Made by a program: the position numbers and the translations under genes | From: Blepharisma japonicum | Lineage: Eukaryota > Ciliophora > Heterotrichea > Heterotrichida > Blepharismidae | Assembly: GCA_949751835.1 (NCBI GenBank) | Contig: CATKHK010000023.1 | Span: forward strand, 124,001 to 188,000 | Length of the DNA: 64,000 nt | Reading direction: 5' to 3' | Notes under the pieces: generated by a model | Told to the model about the DNA's origin: nothing | Database searches by the model: none | The model's input: the letters and a program-made list of their open reading frames with translations, nothing else | In this document: positions 1-64,000 of the stretch, piece by piece | Numbering within the stretch: position 1 is the first letter of the stretch | Layout: the number at the start of each line of letters is the position of its first letter

Positions 1-33
1 ATTCTTGTTCGAAATCCGGACAAGGAATTCTAA
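1..33 (+). CDS. Possible 3' end of a CDS cut by the window edge
   Basis: Frame 1 is open from the first base for ten codons (ending NPDKEF) and closes with TAA at 31-33. It would converge on the TRM1 gene, whose stop lies about 95 bp away. Ten codons are too few to identify anything. The same bases can also fold as a weak hairpin (ATTCTTGT against ACAAGGAAT), so this is only a plausible gene end. Confidence 0.3.
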   Translation: MLVRNPDKEF

Positions 34-127
34 TTTAAATTTACTTCGTCTCTTTATTTAAGACTCTAACAGCAGCTGAATCATCTGGGAGATTACTTAT
101 ATATCGTTCACTTGCAATAGTTTTTTT

Positions 128-1312
128 CTATATAATATTTACTCAATGTCTAAATATGTCAAAAAGATGGCTGACCTCTACATTTATTTTGTATTTCATC
201 GGGTGTGTATGCGATTGCGATATATTTAAACCTGAAGACCTCACTGCAGATCTAAATTGTTTTTGAGACATAACTTGACTTTTAAAGAATTTGCAGAGGT
301 TTGATAAATCCCAATTCAAAGGAATATCAAGCTCATCTTTTACACAAACTAGGACCCCTTTCAATTTATCATGGGTCTTCATATTTCTTTGCTCCAGAGT
401 CTGGATAACTTCATCAACAAAATCCTTCTCATGCAAATTTCCTGCATAGATTGGCCCTTGAATCAAAAACTTTCCTCCACACTCAGGACATACTGAATGC
501 CCTTCAAATACATTTGTGGTATATTTGTTTCTTCCTTCTCTGCCTAAGTAATGCAAATAATAAGCTGGACATTGTGTGCATTGAAATACAAGTGCTGATT
601 TTGCGATTGATTTTTTGGCTTCAAGTGCTGATGAAATTACCTGTACAAATACCCTGACATAGAAATCAACTGAAAGGCTAAGGAGAGGCTTAACAACAAG
701 CTGATATTTATTAGCTGAGGCATTTAACTGATACAGTAAAACTCTTAACGCAAACTCGTGACAATGCTTAGCTTTTGTAGGAATGCTTTGGTACTTATAG
801 AAACAGGTATCTGGATTATTCCCACACAGCGTAGAAACATCAGTGCTTGTCACACATAACAGTCCTCCAGCTTTGACAGCTTGAACTCCTGCATCTATAA
901 AGCTAGCAACAGATCCATAAGGGTCAAGGTCGACAATATCCCAAACTCCTTTATTTCTGTACATAATTTCACATGCATCTGCTTGTGTGACTTCCCCCAC
1001 AACATTATTAGACTCAAAATTTTGTTTAATTTCCTCAACAGCATCAGGACTCAAGTCATTAGCAACGAGTCTTTGAATTGGCTGATTGATTTCTTTATAA
1101 TAGCGGATTGATCTTATACCACTTGCAGCCATTGGTTCCAAAATGTTTAATCCATGGAATGGCTTGCCTTGAGTTTCTAGTTTCGTTTTAAGTCTTTGTG
1201 AGTAAACTGAGGTGACTAAAACTGACATATCTCTGTTAAACACCTGGGCTGGATTAAGAAACACCCCAGATTTTAATAAGACCTGAGCAGATCCTTCAAT
1301 ATGTAAAGCCAT
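128..1312 (-). CDS. TRM1: tRNA (guanine-26 N2)-dimethyltransferase, TRM1 family
   Basis: Makes N2,N2-dimethylguanosine at position 26 of tRNAs using S-adenosylmethionine. The 394-residue product shows the family signature in order: NPAQVFNRDMS (20-30), the SAM-binding LEPMAASGIRS (58-68), the catalytic-site DLDPYGS (128-134), TDVSTLCG (157-164), and paired zinc-type cysteines (C245/C248, C275/C278) followed by GPIYAGNLH. A TGA at 143-145 is read as Trp; translation then ends at TAG (128-130) after W-V-N-I-I. No intron is needed. Shorter than the animal enzyme (over 600 aa), near archaeal Trm1 length. ATG at 1312 is the only sensible start because family motifs begin 20 residues later. Confidence 0.95.
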
Positions 1313-1374
1313 TTATATCTGATTATCATGAAATCACTTGAAAATCAGTTTAATTGTGATTATGTGTAGCTTAA

Positions 1375-1929
1375 CTAACTAGTAACCCACCATTGTAGCA
1401 GCCCTAGTCCGTCTTCATTAGCTCTCCCTAGTAATTGCACAGAAGCACTGTCTTCGAAGGGCAATGCAAAAGCATGCACTTTAAACCTAATAGTTTCCCC
1501 AATATCATAGAATAAGTCATGCTCATCAAAGTGCCAGACAAAAACTCCTTCTTGCTCATCACTAAATATCTCTTACAATCCAGAAGGATCAGCCAAATAG
1601 GCAGCTGGTATGAGTGCATCAATAAATACCATTGAAACTGTGATTCCTTCAGAGTTGCATTCTTTTATCTTCCCCGTCAAAATTTCTCCTATAAAAGGCT
1701 TAAAAACTACTATTTTTGCGACGACGTCAGATTCCAAATATAATTCCCTTACAAATGTTTGCTCAATTTCGAAAGAATAAATAGCGACACAGACTCCTTC
1801 ATTTTTAAGGACTTTTCCTATGAACCTTTCTTCAAGTTTTAATGTAATTGCTTCTCGGATATTCAACCCTAAAAGCTCTGGTTCGAGCTCTGTCTGAACT
1901 TTAAGTGTATAAAGAATAAACATAGACAT
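1375..1929 (-). CDS. RPC8: RNA polymerase III subunit RPC8 (RPB7/RPC25-like)
   Basis: Stalk subunit of RNA polymerase III, partner of RPC9. The N-terminal half (MSMFILYTLK..., VVFKPFIGEILTGKIK at about 82-97) matches the SHS2/Tip domain of RPC8; the second half is the OB/S1-like domain. A 15-nt intron GTAAGAGATATTTAG at 1562-1576 must be removed: exon 1 ends GAT CCT TCT GGA TT and joins TGATGAG to give DPSGFDEQEG. Exon 2 contains VWHFDEHDLFYDIGETIRF and ends GLGLLQWWVTS before TAG (1375-1377), matching the conserved GLGLLSWW ending of RPC8. Total 179 aa. It may start at M1 or M3; other eukaryotic members start MFxL. Confidence 0.93.
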
Positions 1930-1980
1930 ATTGAAAGCACAAGCATTCTTACTATTATTTACAAAATTAAATTCATTAAT

Positions 1981-2160
1981 TTATGCTGGGAGTTCTTCTT
2001 GGAAGCTTATATCTTCTATCCTCAGCTGGTCTTTATTAGTTTCAGGTTTGGTAGTTTTGGCATCCTGTGGGAATTCGTGAGCACTTTTTTGCCTGGATAA
2101 AGGCGTACCAAGGAAAATTACCTGATCTGGATTATTATTTCTTGAAGAACCGCAGCCCAT
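1981..2160 (-). CDS. Small protein with MGCGSS lipidation N-terminus
   Basis: The open frame begins further upstream (2190), but an internal ATG at 2160 gives a 59-residue protein starting MGCGSSRNNN. This is an excellent N-myristoylation signal (Gly2, Ser6) with a palmitoylatable Cys3, so this start is preferred. The rest is polar and Lys/Glu-rich (ending SFQEELPA, TAA at 1981-1983), with no domain or membrane segment. By analogy with other MGC proteins it should sit on the inner face of the plasma or ciliary membrane, perhaps as an adaptor. Function unknown. It lies about 60 bp downstream of the H4 gene on the same strand. Confidence 0.6.
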   Translation of the reverse strand: MGCGSSRNNNPDQVIFLGTPLSRQKSAHEFPQDAKTTKPETNKDQLRIEDISFQEELPA

Positions 2161-2219
2161 TTTTAGTAAGTTAAAATTATAACGAGCCATTTGTTTTGAG
2201 AATTTTTATTAATAGCAGC

Positions 2220-2561
2220 TTAACCTCCGAATCCGTATAAAGTTCTTCCTTGGCGCTTCAAAGCGTAGACGACGTCAAGTGCTGTGACTGTTTTTCTTCT
2301 GGCATGCTCTGTATAGGTGACTGCGTCACGGACCACGTTTTCTAGGAATGACTTTAGGACGTTTCTAGTTTCATCATATACAAGTCCACTTAGTCTTTTA
2401 ACTCCTCCTCTACGGGCTAGACGTCTAATTGCAGGCTTGGTTATTCCTTGGATATTTTCTCTAATCACGTGGCGCCTTTTTTGTTTTCCTCCGATCTTTC
2501 CAAGTCCCTTTCCTTTGCCTTTGCCTTTGATCCCTTTTGCACCTTTTGCTTCTACTTTCAT
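2220..2561 (-). CDS. H4: Histone H4
   Basis: Core histone, 113 aa. The histone fold is clear: [20 protein letters not shown] (GGVKRLSG follows), [18 protein letters not shown] and [18 protein letters not shown]. The N-terminal tail is atypical: residues 1-12 are an extension, followed by [18 protein letters not shown] in place of the usual GKGGKGLGKGGAKRHRK. Stop TAA at 2220-2222. There is no other histone gene beside it; an H2B gene lies 25 kb away, so histone genes are dispersed here. No intron and no UGA codon are present. Confidence 0.96.
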
Positions 2562-2732
2562 TTTATTTTTATAATTTAAGCCCCCGCTTTATCTATTCTG
2601 TTTTCTTTTAGTCTTAACACCCTTTTTTATAATTATGAGAATTAAAATTAAATAAGGCAAATTTATTGAAACAATTCAAATTAAGTTACTCTGTCTTAAT
2701 GCTTGGTTCAATAAAAAAAAACCAAAAAAAAT

Positions 2733-3060
2733 AGTAGAGAGCATCTCGCTCTCATTGTGCTCAATGGCATTTTTGGATTTTCTTGCTGTCTTCTTTTCTT
2801 ATCTTCCTTCGTTAAATATGTTCTTTTAAATTTTCCTTCATAACTACCCTTGAAGTGATCACAGTTTCTAATCTGCTTACACAAAAGTAAAGGATAAGAT
2901 AGGGACTGCTATAAGCAGTCCCTTCCCTATCCCTAACTCAAGGGCGCCGAATTGAATCTGCCCACTAAAGAGCAGGTATGCTTAGAGCAAATAGCAGGAT
3001 AATAGCCCAGTAGCCTTGGTCAGTCAGCAAAGACGGGCTATGAATCATAGAGATCCTTTT
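2733..3060. ncRNA. Structured GC-richer island, candidate non-coding RNA(s)
   Basis: This stretch sits between H4 and the GTPase in AT-rich spacer but has much higher GC and no convincing reading frame. Seen directly: tandem hairpins GAGAGC-ATCTC-GCTCTC (2737-2753) and CATTG-TGCT-CAATG (2753-2766); a perfect 9-bp stem GGGACTGCT-ATA-AGCAGTCCC (2902-2922), which competes with a pairing between GATAGGG and CCCTATC just outside; and a 7-bp stem ATAGCCC...GGGCTAT (3002-3041). I could not match it to U1-U6, U3, 5S, SRP, RNase P or telomerase RNA consensus sequences. Strand and ends are unknown. Confidence 0.45.
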
Positions 3061-3173
3061 CCTGAATTATATATATATGGTTAAATCGAATTGGAAAACT
3101 AATTTAAATCAATTGTGAATTCTATTTCTGTCTTATATTACCATTATTATATTATTTAAATGAGTTACCTTTA

Positions 3174-3926
3174 TTACAAAAACTCTCCAATTTTTGGGAT
3201 TAGTTCTAGTGGGATTTGATACAATGGTATTTCTTTTCTTCTGTTTCTTTTAGAAATCATACTTGGTATGGCTTCACATAGGTTAGCCCAATGGATTCCA
3301 CCTCCTTCTTCTGCTGTTGGTGGAGTTATATGTTTGACCACCCATAAAAAATATTTCCTTCTTTCCCAATTCAAGGCTTGATATCCAACTCCAATTTCAA
3401 TTGCTTTGATAAATACTGGTTCAATATTAAGATCATTTTTAGCTGAAGTTTCAATATAAAAAATTTTCAAATCATTTTCTGTCTCAATAACTTTATTGAC
3501 CTCTTCAGCACTGACTTCTCGTTCTTCCTTATCAGCTTTAGTGCCTATCAAGAGGACTTCTTTTTTCCTATACTCATTCTTCTTAAATAAGTCGAGCTTT
3601 GTAGGAATATCTTCAAAAGTTGTCGCATTGGAGAGATCAAATACTAAAGCAATCGCGTCAGCATTTTTAATTGATTTTAGTCTGCATTCAAGCTGGAGAT
3701 CCATATCAGATAAGGAATCCATCACTAATAGTTGGACACCAAGACCATAATAGTCAATAGTAAAAGATTTAAGGTTGCAGCCTAAAGTTGGGTTGTATTC
3801 ATTACTGAAATCTTCATTGTTGTATCTTTGGACTAGAGAAGTCTTTCCGACTTGTAGCTGTCCTACAATTAAGCACTTTGCCCTCAGCTGTGGAGCGTCA
3901 ATTGATTTTTTGTGTGCTGCTCCCAT
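3174..3926 (-). CDS. Divergent Ras/Rab-like small GTPase with C-terminal extension
   Basis: A 250-residue protein with a P-loop GQLQVGKT (22-29), candidate switch I Thr47 (NPTLG), guanine-specificity motif TKAD (129-132) and SAK (161-163). The G3 motif is degenerate: the usual DTAGQE is replaced by MDSLSDMDLQ, so the catalytic Gln and the DxxG glycine are missing. About 55 residues follow the G domain (from HITPPTAEEGGG), ending IPLELIPKIGEFL with no C-terminal cysteine, so there is no prenylation signal. GTP binding is likely; normal Rab membrane cycling is not. It ends with TAA and needs no intron. It may be a Rab-like scaffold or a heterotrich-specific family. Confidence 0.8.
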   Translation of the reverse strand: MGAAHKKSIDAPQLRAKCLIVGQLQVGKTSLVQRYNNEDFSNEYNPTLGCNLKSFTIDYYGLGVQLLVMDSLSDMDLQLECRLKSIKNADAIALVFDLSNATTFEDIPTKLDLFKKNEYRKKEVLLIGTKADKEEREVSAEEVNKVIETENDLKIFYIETSAKNDLNIEPVFIKAIEIGVGYQALNWERRKYFLWVVKHITPPTAEEGGGIHWANLCEAIPSMISKRNRRKEIPLYQIPLELIPKIGEFL

Positions 3927-4015
3927 GATAGTTTATATATGTTTATTATCAGTAATTATGATTGAAATATTTACATGGTCTTTCTAATAAATTAGGGCTT
4001 GATTTTAATAAAAAT

Positions 4016-4839
4016 ATGAACAAGAAGTCATCAGGGAAGATGATGAGCCTAATGGTAGCAGCTATTTAGAGGCTTTGGCAACAATCGTTATAGGTGACCT
4101 TATAGTTTCATATTCTTTGATTTTTACCTGATATTCAAGCAATGATGGAAGTTTAGGATTAACATCACTTGGACTTTACTTATTTTTAATTTTTCAGATC
4201 CTTATAGTTTTGGCAATAACACTACACTTCAGGTGCATGTTCAGTGACCCTGGAAAAACTCCATTTTACGAAGTTCCAGGAGACATCCCATTGGAATTGG
4301 TTAAGTATTGCAATGAATGTGAACAATGGAAACCTCCAAGAACTCATCATTGTAGGGCTTGCAAAGTTTGCTTTCATAAGTATGATCATCATTGTCCTTG
4401 GGTTAATAATTGTATAGCAGTGAACAACCAAAAATTTTTTATTTTATTTTTACTTTATGTTACGACTGCGTCAATATTAACTTTGATCATTATTGGAATG
4501 AGTATTTATGAATATTTCAATTGCCAAGAAGATTTGACATTTAATTTTATAAAATTCATGTTCACAGTTATTGCAGGAGTTTTAGCAGCTTTTTTCATAT
4601 TTTTCCTTGGCGGGCTTTTGATAGAACAAATAAATTTGGTTGTGAATAATCAAACAACAGTAGAAAGTCAGCAAGATATGTATGGAACTCCTCATTCATT
4701 ACTCAAGTGTTTTAGCTTAGTTTTTGGTAGGAACTACTGGGCATGACTTTTACCGCTTTCTCCTTCCATTGACATTAATTACTTGGAGCCTATATATTCT
4801 TATGACGAAAGGAATGGGCTAATTTCAAAAGAAGATTAA
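4016..4839 (+). CDS. DHHC palmitoyltransferase (5' end uncertain)
   Basis: Protein S-acyltransferase acting on cytosolic cysteines of membrane-associated proteins. The core is CRACKVCFHKYDHHCPWVNN, with upstream CNECEQWKPPRTHHC; hydrophobic stretches before and after the Cys-rich domain give four predicted TM helices. UGA codons are Trp within the first loop (about 4126) and at 4744-4746 (NYWAW-LLPL); the stop is TAA at 4837-4839. The start is unresolved. ATG 4016 and the TM1 frame are joined only if a 17-nt segment (4055-4071) is removed. The consensus-like 15-nt intron GTAGCAGCTATTTAG (4055-4069) leaves the frame without an ATG. From 4072 onward the frame is secure. Confidence 0.88.
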
Positions 4840-5378
4840 TAGATCTAATTAGAGTCTTTAAATAGTTTTTAAATTTCTTTATGCGAATTTGACATGCAAA
4901 TTTAGCTTCTTGTGCAATGATCTTTGATATTTTTTCTATTTTAATAATCTGCAAAATACTTTAAAAAATAAGAATGAAGAATAATTGATTTCAAATTTTC
5001 AAACAGTTTACTTTCTCTCTAATTTTGAGATGTCTCTGACATGCTAAGCACAGAAGAGGTTTTCCAAAGCTTAAGCAAGAGATTATAAAGATTGAAATAG
5101 AGATAAAATAAGCTACTTGCCATTAATTGTAGGAGTAAGTGCATCTTAAAACCATATCCGTTTTAAAAGTATAAATATTTTAACTATTTTTCAATAATGA
5201 TTTAGTATCAAATCCTAATGTATTTCCATTTATTCTAATATAATAAAGCTGAAAATAATCAATCTTATGTGATGTTTGGAGAAATCTAACATCCTTTAGT
5301 TCACTGTTTCACATCTATTTTTGACTTAAATGTATTTATTATGTTAAATTCTTCAAAATCCCCTAATAAATAACTGAT
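4840..5378. other. Intergenic spacer, AT-rich
   Basis: Between the DHHC and RING/TRAF genes, both on the + strand. Very AT-rich with short homopolymer runs; it must hold the 3' end of one gene and the promoter of the next. I see no credible reading frame, RNA gene or repeat. Confidence 0.6.
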
Positions 5379-6887
5379 ATGGCATCATCAGAAGAAGTGA
5401 AGTCATACGATCTTGGTCCACTTCCTCCTATTGGGCATAGAAACAATATTTCGATCCATTCATTTGATATCAATATTGGGCAATACCATGAAGTAGAAGA
5501 CGAAAAAGAAGATAACGAAATTCAATTCCCAAGACCACTAGATATTGAATTATGGAATGGGATTGAAGAAGTTATCATCCCAGAAGAAGATGCCCGAGCT
5601 CACGAAATGAATGGAATTTTTGGATTTGACGGGGATGAAGAAATTAAAGAAGAAATCCAAGTTGAAATAAGCCAAAGCAGTGAAGAAAATGAATTGGGAA
5701 AGACTTTGACGAGTTCCCAGTCAAGTAATATTCATGCAAGCACTATTAGAGATGACCGCTGGCTATGCCCTATCTGTTTGGAGCTATTTGAAAACCCTGT
5801 GGAAACACCCTGTTGTCATAATCTTTTTTGTGAGAGATGCATCTTCAATATCAGAAGATGCCCATTGTGTAGCAAAAATCTTGGCCGATGCATGCCGAAT
5901 ATTCCTATTCGAAGACTAATGGATGATTTAGCTGTGAAATGCAGGCATACTAAGTGTGATATTGTAATTAGAAAGGCAGATTTAATCCATCATGAAAAAG
6001 AATGCCAGATGGCACTTGTTCCCTGCATGAATAGCTTTTTGTGTGGAGAGATATTAAGAAGAGATTTAGAGAAGCACATAAAAGATGACTGCTTATACAG
6101 ACCAGTTCCTTGTAATCTAGAATGCGGAAGGGTGCTGCCTTATTGTGAGATGGAAAAACACTTGGAAACAGATTGCCAAAGTGTAATAGTAAATTGTCCC
6201 CAAGACTGCGGAGTCTTAATTCAACGAGGAGAAATTGAAATGCATATTTCTCAGATTTGTCCTTATACCTATATCAAATGTAACCTTACAGATGCAGACG
6301 GGCAATCATGCACTGTTCGCTGCATGAGAGAAGAACTAGAAGAGCACCAATTCATCTGTGAATTCAGAAAAGTCAGATGTCTAAACAATGGCTGTGTGCA
6401 AAAAATTTCAAGCAGATATTTACAAGACCACGATAACACTTGCATATTCAAAGAGATCCAATGTCCCAATAATTGTTCTGGGCTAATTCTAAGAAAAGAT
6501 ATAGAAAATCACTTAAATATTTGCCCTTTTCAAGTCATTGAGTGTCCTTATAGCGAATTTGGCTGCACTGCTAAAATCGAAAGAAAAAACATAAAAGAGC
6601 ATCTTGAAGCTGAAGCCGTTGACCATAGTCTAAAAATGGCTGAAGGATGCAAACAAAATAAGCTAGCCATTGCAAAAATGCAGTTTGAAATGCAAATCAT
6701 GAAAGAAATGCTGAAACAAGAAATGGTGAGAATTGGGGACGAATTAAAAAAAGTTAAAGGCAAAAAAAGAGATAATGAAAGATATGCACTTGAATGGTGC
6801 GATGAAGAAGAGGCTGAAGCTTTTCTTGATGAAAGAAACGGGCTTATTTGTCCATTTGATGAGCTTTTAAGGATGCTGGAAAGATAA
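5379..6887 (+). CDS. RING finger / TRAF-type zinc finger protein, probable E3 ligase
   Basis: A 502-residue protein. An acidic, disordered N-terminus (1-125) is followed by a C3HC4 RING (C130 to C164: CPICLELF, CCHNLFCERC, CPLC), then a long run of TRAF-type CCHC zinc fingers (about 185-410; repeated pattern H-x4-C-x6-C-x3-C) and a C-terminal coiled coil (about 415-460, EMQIMKEMLKQEMVRIGDEL). This is the TRAF/SIAH-like arrangement without a MATH domain, as in many ciliate proteins. The RING predicts E2 binding and ubiquitin transfer; the zinc fingers and coiled coil predict substrate binding and oligomerisation. Uninterrupted frame ending TAA. Confidence 0.9.
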   Translation: MASSEEVKSYDLGPLPPIGHRNNISIHSFDINIGQYHEVEDEKEDNEIQFPRPLDIELWNGIEEVIIPEEDARAHEMNGIFGFDGDEEIKEEIQVEISQSSEENELGKTLTSSQSSNIHASTIRDDRWLCPICLELFENPVETPCCHNLFCERCIFNIRRCPLCSKNLGRCMPNIPIRRLMDDLAVKCRHTKCDIVIRKADLIHHEKECQMALVPCMNSFLCGEILRRDLEKHIKDDCLYRPVPCNLECGRVLPYCEMEKHLETDCQSVIVNCPQDCGVLIQRGEIEMHISQICPYTYIKCNLTDADGQSCTVRCMREELEEHQFICEFRKVRCLNNGCVQKISSRYLQDHDNTCIFKEIQCPNNCSGLILRKDIENHLNICPFQVIECPYSEFGCTAKIERKNIKEHLEAEAVDHSLKMAEGCKQNKLAIAKMQFEMQIMKEMLKQEMVRIGDELKKVKGKKRDNERYALEWCDEEEAEAFLDERNGLICPFDELLRMLER

Positions 6888-6968
6888 TATGAAATAAATA
6901 ATTAAAATATAATTAGAAATATGGTTAGAGTTAAAATAAATCTCTTAATTAACTGTATATTATTCACA

Positions 6969-8780
6969 CTAGCAGGATACAAATGACCATCCTGAAATTG
7001 CGTTTCCTTTTTCTTGAATACTCAGATCGCCATATACTTTGATCGGGTCTATATTTTCTTGTTTAATAACTTTTCTATTAGGAGCTGGTGGTCTCAGCTC
7101 TCTATTTAAAACACTGTTCCAATCAATTCCTCTAAAAAATTCGTGGCATTTTATTTCTTCCGAATCTCTTTTAGCACCAAGTCTAGCATTTGGGTCACGA
7201 TGAAGCAACTAAATAGAATTTACCTGTTTAATCAAGTTTTTCGCCTCAAAACTCAAGCTTGAAGGTAGCCTCAGCTTTCCTTTTTGAATGTTTGAAATCA
7301 GTTCTTCTCTGTTCACTGAAAAATAAGGAGGGATTCCTACAAGCATCTCATACAGCAAAACTCCTAATAAATACCAATCTACTGATTTTCCATGTCCTTG
7401 CCTTCTGATAACTTCTGGTGCTAGATATGCAAGAGATCCGCAAAAGCTTTTTGTTGTATAATTATCATGAGCTCCTTCTTTAGACAACCCAAAATCAGTT
7501 AGTAAGGCGTGGCCTTCTTCATCTATAACTACATTGTCTGGCTTTAAGTCTCTAAAAATAATGCCTTTTTTGTGAAGCTCTTCTAACGCCAATATCACTT
7601 CACATAAGTAAATCCTAGCTTTTTCCTCAGGAAATCTTTTTTCTTTTGTAAGCATTGACCCAAGATCGCCTCCTGGACAATAATCTAGAATTAAAAATAA
7701 TTTTTCTGGGGTTTGGAATGCATAGTTTAGTGATACAATGAAAGGATGCTTGATGTAGCTCATAACATTTCTTTCAGTCAAAGCATATTTTATTAAATTT
7801 TGGGCCATAATCCTGTCTTTCCTCAAAACTTTCATAGCATAAAGTATTTGTGTAGCTGTTTTTCTAACTAAGTAAACTTCTCCAAAACTGCCTTTTCCGA
7901 GTTCTTGGAGGAGCTCGAAATCAAAGGGACTTACTCGTTCAGGTGCTTGAGGTTCATCAGCTGTAGACATATATAATATACTAACTCTTTGTGTTTCGAT
8001 TCGAGATCCAGATGATGAGGATGATGCTTGAGAACCAGACTTATTGATATATTTTTGAAAAATTTTGTCGGTTTCCTCTGATCCTGACATCTCAGCTGCT
8101 GTTTTTTCTAGATTATTTTCAATGAATATGCTTGGCTTCTTAGATAACAGCCAAATAATAAGTCCATTATGGGAGTTTTGTGCAGCTAAATGCAAAGGTG
8201 TGTTTCCATCATTATCTGTCACATCTATTTCTGCTCCTGATCTCACCAGTAGTTGAGCTAATTGCAAATGCCCATTCATGCATGCGATATGAAGCGCGGT
8301 TCGTCCTTTGGAGTTTTTAGCATCAATATCGGCCTTTTCTCCATAGTCCAGCAAGGTCTCACAAACTTTTAGGAACCCTTCTTGTGCGGCAACATGTAAT
8401 GGAGTGTTGTTATTATTTCCTTTGAAGTTTACATCGGCAACTGCGTCGCCGTAAAATGATTTTTGTAATAACTCTCTACATAGTTCTGCCTTGTTTTGCT
8501 GAGCTGCTTGTCAAAGAGCCTCATTCATCGAGTTAGAATGGGAGAGTGGAATAACTGAGGCAGGCTGAATATTTCGTCTTGGAATTTTTTGGACTAGAAT
8601 CGACTCGTTACCTTCACTTATGGAACCGAAGAAAGAGTCCTCAAATTCTGAGTCAAAAGTCCTGGATATGCTGGTCAGAGGATTGCTGGTGGATTTAGTA
8701 TCTTCTTCGGTTAGGCTTTGGTTGGATTTGGAACTATCTTTCTTTAATAAAGCTAAAAAGAGGCTTTTTATTTCTTTCAT
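6969..8780 (-). CDS. Ankyrin-repeat AGC-type protein kinase
   Basis: A 598-residue fusion. Residues 1-85 are Ser-rich and disordered; about 88-245 form ankyrin repeats (NNTPLHVAAQEG, GRTALHIACMNG, GNTPLHLAAQN); the kinase domain starts near 285 with GKGSFG (295-300), then AMKVL, FRDLKPDN, TDFGLSKEG and an AGC-type activation segment TKSFCGSLAYLAPEV. After the kinase comes an AGC tail ending ISGWSFVSC, which resembles the hydrophobic motif. UGA at 8511-8513 is Trp. A 15-nt intron GTAAATTCTATTTAG at 7209-7223 joins NLIKQ to LLHRDPNARLGA. Both are required for an intact kinase. Ankyrin repeats may localise or inhibit it. Confidence 0.93.
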
Positions 8781-9125
8781 AAAAATACTAATAACTATTG
8801 CACTTTTTATGAATTTAAAAACCAGATTTTTATTTGTAAAGTAAAAGTAAGTATGATGATTTCAAATATAAAAATTGGTTTTGAGTTAACTTATATCATA
8901 TTTGCTAATAAATGACGAAAATCATATGATAATTAAAAGAAAACATTTAAGAATATTCCTTGTTAAGCCATAAGTATTCTAATCAATATTTAGTGACTAT
9001 TTAATTCCTGATAAATACTTCTTTTGCTAGAACTCAAGATTTTAAATTTATTATTATTTCTTGGGATGAAACAAATGAATCTTTAATGAGTCTCTGTCTT
9101 TGGTAATATCAACAAATTTACTATA
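8781..9125. other. Spacer without recognisable gene
   Basis: 345 bp between the starts/ends of two minus-strand genes (ankyrin kinase promoter side, receiver gene 3' side). AT-rich; nothing recognised. Confidence 0.6.
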
Positions 9126-9485
9126 CTAAGGCAACATTTTTCGCAATGTAGGTATACTTAATGGCTTGATAAAAACATCATCCATTCCAGAGTTTCTTCC
9201 TTTAGCAATTATCTCAGGATCAGAATCCGCAGTTATTCCATAAACTTTATTGACTTGGCCTAAGCCAAGATCTTTAATGCATCTAGTAGCTTCGAGTCCA
9301 TCCATCTCAGGCATCCAAAAGTCCATCAGTACAATGTGAAATTTCCCTGGCTCGCTTTCTAGTTTTTCACAGCACTCAATTCCATTGTTAACAATTTCGC
9401 TTTCAACTGATAAAGCCGAGAGTAAAGCTTGCACTGTTGATGCACAAAAGTCATCATCATCTGCAATTAAGACTCGAGTTGCCAT
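9126..9485 (-). CDS. Stand-alone response regulator receiver domain
   Basis: A 119-residue CheY-like receiver and nothing else. The acidic pocket is IADDDD (7-12), the phosphoacceptor is D55 in LMDFWMPEMDG, the switch Thr is T85 in GITADS and the conserved Lys is K107 in FIKPLS. All catalytic residues are present, so it should accept phosphate from a histidine kinase or phosphotransfer protein. No output domain, signal peptide or TM segment is present. No histidine kinase lies in the window. Eukaryotic receivers are normally part of hybrid kinases; single-domain ones act as phosphate sinks or relays. Ends TAG at 9126-9128. Confidence 0.93.
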   Translation of the reverse strand: MATRVLIADDDDFCASTVQALLSALSVESEIVNNGIECCEKLESEPGKFHIVLMDFWMPEMDGLEATRCIKDLGLGQVNKVYGITADSDPEIIAKGRNSGMDDVFIKPLSIPTLRKMLP

Positions 9486-9969
9486 TTTATTATGCTAGCG
9501 AAATTTTTAATTTTGTATACTATTTTAAGAAATCCTTATATAGATTGTCTTGCTTATAATAAACTCAATGTCGGATTTTTAAATTTATATGGGCTTGATA
9601 TTATTTAAATATAATGTAAAAATTCATCATCTACTTTTAATGAACATTGAAATTTAGCAACATTTCTAGTTAAAGTCATAGCAATCTAAGTCATAGTAAT
9701 ATTGCACGTAATAATTTTATGAATGGAGGTTATTCTCTTGATTAATCATGAGAAAAACATGATAATTTATATTACTGGTACTTTTCAACATTATCAATAA
9801 AATCTTCTAATTGAAATAAAATATGAAAAATTACACTTACTGTATCACGTAGAAATGAAATTATTATATTACCTTACCCTATTACATATTTGCAGTCTAG
9901 CAGTGTCTAAGGCTATAATTTTAAAATTAGTCAATCCATTTATTCAAATTATCTATTCTGACAAAAATA
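9486..9969. other. Divergent promoter region
   Basis: 484 bp between the divergent receiver gene and the small type I membrane protein. Very AT-rich. An ATG at 9855 opens a signal-peptide-like frame, but it stops at 10067 and cannot be joined to the downstream gene by a 15-16-nt intron, so it was not called. Confidence 0.55.
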
Positions 9970-10425
9970 ATGCTTCTTTGACACAAGTTGCAAATATTCA
10001 TCCTACTATTTTATACAGGATCTTGCGATATAGCCAAAAACTGTCCCGATACCTTTCAAAGTACTGATTTTGCCATTTCAGAGCCTGTTAGCAGCTCTAA
10101 TTACAGAAGACCGGATATCGTCTTGGAGTTCATGGAAGAGAATGGACTTAAAATTTGGCATCTTATAGTGGCATTGATAGGATTGATTGCTATCTGCTTT
10201 TTACTGTTTTATCCGTGCATACATCTTTTAAAGATTCGGAGTCAAAACAATTCTCATCATCTTGAGGAGCCGTTATTGGGAAGCAAACAATTTGGAGAAT
10301 CCTTTGAAATAATTGTTGATCCCCCTGAAATAAATCTGAATGATCATATAGAAATTGATTTGCCTACTTTTAGGCATATCTCTTATTTTCCTTGCGCAAT
10401 CGCTAGGAGAACTCCTTTAGCTTAG
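9970..10425 (+). CDS. Small type I membrane protein of unknown function
   Basis: Reading UGA as Trp lets the frame start at ATG 9970: M-L-L-W-H-K then a hydrophobic signal peptide (QIFILLFYTGSC). A short lumenal/extracellular segment with two cysteines follows (SCDIAKNC), then one TM helix near residues 67-90 (WHLIVALIGLIAICFLLFYP) and a 60-residue cytoplasmic tail containing an acidic di-leucine type motif (EEPLLG), a possible endosomal/lysosomal sorting signal. 151 aa, TAG stop. No family recognised. The first codons depend on the UGA=Trp reading. Confidence 0.65.
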
Positions 10426-10843
10426 GTTATCAATATAAAGATAATTTTTTGATTTTTAAGATTGAATAATTCAAAGAAAGCTCAAAATTTTTATTGTTGT
10501 CCAAAAATAGTCAATATGTAAAGCATTTTTATGAATTATTGTCTGATTATATATTTACTTATAAAACATTTTGAGGATTTTATTTGAGACTCAAAGTCTT
10601 AAAAGATTATTGAGGTATAAAGCATTAAAAGTTAATTGAATTTTAAAACTCATTTTACTAATAAACGTGGCTGTATTAACTTAATGTTTTGGCTTCAATA
10701 TCTTTAAGTTTTCAATGATTCTCCTATGTCACCATAGCCTCCCAATTTCAAAAACAAGTCCTGAGCCTACAAATACTGGCAAAGCACGATTAAATATAAA
10801 ATTTCTTTGAAGCTTCATTTTCTTTAATAATTTTATAAAAATA
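10426..10843. other. Spacer without recognisable gene
   Basis: 418 bp between two + strand genes. AT-rich, with no convincing frame or RNA structure. Confidence 0.6.
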
Positions 10844-11299
10844 ATGTCTGAATTAAAAGATCAAGTTTTTCATGCTACAGAAAGAGGAGACTTAGAAATG
10901 GTAACTAAACTTGTTGAGCAGTTTCCACATCTAGTAAATGAAATTGTCAATGAGATGGACTTGAGAAATTTTGCTGCTAGACATGGACAATATCAAATCT
11001 TACAAAGGATAGGATTTCCACAAGATAAAGAAGGGATTTTAAAGCTAATTAGACAAGCTAGCATTGATGGACATAAGGAAACAATTGCAGTTTGTATGTG
11101 TGCTTTAGCTAAATTATTTGACTATAAAAATTTAGAGGCTGAAGAATACCAAACAGTTTTACAAATAGTTCCTGAAAGAACCAAAGGATCAGTTTATTAT
11201 CCTTATTTATGGGATCGAGTAAGAGGCTTATTGTGGGCTTATAAAAAAGGAAATCTTTCAACTATCCCAATTAAAAAGGTAGCCAAATATTTATTTTAA
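10844..11299 (+). CDS. Small helical, ankyrin-like protein
   Basis: 151 residues, uninterrupted, TAA stop. The beginning (DQVFHATERGDLEMVTKLVE) reads like an ankyrin helix pair, and HGQYQILQRIG and ASIDGHKETIAVCMCALAK look like degenerate further repeats, but the TPLH core of ankyrin repeats is missing. The C-terminal part (YYPYLWDRVRGLLWAYKKG) is aromatic-rich. No signal peptide or TM segment. Probably a cytosolic protein-interaction module; function unknown. Confidence 0.65.
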   Translation: MSELKDQVFHATERGDLEMVTKLVEQFPHLVNEIVNEMDLRNFAARHGQYQILQRIGFPQDKEGILKLIRQASIDGHKETIAVCMCALAKLFDYKNLEAEEYQTVLQIVPERTKGSVYYPYLWDRVRGLLWAYKKGNLSTIPIKKVAKYLF

Positions 11300-11544
11300 T
11301 AATTATTGATTAGAGAAGTGTTAAATAATAATTATTTCATTTATTTCTTTACATAAATAGCAAATAAATGAATCATTTCTTATAATTAGTAATAAAAAAC
11401 ATTTAGAATGCGCAAAATTCTTAAATTTCAAATAATTATTGAAACTATAAAGTTCAGCAGATCTTGCCCTTATGCCTTTATAAATCTTAAAGAATTAAAT
11501 TATTTTAATAAGATTTAAACTCCTAGAATATAAATTCATAAATA

Positions 11545-12126
11545 ATGGAATCAGCAGCAACCGACCCAGAAGTTCAAAACCTTGAAGAACCTCTGCCAGG
11601 TGTCCCCAATGATGAAAAAATGATGAAACTAATGGTTCAAATCAGAATGATTCTAGCTTTAAAATATGCGAAAACAGACAATCAGCCTTCAGAAGTTTTG
11701 GAAAATCTCTATATAGGCAGTGTTGGAGCTGCAATGTGTAAGAATAATCTCAAAGATCTAGGCATTACTCACATACTAATTGTAGCTGATCAGCTCGCCC
11801 CTGCGTTTCCAGAAGAATTTATTTATAAGCAAATCAGCATTCTGGATTCTCCTGACTCAAATATTATTGATACTTTCACTGATGCCTTTCAATTTATTGA
11901 CGAAGGGCGAGCTCAAGGGAAAGTTCTTGTTCACTGGTAAACTATATTTAGTTTTGCAGGCAAAAGCCGATCTGGGACTATTTGCATTGGATATGTGATG
12001 AAAGAAAGAAATTGCTCTTTACTTGACGCCTTTAGATATGTTCGAGAAAAAAGAGATGCAGTTTTGCCTAACACAGGATTTATGAGTCAACTGAAGCGAT
12101 ATGAGAGTGTTCTTAATCCTAATTAA
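11545..12126 (+). CDS. Dual-specificity protein phosphatase
   Basis: A 188-residue DSP/MKP-like phosphatase. Exon 1 carries the substrate-recognition start EVLENLYIGSVGAA and the general-acid loop ILDSPDSNI. A 15-nt intron GTAAACTATATTTAG at 11937-11951 splits the codon of the catalytic cysteine: TG|T. Splicing restores V-H-C-F-A-G-K-S-R-S-G, the HCx5R signature. Exon 2 continues with the conserved helices (TICIGYVMKERN, DAFRYVREKR) to TAA at 12124-12126. Without splicing the frame stops before the active site, so splicing is needed for activity. There is no kinase-interaction or targeting domain; substrate unknown. Confidence 0.93.
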
Positions 12127-12160
12127 CTATTAGCTTTAAAATTAAATGATAGGAAATAGG

Positions 12161-15100
12161 TTAATTAAAATATTTTTTTGTTATTCCTTTGACCATTATT
12201 TTAGGAGATAATGATATTGAGTATGCTTCTAATTGACCTTGCTTGGAAGGAATTTGATACTGATTTATTCCAGATTCAAGTGGGATGGCTGATAAAACGT
12301 CATTGCTGTATTTTGCCGTCCATTTCCCAGTCAATAAAGTCATATGCGGGCATTTATTCGCTATTTTTATGTGTGGGTTAAATTTATCAGCTGAAGCACA
12401 TATTATATGCCCTGGAACATATACTATATGTGTAAAAACAAATTCTATCTCTTTATTTTCTACGAATTCTTTATATTCCGCTGACTTCGCTAGCTGACTA
12501 TTCCCGCCTAAGAAAAGAGTCGTTATATGCAAGTCACCAACAATTTTCCAAACTTCTGAAAAACGTTCTGGATCAATTCCTAGGAGAGCAGCATTTTGGA
12601 TATCTTGCAAATCATTTACAATGTCCTCACGCTCATAAACGTCAGCAAATTCTCTTAAGCAAGAAATCACCATTGGAACTAATAAAGGCCTAAACCATGT
12701 ATCAGCATCAATTCCAATATAAATTGGGAGCTTATAGTTTTTAGGCTCTGGTCTGCCCTTTTTATGACTTTGTTTTATTTCTTCTGCACTCTTAACACTT
12801 TCTTCTTTGACTCTAATAATTTCATCTTTTCTTCTTATAGGCTCTTTCGTTTCTTCTTCAAACCTTGAGTTTCCTTTCTTCCTAAAGTCAAAAAGTTTTG
12901 CCACTTCTGAAGTAATTTTAGGAACTGGGTCTATTTTTGGTAACCTATCAGCATATTGATCAATTAATTCTACTAAATCCCATATGATATTTTCATTTGG
13001 TAATCCTTCAGGTCTGAAAGATGTCAAAGTTTTTGCTACGACAAATCTCATATTTTCATCCAATTCAAAGGCATTTTCTTCAGTAAATGGCAGTCTCATA
13101 ATATAATGGAATCCATCATTTAAATAATCATCGAACCTAACATTTCTATACATGTTATACATCATTAAAACCACTGCAGCTTTTTTTGAAAGACTACCAG
13201 TTAATGTTTCATGATCGATTCTATTTCTTACCCTGACTAGGCATTGTATTAAAAATGATAAAGAGAGCTCATATGTAAAAGTTAGGTCTCTTTTTTCATC
13301 ATTTATTACAAATGGAGTGCTGCATTCAGGAACAAGAGCAATTACTCGAATTTGGGTTTTTTTAGGTGCATTTTTATTAATATCAGCAAAGGTTTTTGGA
13401 AGAGAGTTAGGAGGATGGTTTTTGTCTAGAAATATGACATGGCATTTGGACTTTGTTTCCATTTCTTTTGCTATTTCTTTGCCGAATTTATTTCTTGCAG
13501 TTTTATTTGTTTTTTCAAAAGCGTTATCTTTATCAAAATTTTTTGAACTTTCCATGTGCTCTTGCATGCATTCTGCTCTTATTTTGTCTGATGATATAAC
13601 AGAAAAAGTAACCCCTTCATTTTTTTCTACAGCAGATTTGAATGATTTTATTATAAATGATTTCCCCATCGCTGGGATACCCATGGGAACAATTATAAAA
13701 ATTTTATTGGATTCATCATCAATGGATAAAGTAGATTCTACTGACTTTGCCTCTTCTGGGGCTTTATTTTTAAGCGAATCAATTTTCATTTCTAAAGCTA
13801 AAATAAACTGAGCTAGATCAATATCAAACCCTTCTAACACAAAATCTCTTTGTTTTTCTTCAATAAAAAGACGTGCAGTTGCGATTTTACTTTTAAGAGA
13901 TTCCAACTTTTTATGAGGATCACCTTTTAAAAACCCTGCCATACCATCAGGCATTTCTTTGTTTTTCTCTCTTTGGCATTCTGTAATAATTTCTTCAGAT
14001 TTTTGGAATCCATCATCAGTAGTCCTATAGAAAGCAAAAAGGGTATTGCTGGGGATAGGATCTTCAACTGGAGTAAATCCTAGAGGAAAGCAAAATGTTA
14101 AACCCTCTTTTATTGTCATTCTCTTGTTTCATGTTTTCTCAATTTTGGTGGGTTTTAAAGCTTCGCATATTGCATCCTTTTCTGATTTATCCAGTACAAA
14201 AGGTGGAGTAACAATATTAACGATAAGGGGATTTAGATCTGCAATAAATTGGTCAGTATTAATTTCCTCGTCACGGATTTCAGGATTTTTGCCAGCATTA
14301 ACTCTATCAATTATCATATCAAGAAAATCAATATATCCTTCTTTGAATTTTTTTCCTGATGATTTTTGTTTTTCAACAAAAGCAAAAGCTACTTCAGCGA
14401 TTTTAAAATAATAATCTAGAGGTTTCGGAAGCTCAATTTCTCTCGCCAAATCTTGAGTTTCGTTTATAAATTTATGTAAGCTGGATTGTGCGGATACTTT
14501 TCTCTTCTCTGAAACCATATTTTTTATTTTTTCTCTCAGCTTTCTGAAGATTCTGTATTCAAGAGTTTTCATTTTTGAAGCAGATAGGGCAATTTGGCTT
14601 AAAATTGCTTGCGAAAGTTCTTCTTCTGTAAAATTGCTGGGCTGATTGCCAAAAATTGTAGAATTTGCAGCATGCAATACTGAACTATCAGGAGTTTGGT
14701 TTTTCAGCAGATAAATAACACTCCCTTCTCCTTCATCTATTAAAGCTTCTGATGAGATTTTATTATATAAGTTGCCTAAATTTCTATATAATTCATCTAG
14801 TGTCCTCATATTTCCAATGTATTCTACTTTTACTCGATTCAGATGATATTTTTCGAACAATGAAAATGCTTTTAATGGTGACATAAAAGAGTATGGAGAA
14901 TTATTGTCGACATAGGCAAAAAATAATATGGTAGTTTCATTGTATTTTACCAAATGCTGATATTCTTTATTGCCTACGTATTCACCTACAAAGGTAAATC
15001 CATCTAAATCATTCTTTAAATCTTCTATTAGATCTCTGCTTAAAGTGCTAATATGCTTAAACCACTCAACTCCAATTAGCTTTGCAAAATTATATCTTTC

Positions 15101-15775
15101 TAGATTTAATTTATCGAAATCTTCTTGACTTCTTGCAGCTATGCTGACATTTTTTGATGAAATTATCCAGGCGTCAATCGGTCTAGCATATGATACCTGT
15201 GCATTTTCTCCATTTGCTTTATTTGTTTTATATACTTCAACTGATGCTCCTTCTCTTATAATAGCCTCTTCAGCATCATAAAAGATAATTTTCCTTAATA
15301 GCTCTCTTTGGGAATCTTGACTATTATATCTTATTGGAAAATTCCCAGCAAAGCTTCCAAGCGTGTTAAGATTTTTTGTGTTGTTTTGGAAAGTAAACTC
15401 TGGATATAAATCAAAAAACTTTTGCATGCCTCTTCTTACGAATCAAGAATTTGAGTATGGATAATTCATTATCATTGATTGCCTATCAGCCTCACTTTCA
15501 TCTTTTTGAGATTGCAGCTGTATTAGAATAGAGTTTCCTCTTCTAATGTTATTTCTCAAGAATAATTCTTTTGTGTAGAGTGCATCTTCTTCGAAGCTGC
15601 GGCCATGCAAATTAAATGATATGTCGAAAAGCTTGAAATTTGTTTCAAACGGGATTGAGCTTTCAACTGCCTTTGCTAGCTCATTAGGCTTACTTTTTGC
15701 ACACCATTCAAGCATTTCAGCTGGGCCAAAAATTGTGTTTGGTTCAATGAAAACTTGCTTTTGCTTTTTACCCAT
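12161..15775 (-). CDS. TRL1: tRNA ligase, Trl1/RNL type (ligase-kinase-cyclic phosphodiesterase)
   Basis: A 1204-residue, intronless protein once UGA at 15443-15445 and 14129-14131 are read as Trp. Order: N-terminal adenylyltransferase/ligase with motif I TNKANGENAQ (KANG 186-189); a P-loop kinase module with GIPAMGKS (699-706); and a C-terminal 2H cyclic phosphodiesterase with HITTLF (1083) and HMTLL (1144). This is the fungal/plant healing-and-sealing ligase, which opens 2',3'-cyclic phosphates, phosphorylates the 5' end with NTP and seals tRNA halves (and HAC1-type mRNA in yeast). All three active-site signatures are present. Its ATG is 41 bp from the stop of the upstream TPLATE-like gene. 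Confidence 0.9.
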
Positions 15776-15816
15776 TTATTATTAAATAGAAGGTATCAGT
15801 TTTTAATAAAATCTTA

Positions 15817-18642
15817 TTACACTAAAACACGAAGAATGCCTGAGCTGATATCATACAAAAATGTTTCTAAATACTGACCTAAGATATTATGTGACTCTAT
15901 GCTAGAAGTTCTCACTTCGCTTCTAACAGTTTTCGATATTTTTGTTCCAGTTAAAACAATAGCAATCCTATCACCTTGAAGTGTGGCTGCTTGAAAACCA
16001 AGCCTGAACCCTTCAGAATCAATTGTTTTTACTGCTTTTTCCATGTTCTGGGAAAGCGCTTCGCATAGTTCCTCGATGTTTTTTGTCAATTCACATTGCA
16101 CCATATGCGAATAATTCAGTCGTGTCCACAAACTCAAAAATTGTGTAATTGACCCAAATGAGGAAATATCTTTGAGCAGAAAATCAGAAAAAGGGACAAT
16201 ATATGCTTGAGATGAGTATTGAACTCCTTGATCTAAAGGGACAGTACTATCTTCAATAGACAAAAGCAAACTGATAGAAATTTCTCCTGAATTTTCAATG
16301 ATTGCTCTAACTTTTCACTCATAAGATCCTAATGTAGAAATTGATGGGATTATAGAGCTGGTTCTTTGTTTTAGTGCAAATCTTAAGTTTTGAGATAACA
16401 AAGATTGAACTTTTATGTTTTTAATTTCAAATTTTGTCATATTAAAGAACCTAAAACAAAATACCACAAGTGAATAGGGAGGATAAATCACATGAGTGCA
16501 TTTCACTCTAACTGGGTCTGCCAGTCCAGAAATTTCATTCATAAAGAGGCATCTTCAGTTCATTTCTTTTGGAATCGCAGTTATTCTTAGCAACTCCATC
16601 GGCTTATCACTGTTTAAAGTTTCATGCCTTCTTCCTGATTTGTTGAAAATATTAAGAGCAGCATGCAAATAGTCGTGAAAACTTGATTCTGTGTATTTAA
16701 TGTTAGAATTGATTTTTCGCTCCATGAGAATTGAAAATTCATCTACAGGGAAGACCTCTCCAGCTTGATATCTTGCAAGAATCCCAGAAACTTTTTGGGC
16801 TAGATCTAAAATAGGATTATTTGTGGCTGAATTTTCAACTACTTCGCTAAATTGGGTTAAAATTCTTATAATATCATCTCCAATTCTGCCAGAGTATCTT
16901 AAATAAAAATGCAAGCATGATGTTAAGAGAAATTCTAAACTTTGAGCTGTTGTCACAGTCATTGAAGCGCTAATAAACCCAAGCATTTCACTGCTGAACA
17001 ATTCTAGCCTCACTATCGATAAAATTCTTCTTAGATCTTCTTCTGAAGAAGGAGTCCAGAATTTTGCAAGCATAAGTAATGCCAAGTTTCGAGAGAATCT
17101 GCTAGGAATATTAGTCTCAGTTTGTTCAAACCTCCTCATCAGAAGTTCTAGACTCATTTGAAGCCTTCCAGCGAATTCTGGCTTATCTTTAGAAGCCCTT
17201 CCAATTTCTTCAAGCAGCATAAAATTATAAGCTGGGGCAAAAGTCCTTTCTTCATTTCCTTCTCCGCACACCCAATCAATAACCCTAAAGCAGACATCAC
17301 TGACTTCAAAAGCAATTATCATTCATGAATCATTTGAATTTCTATGCAATAAACAAGTTTCTACTAGACAAGCCAATAACTCTTCTCTGAAATTCGAAGT
17401 AGATGGCTGGCTTCATATTTCTACAAACCAAGGCTGTGAAAACAATTGATAAATTGCAGAATTTTGCTTGGACTCCAGAAGCTGCAAAGATAATGTTACC
17501 AGTGAAGTCAAGCAAGTAAGGACCACAGATAATCGATCAACTTTAGCTGAAATTCTGCATGAAAATTCGAGAGTTTTTAAAGAAATTGAAAGCTGTTGAG
17601 AAATTGGCAGCCGAGATAATCCGCCACTGACAAGTAAAAGAGATGAAGCAGGTGTCTTATCATATAGAGATAAAGCTAAGAGTTTATTGCACATAATCCA
17701 AATAGTAGATGAATGGGATGGAATAAGCATTAGACATCTTGCAGCACCCCAAACAACCCCTTTTTCTAGATGGTGGAGCATTGGTAGAAGACTCTCTGTT
17801 TCAAATTTTGTCAGAATTTGCTCACTTTCAGGCCTAAGTGTAACTAATTTGGCTGCAGGATATAGAGTGTGAAATCTATACCTTGGGTCCAATGCATTCA
17901 TCCTTGAAAGTATTTGTTCAATGTTGGGATATAATGGCTCACATATATACTTTATAAGTGGCATTAACAACTCTTCATCACTGCCATTTGCTTCTAACTC
18001 TTGTGATAATCCTCTAATTCTTCCTATTTCGCACTCTTCAAAGAGAACTCTTAACGCTGACAATCCATATATGCAGAGATTATCATCAACACTCATTACC
18101 AAATTTACCAAATACTTAAACATTTCTCTAATCAAATCTTGTGTTTTTAGATTTTCAGCTCCTAATCCACATCACAATCTAACTAAAATCCCAGGTAACG
18201 CATCTAAAAATGCATATTGAACGTTTTTCCCACTTTCACCTCTCATTGCACTTAATATTGCTTGTTCTTGAGATAAGAGAAGTTCTAGGGTTTGTTCTAT
18301 AGGGAGTAAATATAGCATTCGCATTGCGTAAACTTGAAACTCAGGATCTGATGATGTTCCTATATCAGTTGATATTGGGCCGTATAAGCTATCTCATGGA
18401 AGCTCATAGAGAGTGGCAGCAGATTTGACAATTAAATAAGTGATTTGTCGAATATTTCTCTGTGCACCAGAATTAAAGCAATTTTCCAAAATTGCAGGTA
18501 GCAGAGGTTGAATGTTTCTTTCATTTGATATGTAGAGAAGAACTTGGTTTAAGGCTTCAATTTGTTTACTGATTTCTTTAGGGTTTTGATTCCAGTTTTG
18601 GGATTTTAGAGGCAAAAATGTGGCCCAATCTATCACCTCCAT
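15817..18642 (-). CDS. TPLATE-like large subunit (TSET/TPLATE complex)
   Basis: A 941-residue protein, continuous when six or more UGA codons are read as Trp (for example 18394, 17413, 17323, 16555, 16315). It is mostly alpha-solenoid; a stretch starting near residue 418 (FREELLACLVETC), followed by a predicted helical trunk with VSDVCFRVIDWVC, resembles plant TPLATE (FREELVAMLVESC ... VCRPCVKWDC). The C-terminal third resembles the appendage/anchor region (TQFLSLWTRLNYSH; GFRLGFQAATLQGDR). TPLATE belongs to an ancient adaptor complex that drives endocytosis in plants and Dictyostelium. Assigned from recognised similarity, not a search; a generic adaptin-like HEAT protein is the alternative. 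Confidence 0.68.
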
Positions 18643-18934
18643 GATGTAATATATGAAAAAGTTGCATGCTTACATATTTTCAGTATTGAATTGTTGGAGT
18701 TGTAAGATTGATTATGAAGGAATTATTAGCCTGCTGCTACTTTAAATACTAAAAGATGCTTTTGATAACTTATGCAAATAAAGAAAGAAATTGTAGAATA
18801 AAAGAATTGCTAATTTAGTAAAGGTTGCTTCATCTGACCTTAAGTTAATAATATGATTTAATGAAAAATAATATAAAAGTAATCAGACATTTTAATATAT
18901 TAATTAGAATTTTGTTTGTTTGGATATTTACTAA

Positions 18935-19195
18935 ATGGCAAGCAAAAAGTTATTTTATTATTTAGAGAAAAAGCTTTTACCTTCAAAAATTAACCCAATG
19001 TGGAAGATATTTCTAAAAAAGAGTCATAATATCATCGATAGCAATGAAAGTGTGGCTTCACAATATATTTTACTACAAACATCGATTGCAAAATACAGGA
19101 AGTCAGAAGTAGATAAAGAAACTATGAAAAATATTGTAGAAGATCTTAAACGAAGAAAAGATGAATTTTTAACTCATAAGAATAGGCAGCGTTAA
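18935..19195 (+). CDS. Small basic protein of unknown function
   Basis: 86 residues, ATG to TAA, no UGA. It is Lys-rich with a predicted helical run (SQYILLQTSIAKYRKSEVDKE) and an N-terminus with basic and aromatic residues (MASKKLFYYLEKKLLPSK) that could act as a mitochondrial presequence. Size and composition recall small mitochondrial assembly factors, but no motif is decisive. It lies in the divergent spacer between the TPLATE-like and MMTAG2 genes. Confidence 0.5.
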   Translation: MASKKLFYYLEKKLLPSKINPMWKIFLKKSHNIIDSNESVASQYILLQTSIAKYRKSEVDKETMKNIVEDLKRRKDEFLTHKNRQR

Positions 19196-19255
19196 AAAAA
19201 GATAATTCTTATTATCCAAATACTCCTCGATTATTAATCTCAATTTATCATAAAG

Positions 19256-19798
19256 TTAATCATAATGCTGTCTCTTGTGCTTATGCTTCTTCGATTTTTT
19301 GTGCTTCTTTTGATGATCGCTTTTATGTTTTATGCCTTCTGCTTCTATTTTGATTGCTTCTTTTTCTCTTTTGGACTCTCCTCCTTTTCCGCCAAAAACT
19401 CTGTTAGCTGGGTCAAATCCAAGCCCAGTAATTTTATGTCCTTGATCTTCTAAATCTAACCCTTCTTCCGCTCCTCTTTTGCTTAGTAAACTTTTATATT
19501 CTGCTTCTGAAAGCTGGGCTTTTTTCTTTTTACCAGGATTTGCCAATCCTAATGATTCTCTTAAGTTCTGCATATCTTCATCTCTGATTTTTTGTTTTTC
19601 AGCTTCATCTGCTTCTAAATCCTGAGGGGCTTTAACCCATCAATCTTTTTTCCTCCATCTTCCTCCTTTGTCTAGAAATCCCAAATTTACTGTGCTTCCC
19701 AGGTAGCATTCTCTGTCTTTATAAGACATTACCCTCACGTCTTCCCATGAAAATAGTCCTCGTCCTCCTCGGTTTCCTTCTCGAATAGGGGTAAACAT
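19256..19798 (-). CDS. MMTAG2 / kinase-phosphorylated-domain protein
   Basis: A 180-residue homologue of multiple myeloma tumour-associated protein 2. The conserved N-terminal block is complete: RGGRGLFSWEDVRVMSYKDR, then YLGSTVNLG and GGRWRKKDWWVKAP, where the first Trp of DWW is encoded by UGA. The middle has LRESLGLANPGKKKK and the tail is a Lys/His-rich stretch (KKHKKSKKHKHKRQ). The family is nuclear and RNA-associated, but its exact role is not established. Start at ATG 19798; stop TAA at 19256-19258. Confidence 0.85.
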
Positions 19799-19948
19799 AT
19801 TTTTAAAATATTTTATATAAATTCATTAGCTTAAAGCTCACAACAGAATTATAAATCAAGAGATTTGAATCATAAGTTCTTAATTGAGTAACCATGTTTG
19901 AAACTTTTACTATCCTAGTCTGACAAAACATAAACCATTTTTGCAATT

Positions 19949-20956
19949 ATGACAATGTATTGCGGAATCTGCTGTATTTATGAAAATCCAAGTATTTTTC
20001 TTACTCTCTCTTGTGGCTGCAGCTTTTGTAAGAAATCTATTAGTCAATGGATTCTTACCCAAATAGAAAAATATTATCAAGCTGACTTCCAAATCACATG
20101 CCCATTAGGAACTCTTGGTCATACAATGACTGAAGATGATATAAGAAATTCCCTTTCTGAATACGATTATCAGCTTTATGCGAATATTTTATTAAAAAGA
20201 GAGCTAATTCGTGATAGCTCTTTTAAGCAATGTCCATCAAAAAATTGCGATTACGTAGGATGGGTTGATACGAAAATTTCGTGTATTGATACTCTTATAT
20301 GTCCAAAGTGTAAAACTAAATGAAAAGATCCAAGCTTAAAGCCAGCATTTTATAGACTTAAAGATGATGCTATTAGAATCATGCGTGGAGAAGGTGACTT
20401 TTGAAGTAATACTTGAAAAGAGTTATGGGTGAAATATTGTCCGAAGTGTGAATCCCCTATTGAAAAAAACGGAGGCTGCCATCATATGACCTGCTTAAAC
20501 TGTAGGCATGAATTCTGTTGGGATTGTTTGCAGGATTATAAAAATCACAAAATAAATTATTGTGGACTAAACATTCTTTATTGCTGGGGATTTATAGTCA
20601 TTTTGACAGTCTTATTTTTGTGCAAAATTACAATTTTATCTGATGTTGTTTATGATTTATTATTGTTCGTTTTTTGGAAGCTTCTATTATTTACTGCTGG
20701 GCTTTTAGGAGTTTGGGCAGTTTGTGGGAGCATAGTATTAGGAGTATCTTATTTAAATCGATCGGAATACAAAGTTTACACATGCTGCGAAAAATTTGCT
20801 TACTTCATGCTGAATTGTGGAATTTTCATATATATTTTGTGTGGAATCGTATTTTTCCTAGACTTCACAATTGAGGTTTTTTTGTTAACCTTGAATTTTG
20901 GAGTACTCTTCATTCTTTTACTGCCAGCAATATTTTTGCTATATCAAAGAACTTAA
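19949..20956 (+). CDS. Membrane-anchored RBR (RING-IBR-RING) E3 ubiquitin ligase
   Basis: 335 residues with three UGA=Trp codons between 20321 and 20425, which otherwise appear to break it into two. RING1 ([19 protein letters not shown]), IBR ([11 protein letters not shown] ... CPKCKTKWKDP) and RING2 ([29 protein letters not shown]) are all present; the Cys of CHHMTC is the expected catalytic residue that accepts ubiquitin as a thioester. The last 135 residues contain about four hydrophobic TM helices, as in RNF19/RNF144-type enzymes, placing it at an internal membrane. It converges on the coiled-coil gene with only 13 bp between stops. Confidence 0.92.
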
Positions 20957-20969
20957 ATTATATAATAAA

Positions 20970-22508
20970 TTATGATGAAACATTTAGCATTTTATTTTTT
21001 AAGATCTCCTGCTGTCTTTGTTTCAGAGAAAAAATGATTTTCGTTTTGTCGTCAATTGATTGAGAGATTGAGACAAGCTCATTTCTGATTGTACTGAGAT
21101 CTTGATTTCCATCTTGAGATAAATGCAATAATAGCTTATATCTTGCATTTAGACTTGAGACATCTTTTTCTTGGTCTTGAATTTGCGTTTCTAAGCTCGC
21201 TTCATTTTCTTTGTTTTTCTTGAGATATGAAGGAGTTTTGTAATGATTTTTGGGAGTGCCACTGGAGCTTCGGTCTGTATGGACTGGCTCTTTTAAAGAG
21301 TCATTTCTTCGAAGGAACTTATGAGTCGGAGTTCCAGGAGTTGCGGTTGATGAAGGCTGCTTAGAAGGCATTTGCCTTGTAACTGAGCTTGATCTTGAAA
21401 GCGGCTTGGAGTTTGAAGAACTTAAACTGCTTTCTCTTTTATTTCTTACTTGAACTTGAATAGGGGCTTTATCGTTCGTGGAAATGGTTGGCTTTTTAAC
21501 TATTTGCTTTGGAGTAGACTTTATGTCAGAGCTTTGCTTAGATTTGGCTTTCATTTCTGCAGCTTGCTTAGCTTTTATATCTAAAGACTGCCTTGGAGTT
21601 GCAGTTTTTGGTTCATTATAAGCATGTGCTACCTTTTTATGGTCCTTTTTTTGGTTTTCCAATAACAATTTTTCATATAATTCTTTGTACTTCTTATTTT
21701 CATTTTCAAGATCAACTATCCTTGCTTCTTGTTCAAGCTTGATTCTTCTTAATTCTCCTTCAATATATTTAAAGTTTTTTTGATGTTCATCCTTTTGAGT
21801 TTCGCACTTTTTCTTATAAAACTCCAGCTCTTTGCTAACTTCTTCGAATTCATTTTCTCTTTGTTCCAATTGTTCTAAAGTTTTCTTATGCTCACTTTGC
21901 TCTTGTTTAAGCATTTCGACTAAATTATTGTTTGATGGAATAGGAGGCTTCGAATTAATTTGTCTTTTTAAATGTTCAAACTGTAGAGCTCAGTTTTCTT
22001 TGTCAATTGTGTACTGCTCACTTAACCTTTTATTTTCTGCTTCTGCAAATTCGCACTGTGAGTGCAAGAACTCTACCTGCTCTTCTAATTTTTGGATGCT
22101 AAGTCCTTCGGAGTCTTCTGAAAGATTGGCAGCTTTATTCTTATATTTTTCTTCTAGTTCATTAATTTCGCTTAAATGTTTCATTTTAGTGTACTCGATT
22201 TCTGCTTGAAGGCGGTCTTTTTCGCTTTCAAGTTTATTTACCTTTTCTTGGAGAGCTTTCATAGCATTTGTGATGGCTTTTGATTTTATTGTTTCGCTGG
22301 CTGACTCAGATTGCGGAATATTTTCTGACTTTTTGGAAGATGATTCATTAAAGCTTAATTGTCTTCCTTTTTTTATTTCTTCATATTCTTTGCTATCCGA
22401 CTCCTCGATTGATGTGGTTTTAAACTCTGCTGAGGAATAAGGGCTTGGCTCTAATTTATATTTCTGTATCAGAGCATCTATATCGATTCTTGATCTGCTT
22501 TCTTCCAT
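20970..22508 (-). CDS. Coiled-coil protein with Ser/Lys-rich linker
   Basis: 512 residues, one UGA=Trp at 21990-21992. Coiled coil occupies roughly residues 80-320 (for example ALQEKVNKLESEKDRLQAEI, EEVSKELEFYKKKCETQKD), followed by a basic, Ser/Pro-rich low-complexity segment (about 320-430) and a second helical segment near the C-terminus (SSLNARYKLLLHLSQDG). Such a layout fits a cytoskeletal or centrosomal/basal-body scaffold, and the basic linker could bind microtubules. No family recognised. Confidence 0.75.
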
Positions 22509-22807
22509 TTAAATTTATTATTTATTTGAATTATAATTTATCATTGAAAAAATAGACTAAATTTCTATTTAAAAGTCATTGAATTAAAAAACTATTTAAT
22601 CACAAGGATGCAAATTTATAAACTTAATTTAATAAAAATTTGAAAGTTATTATATAAATTCATAGTTTGTTTATGTAATGAATTGTAATTATATATCAAA
22701 AGCTACAGAAGTTATATAAAGTATTTGAGTTTATAAATAAGTTTGAGATAATTTTTTCCATAAAATTAATATATAATCTATATATCATCAGATTTTATAG
22801 TTTATAA

Positions 22808-23158
22808 ATGAGCAGTTGGAAAGCAGGATTATGTGATTGCACTAAAGCTCTACCTGTGTGCTGTATTTCTTGTGTTACTACTAGTGCAATTACTCAAGGG
22901 CTTACAGCAAACGAAATGTATGGTGAATGTGGATGCTGATTTTTCTGCATAGCGTGTATATTGGGTCCAATAGGGTGTGCCATGAATCGAAGGGATTTTC
23001 GAAATGAGTATGGAATTGAAGGCTCATTTAAGAGTGACTGCTGTATGTATTGCTGCTGTATGGGTGTTTGCTTGTCGACACAAGAATTTAGAGAAGTTCA
23101 TTTTCGTGGCAAATCAAAACTTAATCAAACAGAAAAACCAGAAGAAAAAGAAGTATAA
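22808..23158 (+). CDS. PLAC8 (cysteine-rich) family protein
   Basis: 116 residues. It begins MSSWKAGLCDC and has the family pattern: CCISCVTTSAITQ, ECGCWFFCIACILGPIG (one Trp from UGA at about 22939), RRDFRNEYGIEGS, and CCMYCCCMGVCLSTQEFRE. PLAC8 proteins are membrane-associated and have been linked to Ca2+ influx, metal resistance or cell-size control in different lineages. The UGA codon hides the true start, so a naive translation would give only the last 65 residues. Confidence 0.9.
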
Positions 23159-23516
23159 ACTATCTTAAAATTATAAAATTGTGTTTAAAAATATGGGAAA
23201 ATCATATTGATGAGTATGCAAGTAAATCATGATAATTTTTAGACAAAATGATTGATGATAATCATTTTTTTAAAATAGGGTAAACTCTTGAAACGCTTAT
23301 GATGTAAGCTTGAAAAGCTTATGCTATTGAGATTAATAGAAAAAGTAATTTTGAGTTAAAATGAATTACGATAATTCATATCCTTATTTTTCATTTTATA
23401 TGAAAAACATTAAAACAATTGAAGCAATAATAAAATTTAAATTCTCAGTTAAAGCTATTACTGCTATCTAAAACTTTGTCTTTAGTTGCAAACACAGTGG
23501 AAAAATATCAAGAAAA
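23159..23516. other. Spacer without recognisable gene
   Basis: 358 bp between two + strand genes. It contains small direct repeats around 23280-23330 (CTTGAAACGCTTATGATG... / CTTGAAAAGCTTATGCTA...) but nothing larger was recognised. Confidence 0.55.
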
Positions 23517-24179
23517 ATGGATCTTAGTTATGAGCAGCTTCACATGCTTGAAGAAGATTCCCGAGACGACTATATAAAATTAAGATGCATCTCCTGTCTA
23601 GTAAAGCGATACGCTTCATTTTCAATCAGAAAACCCAAAAGAAGAGTCACACATATGACAGTTCAATTGATCCCTGAATTGAACTCTGAAGACAGCCGAC
23701 ATCTCTCTATAAACTCAATATTTAATAACATAGAATCAAGACAAAGAGAATACGAAATGCTCCCTGAAATGACTCGAAGCGCAACTTCAATGGAAGACCG
23801 ACTTTGAATCTCTGACAAAACAACGTGTAATTTTAAATTAGATTCAAAAGAAGACTATATACAATTGCAGCAAAACTTTATGTCACTGTTTTTTGAACAC
23901 AAACCGTATCATGGGTCCCGAATACATAAAAGTGTTCCGGAAATTCACAGATCCAATGTAATACAGTTTTTTCTTGAGTGCTGGGTTTTGTCGCAAAATG
24001 TATTCTTGTGTCTTTTAGTTCCTTTAAAAAATAAAGCATGAGTTGACATGAAGACTTTTATTTCAGCTATTGAATGTGCAAGCCAATTTCCTTATGAAAA
24101 ATCAAATTTGATTTTTAGAGATAAGGATCTGGAAAAGAGTATTGATGAAATTGTACAAAAACAGTACCACTTGAAATAA
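23517..24179 (+). CDS. Conserved-looking protein of unknown function
   Basis: 220 residues when TGA at 23805-23807 and about 24039 are read as Trp; TAA at 24177-24179. The N-terminal half is charged and Arg-rich (RKPKRRVTHMTVQLIPELN), and the C-terminal half is compact and hydrophobic (VIQFFLECWVLSQNVFLCLLVPLKNKAWVD is the core, near residues 140-170). Its shape recalls one cyclin-like helical domain, but no cyclin motif is clear. Function not assigned. Confidence 0.6.
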
Positions 24180-24538
24180 AATAGCTGAGAACTTTATAAT
24201 TAACTCGTGCTTTTAAAATAAATTTTTCAATAGAGTCTAATATAGAATATAAGCTATAAAAGCCCCTAAATTTAAAATTAGTAAGTTTTATTTTCCATTA
24301 ATTGCAATTTATTAAAATGGGCTTGATTAAGCTTAATCTCATATGTTTTATTATTATTTGTATTAATAAATTCTCAAAGTTAATACAAATGCCTTAATTA
24401 TCCTTATATCTAAATTTAATATGATTTAACAATTAATCCTTTTCTCTCCCTACAAAAACTATAAAAATGCACCATCTTAAATATGCCTTAATTTCACTTT
24501 AATATTATTTCAATTCTTCTTATTGGTAGAGATCGGAT
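24180..24538. other. Spacer without recognisable gene
   Basis: 359 bp, strongly AT-rich, between two + strand genes. Nothing recognised beyond a likely promoter for the PH-START gene. Confidence 0.6.
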
Positions 24539-26368
24539 ATGGAGGATAACACATCTAGTTTTATTGGTGAAGAGTTGAGAAATTATATCAAGCTTAAACG
24601 AAAACGAAGATGGGTGAACCGATTTGTGGTCTTAAGCTCAGGAATGCTTTATTATTTCAAAACTCCAGCTTCTCTCAAACCAAGGTGCGTGATCAGTTTA
24701 GTCGGGTGCCAAGTGAACAACCTTGGCGTAGAAAAACGAGAATATATTCTTGACATTTCAAAGCCAAATCATTATTCAATCAAGCTTGCTTTTCCATCTC
24801 AAAGTGAGTATAACTTATGGTTCATGAGATTATCAAGTTTTGCTGAGCAATATAAAGAGGACCCAGACCATGTGCCCAGCTCATGCTTACACCAAGAAGA
24901 AAGGAAAAAAATGAATAGAGAAAACTTGCAACTTATAGAGCAGCTGCCAATAGGCGAAATACCTAATCTTACAAAGCAGCAAATTGAAGAAATTGTGGGA
25001 ATGAAATATGTTTTAATTAGATCAGAAGGATCAGGGACTTATTCTGAGTGTGCTATTAATAAGGCTGAAAAAGGCTCAATTAAAAAGTATGGGCAGATTG
25101 GATTTATTGCTGGAGCATTGGTTGCTAGTCTTATATCTCATTTTGCTTTAGGAAACGCTTTAACAGGATTATGCCTCGCTCTTGTTGTGGCTGTCTATTA
25201 TCCACAAATGATATCAAGTAAATCAACCTCAGCTACTCAAAAGGTTCAATTCAAAACTACAATCCTTATTAACTCTGGTGCTGGTGAAACCTTAACAGCT
25301 CTTCACGATTCTCCTTGCAGATCACTATGGGAGCCTTATCTCCACGACTGTACTGATGGCTCCCGTATGACTTTTACTTATGAAATCAACGGAATTCAGA
25401 CTACCCAAGAGGTCACTCGTCAATTTGTAAAAGATGGCAACATTTTTTATGTCATTGAAAAAGCAGACAACACTATTAAAAATATTTTCAAAGTAGAATC
25501 AAAGTCTAAATACGGAAAAATGATGAGCCTTGTCTCTCACTTTGGGTTTTTTGAAGAGAATAATGCGATGATAGGAAATCCAAGCTTGTTAGCATGCCTG
25601 AAGAATTATGTAGAATCAAATACAATTTATCTTTCAAATCAACAAGTTACAAATCAGACAACAGATAAAGTAGACTCAGATTCTGATGAGGACGAAGAAA
25701 CTAAAATAGATGACGGGCCAGGACTTGCCATTACCCAGCCTATTCCAGATGAGAAAAAAGAAATGATTTTACAGTTAAACAACGAAGCTGTGAAAGCTAT
25801 GCAAGAAGCAGAAAAACTAGCAGCTGATAGTGAAGGCTGGGAAGAAATAAAATTAAAAGTTAACACTATTAAAGGATCAAGGAGAAAAGCTGCAGGTGGC
25901 CTTTACATCGTAAGAGGTGAAGGAGATATAAATAGACCAGTGGCTGAGGTAATGGAATATATCAAAGATATCAATCGCAAAGGAGAATATGACGATATGT
26001 TTGAATCAGGCTACGTCATTGACAAATTAACTGATGAAATGGAAATTGCATACCAAAAATATAAAAAGACGGGCCCAGTTTCATCTCGAGATCTATGCTT
26101 GCTTCAAAGAAGGTTCGACTTAGAAGGCGGAAAAATCGTTGCCATCGCAATGTCAACAACTCATCCAAACTGCCCAGAAACCAAGTTTGTAAGAGCTCAT
26201 CTTTATTTAGGCTGTTTTGTTCTAACTCCAGTGTCTCCTACAGTTACCCATATGGTGTATATGATAAATGTTGATATCAAAGGATCAATCCCTAAATTCA
26301 TTATAAACTCTGTCCAATCTGATCAAGCTTTAGTTGTCGAAAAGATAAGAAAGAACTTAGCGGCTTAA
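24539..26368 (+). CDS. PH domain - transmembrane - START domain protein
   Basis: 609 residues, uninterrupted. An N-terminal PH domain (about 8-105: KRKRRWVNRFVVLSSGMLYY, LWFMRLSSFAEQY) should bind phosphoinositides. A hydrophobic segment near 185-230 (GFIAGALVASLISHFALG, TGLCLALVVAVYYPQ) forms one or two TM helices. A middle domain (about 235-365) may be a degenerate START/ORD-like fold, and a C-terminal START domain (about 440-605) is recognisable from GPVSSRDLCLLQRR, ETKFVRAHLYLGC and the ending DIKGSIPKFIINSV. The layout fits a non-vesicular lipid-transfer protein at a membrane contact site. Cargo cannot be predicted. Confidence 0.88.
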   Translation: MEDNTSSFIGEELRNYIKLKRKRRWVNRFVVLSSGMLYYFKTPASLKPRCVISLVGCQVNNLGVEKREYILDISKPNHYSIKLAFPSQSEYNLWFMRLSSFAEQYKEDPDHVPSSCLHQEERKKMNRENLQLIEQLPIGEIPNLTKQQIEEIVGMKYVLIRSEGSGTYSECAINKAEKGSIKKYGQIGFIAGALVASLISHFALGNALTGLCLALVVAVYYPQMISSKSTSATQKVQFKTTILINSGAGETLTALHDSPCRSLWEPYLHDCTDGSRMTFTYEINGIQTTQEVTRQFVKDGNIFYVIEKADNTIKNIFKVESKSKYGKMMSLVSHFGFFEENNAMIGNPSLLACLKNYVESNTIYLSNQQVTNQTTDKVDSDSDEDEETKIDDGPGLAITQPIPDEKKEMILQLNNEAVKAMQEAEKLAADSEGWEEIKLKVNTIKGSRRKAAGGLYIVRGEGDINRPVAEVMEYIKDINRKGEYDDMFESGYVIDKLTDEMEIAYQKYKKTGPVSSRDLCLLQRRFDLEGGKIVAIAMSTTHPNCPETKFVRAHLYLGCFVLTPVSPTVTHMVYMINVDIKGSIPKFIINSVQSDQALVVEKIRKNLAA

Positions 26369-26981
26369 AATAAATTAAATCATTTCTATAATCCATTTTT
26401 ATATTTAAATCCGTGTCGAAATAAAATAATAATTCATATCATAGAAATATTAGGATTTTTTTATTATAAACTTATTGGTATTGGGAAATCAGTGCATGAG
26501 CTATTTTAAAGTAAAAGAAGCTCGGAATTTTCGCTTTAAGGCGAAATAAATAAAAATAAAATACATTGAAATAATAAGATATAATCTTTTAATTTATAAT
26601 GTCACTTGCTGCTAAAAATTACAGAAACAATCTTTCTGCAGTAAAAAATAACGAATTGTCTTTGTTAATGAATCCAAAGTGGACATATAATAGCTAATCA
26701 TATTCGAATTTATATTTTATTTCTTTGAAATATTTAGTCTGTATATTTATAATCTAATTTGTAGGGGAAAGGTTGCTTAAAAATTGTTTCATTTGGTTTC
26801 AACTAAATAAAAAATGAAGCATTTTTATAATTAAATAGCAGCGAAGAAAATTATTAAATGAACGAATAACTATGATTTGATTTATCATATATAAGCAAGA
26901 AATTAGCTAAATTATGATTATTTTTTTATTTGGCTGATATAATTGATTAGGAATTTTTTTCAAATTAATATATATCATTAA
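26369..26981. other. Spacer with one possible micro-ORF
   Basis: 613 bp between + strand genes, very AT-rich. It holds only the 32-codon frame described separately (26599-26697). Confidence 0.55.
26599..26697 (+). CDS. Possible micro-ORF, 32 residues
   Basis: ATG TCA CTT GCT GCT ... AAT AGC TAA; begins MSLAAKNYRNNLSAVKNN and ends NPKWTYNS. Its base composition is higher in GC and more codon-like than the surrounding spacer, which is why it is listed. No similarity recognised; could be chance. Confidence 0.2.
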   Translation: MSLAAKNYRNNLSAVKNNELSLLMNPKWTYNS

Positions 26982-27584
26982 ATGTTCAGCAGTGGAGCTA
27001 CTGTGAGTTACTATAGAATCCAAGACAAAGGCGACAATAAGCTGACTGAAGAGATTTACAAGCTCCATATCAAAAATTTCATAAGCATCTTGAGACTTCT
27101 TTCGATATTTATCTGCACTTATTTCGGGATCGCATTCATTCTTGGGATCTACCGAATTGCAATTAGTCAGGACGTAGACACGTCGAACATCCCAATCATA
27201 ATTGACTGGGTGTTAAGTGTGATAGTGTCTATTCTATGGCTTGTAGTAGCTTATGGAGGATTCAAAGCTGTCAAAGTCCAATCAAGAGGGACATCTAAAA
27301 GGTTTTCTAAAGCTTTACTTGGATGCTCAGCAATTTATGTTGTTTATTTGGTATTCCACTATTTCGCAAATTTCGACTCAATTAAAGCACATTGGGAAAG
27401 CGCGTATAAATTAAGTACAATTCAGTCCATTGGATGGATGATGAGCTATATATTCATTGTTGCTTTCTTGCAAGGATTTTTTGTCTTAAAAGCTAGACAA
27501 TTTAATAAGATCATCACTCAGTGCATTTTAGAATCATTAAATGATAGCAAGGTGTTGAACCAGCCTTTACGAAAAATTAATTAA
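26982..27584 (+). CDS. Four-TM membrane protein of unknown function
   Basis: 200 residues, ATG to TAA, no UGA. Predicted TM helices at about 36-58 (ILRLLSIFICTYFGIAFILG), 70-95 (IIIDWVLSVIVSILWLVVAY), 110-127 (LLGCSAIYVVYLVFHYF) and 150-170 (IGWMMSYIFIVAFLQGFFVL), with a cytosolic, mildly basic C-terminus. The layout is tetraspan (like MARVEL or TMEM small proteins), but the cysteine pattern of tetraspanins is missing. Confidence 0.75.
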   Translation: MFSSGATVSYYRIQDKGDNKLTEEIYKLHIKNFISILRLLSIFICTYFGIAFILGIYRIAISQDVDTSNIPIIIDWVLSVIVSILWLVVAYGGFKAVKVQSRGTSKRFSKALLGCSAIYVVYLVFHYFANFDSIKAHWESAYKLSTIQSIGWMMSYIFIVAFLQGFFVLKARQFNKIITQCILESLNDSKVLNQPLRKIN

Positions 27585-27633
27585 TCATTCTATTAAACCA
27601 GAATTATTGAAAATATATACTAAGGAATTAAGT

Positions 27634-28014
27634 TTATTCGCTGCTTTCATACTTGCTTAGAGCTTTCTCAGCTTCTTTTTGGGCATGACTTCCTAACTCG
27701 CCTGGCAGTAAGAGTTTGATACCTGTGAGAACTTCACGGCTGGTTATAGTCTTTTTGCCAGTGTATTTCGAGATATTCGCAGACTCTGTGGAGAGCCTCT
27801 CAAATAAGTCTTCTACAAAGGAACTCATTATATTCATCGATTTTTTTGAAATACTTATATCAGGATGAACTTGCTTTAAAAGGCGGTGGATGTAGACAAC
27901 AAAACTGTTGGATTTAGGCTTGGATGATTTCTTTTGAGTTTGGGTTTCTACCTTTGCGTCTTTTGAGGCCATTTCTTTCTTTTCTTCCTTCTTTTCACCT
28001 GTCTTTGGTTTCAT
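27634..28014 (-). CDS. H2B: Histone H2B
   Basis: 126 residues. The histone fold is clear: SFVVYIHRLLKQVHPDISIS, MNIMSSFVEDLFERLSTES and the C-terminal KKTITSREVLTGIKLLLPGE ending AEKALSKYESSE. The Lys-rich tail (1-35) is typical of H2B. TAA stop, no intron, no UGA. It is alone: no H2A gene lies divergently next to it, unlike many eukaryotic H2A-H2B pairs. Confidence 0.96.
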   Translation of the reverse strand: MKPKTGEKKEEKKEMASKDAKVETQTQKKSSKPKSNSFVVYIHRLLKQVHPDISISKKSMNIMSSFVEDLFERLSTESANISKYTGKKTITSREVLTGIKLLLPGELGSHAQKEAEKALSKYESSE

Positions 28015-28504
28015 ATTTTATAATTTGCCGCCCTATTTGAAGGCTCTAGTAATTTTTATCATGGCAACAGGCTAAATTAAATGTATTTTTAAATTCAATC
28101 AATTTGATCATTGTTTACAGGGCTAAAAATTAGTTAGATTCCATAAGAACTGATATTTATTTAAAATTGGTAAATTAATATTTATCTCAAGCACAGGCTC
28201 TTATAATCATTCATGATATTTAATTATTTCATATAATACACTTTCAATATATCTCTAGGCATCTTATGATTCAAAATGGCCTTTAATTTACGATTTATTA
28301 TTTATTTTAAAATGCCAAAACAGGTTTAGCATGAAGACTGCCGAAAGTTACATATCTGGGCTGGCATTTTTAAATTTAAATTTCTTCTCAGTATGATTGG
28401 CTTATAAAACGACTTAATCATACATTATTAACCAAAAAGTTTTATTAAAAAACGCTACAGACTTCCAAAAAATATGGAACAACACTAATTAAGCCCATTA
28501 TATT
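28015..28504. other. Divergent promoter region
   Basis: 490 bp between H2B (minus) and the allantoinase-like gene (plus). It contains no credible frame; a GC-richer patch lies near 28320-28370 but shows no clear hairpin. Confidence 0.55.
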
Positions 28505-30511
28505 ATGGGGAAAAAAGCTATCATCAGCAAGCATATTGTTTTATGTAGCTACACACAAAATTATTCTCATCATCCGATATACGGAATTATCCTAATCGAT
28601 GGTGAAATAATCCATGATGTCATCTTTTTAGATGAGAATATCCCTGTTCAGGCTATTATTGAAAAATACTCTGAATGAAATCCTCAAGACTGTTCAGATT
28701 TATATATATCTCCTGGCTTAATTGATATAAATGTGAGGAGAGAGTTTGAGAATTACACACATTTAACCAAAGCTGCAGTCGCCGGTGGTGTAACTTTGAT
28801 TTCTGAAGAAGATGGATATTACACAGACAATCCTCCAAATGGAGAACTCTTCTGCGATTTAGGAAAAATAGCTCTTATTGACGCCACTAATGTTAACTCT
28901 ATGGAAATTGAGGCTTCTAAAGGCTGTCTAGCATTTAAGGGCTATTTTTATCCACCGAGCAATTCTGTGCGAGCCTTACCTCACAATATGACTGAAGTAT
29001 ATTCAAATTTGGAAAAAACAGGCCTGCAATTGTTTATCGACCCGACTCTACCAGACCCAAGGATGCTTTATATGGCCTCTCCAATGAGAATGGAAACCTT
29101 GGAGTCAAGAAATGATGCAAAAACATCAGGAAATTTAAATGTGTTCGCAGGAGCCTTTTCGAATGCCATTGAAAGTGAAGGAGAAGAGGAAGATGAAGAT
29201 TACTCTGAAGAGTCCCCACAGGAGGACATCAAGAGAATGTCATTTGACGAAGAACACATTAAAATCCATAGCTCGCCTAGGACAAAAGACAGATCTCATT
29301 CTGGAGAAGGATTCAATTATGAACTGACTTTCCAAAGAAACCTTTCTCATCTAGTATGTCCTGAAATCACTGAGGTAGAAGAAGAACTGACCCCAGCTAA
29401 AAAATCTAAAAGAAAAAAAAACCATAAATCAAAATCAATAGTTTACACAATATTTGATGATCTTGATAGAAGGATTAGGGAAAGCCAACAAAGTATTGAG
29501 AACTTAAGCTTAGCCGAACAATTCACATATCATGAGTCTGGACCTACACAGTTTCTAACAAAAAGAAAAAAGAGCTTATCACTAGGTCCTACTGATTCTT
29601 ACCAATCTGACAGCGACTCTAGCGATGCTGGAACTGTAAAAGTTGCTCCAAAGTCAGCACTTTATGAAAGAAGAATGGTTAACAGAAGACCAAACCCAAT
29701 AAAAATAGAGAAAAAATCAAGCGAAAATGACAATAAAGAAAGACTTTATATCTATCATTTAGCCAATTTCCCTGACCATTGAGAAGTCTCAGGAGTTGAA
29801 AAACTTATACAGAGTCTCAAAAGCAATATATCAATACATGTTGTCAATATTTCTTCAGCAGCTGCAATTAATAAAATTCGACAAGCAAGAGACCATCTTC
29901 CTAATTTGACTTGTGAAATCCCTGCAACACAGCTTTATTTTACAAACAATTCAATAGGTGATGGGCAGACGATCTTCAAAAATACCCCACCAATTCGAAA
30001 TCGAGGGAATTGCAACTTATTGTGGGATTTATTGAAAATGAAAGCAATTGACTGCATTACATCACAGCATGCATATATAGAGCCATCAATGAAATCTTTA
30101 GATACAGGAAATTTCCAAAAGGCTTTGAATGGGATTTGTGCAATTGGGTTTACTTTGCAAGCTATATGAACTATGATAAACGTCCCTGTTAGCAGTCATA
30201 CACAGTTAGAGCATTATATCGTCAGGATGTCAAAGTGACTTTCATTGCATCCTTCACGTATTTTAGGACTACAAGATAAGCGGGGCTCAATAGAAAAAGG
30301 AAAATACGCAGATTTAGTGATTTGGGCGCCATATGAGCGAGTGCTAGCTCCAGAAATTTATTCAGAAAAGAAAGAGATGTCTCCATTTCTTTCTCAAAAT
30401 CTCCAAGGCAGAATTCACAAAGTGTACATAAGAGGCAAGCTAGCGTATGATGGGACAAACTTTAAAGCTAGAGGCAAAAAAGTATTTAGAATTAACACAA
30501 ATAAAAATTAG
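28505..30511 (+). CDS. Allantoinase/dihydroorotase-family protein, probable pseudoenzyme with large insert
   Basis: 668 residues with several UGA=Trp codons (for example 28675, 29780, 30167, 30238). The scaffold of cyclic amidohydrolases is clear: YISPGLIDINVR, LTKAAVAGGVTLI, IHVVNISSAAAI, CNLLWDLLKMKAIDC, LQAIWTMINVPV, GSIEKGKYADLVIWAP. Metal ligands are lost: the HxH after PGLID is N-V-R (76-78) and the catalytic Asp of SDH is Gln in SQH (521-522). A low-complexity, acidic/Ser/Lys-rich insert (about 205-420) interrupts the barrel. Structurally like CRMP/dihydropyrimidinase-like non-enzymes; a scaffold role is inferred. Its stop overlaps that of TrmO. Confidence 0.8.
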
Positions 30512-31704
30512 AATATGATATTTAGGGATTTTAGTTTTCTTGTGGTTTCTTCAAGCCAAAGCTCGGTTCTAGCTCTGGGACCTTGACTTTCTTCTTCATG
30601 CTCGACTGTGACAACTAAAATCTTGAGTTCTTCGCTATCTCGAACGTATACTATTGACAGCTTATCTAAACTAAAGCCATATAAACCTTGATTTGAATGT
30701 TTCAATTTCATATGAACTGTGCTTGGATCTTGGCCCAAACAATTTGAAATGATTTCTTCAAGATTATCATCATGTGTGTAAAATTTTAAGGTGTATTGAG
30801 ACATTATTCTGGATAGCTGCTCTCTAGCGTATGGGTGAAACTCAACAGCGTATAATTGCAAAGGTGCACTAATATACTGAGGGAAGTTGAAATTTCTTAT
30901 AGAGTCTGCAGGATGATAAGGCTTGATGTCTAAAATTGGTGTCCCATCTATAAGATCGATTCCTTGGAGATAAAGAGTCCTATCAACAATTTTTAATAAC
31001 TGGACTGCTGACAGCCCAATTGGGTTAAATCTGTGAGGGCTTCTTGTCGCATATACTCCTTTTTTCCTGCCATTTAATCGTGGAAGTTTTATTTTTGAAA
31101 TTTGTTTATTGTGATGACTGGCATGGAACACGAATATAAGCCAGATATGAGAAAATTCTTCAAGACCTTCATATGCATCAGTGTTTATTTTAGATGAAAG
31201 AGTTAAGGATCCTCTTGCGTAGGGAGAATATTGGCCTAATTTAATATTACTTTGGCGAGGAGTTCCGAATTTTTCCCCAAAGCAGCTTTCAATATAGCCA
31301 ATTGGTTCAAACTGTATATAAACTACAGCAAAATTGTCTTTATTATCTTCGTCTATTTCTTTTCCTTTAAGCTCTTCAACATGATCTGAAGTGCTTAATC
31401 GGATATTAATGAAACCTTCTCTTGCATAAATTTCAGACACAGCGTTTGGGTAGCCTTTATCTGCTGATCTAGATATTAAATGATCTGCTCATTCTTGTGG
31501 ATCAATATTTGCTCCAGTTTCTTTGTTAATTTTTTGAACAGTCTGCATAGGGAATACTCTAATTACAGTAAAAGAATTTAGATCGCCTCTTTCTTTCAAT
31601 TTTGGTTTCGAGAATATTCAGGGCTCTCAGTTTACTTTGGGGATAAGTTCTTTTTCTTCAGCTAGTTTGACTAAATTTAGAAAGTAATCTTCTAATTCAG
31701 TCAT
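30508..31704 (-). CDS. TrmO/TsaA-type tRNA N6-methyltransferase with N-terminal extension
   Basis: 398 residues. The conserved YaeB/TrmO domain starts near 135 (IGYIESCFGEKFGTPRQ) and includes YARGSLTL, HIWLIFVFH and ATRSPHRFNPIGLS, the SAM-binding/family signature; bacterial and human (TRMO/C9orf156) members methylate t6A37 of tRNA. The first 130 residues are an extra domain (starting MTELEDYFLNLVKL; FTVIRVFPMQTVQKIN) that is not recognised. UGA codons at about 31478, 31619 and 31631 are Trp. The true start is therefore ATG 31704, well upstream of the apparent frame. The TAA at 30508-30510 overlaps the stop of the convergent gene. Confidence 0.9.
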
Positions 31705-32294
31705 ACTTTAACTTTATAGTCATCATTATTATTAAAAATTGATGTATAAAATCATTGCAATCATGATTTTCGTTAACATAGTTAGAGTTTTGAAATTAAA
31801 TAATCTTAAAATCCTGAATAATTTCTGGAAAGAATGAAATTTGGTAAAATTATTTTTAATGAAATATGTATGAGGCCTTGGAGATCGCAGATTATGAGAT
31901 TGTAATCAATAGATATATATTGTTAGCTCTATGCCTCTCAGAAATCATAAACTAATCTTAGAGTTTGTTTACTTACTCTTTAAAAATTTAATCAGTATTT
32001 TCATGTCATAAGATATATTAATATTTTATGTGGCTGCTTTCGACTGGTGAACTTTAATTAAATTTCAAGCCTTAAAAATAATGTATAAGTGATCAGATAT
32101 CGTTGTGCTGTTGCATTTGGATTTTTTCAAAGTTGATAAATATTTTAATTTTTTTTGCTTACTGACTATTAAAAGATAAGCTTTTAATACCCTCCCTAAA
32201 ACATTCCCTCTAATAATCTAATTTTCCTTGTAAACATCTTTATAAGTCTATTTAATCATTAAAAATAACAAAAACAGTGTAAATAATAATAAAA
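31705..32294. other. Divergent promoter region
   Basis: 590 bp between TrmO (minus) and the first Cys-rich surface gene (plus). AT-rich; no frame, RNA or repeat recognised. Confidence 0.6.
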
Positions 32295-34271
32295 ATGCTA
32301 TTTCATTTTTTAATTCTGTTTGGGTCAGCAGCTGGCCAATGCCCCAAGTTTACGTGTTTAAACGAAACAACTACAGATAAGTGCCTAGATTACGACAGTA
32401 AAAGCTCCACTTACAAAATTTCTTACTGCACATCCGATTACATCTGCCCGACAGATTCCAGTCAAGAAGCTTCTTGCACTTTTAATAAGCCGATTTATTC
32501 TTTTCGTTATCCCGGCGAATTTTGTACCTGGGATTCTGATTGCTCAAGTAATTCTTGCATTTATAATGTTTGCCAAGGTCTGGCAGCTCCTCAGGCCTGT
32601 ATAAATTTATATGACTGCAACCCAGGCTATTTCTGTGACCCAGAATCAGGACTTTGTGAAACTCAAGCTGGCATAGGAGAAGATTGTCTTATTGATGAAG
32701 GCTGCATTAACTCAGCAATTTGTATAAAAGGAACTTGTGAGGCTATTTTTTCTCAATCGGTTGGATATGGTTTTACTAATGTAGATGTCAATCCTAATAC
32801 AGGGTTTAATTTTGCCTGCGCAACTGGTTATGCTATTGCCAAATCTGAAGGAGTGTTCCAATGCGCAAAGGCTCCTGTCAGCAATCAAACTGTTCCAATT
32901 CAATGCCAATTAGGATCTAAATGCACAGCTTCTAATGGAGTTGACCAACAAAACTGCCAATGTGGATACAATGAAGCTGGAGCTGCATATTGTCCTCTGT
33001 TTATTGGAGATGCGATTGCTCAATCAATGATTATAAACTGGATTTCTATCTCTAAATATAATTCAGCCTGCAATTGTGCTAGAAGATGGGGCTTTGAATG
33101 TTTTGCAACTTTATCAGGAGAAGCTCAAGCTGCTTATAATGCTTGGGAAATTAACTATATGCTTTATAATCAAAGCCATTATGCTCTTATACAAAATAAT
33201 CCACCATGTGTCCAGGAAACTTATACAAAAGATTATAATGAAGCAATAACTGCCAGCACAAAATATAACACTTCTGTATGCCCTATTTATTATTGTTGTC
33301 CAAGCTTGGGCTACAATCAATGCATTTTTTATAAGCAAGAGACTGCAAATTTCTATGTGCAAGAAACACTTTATTTATCGAATTGTTCAGATAGCCAAAT
33401 ATGCCCTGCTGCTCGAAGCGCCAACTCTACATGCGAAAAAGCTGTAAAACCATTGGCATTTCCAGGAGATTATTGCACTGAAAACACTCAATGCCTCTCA
33501 GGCTCATGCATAAGTAAAAAATGCCAAGGGCTAATTAGAGGAGATGCATGCATAAATCTGTATGACTGCGGCCCTGGCTTGTTTTGCAATGATGATTCTG
33601 TCTGCCAAGAACAAGTTGCTAAAGATGGTCAGTGCTCCATTGAATATGATTGCCAAAACAATTTGGTTTGCAATATGGGGATTTGCATCCCATACTTCTC
33701 GCTTGGAAGTGGCTCAGAAACTGATGTTGTAGATTACAATGGAATGTCTTTTGCTTGCAGTACAGGATTCGCAAAGATTAATAGTACAACTCCACTTATG
33801 GGCATTTGCACTGCAGCGCCAGAATCAGAAGGAGGGATATATACATGCACTCCTGGCTCAGTCTGTATGGACATGTCAAACACATGCTCAAAACCCTGCA
33901 CATGTGGATATAGCAGTGAAGGGCTAGGATATTGCCCATCATTTGAAGGTGATAAATATTTTCAAGCTGCTATAACAGCATTTAAAAAACTTACTACTTA
34001 TGATGTTAACTGTAATACACTTTCAAGAAAAAGCGAAAACTGTTGGATGAGGTATCCGAAGTATTTGAAAGAGTTTTATTACTATGCGACTAATTTTACT
34101 ATGTATCAGCAATTTCCTTATCTACAGAAGAATCCTAATTGTGCTGACAATATATTTAACAGCGAATATTATGGGCTTCTTGAAAGGCTAGCTAAAGGAC
34201 GTTTCGATGATAGCAAAGGCAATATTTTAACTTTTTGCCTTGGAATCGCTATTTTGATTTTTGAATATTAA
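32295..34271 (+). CDS. Cys-rich secreted/GPI-anchored surface protein, copy 1
   Basis: 658 residues. A signal peptide (MLFHFLILFGSAAG) is followed by two similar Cys-rich halves (about 17-335 and 335-640). Each half has the same motif order: a C-x3-F/Y-x-C start, a FPGEFC/FPGDYC module, then the spaced motif ACINLYDCxPGxFC, QCxLGSxC-like, CQCGY/CTCGY and a helical tail ending in a CxxxY pair. The last 15 residues are hydrophobic (LTFCLGIAILIFEY), matching a GPI-addition signal. Likely an abundant cell-surface coat protein like ciliate surface antigens. It is followed, 223 bp on, by a paralogue. No UGA is present; TAA stop. Confidence 0.85.
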   Translation: MLFHFLILFGSAAGQCPKFTCLNETTTDKCLDYDSKSSTYKISYCTSDYICPTDSSQEASCTFNKPIYSFRYPGEFCTWDSDCSSNSCIYNVCQGLAAPQACINLYDCNPGYFCDPESGLCETQAGIGEDCLIDEGCINSAICIKGTCEAIFSQSVGYGFTNVDVNPNTGFNFACATGYAIAKSEGVFQCAKAPVSNQTVPIQCQLGSKCTASNGVDQQNCQCGYNEAGAAYCPLFIGDAIAQSMIINWISISKYNSACNCARRWGFECFATLSGEAQAAYNAWEINYMLYNQSHYALIQNNPPCVQETYTKDYNEAITASTKYNTSVCPIYYCCPSLGYNQCIFYKQETANFYVQETLYLSNCSDSQICPAARSANSTCEKAVKPLAFPGDYCTENTQCLSGSCISKKCQGLIRGDACINLYDCGPGLFCNDDSVCQEQVAKDGQCSIEYDCQNNLVCNMGICIPYFSLGSGSETDVVDYNGMSFACSTGFAKINSTTPLMGICTAAPESEGGIYTCTPGSVCMDMSNTCSKPCTCGYSSEGLGYCPSFEGDKYFQAAITAFKKLTTYDVNCNTLSRKSENCWMRYPKYLKEFYYYATNFTMYQQFPYLQKNPNCADNIFNSEYYGLLERLAKGRFDDSKGNILTFCLGIAILIFEY

Positions 34272-34494
34272 ATCAGCATTTAACTATCTCTTATCCCATT
34301 AATAAAAAATACTTAATCAATATAATAATATTTTCTGCATTCTTTTACAATCTTTGCCTAATTTTTATTTCATTTGTATTTTAATTCTATCTTCAAAAGC
34401 AATGGGATCTTTTAAAATAATTATGCATCAGTTTATTTATTGTTAGATTAATATATTTCACCATTTCTAATGAGTCTTCTGTTGAATAAATTGC

Positions 34495-36465
34495 ATGATC
34501 CCATTAATCTTATTAATCTTAGGAGTTTCTGCTCAGCAATGCCCAAAATATACCTGCAGTACATCCGATAAATGTATGTCTTTTAGCAAAAAGACTAACA
34601 CATATCAAATTTCCCCTTGTTTTCCAAATGCCACTTGTCCGATTGATTTATCATCAAAAGAATCAGAATGCGTTGATTTACAACCAGAGAAATCATTCAA
34701 CTACCCAGGAGAGTTCTGCACATGAAATTCAGATTGCAGCAGCAAGTCTTGCTTAAGCAACATATGCCAGGGTAAAAATCAAGGAGATGACTGCACAAAT
34801 CTTTATGACTGCAATCCTGGACTTTACTGTGATCAAATTGTAAGGACATGTGAGCCTCAGCTTGTATCAGGGAAGGCTTGTAATTCTGATGATGAGTGCG
34901 TAAACACCAATTTTTGCCTTTCAGGAACTTGCCAAAGCTATTTTTCACAGCCTAATGGTTATTCCTTTACCAAGCTGCAGGTCAACTCAACAACAGGCTT
35001 TAATATGGTATGTGCGTCAGGCTTCGCAATATTAAGCGCAGGCACTTATACATGTGCATCTGCTCCTACAAATAAAGCAGATCCTACACAAACTTGTACT
35101 CCTGGATCTCAATGCATATCATCAGATGGAAAATATACACTCCCATGCCAATGTGGATATACAGAATCAGGAAGCGGATATTGCCCATTATTTGCAGGAG
35201 ATGCTGTAGCTCAAAATATGATTAATAGCTGGATTATCTTGCTTAAAAGCTACAGCACCGGTTATTGTAATACAATGAGAAGATGGGGATATCAATGCTT
35301 TGTAGGTCAAAATGCAAATGCAGAACTAGCTTTCAATACATTCATGCAATATTACATCGCTTATGTAGGAGGCCAGTGGCCATTTTTGCAAAACAACCCA
35401 ACATGCATCAAGGAAACTCTAGCAAAAGAATATTATGATCTTCAGGCCGCACAAAATAAATATACAATTTCCTCTTGTCCTGTTTACTTTTGTTCTTCAT
35501 CCTCTTCAAGTGACCAATGCATAGTTTATAAAGAAGAAATCAATGATTTTTACGTCCAAGAAACATTTTATGCAAAGACGTGCTCATCTGGAAAATCTTG
35601 TCCTGCAACAAGGACATCGAACTCAACGTGCGAAGATAAACCAACTGCAGTTCGATATGCTGGCGACAAATGCTCAAGTAATTCTGATTGTTTATCAAAT
35701 AAATGCGATAAAAATGTTTGTGTTGGAAAAGCTCAAGGAGATAGCTGTGAGTACATATATGACTGCAATCCTGGATTATACTGTAACTCTGGATCTTCTC
35801 GCTGTGAGGCACAGCTAGCTGCAGATGCGACATGTTTAGATGATTATGACTGCACCAATGGGCTGATGTGCAATCTAGGGGCTTGCACTCTTTACTTCAC
35901 TTTGGAAAATGGGATGCAAACTGATAATGTCAACAATTATGGATTTTCTATGGCATGCAAAACTGGATTTGCAGCTGTTAATAGACAAACTAATCCTCCA
36001 ACTGGAATATGTGCAGAAGCACCTGTTTCGCCTACAGTAAAAACATGCACGGTAGATTCGATGTGTCAAGACACAACTGGGACTTATTCGAAACCTTGCA
36101 CTTGTGGATATAATGCATATGGACTCTCGTTCTGTCCAAGCTTTGAAGGAGACCAGTATCTGCAAACTGCAATTGTGGCTGCAAGAACTCTTTTGCTAAG
36201 TAATTCTCAATGCAACACATACTCCAGGCTTAGCGAATATTGTTATGAAAAGTATCCAAAATTACTTGCAACTTATTATAATTATGCACTAAATATGGAA
36301 ATGTATTTGAACTATCCATTGTTGCAGCAAAACTCAGACTGCATCGAGAAAATTTATAATGCAGAATATTACTATATCACGCAGAAAATAAAGGATATGA
36401 ATGATAATGGGTCAATTGTAAAATCCATAATCTTTGGATTATTGGCTCTCCTAGTACTAAGCTAA
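34495..36465 (+). CDS. Cys-rich secreted/GPI-anchored surface protein, copy 2
   Basis: 656 residues, a tandem paralogue of the gene just upstream with the same layout: signal peptide MIPLILLILGVSA, two Cys-rich halves sharing YPGEFCTWNSDCSS, NLYDCNPGLYC and PCQCGYTESG, and a hydrophobic C-terminus (IFGLLALLVLS) for GPI addition. One UGA (34723-34725) encodes the Trp of CTW-NSDC, where copy 1 has TGG, a useful internal check of the code. Equal length and same motif order show a gene duplication; sequences have diverged substantially, so it is not recent. Possibly a small surface-antigen family. Confidence 0.87.
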
Positions 36466-36685
36466 GAACAATATTTCTTTAATAATGCTTAATTGGCTTA
36501 AAAATAAAAATAATTTTTTGTAATCATTTTACTGATAACTGGCACTTACATTTTCATTGTCATTGATAATAATATTTGTATAATAGTAGGCTGCCCACTC
36601 AAACTTTTTTAACATATGCTAAATAACTTTTACTCTATTAAATATTATATCTGCCAAAGTAGCATAAAAATTTAAATGGGTTTTA

Positions 36686-37441
36686 ATGGACCAACAAAGA
36701 GTAGGTTTTAAAAACGAGAGTCATCAGCCCTTTCTACGCGAAATTACTAGGCACAAGTCCCAAAAACTGTTTGAGCGAAAGCCATCACTTCCTTGTATCA
36801 AAGCTTACTCCTTGAAAAAGTCTAAAAGCAATCTTCCAGAAATAAAATCAAATTGTGCAATAACTCCAGAGCCTTGCTTTATGAGAGATTCATCCATACA
36901 ATTCTCTCCTAATGAATTTGTATATGGAATAAATCCTGAAAGCCAAGAAAGTTCAACTTTGAATTCGCTAATTCAAGGTACTTATCATGCTTCCAAAAAC
37001 AATTCAAGACAAAATTTCTTCCATTCCTTCATTAAGGACAAATGAAAAGAAACTCAGGCCTTTAAAAGAGTGAGCAACAAACTTATAAACTTAAATAGAA
37101 ATTACATGACTAAGCTTTCAGTTCATTCCCCTTTTTCTATTCCTTCTACTAACCTGCCTAAATCTAGACTTTTAGAAAGTAGTTCTCAGCTTTCAAATTC
37201 AAAAATCAAACTTCATGAAAGCATTCCACAAATCCCTAAAGCTGCTGCTGCTGAAAAAAATACTCCAATCAAGCCAAAAGAATTCAAAAAACTAACAACC
37301 AGCCACTCGCTTCCTCAAAAACTTAGAAACTACAAGCCTCACTTCGATGTGAAGATCAGGCACAGGCCAACACAAGAAAGAAAAAGGTCCTACTCAAACA
37401 TTAAATTAAGCAGCTGGGACACTGAAGAAAACAAGTGTTGA
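36686..37441 (+). CDS. Basic disordered protein, end uncertain
   Basis: The frame runs about 250 codons with UGA=Trp at 37043-37045 joining its halves. The product is rich in Ser, Lys, Asn and Pro (for example HESIPQIPKAAAAEKNTPIK) and shows no domain. At 37439-37441 there is a TGA; read as Trp, the frame would continue through four more TGA codons to TAA at 37550-37552, overlapping the antisense 3' end of the DYRK gene by 84 bp. That tail looks non-coding, so the true end is unclear. Function unknown. Confidence 0.6.
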
Positions 37442-37468
37442 GTAAAAATAATTTTATACAAAATTTTT

Positions 37469-39034
37469 TTAACTTCCATCTCCTCTTGACCCAGTTGAGC
37501 TGCTTATTCTTGATTTCGGTTTTTCTACTTCTATCATCCATGGGTGTGATAACGCTTCATTAGGTGTCATTCTTGTGTCAGGGTTTCAATCCAAGCAGCG
37601 CTGAATAAAGCTCAAAAATTCTGGGTCAGACGACTTCACTCTTTCGCTTAAATTTCGAGTCCCTGGAAACCGTTTCTTTCCTCTGCTGTTCGGAGCTATT
37701 TTTGGAGTGTCATCTTCTTCAAAAAACAGAGCTTTTCTCGTCGCTCTCTCCAATATCGTATCTGGAGGGATTCCTTTGACCTCCATAATACATAGTAGCT
37801 GTTCAGCTTCTGACTCCCCAGGGAATAGAGGACAGCCTGAATGCAATTCTGCAGCAATGCATCCAAGAGACCACATATCGATGGCCACAGTGTAGGGTAG
37901 TCCTAATATAATATCAGGAGCCCTATAAAATCGGCTTTGAATATAAGTATATAGTTTTTCATCTTCGAAGCATGATGATCCGAAGTCTATCACTTTTATG
38001 CTTGATTTATTCTGATGCTTCAATAAAATGTTTTCTGGCTTCAAGTCACAATGAATAATTCTGTGAGAAGCAGCGAATTCTAAACATTGGATGATTTGGA
38101 GGCAAAATCTTTTGACAAGTGATAAAGAGAAGCCTGAGAACTTATTGTTTTTGAGCAATTCGTATAAGTTCATATTAAGGAGCTCAAAGGTAATGCAAAT
38201 ATGTTTGCGAAAAAGAAAGTAGTCTTGCATTATCACTGAGTGCGAGGATCCACCTTTGTCGTGGATCCTTATATGGTTCAGTACTTTAATTTCAACTCTA
38301 CCTTGCCGATGGAACCTTCTCTGATTCCTAATTATTTTTAATGCTACATAGTCTTTTGTTTTATGGTCATAGCATCTTAACACTTGTCCAAAAGACCCTT
38401 TTCCTAAAACTTGTAAAATTTCATATCTATAAGCAATTTGGTCTCCAATAATGTGGATGTAGTCTGATCTGTCATCATCAAAGCCAAGATTGTTTCCTGC
38501 TGCATTTGGCTTGGTTTTCTGAGCTTTTAGACCTAAATAATAAACTTCAGGATAATCCAAAATTTCACCCTGCTCATATTTTGACATGAAATTAGCAAAA
38601 TTCTTTAAGACCTGCGGAGGTGTCAAAGGGAGCTGTAAACTTGCCATCAAATCGTCAGGATTGATCTCTGAGTGGCTTGCAGATTTTTGCCTTATAATTG
38701 CACTTGCCCTTGGACTAGGTTTTGCGGTGCGCACTTCGTCTCTGCTTAAATTTCCATAACTTCTATTGAAAGAGCCGTTCAACTTAAAAGTTGACACGTT
38801 TGGTGAATTCAATGTATTATTTAAAGACCCTTTATCTGGAAAAAAATGCTCTTGCTTCCTACTCGAAGGAGTTTGCTGTTTCGGAGTTGGCAATTCGCTC
38901 TGTATCATAGACTTTGAGGTTGGGTTCCTTACTTTAGTGCTTATTGGTATAAGATTCTTTCTAATCGTTGATCCAGGTAGCAGAATTTTTTGTTTTGAAA
39001 CTCTTGTCCTAGGAGACTGCATTGAATTATTCAT
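37469..39034 (-). CDS. DYRK-family dual-specificity protein kinase
   Basis: 521 residues. A disordered Ser/Pro-rich N-terminus (1-190) precedes the kinase: GKGSFGQVLRCYDHKTKDYVA start, IIHCDLKPENILL, VIDFGSSC, and an activation loop LYTYIQSRFYRAPDIILG with the Y-x-Y expected for autophosphorylation; FPGESEAEQL follows. HCDLKPEN and SRFYRAP place it in DYRK/HIPK. UGA at 37586-37588 is Trp (CLDWNPDTRMTPNEAL), after which the kinase's last helix and a short tail end at TAA (37469-37471). Truncation at that UGA would lose the C-terminal helix of the C-lobe. Confidence 0.94.
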
Positions 39035-39120
39035 TCTTATTAATATATTGACTTCTTAGCATTTTTAAAAAAAATTAACAGATTAGGCTAATTGCAGACT
39101 GTATTAGATTATATGTGAAT

Positions 39121-40002
39121 TTATGACAGCTTTGCTGGCGCATTTTGAAATATTCGGACTGGAGAAAAGTATTGCTTCATTATTAAGCTTTCAAGAGATT
39201 TCTTGTAGATTTTAGAAGACAGGCTAGAGCCTGAAGGGGAGTTATTTTTGGCCATGTTCTCATTGGACTTATAAGAACGGATTGAAGAAGGCTTAGACAT
39301 GAGACTATCCCATACGTCTGGCCTTCTATATAGCTTGAAATCACCGTTTAGTTCTTTGGATTTCTCTCTTGGACGAGCAATTTCAGCTGCATTTAAATTT
39401 CCTCTGATGTAAGGCTCAGACTGATTTCTTGTCATTTGATGCCATGCTGCATCATCTTTCTTGAATTGCTTAGAAAAGTTGACAAAAGGTCGTTCATCTT
39501 TGTGCTCGATCCTTACTGAACTTATTCCGACGAATTTATCTGCATCAAATTCGTCATATCCTTTGATTTTATTTTTTTCTATATTTGGTAAAGGTTTTTG
39601 ATCAACTATAACCAATCTTGAATATGAATCATTAGAGCTGCTCGAGCTAGATATAATCGATAATTCTTGCTTACTAGAATTAGCTTCATCTATTGGATCT
39701 GGGCTCTTTGAGTATTGCTTAATAACCGTGACTCTCTTGTCTACTTTTATTGGGCGGAAGCCCATTTGATCTGGGTGATTTAAGGTTATTGATCCATCAA
39801 TTAAACCTAGCTATGATTTACTCTTTGTAAAAGTTGGTTCTAGATTCCTATGAGCTCATTCCATCATTCTCATTTTTGATTGATTGCTTAGCCTATCTTG
39901 CCTTTTCTTGTATTTCGCTCTATCGCTTTTGGCTTTTTCTTTATGATTTGTCTCTTCCGTTTTTTCCTTTTCTAATTTTTTATGTCAAAAAGCATTAAAC
40001 AT
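39121..40002 (-). CDS. Basic, Ser-rich protein of unknown function
   Basis: 288 residues, starting at ATG 40002 (MFNAFWHKKLEKEKTEE; Trp from UGA). A 15-nt intron GTAAATCATAGCTAG at 39807-39821 must be removed to join EPTFTKS to LIDGSITLNHPDQMGF; unspliced, TAG terminates. UGA is also Trp in MMEWAHRN. The N-terminal 60 residues are a highly charged helix; the remainder is Ser/Lys-rich and mostly disordered (SSSSSSNDSYSR), with ERPFVNF and RRPDVWDSL as the only hydrophobic patches. Perhaps cytoskeletal; no family recognised. Confidence 0.72.
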
Positions 40003-40550
40003 TTTTTATTAATCTTATTTTTTGTTTATAATTTTTATGTCGAGAATTGAATATTTCATAGCTTTTAAGTTCTTGGATATTATGACTATTTTAGAATTAA
40101 TTGATTTAATTTCTAAAATTATGAAGCTTTCTTATGCACGCTTTATGTAGATTTTGAAGTTTTAGTTGATATTTAAGTTAAGATTACTCTGAATTTACTT
40201 CTAATCTCTTTTTCTTAAATCTGTATGCGAGTATAGTCTCTTCTCAAAAAAATTAATTAAGCATGTGACTGCCAGAGCTTCAACTGCCTACAGCTCAAGT
40301 AGGACTTTTTTTCAAGGCGCCAAAGAGAAATCAGATCTACAGGAAGTTGTCTCTCGTGGTCCAGAACCCTCAAGAAATAGTTCTGCTCACTTAACCGTTG
40401 CTTGAGATTATAACCTCACGAACTTGCTATTTTAAATCAAGATTTTGAAGGCAAAATATATTTAGTATAATTAAAAAATAGCAATTTAATTGTGGTAACT
40501 TATTTATTTTAAATTTTTAGTTTTCCAATAATATTGTTTTAGATTAATCA
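40003..40550. other. Spacer containing a candidate structured RNA
   Basis: 548 bp between two minus-strand genes. The outer parts are AT-rich; the middle is the GC-richer island described separately. No reading frame. Confidence 0.6.
40260..40425. ncRNA. GC-richer island, candidate non-coding RNA
   Basis: GC-richer non-coding stretch in an AT-rich spacer. Hairpins seen: CCTAC-AGCTCAA-GTAGG (40287-40303), CTCAAG...CTTGAG (40369-40406) enclosing part of AGAAC...GTTCT (40363-40384), and TGAG-ATTATAAC-CTCA near 40403-40418. It contains TCAAGGCGCC (40313-40322), which also occurs with one extra G (TCAAGGGCGCC) in the island at 2938-2948. No match to a known RNA recognised; strand and ends unknown. 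Confidence 0.35.
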
Positions 40551-41363
40551 TTACTCTTCATAAAAAATCCTAGCATAACAATATCCAAACCTCGCGCCGT
40601 AATGTCCTGCCCAGATTCTGGTATCTTTTCCTTTAAAAGAAACAATTGCATATTTTTTGTTAGGCTTAATATTAACTTTTAGCTTGTAATGTTTATATGG
40701 ATACAAATCTCCAAAAGTGTCAGCAGAGTTTTCAAATCTGGTTAATGAAGTCAATTGTTTATAAAATTGTATTTCTCCTTCTTCTGGAATCTGTGATATT
40801 TGAGTATGCGACATATCTGATTGATTATGATCATCATATGCATTTACCTCAATTTGAAAAACAGCTCCACAATCAACCCTTCTAGCTATTCAAGCTCCTA
40901 CTAGGAGGTATTTTTTCTTGCTAGATTTAGGAAGGTTTATTCTTTGGTTTAGAGTACACCAGCCATAAGAACTAACAAAAACAGTGCTATTATTTTTATA
41001 GCATCCCCAGTTTTCTATACTCCAGCCATCTCCTGCATTAATTGCTTCTCAATAATCAAATCTTTGGCTTCCGCAGGGATTTTTAATTAAATTCTTAGAG
41101 TATTTAATGCAGTTGAATAAGTCTTTACACGAATTAAATGGTTGGCATTCCAAAAACGCACAAATTTTATCATTCATGTCAGTGATTTTAGCATTAATAT
41201 CAAGTTCAATTTTAGCAATCGTTACAGAAAGATAGGCATAGAACTCTTGATTTGGCAAATGGTTTAAAAAATAATGATTCAAGCATAATAAATTTAGTGA
41301 ATCTGCGATATCTAAAAATTCTGAAGCTCTTCTAAAGATCACTACTAAATGATTATTGCTCAT
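40551..41363 (-). CDS. F-box / F-box-associated (FBA) protein, intact copy
   Basis: 270 residues. The N-terminus is F-box-like (NNHLVVIFRRASEFLDIADS). A C-terminal FBA beta-sandwich, as in FBXO2/FBXO6, starts near residue 105: NAGDGWSIENWGCY, GWCTLNQRINLP, GAWIARRVDCGAVFQIEV and the diagnostic DTRIWAGHYGARFG. UGA encodes Trp at 41049-41051 and at 40890-40892, the latter the conserved Trp of W-x-A-R-x-DCG. In animals the FBA domain binds N-glycans or other ligands for SCF-type ubiquitination; sugar binding here is inferred. Encoded in tandem with a defective copy. Confidence 0.88.
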
Positions 41364-41524
41364 CTTTAATAAATTATTAACTCTGCTAAGTATACAATTA
41401 AATAATTTTGTCCTACTATATAATGGAACAACAGATTTTATTAGACTTTAATAAAAGCTAACTATAATTAAGTATTAAATTATTTTGTAAATAACAGCTT
41501 TTATTTGCTCCCTTAGATTAATCA

Positions 41525-42327
41525 TTACTCTTCATAAAAAATCCTAGCATAGCAATATCCAAACCTCGCGCCGTAATGCCCTGCCCAGATTCTGGTATCT
41601 TTTCCTTTAAAAGAAACAATTGCATATTTTTTGTTAGGCTTAATATTAGCTTTTAGCTTGTAATGTTTATATGGACACAAATCTCCAAAAGTGTCAGCAG
41701 AGTTTTCAAATCTGGTTAATGAAGTCAATTGTTTATAAAATTGTATTTCTCCTTCTTCTGGAATCTGTGATATTTGAGTATGCGACATATCTGATTGATT
41801 ATGATCATCATATGCATTTACCTCAATTTGAAAAACAGCTCCACAATCAACCCTTCTAGCTATTCAAGCTCCTGCAAGGAGGAATCATTTTTTGTTAGAT
41901 TCAGGAAGGTTTATTCTTTGATTTAGAGTACACCAGCCGTAAGAACTAACAAAAAAAGCGCTATTATTTTTATAGCATCCCCAGTTTTCTATGCTCCAGC
42001 CATCTCCTGCATTAATTGTTTCTCAATAATCAAATCTTTGGCTTGCGCAGGGATTTTTAATTAAATTCTTAGAGTATCTAATGCAGCTAATATGCCTTTA
42101 CACGATTGGCATTCTAACAATGCACAAAGTTTATCCTTCACGTCAGTGCTATTAGTATTAATGTCAAATAAAATTTTTGCAATCGTTACAGAAAGATAGG
42201 CATAGAACTCTTGATTTGGCAAATGGTTTAAAAAATAATGATTCAAGCATAATAAATTTAGTGAATCTGCGATTTCTAAAAACTCTGTAGCTCTTCTGAA
42301 GATCACTACTAAATGATTATTGCTCAT
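41525..42327 (-). pseudogene. F-box / FBA protein, duplicated copy with frameshift
   Basis: A second copy of the neighbouring gene. It keeps the F-box-like start, GDGWSIENWGCY, the UGA-encoded Trp codons and WAGHYGARFG. Near 42080-42110 it lacks 9 nt (three codons) and one further nucleotide relative to the intact copy; the single-base loss sends the frame to TAA at 42061-42063. A canonical 15-nt intron does not restore it. Removing 17 nt (GTG...TAG) would, but that length and its missing A at position 10 are unlike the window's introns. Most likely a young pseudogene; the rest is still nearly undamaged. Confidence 0.75.
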
Positions 42328-43687
42328 CTTTTAATAAATTATTAAATGTGTTTAATATGCGATTAAATAATTTTGTCCTATATATAATGGAACAACAGAT
42401 TTTAATATGCCTTAATAAAAGTTAACTCTAATTAAGTCTTAAGTTATTTAGTAACTAACAGATATTTTGCTTATTTCCATGCTTTTGATTGAATCACACC
42501 ACATCATTCGATCAAGAATAATAGAGGTTGTAAAAACACAAAAAAATTGAATCACAAATTAAGGACTATTAATATCAATTATTTTCAATCTTCTTATTTT
42601 CTTCGAATTGTATATTGTTATTTAATTATAAAAATTTATTTTGAAATTCATTTTTTATTTGTTGAATTAAAATGAAACAATTTTTAAACAACCTCGTCTC
42701 ATTCAAATTTGATTTTTAATATACAAGCAGAAATTATTGCAAAGCGATAAAAATTACATTCGAATATAATGAGTGATTATTTACCAACTTCGCATTCACT
42801 AAACAAGTGTCCAGCTTATTATTTTTTACTCCCCAAAGATTGCTTAACTATAATTTTTAGCATCAAGTGCTGGATTAATTATTTATTTTTAATTAAAAGA
42901 TTATATCTTATCGTCTTAAAATATAATTAACTAAAGTTATTACGGGCATATAACCTTTCAATCTGGCTTTTATTATAATTCTTTAAGCTCTAGAGTTTAT
43001 TTTGCCAATATATATGAACCATATCCAAATAATCTTCTCCAACTATTGGTTTTTTCGATAGCCTAAGCAAATTATCACTGTTAAAAATGTTAAAAATCAT
43101 TAATTTGATTGTCCTTGTAAGGTATGTAAATATCTCAATCCATTTATAATTAATGGCAACAAACAATAATAAAATAATTCTAAAATGATGATCGAGAACT
43201 ATAAAAATGGACTTTATTGGGCTATCATCTAGAACTTTTAAAATTCCTTATAATTTTTATCTTAAGAAATTCGAATTAGCCACCTGAGCTTTACAACAAA
43301 GATAATTAAATGATAATTGATTTAAGATTGAATTCTTAAGAAAATTGGTTTAAACAATATTATAAAAGCTCAAAAAATTCTATAAAGGAATTATTTATAT
43401 AAAATTTGATGAAAATCTTGATATCTCTTTTTCTTGATACCTCTTTTCTTACATCCATTTAAGCTTATAATTATTAATTACTCAATTAACTTCATTTTTC
43501 TAATAATTATGTGTGGATAATAATTTAAAATCAATAATCGTTAAAAGAAAGCTGAATCTTGACTACTAATACCCTTTTAATAAGCTTCAAGAGGTTAATA
43601 TTTTTAATAGATATTTGATGGAGCCAATATGAAAATCTGTTATCCACTATTTTTAATTGTTATTTTGAAAAATATTAAAGGCTAAAA
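42328..43687. other. Long intergenic region, AT-rich
   Basis: 1.36 kb between the divergent FBA copy 2 and the C2H2 gene. Its first 130 bp belong to the duplicated upstream flank. The remainder is very AT-rich, with no frame of useful length under either code and no GC island. I see nothing else. Confidence 0.6.
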
Positions 43688-44191
43688 ATGTTTGCAGAAG
43701 CTCTTGAAGATGCATCAAATGCTCCGAAATTTTTGCCCTCCGTGGTTTGTCTGTCTCTTGCTTACAACTCACGGCCAAAGATTTCGACACAGTGCAAAGA
43801 CTGTAAATTGATTTTCAGGTCCCATAAAGACCTGTGCATGCATATGTACTTTAAACCCCAAAATGAATACTTGAAATCACAGCGCGAGTTAAATACAGAT
43901 GAGGCTGCTTCAGGTGATGGCTCTTCGCAAGGACCATTTTTCTGCGCAGAGTGTAAAATATCATTCAAATCGCGAAAAGGAAAAATGCAGCACCTTGGAA
44001 AGATCCATAAGACTAAGTATAAGCATTCTAGGTGCCAATTCTGCAACAAGAAATTTAGAAATAAATATGCTGTGAGATTTCATGTCAAGCAAGTTCACGA
44101 GAAATCGACAAGAGTCAAATGTACGACGTGCGAAAAAGAATTTTATAACAAATATCTGCTCGTTGGCCATATGGAAAAGTGTCAGATATAG
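43688..44191 (+). CDS. C2H2 zinc finger protein
   Basis: 167 residues with four zinc-finger units: CKDCKLIFRSHKDLCMHMY (incomplete, one His), CAECKISFKSRKGKMQHLG then KIH, CQFCNKKFRNKYAVRFHVK then QVH, and a final CTTCEKEFYNKYLLVGHM then EKC (C2HC). Linkers between fingers 2-4 are short and basic (KTKYKHSR; EKSTRVK), as in DNA- or RNA-binding arrays. Likely nuclear. Single uninterrupted frame ending TAG; isolated between two long spacers. Confidence 0.9.
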   Translation: MFAEALEDASNAPKFLPSVVCLSLAYNSRPKISTQCKDCKLIFRSHKDLCMHMYFKPQNEYLKSQRELNTDEAASGDGSSQGPFFCAECKISFKSRKGKMQHLGKIHKTKYKHSRCQFCNKKFRNKYAVRFHVKQVHEKSTRVKCTTCEKEFYNKYLLVGHMEKCQI

Positions 44192-45510
44192 ATAATAATA
44201 AAATTATGCTTATAATTAATATGTTTTGCTTCAGTTTTTTCACATAATAATAAGAAAATATTTTTAACAGAAAATGATTTTTATTTGTTTAGGAACAGTA
44301 TTTAAACTTGATATTTGAATATTTAAGAGATGTGTTTATAAAAAGTTTTTGTAGTAATTTTAATTTGGTGGATATGAAATCCTGCTGAGCATCTTTAACT
44401 TAACATAAAATTATTATAAATAAACATTACATAAAAAAAAGAGAATTAATGGATTATGGAAAACTTTATATTTTCGATTTTTATTAAAATGGGAATTAAA
44501 TAATATCATAAACTCTAAGAATATCTTATCATTTTCCACTCATTTAGTAAATATTCAATAAATGAATTATAATCATAACTCCATAAAGAATAATCATATT
44601 AACAAACCTTGAAATGAAATAGTAAAATCATTATAATAAATGAGATTAGTATTGAAAAGGGTGCTTTTTATTTTCAAAAAATTGAAAGAAATTGAATTAT
44701 ATGAGTAATTCCTTTGAGAAATTTAGTAATTTTGATCTAATGCTCCTTCAAATTCTTTAAGAAAGCTTACTTGAGAGAAAAAGAAGCAGCTTTGAGGTTG
44801 CTATATAGCAGCGTTTTCCATGATCGTTTTTAAAAAGGCATTCTAAATATTTATCTTATGCATATTTACTCACTTTTCGGGTATTTGCTATTAGATAATA
44901 TAAAATTGATATTTTTAATTTATTCAATTTTCCCTTGCAATGTTTTTTTTTCCGATATAATATCTTATAATTTAAAACTTAGGAATGAATCGATAAATAA
45001 TATTAATAATTTGCTATATTTCTTAGACTAAAAAAACATTTTTCCTATTAAATCACTGTCTTCATTCTTAATTAGTATTAATAAGAAGCTCCCTGAGAAG
45101 TCCTAAAGTTTTACCTCTAACTTACTTCGCTAGCTGCTTTCTACTGATATCGCTTATTTATCCACAAGCTACATGGAAGCGAGTGATTTGGGATAAGCCG
45201 TTGTAAAACATATCAAGTTATTTAATACAATGGTAAGTCCTCTAAGTCAATAGGCTTTTCTTGTGAAGTGTGACAGAAAAAGTCAAATCAGGAATGCTCC
45301 ATAAGGGTTGACAGAAAAATCAACAAACCCGAATTTGATATAAACAACTAATCGCGATAGAATTCCTTTCCCTACCCAGCATTGGTAAGGTTCCCAACCT
45401 CCAGATCAGTCTTAAATGGATCTATGATGCTACAATTTTATTTGCTAAGAACCATTATCAGTTCACTTAATTATATCAATAATGAGAATAACTATTTTTA
45501 ATTTTATTAC
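44192..45510. other. Long intergenic region with a structured island
   Basis: 1.32 kb. 44192-45070 is AT-rich and without frames; 45080-45430 is the GC-richer island described separately. The right part is the 3' side of the CK2 alpha gene. Confidence 0.6.
45085..45430. ncRNA. GC-richer island with repeated hairpins, candidate non-coding RNA
   Basis: A non-coding stretch of clearly higher GC than its surroundings. Two hairpins share nearly the same loop: TGAC-AGAAAAA-GTCA (45271-45285) and GTTGA-CAGAAAAA-TCAAC (45307-45324), the second inside a further GGG...CCC closure. Also AGGTT-CCC-AACCT near 45389-45401 and TATCGCTT...AAGCGA around 45148-45182. Repeated loop sequence argues for a conserved functional RNA. 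No known RNA family recognised; direction unknown. Confidence 0.45.
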
Positions 45511-46593
45511 TTAATTTAAAGATCCCCTTTCTAGTCTACTCTTCAAAATCAAAGCTGTTTCATATGCAGGATTTCCAGGCTGTATTGTAAAATTTTTACT
45601 CTCAATCTGAGCCCACATTTCTTTTACTGGAGCAAAATAAGGATGATCTGCTGCTTCTTTTGGTAGAGTTCTCTCATTTGGATTATATTTTAGTAAATGT
45701 GATAGAAAATCAATTGCAAGTGGATGAGCCAAATGAGAATTTTTGCTATTCACAAACTTTTGCCAAGCTTGCTTTTCATGTCTTCCAACCATAGCTTCTA
45801 ATTGTGGATCTAACTCAATCTCATATTTAGCCAAATACCTATACAACTCATTTGTTCCCAGTACTTTCGCAATTTTGACCAATTGATCCATGTTATCATG
45901 CCCATGGAAAAATGGTTCTTTTATGAATATCATTCCTGCAAGCATTGCTCCTAAGCTTCACATATCTAGCGAATAATCGTATAGCTGGTCATCTACTAAC
46001 AACTCAGGCCCTTTAAAATATCTTGATGCCACTCTTACATTTAATTCAGTTTTCGGATGATAAAATTCAGCTAGACCCCAATCAATCAGTCTTAATAATC
46101 GTTTTTCATGATCAATCATAACGTTGTGAGGCTTTACATCTCTGTGCATAATTCCCAAAGAATGGCAGTAGTCCAATGCTTTCAATAATTCGAAAATATA
46201 GTAGCGAACCTCAAAGTCAGTCAATTGTGGATAAAGCTGTTTAAAATTAAAATTATTCACATGCTCAAAAATAAGAGAGGGCGTCTTTGACGCGGGATCT
46301 CTAACTATGTCTAGAAGACGCACAATATTGGGGCCTCCTTGCAGATTCTGGAGAATTTTAATCTCTCTCTTGATTTTGGCTTTTTTTACTGGCTTGAGAA
46401 TTTTTATGACGACTTTTTCATCTGTTGCGGAATTTATTCCATCAAATACTTCAGAATATTTTCCATGGCCAATTTTTCGAATAATCTCATAGTCATCTTG
46501 ACGACCCCATCTAATTGTGAGATTTTCATAGTCAGAATGTTCAGGTCCTAACTGAGCATTAATATCTGCATATAGTCTTGGTCTTCTAGCCAT
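45511..46593 (-). CDS. CK2A: Casein kinase 2 catalytic (alpha) subunit
   Basis: 360 residues with near-complete conservation: the basic cluster [26 protein letters not shown] glycine loop, [25 protein letters not shown] (DWG replacing DFG, typical of CK2), [16 protein letters not shown] and [20 protein letters not shown] at 45958-45960 is the invariant Trp of DMW-SLG. A constitutively active acidophilic Ser/Thr kinase; the regulatory beta subunit is not in this window. TAA/TAG-type stop, no intron. Confidence 0.97.
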
Positions 46594-46750
46594 ATTTACT
46601 TTGCTTTAATATTTAAAACAAGAAAGTGAACAAATTTCGGCTAATAAGAAAAGTTAAGAAAAAAGTTTGAAATTGATTAAAGCTTTTTAGAGTTTATAAA
46701 TTAAATTTAAAACACAAAACATCAATTTATACGATAAATTTTAATTATCT

Positions 46751-47191
46751 TTATTTTATCTCTTGATATTCTGATAACAGTCCTTGGCCAATGCAAGCAG
46801 ATATTCCAAATATACATGCTGCAATAGTAATAAGGCCGAGCAGAGTGTAATCTGTGATTATTAAAATTCCTGCTGCAACATATCCCTCAGGGTAATCATT
46901 GCTGCAATCTCCATCTATAGCCCATATAGTTCCTAATGCAGCCCATGGTATTATAAACAAAGTTCATAAAATAAGTCCATACCTTTTCGTAAATAGATAA
47001 ATTAGCAATAATCCCGGTAATGCACTTGCTTGAACAATGAGCCATGCTCTTACAGGGTCTTCGCAATCATTGGAAGATGATAAAAGGGCGTATAAGCATG
47101 CTGCAAGGCTAACTGTAGCTTGGCAACATAAAATTCCTAGTCAAAATGTTCCTAAATATGACAATATTGTTGCCAAAGATAGTTTGGTCAT
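46751..47191 (-). CDS. Four-TM membrane protein of unknown function
   Basis: 146 residues once UGA codons at about 47143 (GTFWLGI) and 46968 (LILWTLF) are read as Trp; start ATG 47191, TAA at 46751-46753. Hydrophobic helices: 5-35 with cysteines (LGILCCQATVSLAACLYALL), 52-68 (WLIVQASALPGLLLIYLF), 74-92 (LILWTLFIIPWAALG) and 107-140 (GILIITDYTLLGLITIAACI). No signal or domain known; the small tetraspan form resembles ciliate-specific membrane proteins. Confidence 0.7.
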
Positions 47192-47621
47192 AAAATATTA
47201 TGTTATGCAATACACTAACGGCTAATAATTTATGAAATGACTATTAGTTTAAGGTGAATATTATCCTACATCGAATTAATAATTTTCTTTCGTTTTCTAA
47301 AAGTAGCATCAATTCTGCTTTCAGTTTCCATTCATATTTAGAAGTTTTTATAATTTTAGTTTAGCATAGAAGTAGATTTTTTGAAGAATTTTGATATAAA
47401 ATAAAAGCATATAAAGTGAATTTTCGTATTTATTACTCATATTTAAGACATAACAATAATTTTCAGGCAAATTTATTACTCTGTTTTTATCAAATTACTT
47501 TATATTATTTGAAACCAATAGCTACTCTTAAATAAATTATTGAATTTCTTTAAAAAAAGATCCTACCATTAAAATTAAAATTAGTTGGTAAGTAAGAAAA
47601 TATACCTGGTATTTATATATA
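47192..47621. other. Divergent promoter region
   Basis: 430 bp between the 4-TM gene (minus) and the C2HC protein gene (plus). AT-rich; nothing recognised. Confidence 0.6.
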
Positions 47622-48935
47622 ATGGATAAGGATTTTATCAAAAATAACTTAGAAGTTTCAAGGTTTAGTTTTAATCCTAAAGAAAGTATCTCCAATAATC
47701 AATGCTCACCTGAAGACTTCAATTTTTATTTAACTTCACTACCACTTCCATACGATTCTGAGTCAGCTCGGCATTCTTTGAGTGGCTCATTTGAAGCTGA
47801 CAGCGCACAACAATTTGATTTTACCTTAAGCAAGCAAAACGAACAAAAAGACTCAAAGAAACCCACACTAGATTCTGATACGATGCTGCAATATGAAGAT
47901 CTAGAATACGACAATAGGCTGCAGAGAACCGTTAGAGAGTTTGAGGACTGTGAGATGTTTCGTCCTCAAACTCCTCAGTCCCAAACCCCTATAAAGCAAT
48001 ATGATGACCTTGCCAGAAGCGAAAAACATTTTGATTATTTATCGCCTTATGAACCATCCACCACTTATTCAGAAAAACCAAAGTTTCTTTCTACTGGTTA
48101 TTCCATGCAGAGCTTGCACATTGAATCTGCATCAGAAGTGGATGTTCTTTGTATAAACTGTTATGAATGCATACCGGTCGATTCTGTTGATTTGCATTCC
48201 TCAGTTTGTGTCAAGCCAGTGCTTGAAGAAACCTCTAACTGCGCGGTCGAAATAAGGGTACGAAAACTATTGAATTCTATAAGGCTCAAAAAACAAGATG
48301 CTTATGGAGATGTATTACTTGTACTTATTGACCTAGAAGAATACGCCCAAGCAATTTTAGATGCTTCTATTTGTTCTTATACACTTCTAGATAAGCTGGA
48401 TTCTTTGGTCAAAACTTGTATGTTGATGAGGGATGGACTCTCATGCTCAATATTTGCAAAGCGGCTTATTCATTTAATTGAACTTAAAGGACCATTTGAA
48501 AGCGCAATCAAAAACATGTGTGCTGATAAAATCAAAATATATGAAGAAGAAATGGCAAGACAGCGGCAAGAGCTGGAAAGGTGAAAATTAAGGTCAGAAA
48601 TATTGCTTGAGCTAGTTGATGCTTTCAGACCTCAAGGCGTTAACGAAATCAGAAGTGATATGGGATCAGAAACCTTTACTATAAGTTCAGTATATTCTAA
48701 AGCTACAGAATTCACTGAACAAAGAGAAGAAAAACAAGCTACACACAGCCTTTCTGAAGAAGAACTGGAAAAATATTTTTATTCTATTTGCATTAGAAAA
48801 AAGATGTGCTTCTCGAAAAATCACCCTGCAAGAGACATAATCATATGTCATTTGTATGATAAATGCAAAAGAGAAAACATTCCGGTAGCGTTATGGGATG
48901 ATTTTATAGATGACAATTTACAAAATGCGAAATAA
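47622..48935 (+). CDS. C2HC zinc-binding, mostly disordered protein
   Basis: 437 residues, one UGA=Trp at 48582-48584. The first 175 residues are acidic and Ser/Gln-rich; then a compact zinc motif CINCYECIPVDSVDLHSSVC (C-x2-C, H-x4-C), a helical domain (about 205-330), a short coiled coil (EEEMARQRQELERW) and a C-terminal helical domain (SEEELEKYFYSICIRKK). The zinc motif resembles C2HC fingers common in ciliate and kinetoplastid cytoskeletal proteins. Function not assigned. The stop is 36 bp from that of the convergent gene. Confidence 0.75.
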
Positions 48936-48971
48936 TATAATTTTAATCAAAATTTGTATGCTCCAAGAGAA

Positions 48972-50741
48972 TTAAAGTAGCTTCTTTGGAGAATCTGGAG
49001 GAATCCGCGGAGTCGGGGTTAGTTCAATTTCAAATAAATTCTTAATTCTTGATTCTAAATTTCTTGTTCGGTATGTAATCAAAAAGTTTGGTGGGGGTGT
49101 CTTTTTGTGAACTAGTATATTTTTCTTAGGGGAAATTGTTTCATATGATCTTCCAGCTCGAGGAGTTTTTGGGCTATTTAATAGATAATAATTGTTCTTA
49201 TTTGGAGAAAACCCAAGGGATTTATTTAAACCTGATTTCTCATCACTTGCTGTACCTTTTGTTTCGGTTCTCAATCGTGAAAGGCTTGTTAATTTCGGAA
49301 TTGTTTGCGGTTTTTTAGCCAAGAAAGAGAGCTTTCTATTGATCGGAGAAAGTTTTGGACGTGGACTTGACTCTGAAGTGTTAAATTCGAAGGTGCTTTT
49401 CATCTCCTCAATTTCTTTAAGCCTAACTTCTCTCTTCAGAAATCTCTGCGAATCATAGTTTTGTTTATCTTTTAAATAGTTCCATGTCTCTTGGTGGGGA
49501 AATTTGCTTGTAAAATCTTCTTTAGATATGTAAATTAATTCTCCTTCTATTGAGCAGCAATGACAAGAATGAACCCTGTATTCAAGTCCTTCTATGATTT
49601 CTTCGCCTCCTAACATCTCATTTTCTGCTTTTATGACAAGCTGTAAATTAGTTTTTCTGTTGATTTTTCTCATATTTCCAAGTTTGAGCATTGTTTGAGC
49701 ATGAGCTTCAGGAGATAATGGCTCGTTATAAGCACTTAAGTCAAGAATTCCTAGATATTTCTTGACTCCTTTTGTAATTTTAAATTCGCCTTTTTTAACG
49801 AAGTATACATTCGCGACTGGATCTCCTTCGTTGTAAACTGGCTGATTTCAATTATACTTGGCAGTTTTAAATGACTCACAAAGCCGAGCGACAGCTACTT
49901 TGCTTCATTTTGAGAAAATGGTGAGTTTCCTTAATATATCAATTTTCTCATCAAATTGTGTGTCTGTAATTTTTGATAGGATTTGTCTAAAAGTTTTCTT
50001 TGGGAGATAAGCAAGGACTGTTGGCTTAGTTGTAATTACTGTCATTGCTCTTGGCTTAGAGCTGATAATTCCGAGTTCTCCAAATGCACTTCCAGCAATC
50101 AATCTGAATTTTTCTTTTAAATTTGACATTGTAATTTTTATAGTTTCTAAATTAGGATATTCAGTTAACAATCCAGTAAGGATTGATTGTTCTTCCTCGA
50201 GCTGGCCTTCAAAGCTATGAAAAATCAGTTTTTCATTTGACACTTTACTTGAGCTTCCAGGAATGTCGTTTATTGGCTTATGAATGCCTTTATCCAGTAC
50301 TTGCTCTTTTATTTGGTCTATATTAATATTGAACTCTACCTTAGGGTCATCATTAAACTCATCAGGATTAAAATCAATATCTGAATCTGATTTGTCAATT
50401 TTCTCTGATCAATCTGTTTTACAGTTTCTTATGCGGGTTTTTCTTTTGGGAGGTTTTTTATAAGGGTAATAAATCGCTACTTCCCCTCTTAAAATAATGA
50501 AAAAGTTATTATTTCTATCTCCCAGCTTAACAATCGCTTCTCCCTCTGAAAAATTTTTTATTGCAAGTGATTTACAGCAACTTCTGTGCATGTCAGTAGA
50601 GTTTGTTATTTCGTTTATTGTTTGAAAAAAACTTATGTTTGACGTTAACCTCATTAAATGCTCTATATCTGCTTCGCTTCTGAGACGTTGAATTTTTTGT
50701 AAGATTTCTATTGTTTTGTTGCAGTCATATTCGTGATTCAT
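48972..50741 (-). CDS. Cyclic nucleotide-binding domain protein
   Basis: 589 residues, with UGA=Trp at 50409-50411, 49905-49907 and elsewhere. A first CNB domain begins with FSEGEAIVKLGDRNNNFFII and, after an insert of about 95 residues, carries the phosphate-binding cassette FGELGIISSKPRAMT, where Glu and Arg contact cAMP/cGMP. A second CNB (VYNEGDPVANVYFVKKGEF) is degenerate, lacking a clear cassette. The C-terminal 170 residues are basic and Ser/Pro-rich. Not a kinase or channel: no catalytic or TM part. It could be an orphan cNMP sensor, perhaps ciliary (CNBD2-like). Confidence 0.88.
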
Positions 50742-50859
50742 TATAAAAAGAAAAATTCCATAAATAATATCTCCTACAACTAACTATATGATATTTTATT
50801 TTAAACAACTATTTTTCAAAAATTTCAAATTACTGAACATTTGAATTATAACATCTATG

Positions 50860-53070
50860 CTAAAAATTGAGATATTGCTTAGTATCGAAAAACATCTTGT
50901 ATAGAGGACTCCGCGACTCAGAACAGTCGCAGTGAATAGTTCGATTCAAATTCATATAGGCTATCCTTAATATGTGAATCATGTTTTCAACTCTTGTGCT
51001 ATAAGCAACATTATTTTGCTGATTTAATGGATCGACAACTATAAGCTTGGGAAATTGTTCCTATATTACTTTTACTGTTGGATATGGGAATGGATTTTGT
51101 ACTGGGTTTTCAGGATCATAAGAAAATATTGGGGTTATATATGTAAACTCAACAGAATAAAATTTCAAAATTTGATAAAAAATTTCTCCTAAATTTTTTT
51201 TTGTGTTAGAATTTCTCTTCAACCACTTTTCTTTTTGAGATTGAAAATAGCTAGTAACCATCAAAAACAATGAATAACTGCTCAATCCTCCGTTATATGG
51301 CTCTTTGCACCCACATAGGTAGAATAGATGCTTCAATATCAAGAAAATGGGTTTAATATTTCCATATGCTGCTTGCACCCGGTTGACGAATGAGCAGCAC
51401 TGGACGCCTGTATGCTTTATATCTTGAACTGTGATGTCCATATTTATGGTTTTTCCTCTTGACTCACATTTAAGCTTTATTATTGGTACAACGGCAAGAG
51501 ATATTAATTGAGTACTCTTCACATATGGTTGCCTTTGAAGAACCTGATCCAAAAGTCTCAAAATTTCTTTTTTCTCACCTTCAACATTTGTCACAACCAT
51601 ATCAATATCACTTGAAGGCAAATGCATCTTTGTAACATAGCTTCCATACAATTCTAATTTGGCTCCTTGAAAAGTTTTTTCAACAAGAATGCTGATTTTT
51701 GTTGAAATATCATTGAAGATTGGTTCTAGACTTAACTGTCAGCTTTCTCACTCCTGCATGAAATTCATGATATCATCTTGCAGAAGACTCACTATTTCTG
51801 CTTTTGGGGTATGATGAATATTTTTTATCCTAAGGAATGCGACCTTCCTTTTATTCTTTTTTCCGTTTTTATCTGGGCATTTAGCTTCTTCTTCAAGCTT
51901 ATCTCTTAGCATTTCATTTTCCTGATTCATTATTTTTAATGAATGCTTTAAATTCAAAATTTGTTCTTTTGTACTTTCTAATTCATCTTGTAAATTAATG
52001 ACAGATTGTTCGCAATCTTTTTTGCATTTTTCAGCTTCTTCAATGATTTCATTTTCTTTGTCAAATAAAGATTGCTGGAGTTGTTCTTTTTTATTTTTCA
52101 ATTTTTCAATTTTTCCAGATTTTTTTTCTAAATCTGCCTGTAGCTTCTTAACTGTGCTTTCTAATTCGACGTTTTTTACATACAGCTCTTCAATCCTTTT
52201 CACATTAATTTCACTTTTTTCTATACTTTCATCATAGCAAAATCTGCATATTTCTGCAGCCCTTGCATTGCAATTGCTGCATTGAATTTCTTTATCTTCA
52301 GGCATAGACTCATAACCCCCACTAGATTCTGAATGTGGATCTTCATTTTCGCTGATATCTGATTTCGTAATAGGTGTCCCTGGATTTGGCGTAAACAAAG
52401 TTTTCAAATTCTCTGCTGCTTCCTCATATGGACTTTTCCCATTCAAATTTTTCAAATCCGTCTTTGCATTCCATTTCAATAGCAGTTCCACACATTGCTC
52501 ATGGCCAAGTCTTACAGCAAGATGTAAAGGCGTATCTTTTTCTTTATTTTGTGTATTAAAAAACGCAGCACTGTCTAATAAAGCCCTCATAGAATTAACA
52601 TATCCTCTTTCTGCACATTTGTGTAGAGCAGTGTTTTCATTGATGTCTTTTGAATCTACTTGTGCTTTGCAGTTCAAAAGAAGCTCAACTACGTCGACAT
52701 TGTCTCCGTAGTCACTTTCACAAACATACATCAGAGGGGTTCGGTTTTCGTTGTCTTTGTCATCTACTGGAGCGCCATACCTGATCAGCAAATCTACCAA
52801 TTGGATTTGTCCCATTTTAGCAGCATGCATAAGTAATGATACTCCTGAGTCTTTATAGCTCGGATTTGCAGAGGAATTTAAAAGAGCTTCTACACATTGA
52901 AGGTGATCGGATGTGGATTGAGACTTGCATACAGCTAAATATAAGGAGTGATTAAGGATATTCTTATCATTTTTGTGTGGCGCAGAGAGAAGCTCACAAA
53001 GTCCTTCGTAATCCCCTTCACTAGCTGCTCGTGAAAGTGAAGTATTGTGGCTTGTGTCTGGATTATCCAT
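50860..53070 (-). CDS. Ankyrin - coiled-coil - TRF4-type nucleotidyltransferase fusion
   Basis: 731 residues when UGA at 51748-51750 and 51739-51741 are Trp and the 15-nt intron GTAAAAGTAATATAG (51061-51075) is removed. Order: ankyrin repeats (about 1-230; SLLMHAAKMGQ, NRTPLMYVCES, DTPLHLAVRLGH), a four-Cys motif CSNCNARAAEICRFC, a coiled coil (about 290-410), then a non-canonical poly(A) polymerase: FMQEWESW, YGSYVTKMHLPSSDIDMVV with the triad D488, D490, D545, and PYNGGLSSYSLFLMV. The exon after the intron restores LIVVDPLNQQNNVAYSTR, conserved in TRF4/Cid1 enzymes. Splitting into two genes requires treating UGA as stop. RNA tailing is predicted. Confidence 0.9.
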
Positions 53071-53602
53071 AATTATTGGAAATATTCAGGTAAAAAAAGG
53101 TTATAGATTTGAATTAAAAATAGATGAGTGGCGTTGTAGATTCTAATGGCAATTCTATGGGCTTATAGAGAAGGCTTCTGCTTAAGATTTTTTTAAATTA
53201 TTAAAGTTGGTTGAATTTCTCTTTGGTTTAGCTATAAATCTTTCAGATTTTTACATTCTGATTAATTTGCATTTTCCTTTTTATATTAAATTCACCTTCA
53301 AATTGGGCAAAAATAAAATAATAATTTTTCTTATTGTGCTTTGTGGAAATTATTTAAAGTTAAGCAGTCATTATAATTTCAACAATTATAATATCTTGAG
53401 AAGATTTTAATTTACATAAAAATTTTATTGAGAAATAAATTCTTATTAAATAATTTCTCGTATCAATTTCTTTTTGTGGAATGTCAATAGTAATAAACGA
53501 AAAATTCTTGATTAATAAATATCTTAAATAATTAATAGAAAGTAACCTCCAAATTTTGGGCAGAAACATTTAATTAGAAAGACTACTAATTAGCTTCTAT
53601 GT
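53071..53602. other. Spacer without recognisable gene
   Basis: 532 bp between two minus-strand genes. Short AT-driven frames occur on both strands (for example 53207-53410), but they are Phe/Leu/Ile/Asn-rich low-complexity translations of AT-rich DNA and not credible genes. Confidence 0.55.
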
Positions 53603-53842
53603 TTAAGATAAATTGCTGAAGAATAGATAAAGGACCATTAAGAGTAAAAGAAGGCATAAAAGTCCAAATGTGTACTTCATGATTTCAATCCCTTCTTTGA
53701 TTTCAGAACTATGAGAATCTTTTGAATCGATATGCTCAGCTTTTTTCGTCACCTTTTTATTAAATTCACCTATATTCTTTCTGTAATTTTCATGTGGTGT
53801 TATTTTTCTCACAGGAGTATATTGCTTTTCAAATTTATTCAT
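53603..53842 (-). CDS. Small tail-anchored membrane protein
   Basis: 79 residues. A polar, basic N-terminal region (MNKFEKQYTPVRKITPHENY) is followed by one C-terminal TM helix (about 56-76, YTFGLLCLLLLLMVLYLFF) with only three residues after it. This is the layout of tail-anchored proteins inserted by the GET pathway. No SNARE heptad layer or Sec61-beta motif is clear. TAA stop at 53603-53605. Function unknown. Confidence 0.6.
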   Translation of the reverse strand: MNKFEKQYTPVRKITPHENYRKNIGEFNKKVTKKAEHIDSKDSHSSEIKEGIEIMKYTFGLLCLLLLLMVLYLFFSNLS

Positions 53843-54089
53843 GCTTTTTGTAATTTATGCTTTATTAATGGCTTACTGAACTATTAAACCTTTAAGAATT
53901 TATGGAATATGATCCTTAATGATAAGCATATAAGAAAATTAAAGTCCGCTCTTCGCGAGATTAAGGCCTAATTATTTTATTCAGCTTCAATAAGTTAGAT
54001 GTATAAACTCTTTGGTTAAAATAAGTCTTCATTTTTATCAAATTTTGTGCATAATTTTCTAACTGATTTTCATATTTAAAAAATTTAAA

Positions 54090-54671
54090 ATGTTTTCTTC
54101 GATAGCATTCTATATGTTGCTCGCTCTTTTTGCTCTGTATTTCACATGGAAGAACCAAATCAAAGCCAAATCTCAAGTTATTACTGTCCCCCAGCAACCT
54201 CTGGTAATTCCTGCCTCATCTCAACCAATTGAGACTCCAGCACCATCTCAAAAGGTTGAAAATGAGATTCCATCACCTCAAGAAGCTAAAGAAGAGTATA
54301 AAATTGTAGAACAGCCCACTACACAAATGTACACAATAAAAACTCATTCTTCAAAGTCATTAAATCAATCAGAAAATAAAGAAAATGTAAGCTCCACAAG
54401 TGTGTCAAATAATGATACCAAATATAACATTGTTTTGAAGTCTAAGCCAGCTTCAAAACCAGAAGAAAAAAGAAAGAATCTCGAACTTACATCATTTATT
54501 CTTAAAGAGACTGAGAAATCAATCCAAGAATTGATAAGCAAGCCTCGAAGCCCATTAGAAAGCATCAATCCAACAACAATGAGAAGCCAATATTATAATC
54601 CAAATGTTCCAGAGTTCCAACCAAAGCTTAGGCTGAATCCTAATGCTCAGGACTTTTGTCCTATAAAATAG
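54090..54671 (+). CDS. Membrane-anchored protein with C-terminal PAM2 motifs
   Basis: 193 residues. An N-terminal TM helix (MFSSIAFYMLLALFALYFTW) is followed by a disordered Pro/Ser/Lys-rich middle and ends with LNPNAQDFCP (182-191), a textbook PAM2 motif (LNxxAxxFxP) that binds the MLLE domain of poly(A)-binding protein. A second, weaker copy (NPNVPEFQP, 170-178) precedes it. Together these suggest a membrane tether for PABP and so for mRNA, with the tail in the cytosol. The TM helix and motifs are seen; PABP binding follows from the motif; mRNA tethering is inferred. TAG stop. Confidence 0.8.
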   Translation: MFSSIAFYMLLALFALYFTWKNQIKAKSQVITVPQQPLVIPASSQPIETPAPSQKVENEIPSPQEAKEEYKIVEQPTTQMYTIKTHSSKSLNQSENKENVSSTSVSNNDTKYNIVLKSKPASKPEEKRKNLELTSFILKETEKSIQELISKPRSPLESINPTTMRSQYYNPNVPEFQPKLRLNPNAQDFCPIK

Positions 54672-55221
54672 TTCAAATTTAACGTTTAGTTTCAAATTTA
54701 TAATGTCTTCAATTTCATTAAATTTTCAATGAATTTTATTATCAATTTATTAAATTACTTTTATGGATTCATATGTCTTGAAAATATGAAAATTAGCATG
54801 ACTTTTATATATTTTAAATATTTTTACATTGTGATAATTTATTCAGCCAGCATTATATTATTGTAGATAAAAATTTTGATTATGTCTGAGAATGATCAAC
54901 TCTTTTAAATGCTGCTTCAAGAATATTATATTGAGGTCTAAGCATTAACAGCGTATCAGATGACAATATGAGATTATATCTTAAACTTGCTTTAAAATAA
55001 GCAACAGCCTTCATAACATAAACGATATTTTATGACTAATTTACCAATGGGATCATAAAATGTTTTGAGTTTTTGAGGAGAAAGGTTAGAAATATATTAT
55101 TATAAGAATTTAATTCTTGCTTTCAATTTTTAAAAAGTGATTATAATAAATTAACTCTCCGAGCTAAAACATTTACTTTGATTACCTTTTCAAAACATAT
55201 TTTAAGAATAATAAATTCTAA
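54672..55221. other. Spacer without recognisable gene
   Basis: 550 bp between two + strand genes, AT-rich; no frame, repeat or RNA structure recognised. Confidence 0.6.
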
Positions 55222-57963
55222 ATGGGCAGTCAGCTGACCAAGAACTATGACGTGGATAGAGAGCCACTCAGCTTTGGAGGTATCGGTGGACCTTGGAAAA
55301 TTTATGGCGCGACTCGTAAAGACCGTGAAAAATCTCCTGTTTCAATCTTTATGTTCGATAAGAAAACAATAGATAGGAAACCGGACAAAAATGACACAAT
55401 TAATCGACTAAAACTTGAAGTGACTAATCTCGTCCGCCTCAGGCATCCCTGCATTCTTCAAGTTGTAGAGCCTTTACTAGAAGATAAAAACACCTTGGCA
55501 TTTATTACAGAACCAGTGCAGTATTGCTTAGGCGACTTATTAAGGAGGCCACACATTTTAAGTACCATCTTATGTGATACTGAAGTCAGATTAGGGCTAC
55601 TTGATTTAATTCAAGCAATTGCTTTTATCCACACTGAAGCTCGGATGATTCATTTTGCAATTTGCCCAGATAATATTTATATCACCATCAAAGGAAAGTG
55701 GAAATTAGCTGGTTTTGGGTTTGCTTCTTCAATAACAGCAGAGCAGGTAGCTAATTTGGATCCTTCGCTTGATATTGTGCTTTCAGGGAAAACTATGAGG
55801 TACCAAGCTGAGCTTGAGAAATTGGCACCTATGCTACATTTTACAGCACCAGAAGTTGTCAGTACAAAATCATCTGGGCAGCAGGCAGATATATTTTCAT
55901 TTGGTTGCACGATCTTTGCTATTTATAAAGCATTATCTAACACATCTTCTGATATTTTTCTGTTATCAATTGAAGAGTATTCAGTGGGTGGGCATAGAAA
56001 CTCATGTTTAACAGTCCAAAGAATGGGCCCTACACTTGTGAACTGTGTTCCTGACTTTTTAGGAGAAAATGTATTAAGAATGGTTAATGTGAATCCTCAA
56101 GACCGTTCTAATTTGCATGAACTTTCAGTTTCCAAAGCTTTTCAAACACCTTTTGTAAAAGCAATTTACTATCTTGAACACCTACAAGAAAAACAAGAGT
56201 CTCAAAAGCTCCAATTTTTCAAAGGACTAACTCAAATTATCGACAAATTCGATAGAGTCATTATGAATAAGAGGCTCCTTCCCGCTTTAGTTCAAAACAT
56301 GCAGCATCCTAGTATGACCCCATTTATTCTTCCAAACATTTTGAGCATAATAAAAACTTGTGAGATTTCTAAAGAATTATTCCAATCAAGCATATGGCCA
56401 AGTATAGCAAAACTGTCATCTGGAAAAGAAATGCCAGCTCAGAGTTTTTATTTGATTTTAAGCGAAATTGATGTGCTTATGAATTATACTGATGATGAAC
56501 AATGGAAAAAATTTTTGATGCCGCTTGCTTTTAAAGGATATGATTGTGGAGTCGCTCAAATTCAAGAGACTTTGATGGTTAAAACTCCAGAAATGGTCAA
56601 AAAAATACGAGACAATATGTATGTAAGAGTTCAGGTATTGCCAAGATTTCTGGGTGGAATTCTAAATGCAAAAAGTCCAAGCGTGAGAGAAGCAGGACTT
56701 CATTCTCTGGCTCAGATTTATTCGATTTTTGATAGATCAACTATGGTCGAGTCTATTCTACCATCATTAGAAAAATTCAAAAAACTTGATGTCACAGGGA
56801 ATATGATTATGCACTTATTAGATGTCTATGAAGGAATTTCAAAATCACTTGGCCATAAAACTACAGCTATTAATATTATTCCTGCCCTTGTCCCATTATT
56901 AGTTGAAGGAGAAGTAAATAAATCTCAGTTCGAAAGACTGAGCAATAGTTTAATGGCAATGATAAATATGATTAAAGATGCAAGATCTGGAGAATTGCAA
57001 GAAACAGTCGAAGATGCAAAAATTGAACTGAATCCAGATGCAGATAAGCCGCCTGAGGAACCTAATGAAGTTTTTAATGATATCTTTGAAAGTGGAGGCG
57101 CGCCGATATTTGAAGCGCCGATTGATGGAGGAGCTAAAAAACAAGAGGTCCTAAACAGCGGAGGAAGCAATACAAAAAACCCAGCACAAACCTCATATGA
57201 GATGCCAGGCAGAATGAAATTTGAAGCAGATAATACAATGAATTTTAATCCACAGCCAAATCTACAAATCAATCAGCCTAATCCTATGAGATTTGAGCAA
57301 CAGATAAATCCAATGAATGCTGGAAATAGATATGAACCACAACAAGGCCTTTCTACTCTTTCAAAGCCAATGAGACTAGATTCTCAAACAAATTCGATGA
57401 GATTTGAACCACAAATAAATCCTATGGGAGCACCAACTTCTATGAAATTTGAGGATCCAAGTATGGGTAACTCTGGTAATATGTTTGGGAAAATGACTTT
57501 GAAAACTCAAGATAACCAAAATGAAGATGATTTTTGGAAAACAAACGGTATGAACTTAAATAAAAGTCAGGGGCCAAAACCTATTCAAGCCTTGAGACCT
57601 CCATCTCCACTGCTTTCTAAGCAAACACCTCAGCCTAATCAAATTCCACAGCTAAGTCAAAATTCTTTTCAGCCGAATTACCCACCTGTCTCTCAAAACT
57701 TTAAATCTTCATTCACAGAGCAACAATTTCAGCCTCCTCAGCGTGAAAAATCTCCTTTACAATTTCAGGCTCCACAGGAAAATTTTTCATTTAAAGCTAC
57801 AGGACCTCAAAATACTCCATTCAGCTTGCCACCACCTTCTCAGCCTCAAGGAGGTGTAAAACGAAATAATAATCCATTTGAGAAGCCAAAAGTTAAAATA
57901 GATACCGAAGACTTTTTTAATGAATTCCTACAAGGGAAAAAAGACCCATTTGATGGTCTTTAG
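55222..57963 (+). CDS. SCY1-like pseudokinase (SCYL2-like), clathrin traffic
   Basis: 913 residues, uninterrupted, TAG stop. The N-terminal kinase-like domain (about 20-310) has LVRLRHPCILQVVEPLLEDK and lacks catalytic residues: HRD is H-F-A in MIHFAICPDNIYI and DFG is G-F-G in KLAGFGFASS, so it is a pseudokinase. A HEAT-like helical region follows (about 320-600), then a long Asn/Gln/Pro-rich tail with repeated MRFEPQINPM-type segments and NNPFEKP, DPF motifs that bind EH and AP2-appendage domains. SCYL2 (CVAK104) works with clathrin at TGN/endosomes. MGSQ at the start is a possible myristoylation site. Confidence 0.9.
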   Translation: MGSQLTKNYDVDREPLSFGGIGGPWKIYGATRKDREKSPVSIFMFDKKTIDRKPDKNDTINRLKLEVTNLVRLRHPCILQVVEPLLEDKNTLAFITEPVQYCLGDLLRRPHILSTILCDTEVRLGLLDLIQAIAFIHTEARMIHFAICPDNIYITIKGKWKLAGFGFASSITAEQVANLDPSLDIVLSGKTMRYQAELEKLAPMLHFTAPEVVSTKSSGQQADIFSFGCTIFAIYKALSNTSSDIFLLSIEEYSVGGHRNSCLTVQRMGPTLVNCVPDFLGENVLRMVNVNPQDRSNLHELSVSKAFQTPFVKAIYYLEHLQEKQESQKLQFFKGLTQIIDKFDRVIMNKRLLPALVQNMQHPSMTPFILPNILSIIKTCEISKELFQSSIWPSIAKLSSGKEMPAQSFYLILSEIDVLMNYTDDEQWKKFLMPLAFKGYDCGVAQIQETLMVKTPEMVKKIRDNMYVRVQVLPRFLGGILNAKSPSVREAGLHSLAQIYSIFDRSTMVESILPSLEKFKKLDVTGNMIMHLLDVYEGISKSLGHKTTAINIIPALVPLLVEGEVNKSQFERLSNSLMAMINMIKDARSGELQETVEDAKIELNPDADKPPEEPNEVFNDIFESGGAPIFEAPIDGGAKKQEVLNSGGSNTKNPAQTSYEMPGRMKFEADNTMNFNPQPNLQINQPNPMRFEQQINPMNAGNRYEPQQGLSTLSKPMRLDSQTNSMRFEPQINPMGAPTSMKFEDPSMGNSGNMFGKMTLKTQDNQNEDDFWKTNGMNLNKSQGPKPIQALRPPSPLLSKQTPQPNQIPQLSQNSFQPNYPPVSQNFKSSFTEQQFQPPQREKSPLQFQAPQENFSFKATGPQNTPFSLPPPSQPQGGVKRNNNPFEKPKVKIDTEDFFNEFLQGKKDPFDGL

Positions 57964-58326
57964 TATAATTATTTATCAAATAATGCACATTCTTTATATC
58001 GTGTATATTTATTGTATATATATTTATGTTGATAAATAAATAATTATTCAATTTTCCTTTTTTCTTTAGTTATATCAATTTTATTCTAAAAGTTATTTAT
58101 TTTTAAAAAGGCTTTTATAAAAACCTGATCTAATCCTAGATAGGCACAATATAAAAATAAAAAAATATAATGTTACAGATTTTTTTGCAATTTTATTGGC
58201 AATTTAAGGAATGAATAATATATACTTGATAAAATTTCTTATTTTACTATTTGATTCTAAAACTTCGAGTCTAAAGGTTTTATGAATTGTTATTTTCTAT
58301 ATCAATACTTATATCCAAAAATTAAT
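57964..58326. other. Spacer with an inverted repeat
   Basis: 363 bp between two + strand genes. Contains the inverted repeat at 57965-58047 described separately; the rest is AT-rich and empty. Confidence 0.55.
57965..58047. repeat. Imperfect inverted repeat just downstream of SCYL2-like gene
   Basis: Arm 1 ATAATTATTTATCA (57965-57978) pairs with arm 2 TGATAAATAAATAATTAT (58030-58047); arm 2 has one extra TTTA unit. The loop is about 51 bp. It starts 2 bp after the stop codon of the SCYL2-like gene. It may be a 3'-UTR hairpin or the remnant of a small element; AT richness makes chance possible. Confidence 0.45.
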
Positions 58327-59136
58327 ATGGCAGAAGTCGTGGCTGGGTTTTTCCAAGGCTTAGGGATGGCATTAAGCAGTTATCCTTTAGAGTAAATGAT
58401 ATATAGTACAATAAAAGTTAGAATGCAATCAGGAAATTTTTCTTCGGTGAATGAATGTATCAAAAATTCTTTCAAAAATCACGGATTAGTTGGATTTTAC
58501 CGTGGAGTTGGTAGCTTGATTTATACTTCTCCACTTAGAAGCTCAATGTCTTTGGCTTTATATAACAATGCACGAAATAGATTAAAATGCGAGACGCCGT
58601 TTTACAACGGTATAGGAGCTGGAGCTATTACGGGAGGATTTATGGCATCAATTGTATGCCCTATTGAAGTAATTAAGTGTTCTATTCAGACTTCAAGCAA
58701 AAAATTAAAGACTTTTGAATATGCAAAGACTTTGTATAAAAATCACGGGATTAAAATATTTTACCAAGGCTTAAAGATTACCCTTTTAAGAGAGCTTGTC
58801 GGATTTTCCGTATTTTTCGGTACTTATGAGCACATGAAAACAATATTAACGAATAAATATCAGAAAATCCCAAATTGAGGGTATTTTTTAGCTGGCTCTA
58901 TTTCTGGAGTTATTTGTACGATAAGTGTGTTTCCTATAGATACAATAAAAACAGTCTTTCAAACTAACAATTCAAAACTTACATATCCCCAAACGGTAAA
59001 ATTTATTTTATCTAGCGGAGGAGCTTCAAGATTTTGGAAAGGTTTGCTGCCTTCTGCTTTGAGATCACTTATTTCATTCGGGACTGGGTTTTTTGCTTAT
59101 GAGCAAGTTAAAAGCTGTTTACTAAGCATCTCTTAG
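58327..59136 (+). CDS. Mitochondrial carrier family protein
   Basis: 264 residues, three solcar repeats. A 15-nt intron GTAAATGATATATAG at 58392-58406 interrupts the first signature; splicing gives YPLDTIKVRMQ. The second repeat has CPIEVIKCSIQ, and the third, after a UGA=Trp (58876-58878, IPNWGYFLAG), has FPIDTIKTVFQ. All three keep the P-x-D/E-x-x-K gate motif, with helix 2/4/6 features FYRGVGSLIYTSPLRS, FYQGLKITLLRE and FWKGLLPSALRS. Inner mitochondrial membrane transporter; PLDTIKVRMQ and compact length recall S-adenosylmethionine carriers, but the substrate is not certain. Confidence 0.93.
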
Positions 59137-59503
59137 TAGAGGTGTTAATTTACTAATTAAAAAAAAGTTTTTAAAGGCTAATAGATTAGATGGCTCTATA
59201 AAATATTTGAATAAATTATGTTGAATCTTGGAATTCAATCAATAAATTCTTCCATCTATATCCTTTTAGATGATAAAAATTTTTAATAGCTTTGCAAAGC
59301 AATGATAATATCCAAAGCGATTTCCTGCCAATTTAATAAAAAAATTCATACTTATTTTATATTAAATTATTTATTAATTCTCAGAAACAATTTTTTTTAA
59401 TATATAAAATCAAGTTATAAATATAAGCAAAACTTCAATGTAAATTACCCAACTAAAGATAATAATTAATTTATTCATTTTAATACAACTGTAACTTTGT
59501 TCT
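59137..59503. other. Convergent intergenic spacer
   Basis: 367 bp between the 3' ends of the carrier (plus) and a minus-strand gene. AT-rich, nothing recognised. Confidence 0.6.
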
Positions 59504-60082
59504 TTACTCATGGCCAAAAGAGGAATAAACCGAAGGTTTCAAAAATGAATGATCTCCTCTTCTAGTTTCTGAGGGATATCTATAAATAGAAGGCAATAAC
59601 TTCTCTTTAAATGTATGAGATCTCTCTGAAGATTGTGCATATTTAGCTCTCAATTGTATTGCGACTTTCATTTTATCCATTTTGGATTTTAAGTTTACTA
59701 TGCTTTTGGAGCTACCATCAGGTAGTCTTTCTGCACTTGTATTGGGAGTTCTCTTTCTCGGAGGGCTAATATTATTTTCTAGACGTAAATGAGCTAAAAT
59801 TCTTGAAGTCGATTCCAAAGGTGGCTTTATAATTGGCCTTGGAGTTTTAGAACTTCCACTCACTTCTCTGTTTTCTAATTTTGGAAGTTTCAATTGGCTA
59901 ACTCCTTGAATTTGTTGTTTAGGCAGTTGCTTAGAGGGAGAAACTGATAGCGTAGAATTAAGCCGCTCTAAAAAGTCAGGTGTCTTTGCAACTGCTTCAG
60001 ATTCGCGTGTATCAATTTCTCCAGTTCTTCCAAGTGTAGATGCTTTGTTCTTAAACCTCTCTAAAAACTTCTCTGATGCCAT
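59504..60082 (-). CDS. Basic disordered protein of unknown function
   Basis: 192 residues, ATG to TAA, no UGA. Low hydrophobicity and many Ser, Pro, Lys and Arg; short conserved-looking segments FLERFKNKASTLGR and LLPSIYRYPSET could be interaction motifs. It sits just downstream of, and on the same strand as, the SHIPPO-repeat gene, and its composition would suit a ciliary/microtubule-associated protein, which is only a guess. Confidence 0.65.
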   Translation of the reverse strand: MASEKFLERFKNKASTLGRTGEIDTRESEAVAKTPDFLERLNSTLSVSPSKQLPKQQIQGVSQLKLPKLENREVSGSSKTPRPIIKPPLESTSRILAHLRLENNISPPRKRTPNTSAERLPDGSSKSIVNLKSKMDKMKVAIQLRAKYAQSSERSHTFKEKLLPSIYRYPSETRRGDHSFLKPSVYSSFGHE

Positions 60083-60209
60083 ATAATAATTCTAAAATTT
60101 ACATTATTATGATTACATAATCGTTTTAATCAGCATAGGCAATAATCTATTACTCATATTAACTTGTTTAAAATAATCGTTAATTTTAAAGAGACTTAAA
60201 TAATTGTTT

Positions 60210-62072
60210 TTAGCGACCAGCTTTAGCGTAAGTCGGCAAATTTCCAATTGAAGAGTGAAGTTCATAATTTCCAGGTCCAGGACTATCTGACCTTTGTTTA
60301 CCATTTCTTTGGGATGAGCCAAATCCCCATTTAGGACCTCCTATTTTCCCTCTAATATCGTATAATCCTGGCCCAACTGCGCTTTGGGACTTAGCCAAAC
60401 TGTGTAATTCATTTCTTTTGTCTTTTCCTACACTCCAGCTCGGGTTTGATGCACCTTTATTTGGGTTGTAAGATCCTGGGCCAGGTGTTGTATATGCAGG
60501 ATTTTTTGATGTTTTAGCGCTCATTGAATATGCAGGGCCATCTCTCCCACTTTTTACATTATATCCACCAGGGCCAGGGGTATCTGTTACATTGGATAAT
60601 GGCTGTCTTTTACCTGTACCAAATAAAGGTGCTGTTTTGTTAAAATCTTTCCCAACATTATATGCTCCTGGTCCAGGGCTTCCTGCATTTCCAGATTGAG
60701 GACGCCTACTTGTCCCAAAGCCATAATTAGGTGCTCCATAATTTGGATGAGGATTATATGCCCCAGGTCCAGGAAACTCCCCAAGATTTTTTTCTTCTAT
60801 ATTTGGATGTCTTCCTGACATGCTTCAAGCTTTTTGATCTAAGCTGCTTCTCATTTCATATTGCCCTGGGCCTATATCAGTGCTTCCACCTCTTTTATCT
60901 CTTTTCTCTGTACCAAATCCCCATTTTGGTCCTGCAGTCTGTGGCCTACCTGAGTAACTTCCAGGTCCAGGGAATTGATTTCGAACTGTATCAGGTTTAT
61001 CATCATCTCTTCTTGCACTTCCAATTCTATATGATGGAGAAGCTCGATCAGTCATTGATCCTCCAGGATTATAATGCCCAGGGCCAGGAGTTTTTGGTCG
61101 ATCTCCTTTGTCTGATCTTCCTGGCATTGAATATTGAGGCCCTTCATTTGTATTCCTAAATTCATATGTTCCTGGACCAGGGGTATTTTCTGATTGTGAT
61201 AAAGGCTTTCTTTTTCCAGTTCCTAATTTTGGTCCAGATGAGCTAGGTCTAAGAGTGTGCTCATAAGCTCCAGGCCCAGGCTGCTTTTCTCCATTTTTTG
61301 TAAAATCACTTCTACCTGAACGGCCAATTGTGTAGGAAGGCATTTTCCCTTGGCCTTCAGGACTATAAGCTCCAGGTCCAGGCACTTTTAATTTCTCAGT
61401 TCCAGCGCCATCTGGATATTTCCCGCTTATACTTCATCCTTTGCTATTTAGAGTTCCTCCCATCTCATACGCTCCAGGACCAGGATCGTCTGTTTTTGAA
61501 TTTTTATTTCTGTCTTCACTACCAAATCCCCATTTTGGTGCTGCACTTTGAGGCCTATTTTCATAGCTTCCTGGACCTGGGTATTCAGCTGCATGCTTAG
61601 TCATATAATTATCTCTCTGAGAAGTTCCAATTCTAGCACTTATTGGTCTTTCTTTTGTAGTAAAATCATTTAAATCTTGCTCATAATATCCAGGACCTGG
61701 ACTGTCTCCTAATCCTTTTGAAGAGTATTTTCTCTGAATACTATACTGAGGCCCTTCTTGGACCTTTGAAGGAATTTGATAGGTTCCAGGTCCAGGATTA
61801 GCCAAAGTGTCGCTTAGTGGATCTCTTTTACTCGTTCCCAGTTTTGGAGCTGGCGAATGCTCTTTTTTCTCAGGATTATAGGAGCCTGGACCAGGAGCCT
61901 CAGCTGATTTTCCAGTAAAATCATATCTGTTGCTTGTGCCAATTCTATATTGTGGAGGTTGCTCATAAGTCGCTTCTTTAGGAGAATACGCTCCTGGGCC
62001 TGGGGCACGGGAATCTAGCTTGTTTGCGTATTTTTGCGCAAAACTTCATGCTGGTCTTGATGTCAAATGCAT
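60210..62072 (-). CDS. SHIPPO-repeat (STPGR, ODF3-like) ciliary protein
   Basis: 620 residues, starting at ATG 62072 (MHLTSRPAWSFAQKY; Trp by UGA), with further UGA=Trp at 61434-61436 and 60825-60827. It carries about 18 repeats of the form PGPG-x-Y, for example APGPGAYSP, NPGPGTYQ, SPGPGYYE, TPGPGHYNP, spaced about 30-35 residues, each with a downstream G-T-S/K-R or W-G-F-G element (PKWGFGSSQR). SHIPPO proteins are microtubule-associated proteins of axonemes and sperm tails (ODF3, CIMAP). In a ciliate it probably lies in cilia or the cortex. Stop TAA at 60210-60212. Confidence 0.93.
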
Positions 62073-62215
62073 ATTTAAAGTTTATAATTGTCATTTGAAC
62101 TTAAAAAGCAAGCAGTTATTTAAAGGGGAAAGCAAAAATAATCAGTTTTTGAAATTTGACTCTATAGATGGATGTTAATGTCTATATTAATGGATATTGT
62201 CATAATAAAATTTAT

Positions 62216-64000
62216 TTAGAGACTAAATAATCTACTTATGAGTTCTTCAGTATCTCCATCTAGGCTACCTAATTGGCGCCCTTCAACATTATCTGAGTAG
62301 ATATCTCCGTTGAATCTAACGATCGCAACATCAGAACCATAAGCTTCAGTTAAAATAAGCCAAATATCTTCACTGACATCGACATAATCTTCTCCAGACC
62401 TCAGCCCATCTTTCATGCTGCCATTTTCATAGAAAAAATATTGATTATTCTTTATTTGTCCAGGAGGTTTTGGATCTTCAATTGCAGATCTCTTAAATAA
62501 AAATGATTCCCAGGATTTTATCCAAGATTTTGGTATGAAGAATCTTGGAAATTCACTTGGTCCATCTTTGACTCTCTTATATAGACCTTTTTCAAAATCA
62601 ATTCTTTCTTCAAGCCTCCTTTTGGTTTCCAAGCATTGTTCGCATGGATTATTTGCGATAATTGGCTCACCTTTATAGCCGACATCATCTCTTATTTGTT
62701 CCCATTGTCAATGACTGATTGGCATTAAATCGTTTTCTTGCACTTCTACACTTAAAAATGAATGACTACAATAATATTTATTGAAGTTTATTGGACCTGG
62801 GTTCGAAAGAGAATAATACCTATAAACCCATTCTTTTGGAATATAAATATCAGAACCATTTGAAAAAATTTTAGGACGCTTCACAGGAAACTTTGTATAT
62901 ATAGCAACAAAGGTTTGCGCCTCTCTTACTTTTTCATCACTACATTCTTTTACGTATTTATCGTCGCACTCATATCATTTTCATCCATGATCAAAATCTC
63001 TGAAATAGGCAAGATAATGCCCTTTGAATATCCTAGCGATATCGCCATCATGCTTAATTACGCAAGATAAATTATAAATAGGACTGCCACCTTCTGAAAA
63101 CTCGTCAAGTTTTAGTGTAAATGGAGTGATCACATCCGTTGTAATTTTTGATCCTCCTAAGCGGGAATAATTACGCCTTTTCAAATTAATCACCAAAATA
63201 TCTGGAAACTTTTTAATTTTATATTGCTGAGTGCATGGAGCTTTTGTTCCACATTCTTCACAAAAACGTAAGTTATCTGGATCTATCAAATCTTGAGGGC
63301 TGCAGAGTAATTGTAAACAGTCATATAGATTAACTACTTGTCCACTAAATATAACTTACCTGCTTATTTTTTTCCAAAATGAACCTTTTTTTGATATATA
63401 GTAAGCTCTATCTTGATCTTCTAATAAAGCCTCTGATCTTTGTGCGAAACTTGCAATTTCTTTCTTATCCTGAGGTATTGCTAGTGAAATTTCACCAAAC
63501 TCTTCTTCGTTTTTATTGACAGCTCCGCAGTTGTGGCACCTCAATTCATTTATCATTGTTCCTTTAATAGATTCAGAGATAATTGATGCTTTATCAATTT
63601 TCCCTCTAAGGTAGGTATCTAAATTATCAAAAAAGAGCCGAAAGAATTCTTGAACGTCTTGTTGGTCTCTCTCAGCATACTCAGGGTTGAGGGCAGGTAT
63701 TAATTTAACGAATTTATCAGGAGAAATCACGATATGCCCACTCCAGATAAGTTTAAGAATTTCTCTAAACTGATAAATTAGAGTATTGGATTGGGACTCA
63801 TCAAGTATTTGATTCAAAACTGGATCTTTTCGGAGATAAGTTTGGATTGGTAACATTCTAGCAATGCATTGGAGAGCTGTGCTCACAAAGCAAGTGTTTC
63901 CCAAGTTTTTCATCCCAGTGAACCTTTTATTTCTCTCTTTAATATTATGATAGCCAAGTGACTCCGCAATTACTTTAAACATTCTGCTCAAGGTTATTTT
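62216..64000 (-). CDS. Ubiquitin-specific protease with C-terminal DUSP domain (5' end possibly outside window)
   Basis: At least 583 residues from ATG 63982; the frame stays open to the window edge (no stop), so a longer start is possible. The catalytic Cys lies in NLGNTCFVSTALQ, the zinc knuckle is ELRCHNCG ... RFCEECGTKAPC, and the His box is GHYLAYFRDFDHGWKWYECDD, where two Trp are UGA. A 15-nt intron GTAAGTTATATTTAG (63345-63359) joins KKIS-S to GQVVNLYDC. A DUSP-type domain ends the protein (FIPKSWIKSWESFLFK, GEDYVDVSEDIWLILTEAYG). A deubiquitinase of the USP48/USP20-like class; TAA stop at 62216-62218. Confidence 0.93.

Follow-up and report, generated by a model that had tools for sequence, protein, structure and literature searches.

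Introduction

Terminal nucleotidyltransferases (TENTs) usually reach RNA via separate partners or RNA-binding domains, and the zinc part of yeast Trf4, the polymerase core of TRAMP, is a separate protein (Air2). For the mammalian enzymes, the accessory parts that are named include zinc fingers, RRM and KA-1, with no ankyrins among them in the available sections of the review (PMC6232586). In ciliates, Tetrahymena Rdn1 and Rdn2, which run at about 65 kDa, co-purify with the RdRP Rdr1 (PMC6562869), Tetrahymena RdRP complexes are described as containing nucleotidyltransferases, with in vitro work pointing to a uridylation role, and the nucleotidyltransferase Cid2 of Paramecium is required for siRNA accumulation (PMC4937312). 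Ankyrins are not mentioned for Rdn1, Rdn2 or Cid2 in the available portions of these two papers, and the comparison of these enzymes with the gene reported here is by description only.

Here we describe a gene of the heterotrich Blepharisma japonicum in which ankyrin repeats precede a polymerase core of this kind. The gene lies in a stretch of 64,000 nucleotides (the window) taken from an assembly of 45.2 Mb, 224 contigs and 67% A+T, and is referred to as copy C23 where it has to be told apart from its relatives. A preliminary description of this DNA had stated that an ankyrin-coiled-coil version of these enzymes was not known. In line with this, open-access papers retrieved with ankyrin plus TENT or ciliate terms describe no ankyrin-bearing TENT in their accessible portions, and the word ankyrin is absent from two TENT reviews, PMC6232586 among them; the architecture may already be present in database entries. 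One paper (PMC12699882) mentions both ankyrin and a transferase, which are unrelated to each other there.

Gene structure and the four-gene family

A search of the genome with the window protein returned three further genes with an identical order of parts, located on C40 (80% identity), C79 and C17 (about 30%). The family thus consists of two pairs, C23/C40 and C79/C17, with about 30% identity between pairs, and both the ankyrins and the polymerase palm exceed the Pfam cut-offs in all four members. The features of the window gene are as follows.

50860..53070, minus strand: whole gene from ATG to stop, 731 residues once one 15-nt intron is removed
52393..52911, minus strand: ankyrin repeats, residues 54-226, by Pfam, predicted model, PDB phmmer and Foldseek
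52237..52281, minus strand: CxxC-x7-CxxC, residues 264-278, possible zinc ligands, with identical spacing in all four paralogues
51886..52236, minus strand: predicted coiled coil, residues 279-395, by the heptad test and a long helix in the predicted model
51076..51792, minus strand: TRF4/Cid1-type nucleotidyltransferase core, exon-1 part, residues 427-665
51739..51750, minus strand: W441 and W444, both encoded by TGA, at the supposed gene break; for W444, two paralogues have TGG
51607..51609, minus strand: catalytic Asp D488, invariant in four family members
51601..51603, minus strand: catalytic Asp D490, invariant in four family members
51436..51438, minus strand: catalytic Asp D545, invariant in four family members
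51061..51075, minus strand: putative 15-nt intron GTAAAAGTAATATAG, at the equivalent place in all four paralogues
50863..51060, minus strand: exon 2, residues 666-731, completing the PAP-associated domain and carrying the DPLNQQNNV nucleotide-recognition motif, by the spliced frame and PAP_assoc

When read with the standard code, the locus appears as two minus-strand open frames in the same phase, 53070-51748 and 51651-51061. When TGA is read as Trp, both frames join into one which starts with the ATG at 53070 and runs for 669 codons to the TAG at 51061-51063. This TAG is the last codon of the 15-mer GTAAAAGTAATATAG, and once the 15-mer is removed the frame stays open to the TAG at 50860-50862. 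We ascribe the apparent frame breaks to two in-frame TGA codons for Trp and to the terminal TAG of a 15-nt intron, which is likewise in frame. In Blepharisma stoltei, UGA is described as specifying Trp and introns as being predominantly 15 and 16 bp (PMC9942806, available sections). Together with the 67% A+T, these two traits are the ones by which the DNA itself points to a Blepharisma-like source. In our alignment, TGA occurs in some family member in six columns, and another member has TGG in five of the six; judged from these codon comparisons, TGA decodes as Trp in the window gene. For the intron, GTA stands exactly 12 nt before TAG for 26 of the 1635 TAGs in the window, and a GTA...TAG 15-mer is found near the gene end at all four homologous sites, which are non-independent since the four genes are related. 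C79 and C17 have a second GTA...TAG 15-mer in common.

The standard-code frame, which stops at the TGA at 51748-51750, would fit two adjacent genes, with an ankyrin-coiled-coil protein ending at this codon and a separate polymerase downstream. This arrangement is extremely improbable, given the TGG found in a paralogue in five of the six TGA columns. In addition, Trf4 homology runs through the supposed break, with the profile match beginning at about residue 433, before the TGA codons of W441 and W444; C79 and C17 are open through the ankyrin/polymerase joint and have no TGA at that place; and in both the coil and the palm, which flank the joint, non-synonymous changes are much less frequent than synonymous ones. 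Within the joint segment, C79/C17 has a ratio of 0.185, and C23/C40 gives none because dS is saturated. The single gene proposed in the preliminary description at 50860-53070 coincides exactly with the spliced TGA=Trp frame, and the two transcripts meeting between 51651 and 51750, which it had named as the outcome that would speak against it, are unlikely in view of where the Trf4 match starts.

Composition of the predicted protein

The ankyrin repeats are tandem and exceed the Pfam cut-off (Ank_2, E=1.9e-29, 102.5 bits against a cut-off of 27.3), with the best stretch at residues 124-207. The predicted model has pLDDT values of 90-96 across residues 61-220, and by Foldseek its ankyrin part matches gankyrin and ankyrins.

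Between the ankyrins and the core, CxxC-x7-CxxC is present in all four family members, and the four cysteines may bind zinc; the region has pLDDT below 50 in the predicted model. A single helix covers residues 269-395 of this model, with blocks of pLDDT of only 44-82. In the heptad test with 300 shuffles, the mean score of the window copy was reached by none and its maximum by 11. For the pair C79/C17, 18 and 26 of 300 shuffles attained the mean and 58 and 65 the maximum, and a coiled coil is only weakly indicated by sequence in this pair.

In the core, MTPAP-like_central (PF22600) was matched at residues 432-550 with E=4.9e-14 (53 bits against a cut-off of 27), and NTP_transf_2 also exceeds its Pfam cut-off. 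The palm is of the Pol-beta type with GS and DxD...D, as expected of a TENT, and the predicted model likewise has the TENT fold. The four family members have retained the Asp triad together with the GS and GLSSY motifs. PAP_assoc (PF03828) in the window copy is below cut-off (E=0.021, 15.5 bits against 22.6), and with the intron removed it aligns over positions 1-60 of 60; at least 58 of the 60 positions are aligned in each of the four spliced tails, of which only that of C17 is above cut-off (23.2 against 22.6). Around DPLNQQNNV the pLDDT is 41-69, and the full-length model has a pTM of 0.44, at which the relative placement of the parts is not fixed by the model. The parts listed in the preliminary description, namely ankyrins, the CxxC-x7-CxxC motif, a coiled coil and an intact triad of D488, D490 and D545, are all borne out for the window copy by these comparisons.

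Yeast Trf4 (3nyb) was the best match in the profile search of PDB (E=3.1e-25), followed by TUT7 and TUT4, and the likeness is one of the kind of core. The full-length model matches Trf4 over 334 columns with a TM of 0.74 normalised by Trf4; the 3nyb chain, unlike the window gene, has no ankyrins.

Nucleotide preference

The residue that selects uracil in other enzymes of this type was used to compare possible substrates. The His that does so in the active core of TUT4 aligns with Asn 681 (spliced numbering) of DPLNQQNNV, and Trf4 also has Asn there. At the position of Cid1 H336, Asn is found in C23, C40 and C17 and Ser in C79 (C40, C79 and C17 by eye), so that none of the four members has His. 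Replacement of this His in Cid1 by Ala or Asn is reported to bring a gain of poly(A) polymerase activity (PMC4357723, available text), and PDB entry 4fhx is, by its title, a Cid1 H336N structure with ATP. ATP preference is thus the better guess from the aligned residues. This residue does not by itself decide in favour of ATP, because the ten other PF22600 genes, out of 12, in which the motif could be placed by eye also have no His there; three of them have Arg.

The enzyme may instead add U, or use CTP, as a uridylyl- or CTP-adding transferase. The single-sequence search of PDB placed TUT4 (5.2e-15) just ahead of Trf4 (6.9e-15), TUT7 and TUT4 come behind Trf4 by profile, the fold matches to URT1, Trf4, TUT7, GLD-2 and Cid1 differ by no more than one Z unit (23.8 to 22.8), and both nucleotidyltransferases and uridylation are described for the Tetrahymena RdRP complexes (PMC4937312, available sections). 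With His absent at the Cid1 H336 position from the whole family, we regard U or CTP addition as possible but somewhat unlikely, and adenylation as the preferred reading. An assignment of the core to a single TENT subfamily by fold was dropped, since the best rows of the five proteins are within one Z unit.

The three genes with Arg at the H336 place are TENT loci L026, L027 and L028 (DPFETTRN, DPFETRRN and DPFITVRN, by eye). TUT4, which has two cores in the alignment, also has Arg there in the first, which we take to be the non-catalytic one.

Selection and common history of the parts

The dN/dS over the whole length was 0.081 for C23/C40 (730 codons) and 0.099 for C79/C17 (675 codons). For C23/C40, the ratio was 0.18 for the N-terminus, 0.035 for the ankyrins, 0.11 for the linker, 0.08 for the Cys motif and 0.20 for the coil in the front half, and 0.095 for the palm, 0.03 for the central part and 0.15 for the tail in the polymerase part; dS was saturated in segments 406-425 and 426-460, which gave no ratio. 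For C79/C17, it was 0.21 for the N-terminus, 0.14 for the ankyrins, 0.19 and 0.085 for the next segments, 0.66 for a 12-codon linker, 0.049 for the palm and 0.04 for the central part, while the tail was saturated and one segment was too short; the borders of Cys motif, coil and linker are inexact in this pair, as the Cys motifs of one pair do not line up with those of the other in the family alignment. By these ratios, selection is purifying over most of the gene length.

The polymerase core might have been retained for binding only, as a scaffold in which catalysis is dispensable, and non-catalytic TENT-like domains are indeed described in TUT4 and TUT7 (PMC6232586, available sections). Such a role is improbable here, where the three Asp, GS and GLSSY are intact in all four members and the palm has the low ratios given above for both pairs; a catalytically active core is the reading kept below.

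Since three sister genes in the genome share the layout, the fusion is regarded as genuine and kept by selection, and on this comparison the ankyrin-polymerase fusion is not an artefact. When the ankyrin segment alone was used as the query, the four polymerase-linked loci were the top four of 125 matches (150 of 224 candidates scored), with 404.4, 360.3, 107.5 and 95 bits in comparison to 63.2 for the fifth match. The ankyrin and polymerase parts therefore appear to share one history, most simply explained by a fused ancestor that predates the split of the two pairs.

PF22600 had 16 matches in the genome, 15 of them above cut-off, and four are the ankyrin genes. Ankyrins at E<=0.01 were found in none of the other 12 loci, with one open frame scanned for each, so that an exon for ankyrins lying in a different frame would escape detection. 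In the tree of all 16 genes the four ankyrin genes form one clade (99/99), which was recovered again in a tree of 13 from which the three longest branches were left out. Three shorter genes, TRF4-like by eye and without ankyrins, fall outside this clade, the deeper forks being left open. Two other PF22600 genes have C2H2-like stretches, one by Pfam (E=0.0017, under cut-off) and one by eye. Outside the genome, no relative was confirmed in two scans of viral_contigs, in one of which both patterns were ankyrin-derived, making it a poor test of fusion, and one scan of genome_contigs yielded just one hit, to the ankyrin part only, on a bacterial MAG contig.

Proposed function

Taken together, the window gene is probably a member of a four-gene terminal nucleotidyltransferase family in this heterotrich, with an RNA-tailing core tethered by ankyrins to a partner. 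The C-terminal core would use the metal-dependent mechanism known from Trf4 and Cid1 to extend the 3' ends of RNA, most likely with A. Ankyrin repeats usually bind other proteins, and those of this enzyme would bind a protein partner that brings it to its substrate. The long coiled coil of the window copy and of its 80% twin on C40 may serve as a dimer maker or spacer. The enzyme would operate much as Trf4 does in TRAMP or Rdn in the RdRP complex of Tetrahymena, except that the polymerase would carry its own docking part. Direction of tailing to a specific complex and a bearing on small-RNA-guided genome rearrangement, both suggested in the preliminary description, are conjectural. If this holds, the built-in ankyrin arm would be another way to aim RNA tailing, and the four paralogues offer a natural comparison, as one pair has a long coiled coil and the other a short or weak one.

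A small-RNA role is possible, as a guess by analogy, because of the precedents of Rdn1/Rdn2 and Cid2 and the presence of three RdRP genes in the genome, on C6, C125 and C106. None of the three is located on C23, C40, C79 or C17, so that no clustering of RdRP with the ankyrin genes was seen at the level of contigs. Blepharisma is described as making development-specific small RNAs (PMC9942806, available sections). A part in tailing mRNA or in RNA surveillance of the kind performed by Trf4 is no less likely than the small-RNA role. A more far-reaching and rather doubtful proposal is that these genes form a ciliate class of tailing enzymes fused to docking arms, with each pair of paralogues directed to a different complex, one of which would be the small-RNA machinery that acts specifically in development to guide DNA elimination. 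Blepharisma stands far from the model ciliates, and the identity of the partner would show whether such a tailing enzyme serves a small-RNA pathway.

Neighbouring genes and contig ends

The gene adjoining the ankyrin-TENT gene (48972-50741, minus) encodes a cyclic-nucleotide-binding protein, relatives of which form a cluster of seven on C47, with others on C23 and C40 some way from the ankyrin genes. Their presence on both C23 and C40 raises the possibility that these two stretches arose by block duplication.

For Blepharisma, CCCTAACA has been published as the telomere unit (PMC9942806, available sections). At six contig ends checked, no two consecutive CCCTAACA units were found; the end of contig C79 (L022) finishes in GGGTGTTAG, which fits CCCTAACA but is short.

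Elsewhere in the window, a second ankyrin fusion was observed at 7209-8780 (minus), in which ankyrin repeats are followed by a protein kinase domain (Pfam). The 1204-residue protein encoded at 12161-15775 (minus) has no Pfam family above cut-off and no PDB relative by sequence (best E 0.32); by eye, it contains a KANGEN ligase-like motif, a P-loop and two HxT motifs, an order that to us resembles a tripartite tRNA ligase. The gene at 55222-57963 (plus) encodes a kinase-like protein (Pkinase E=3.1e-17), perhaps of the SCYL1 type.
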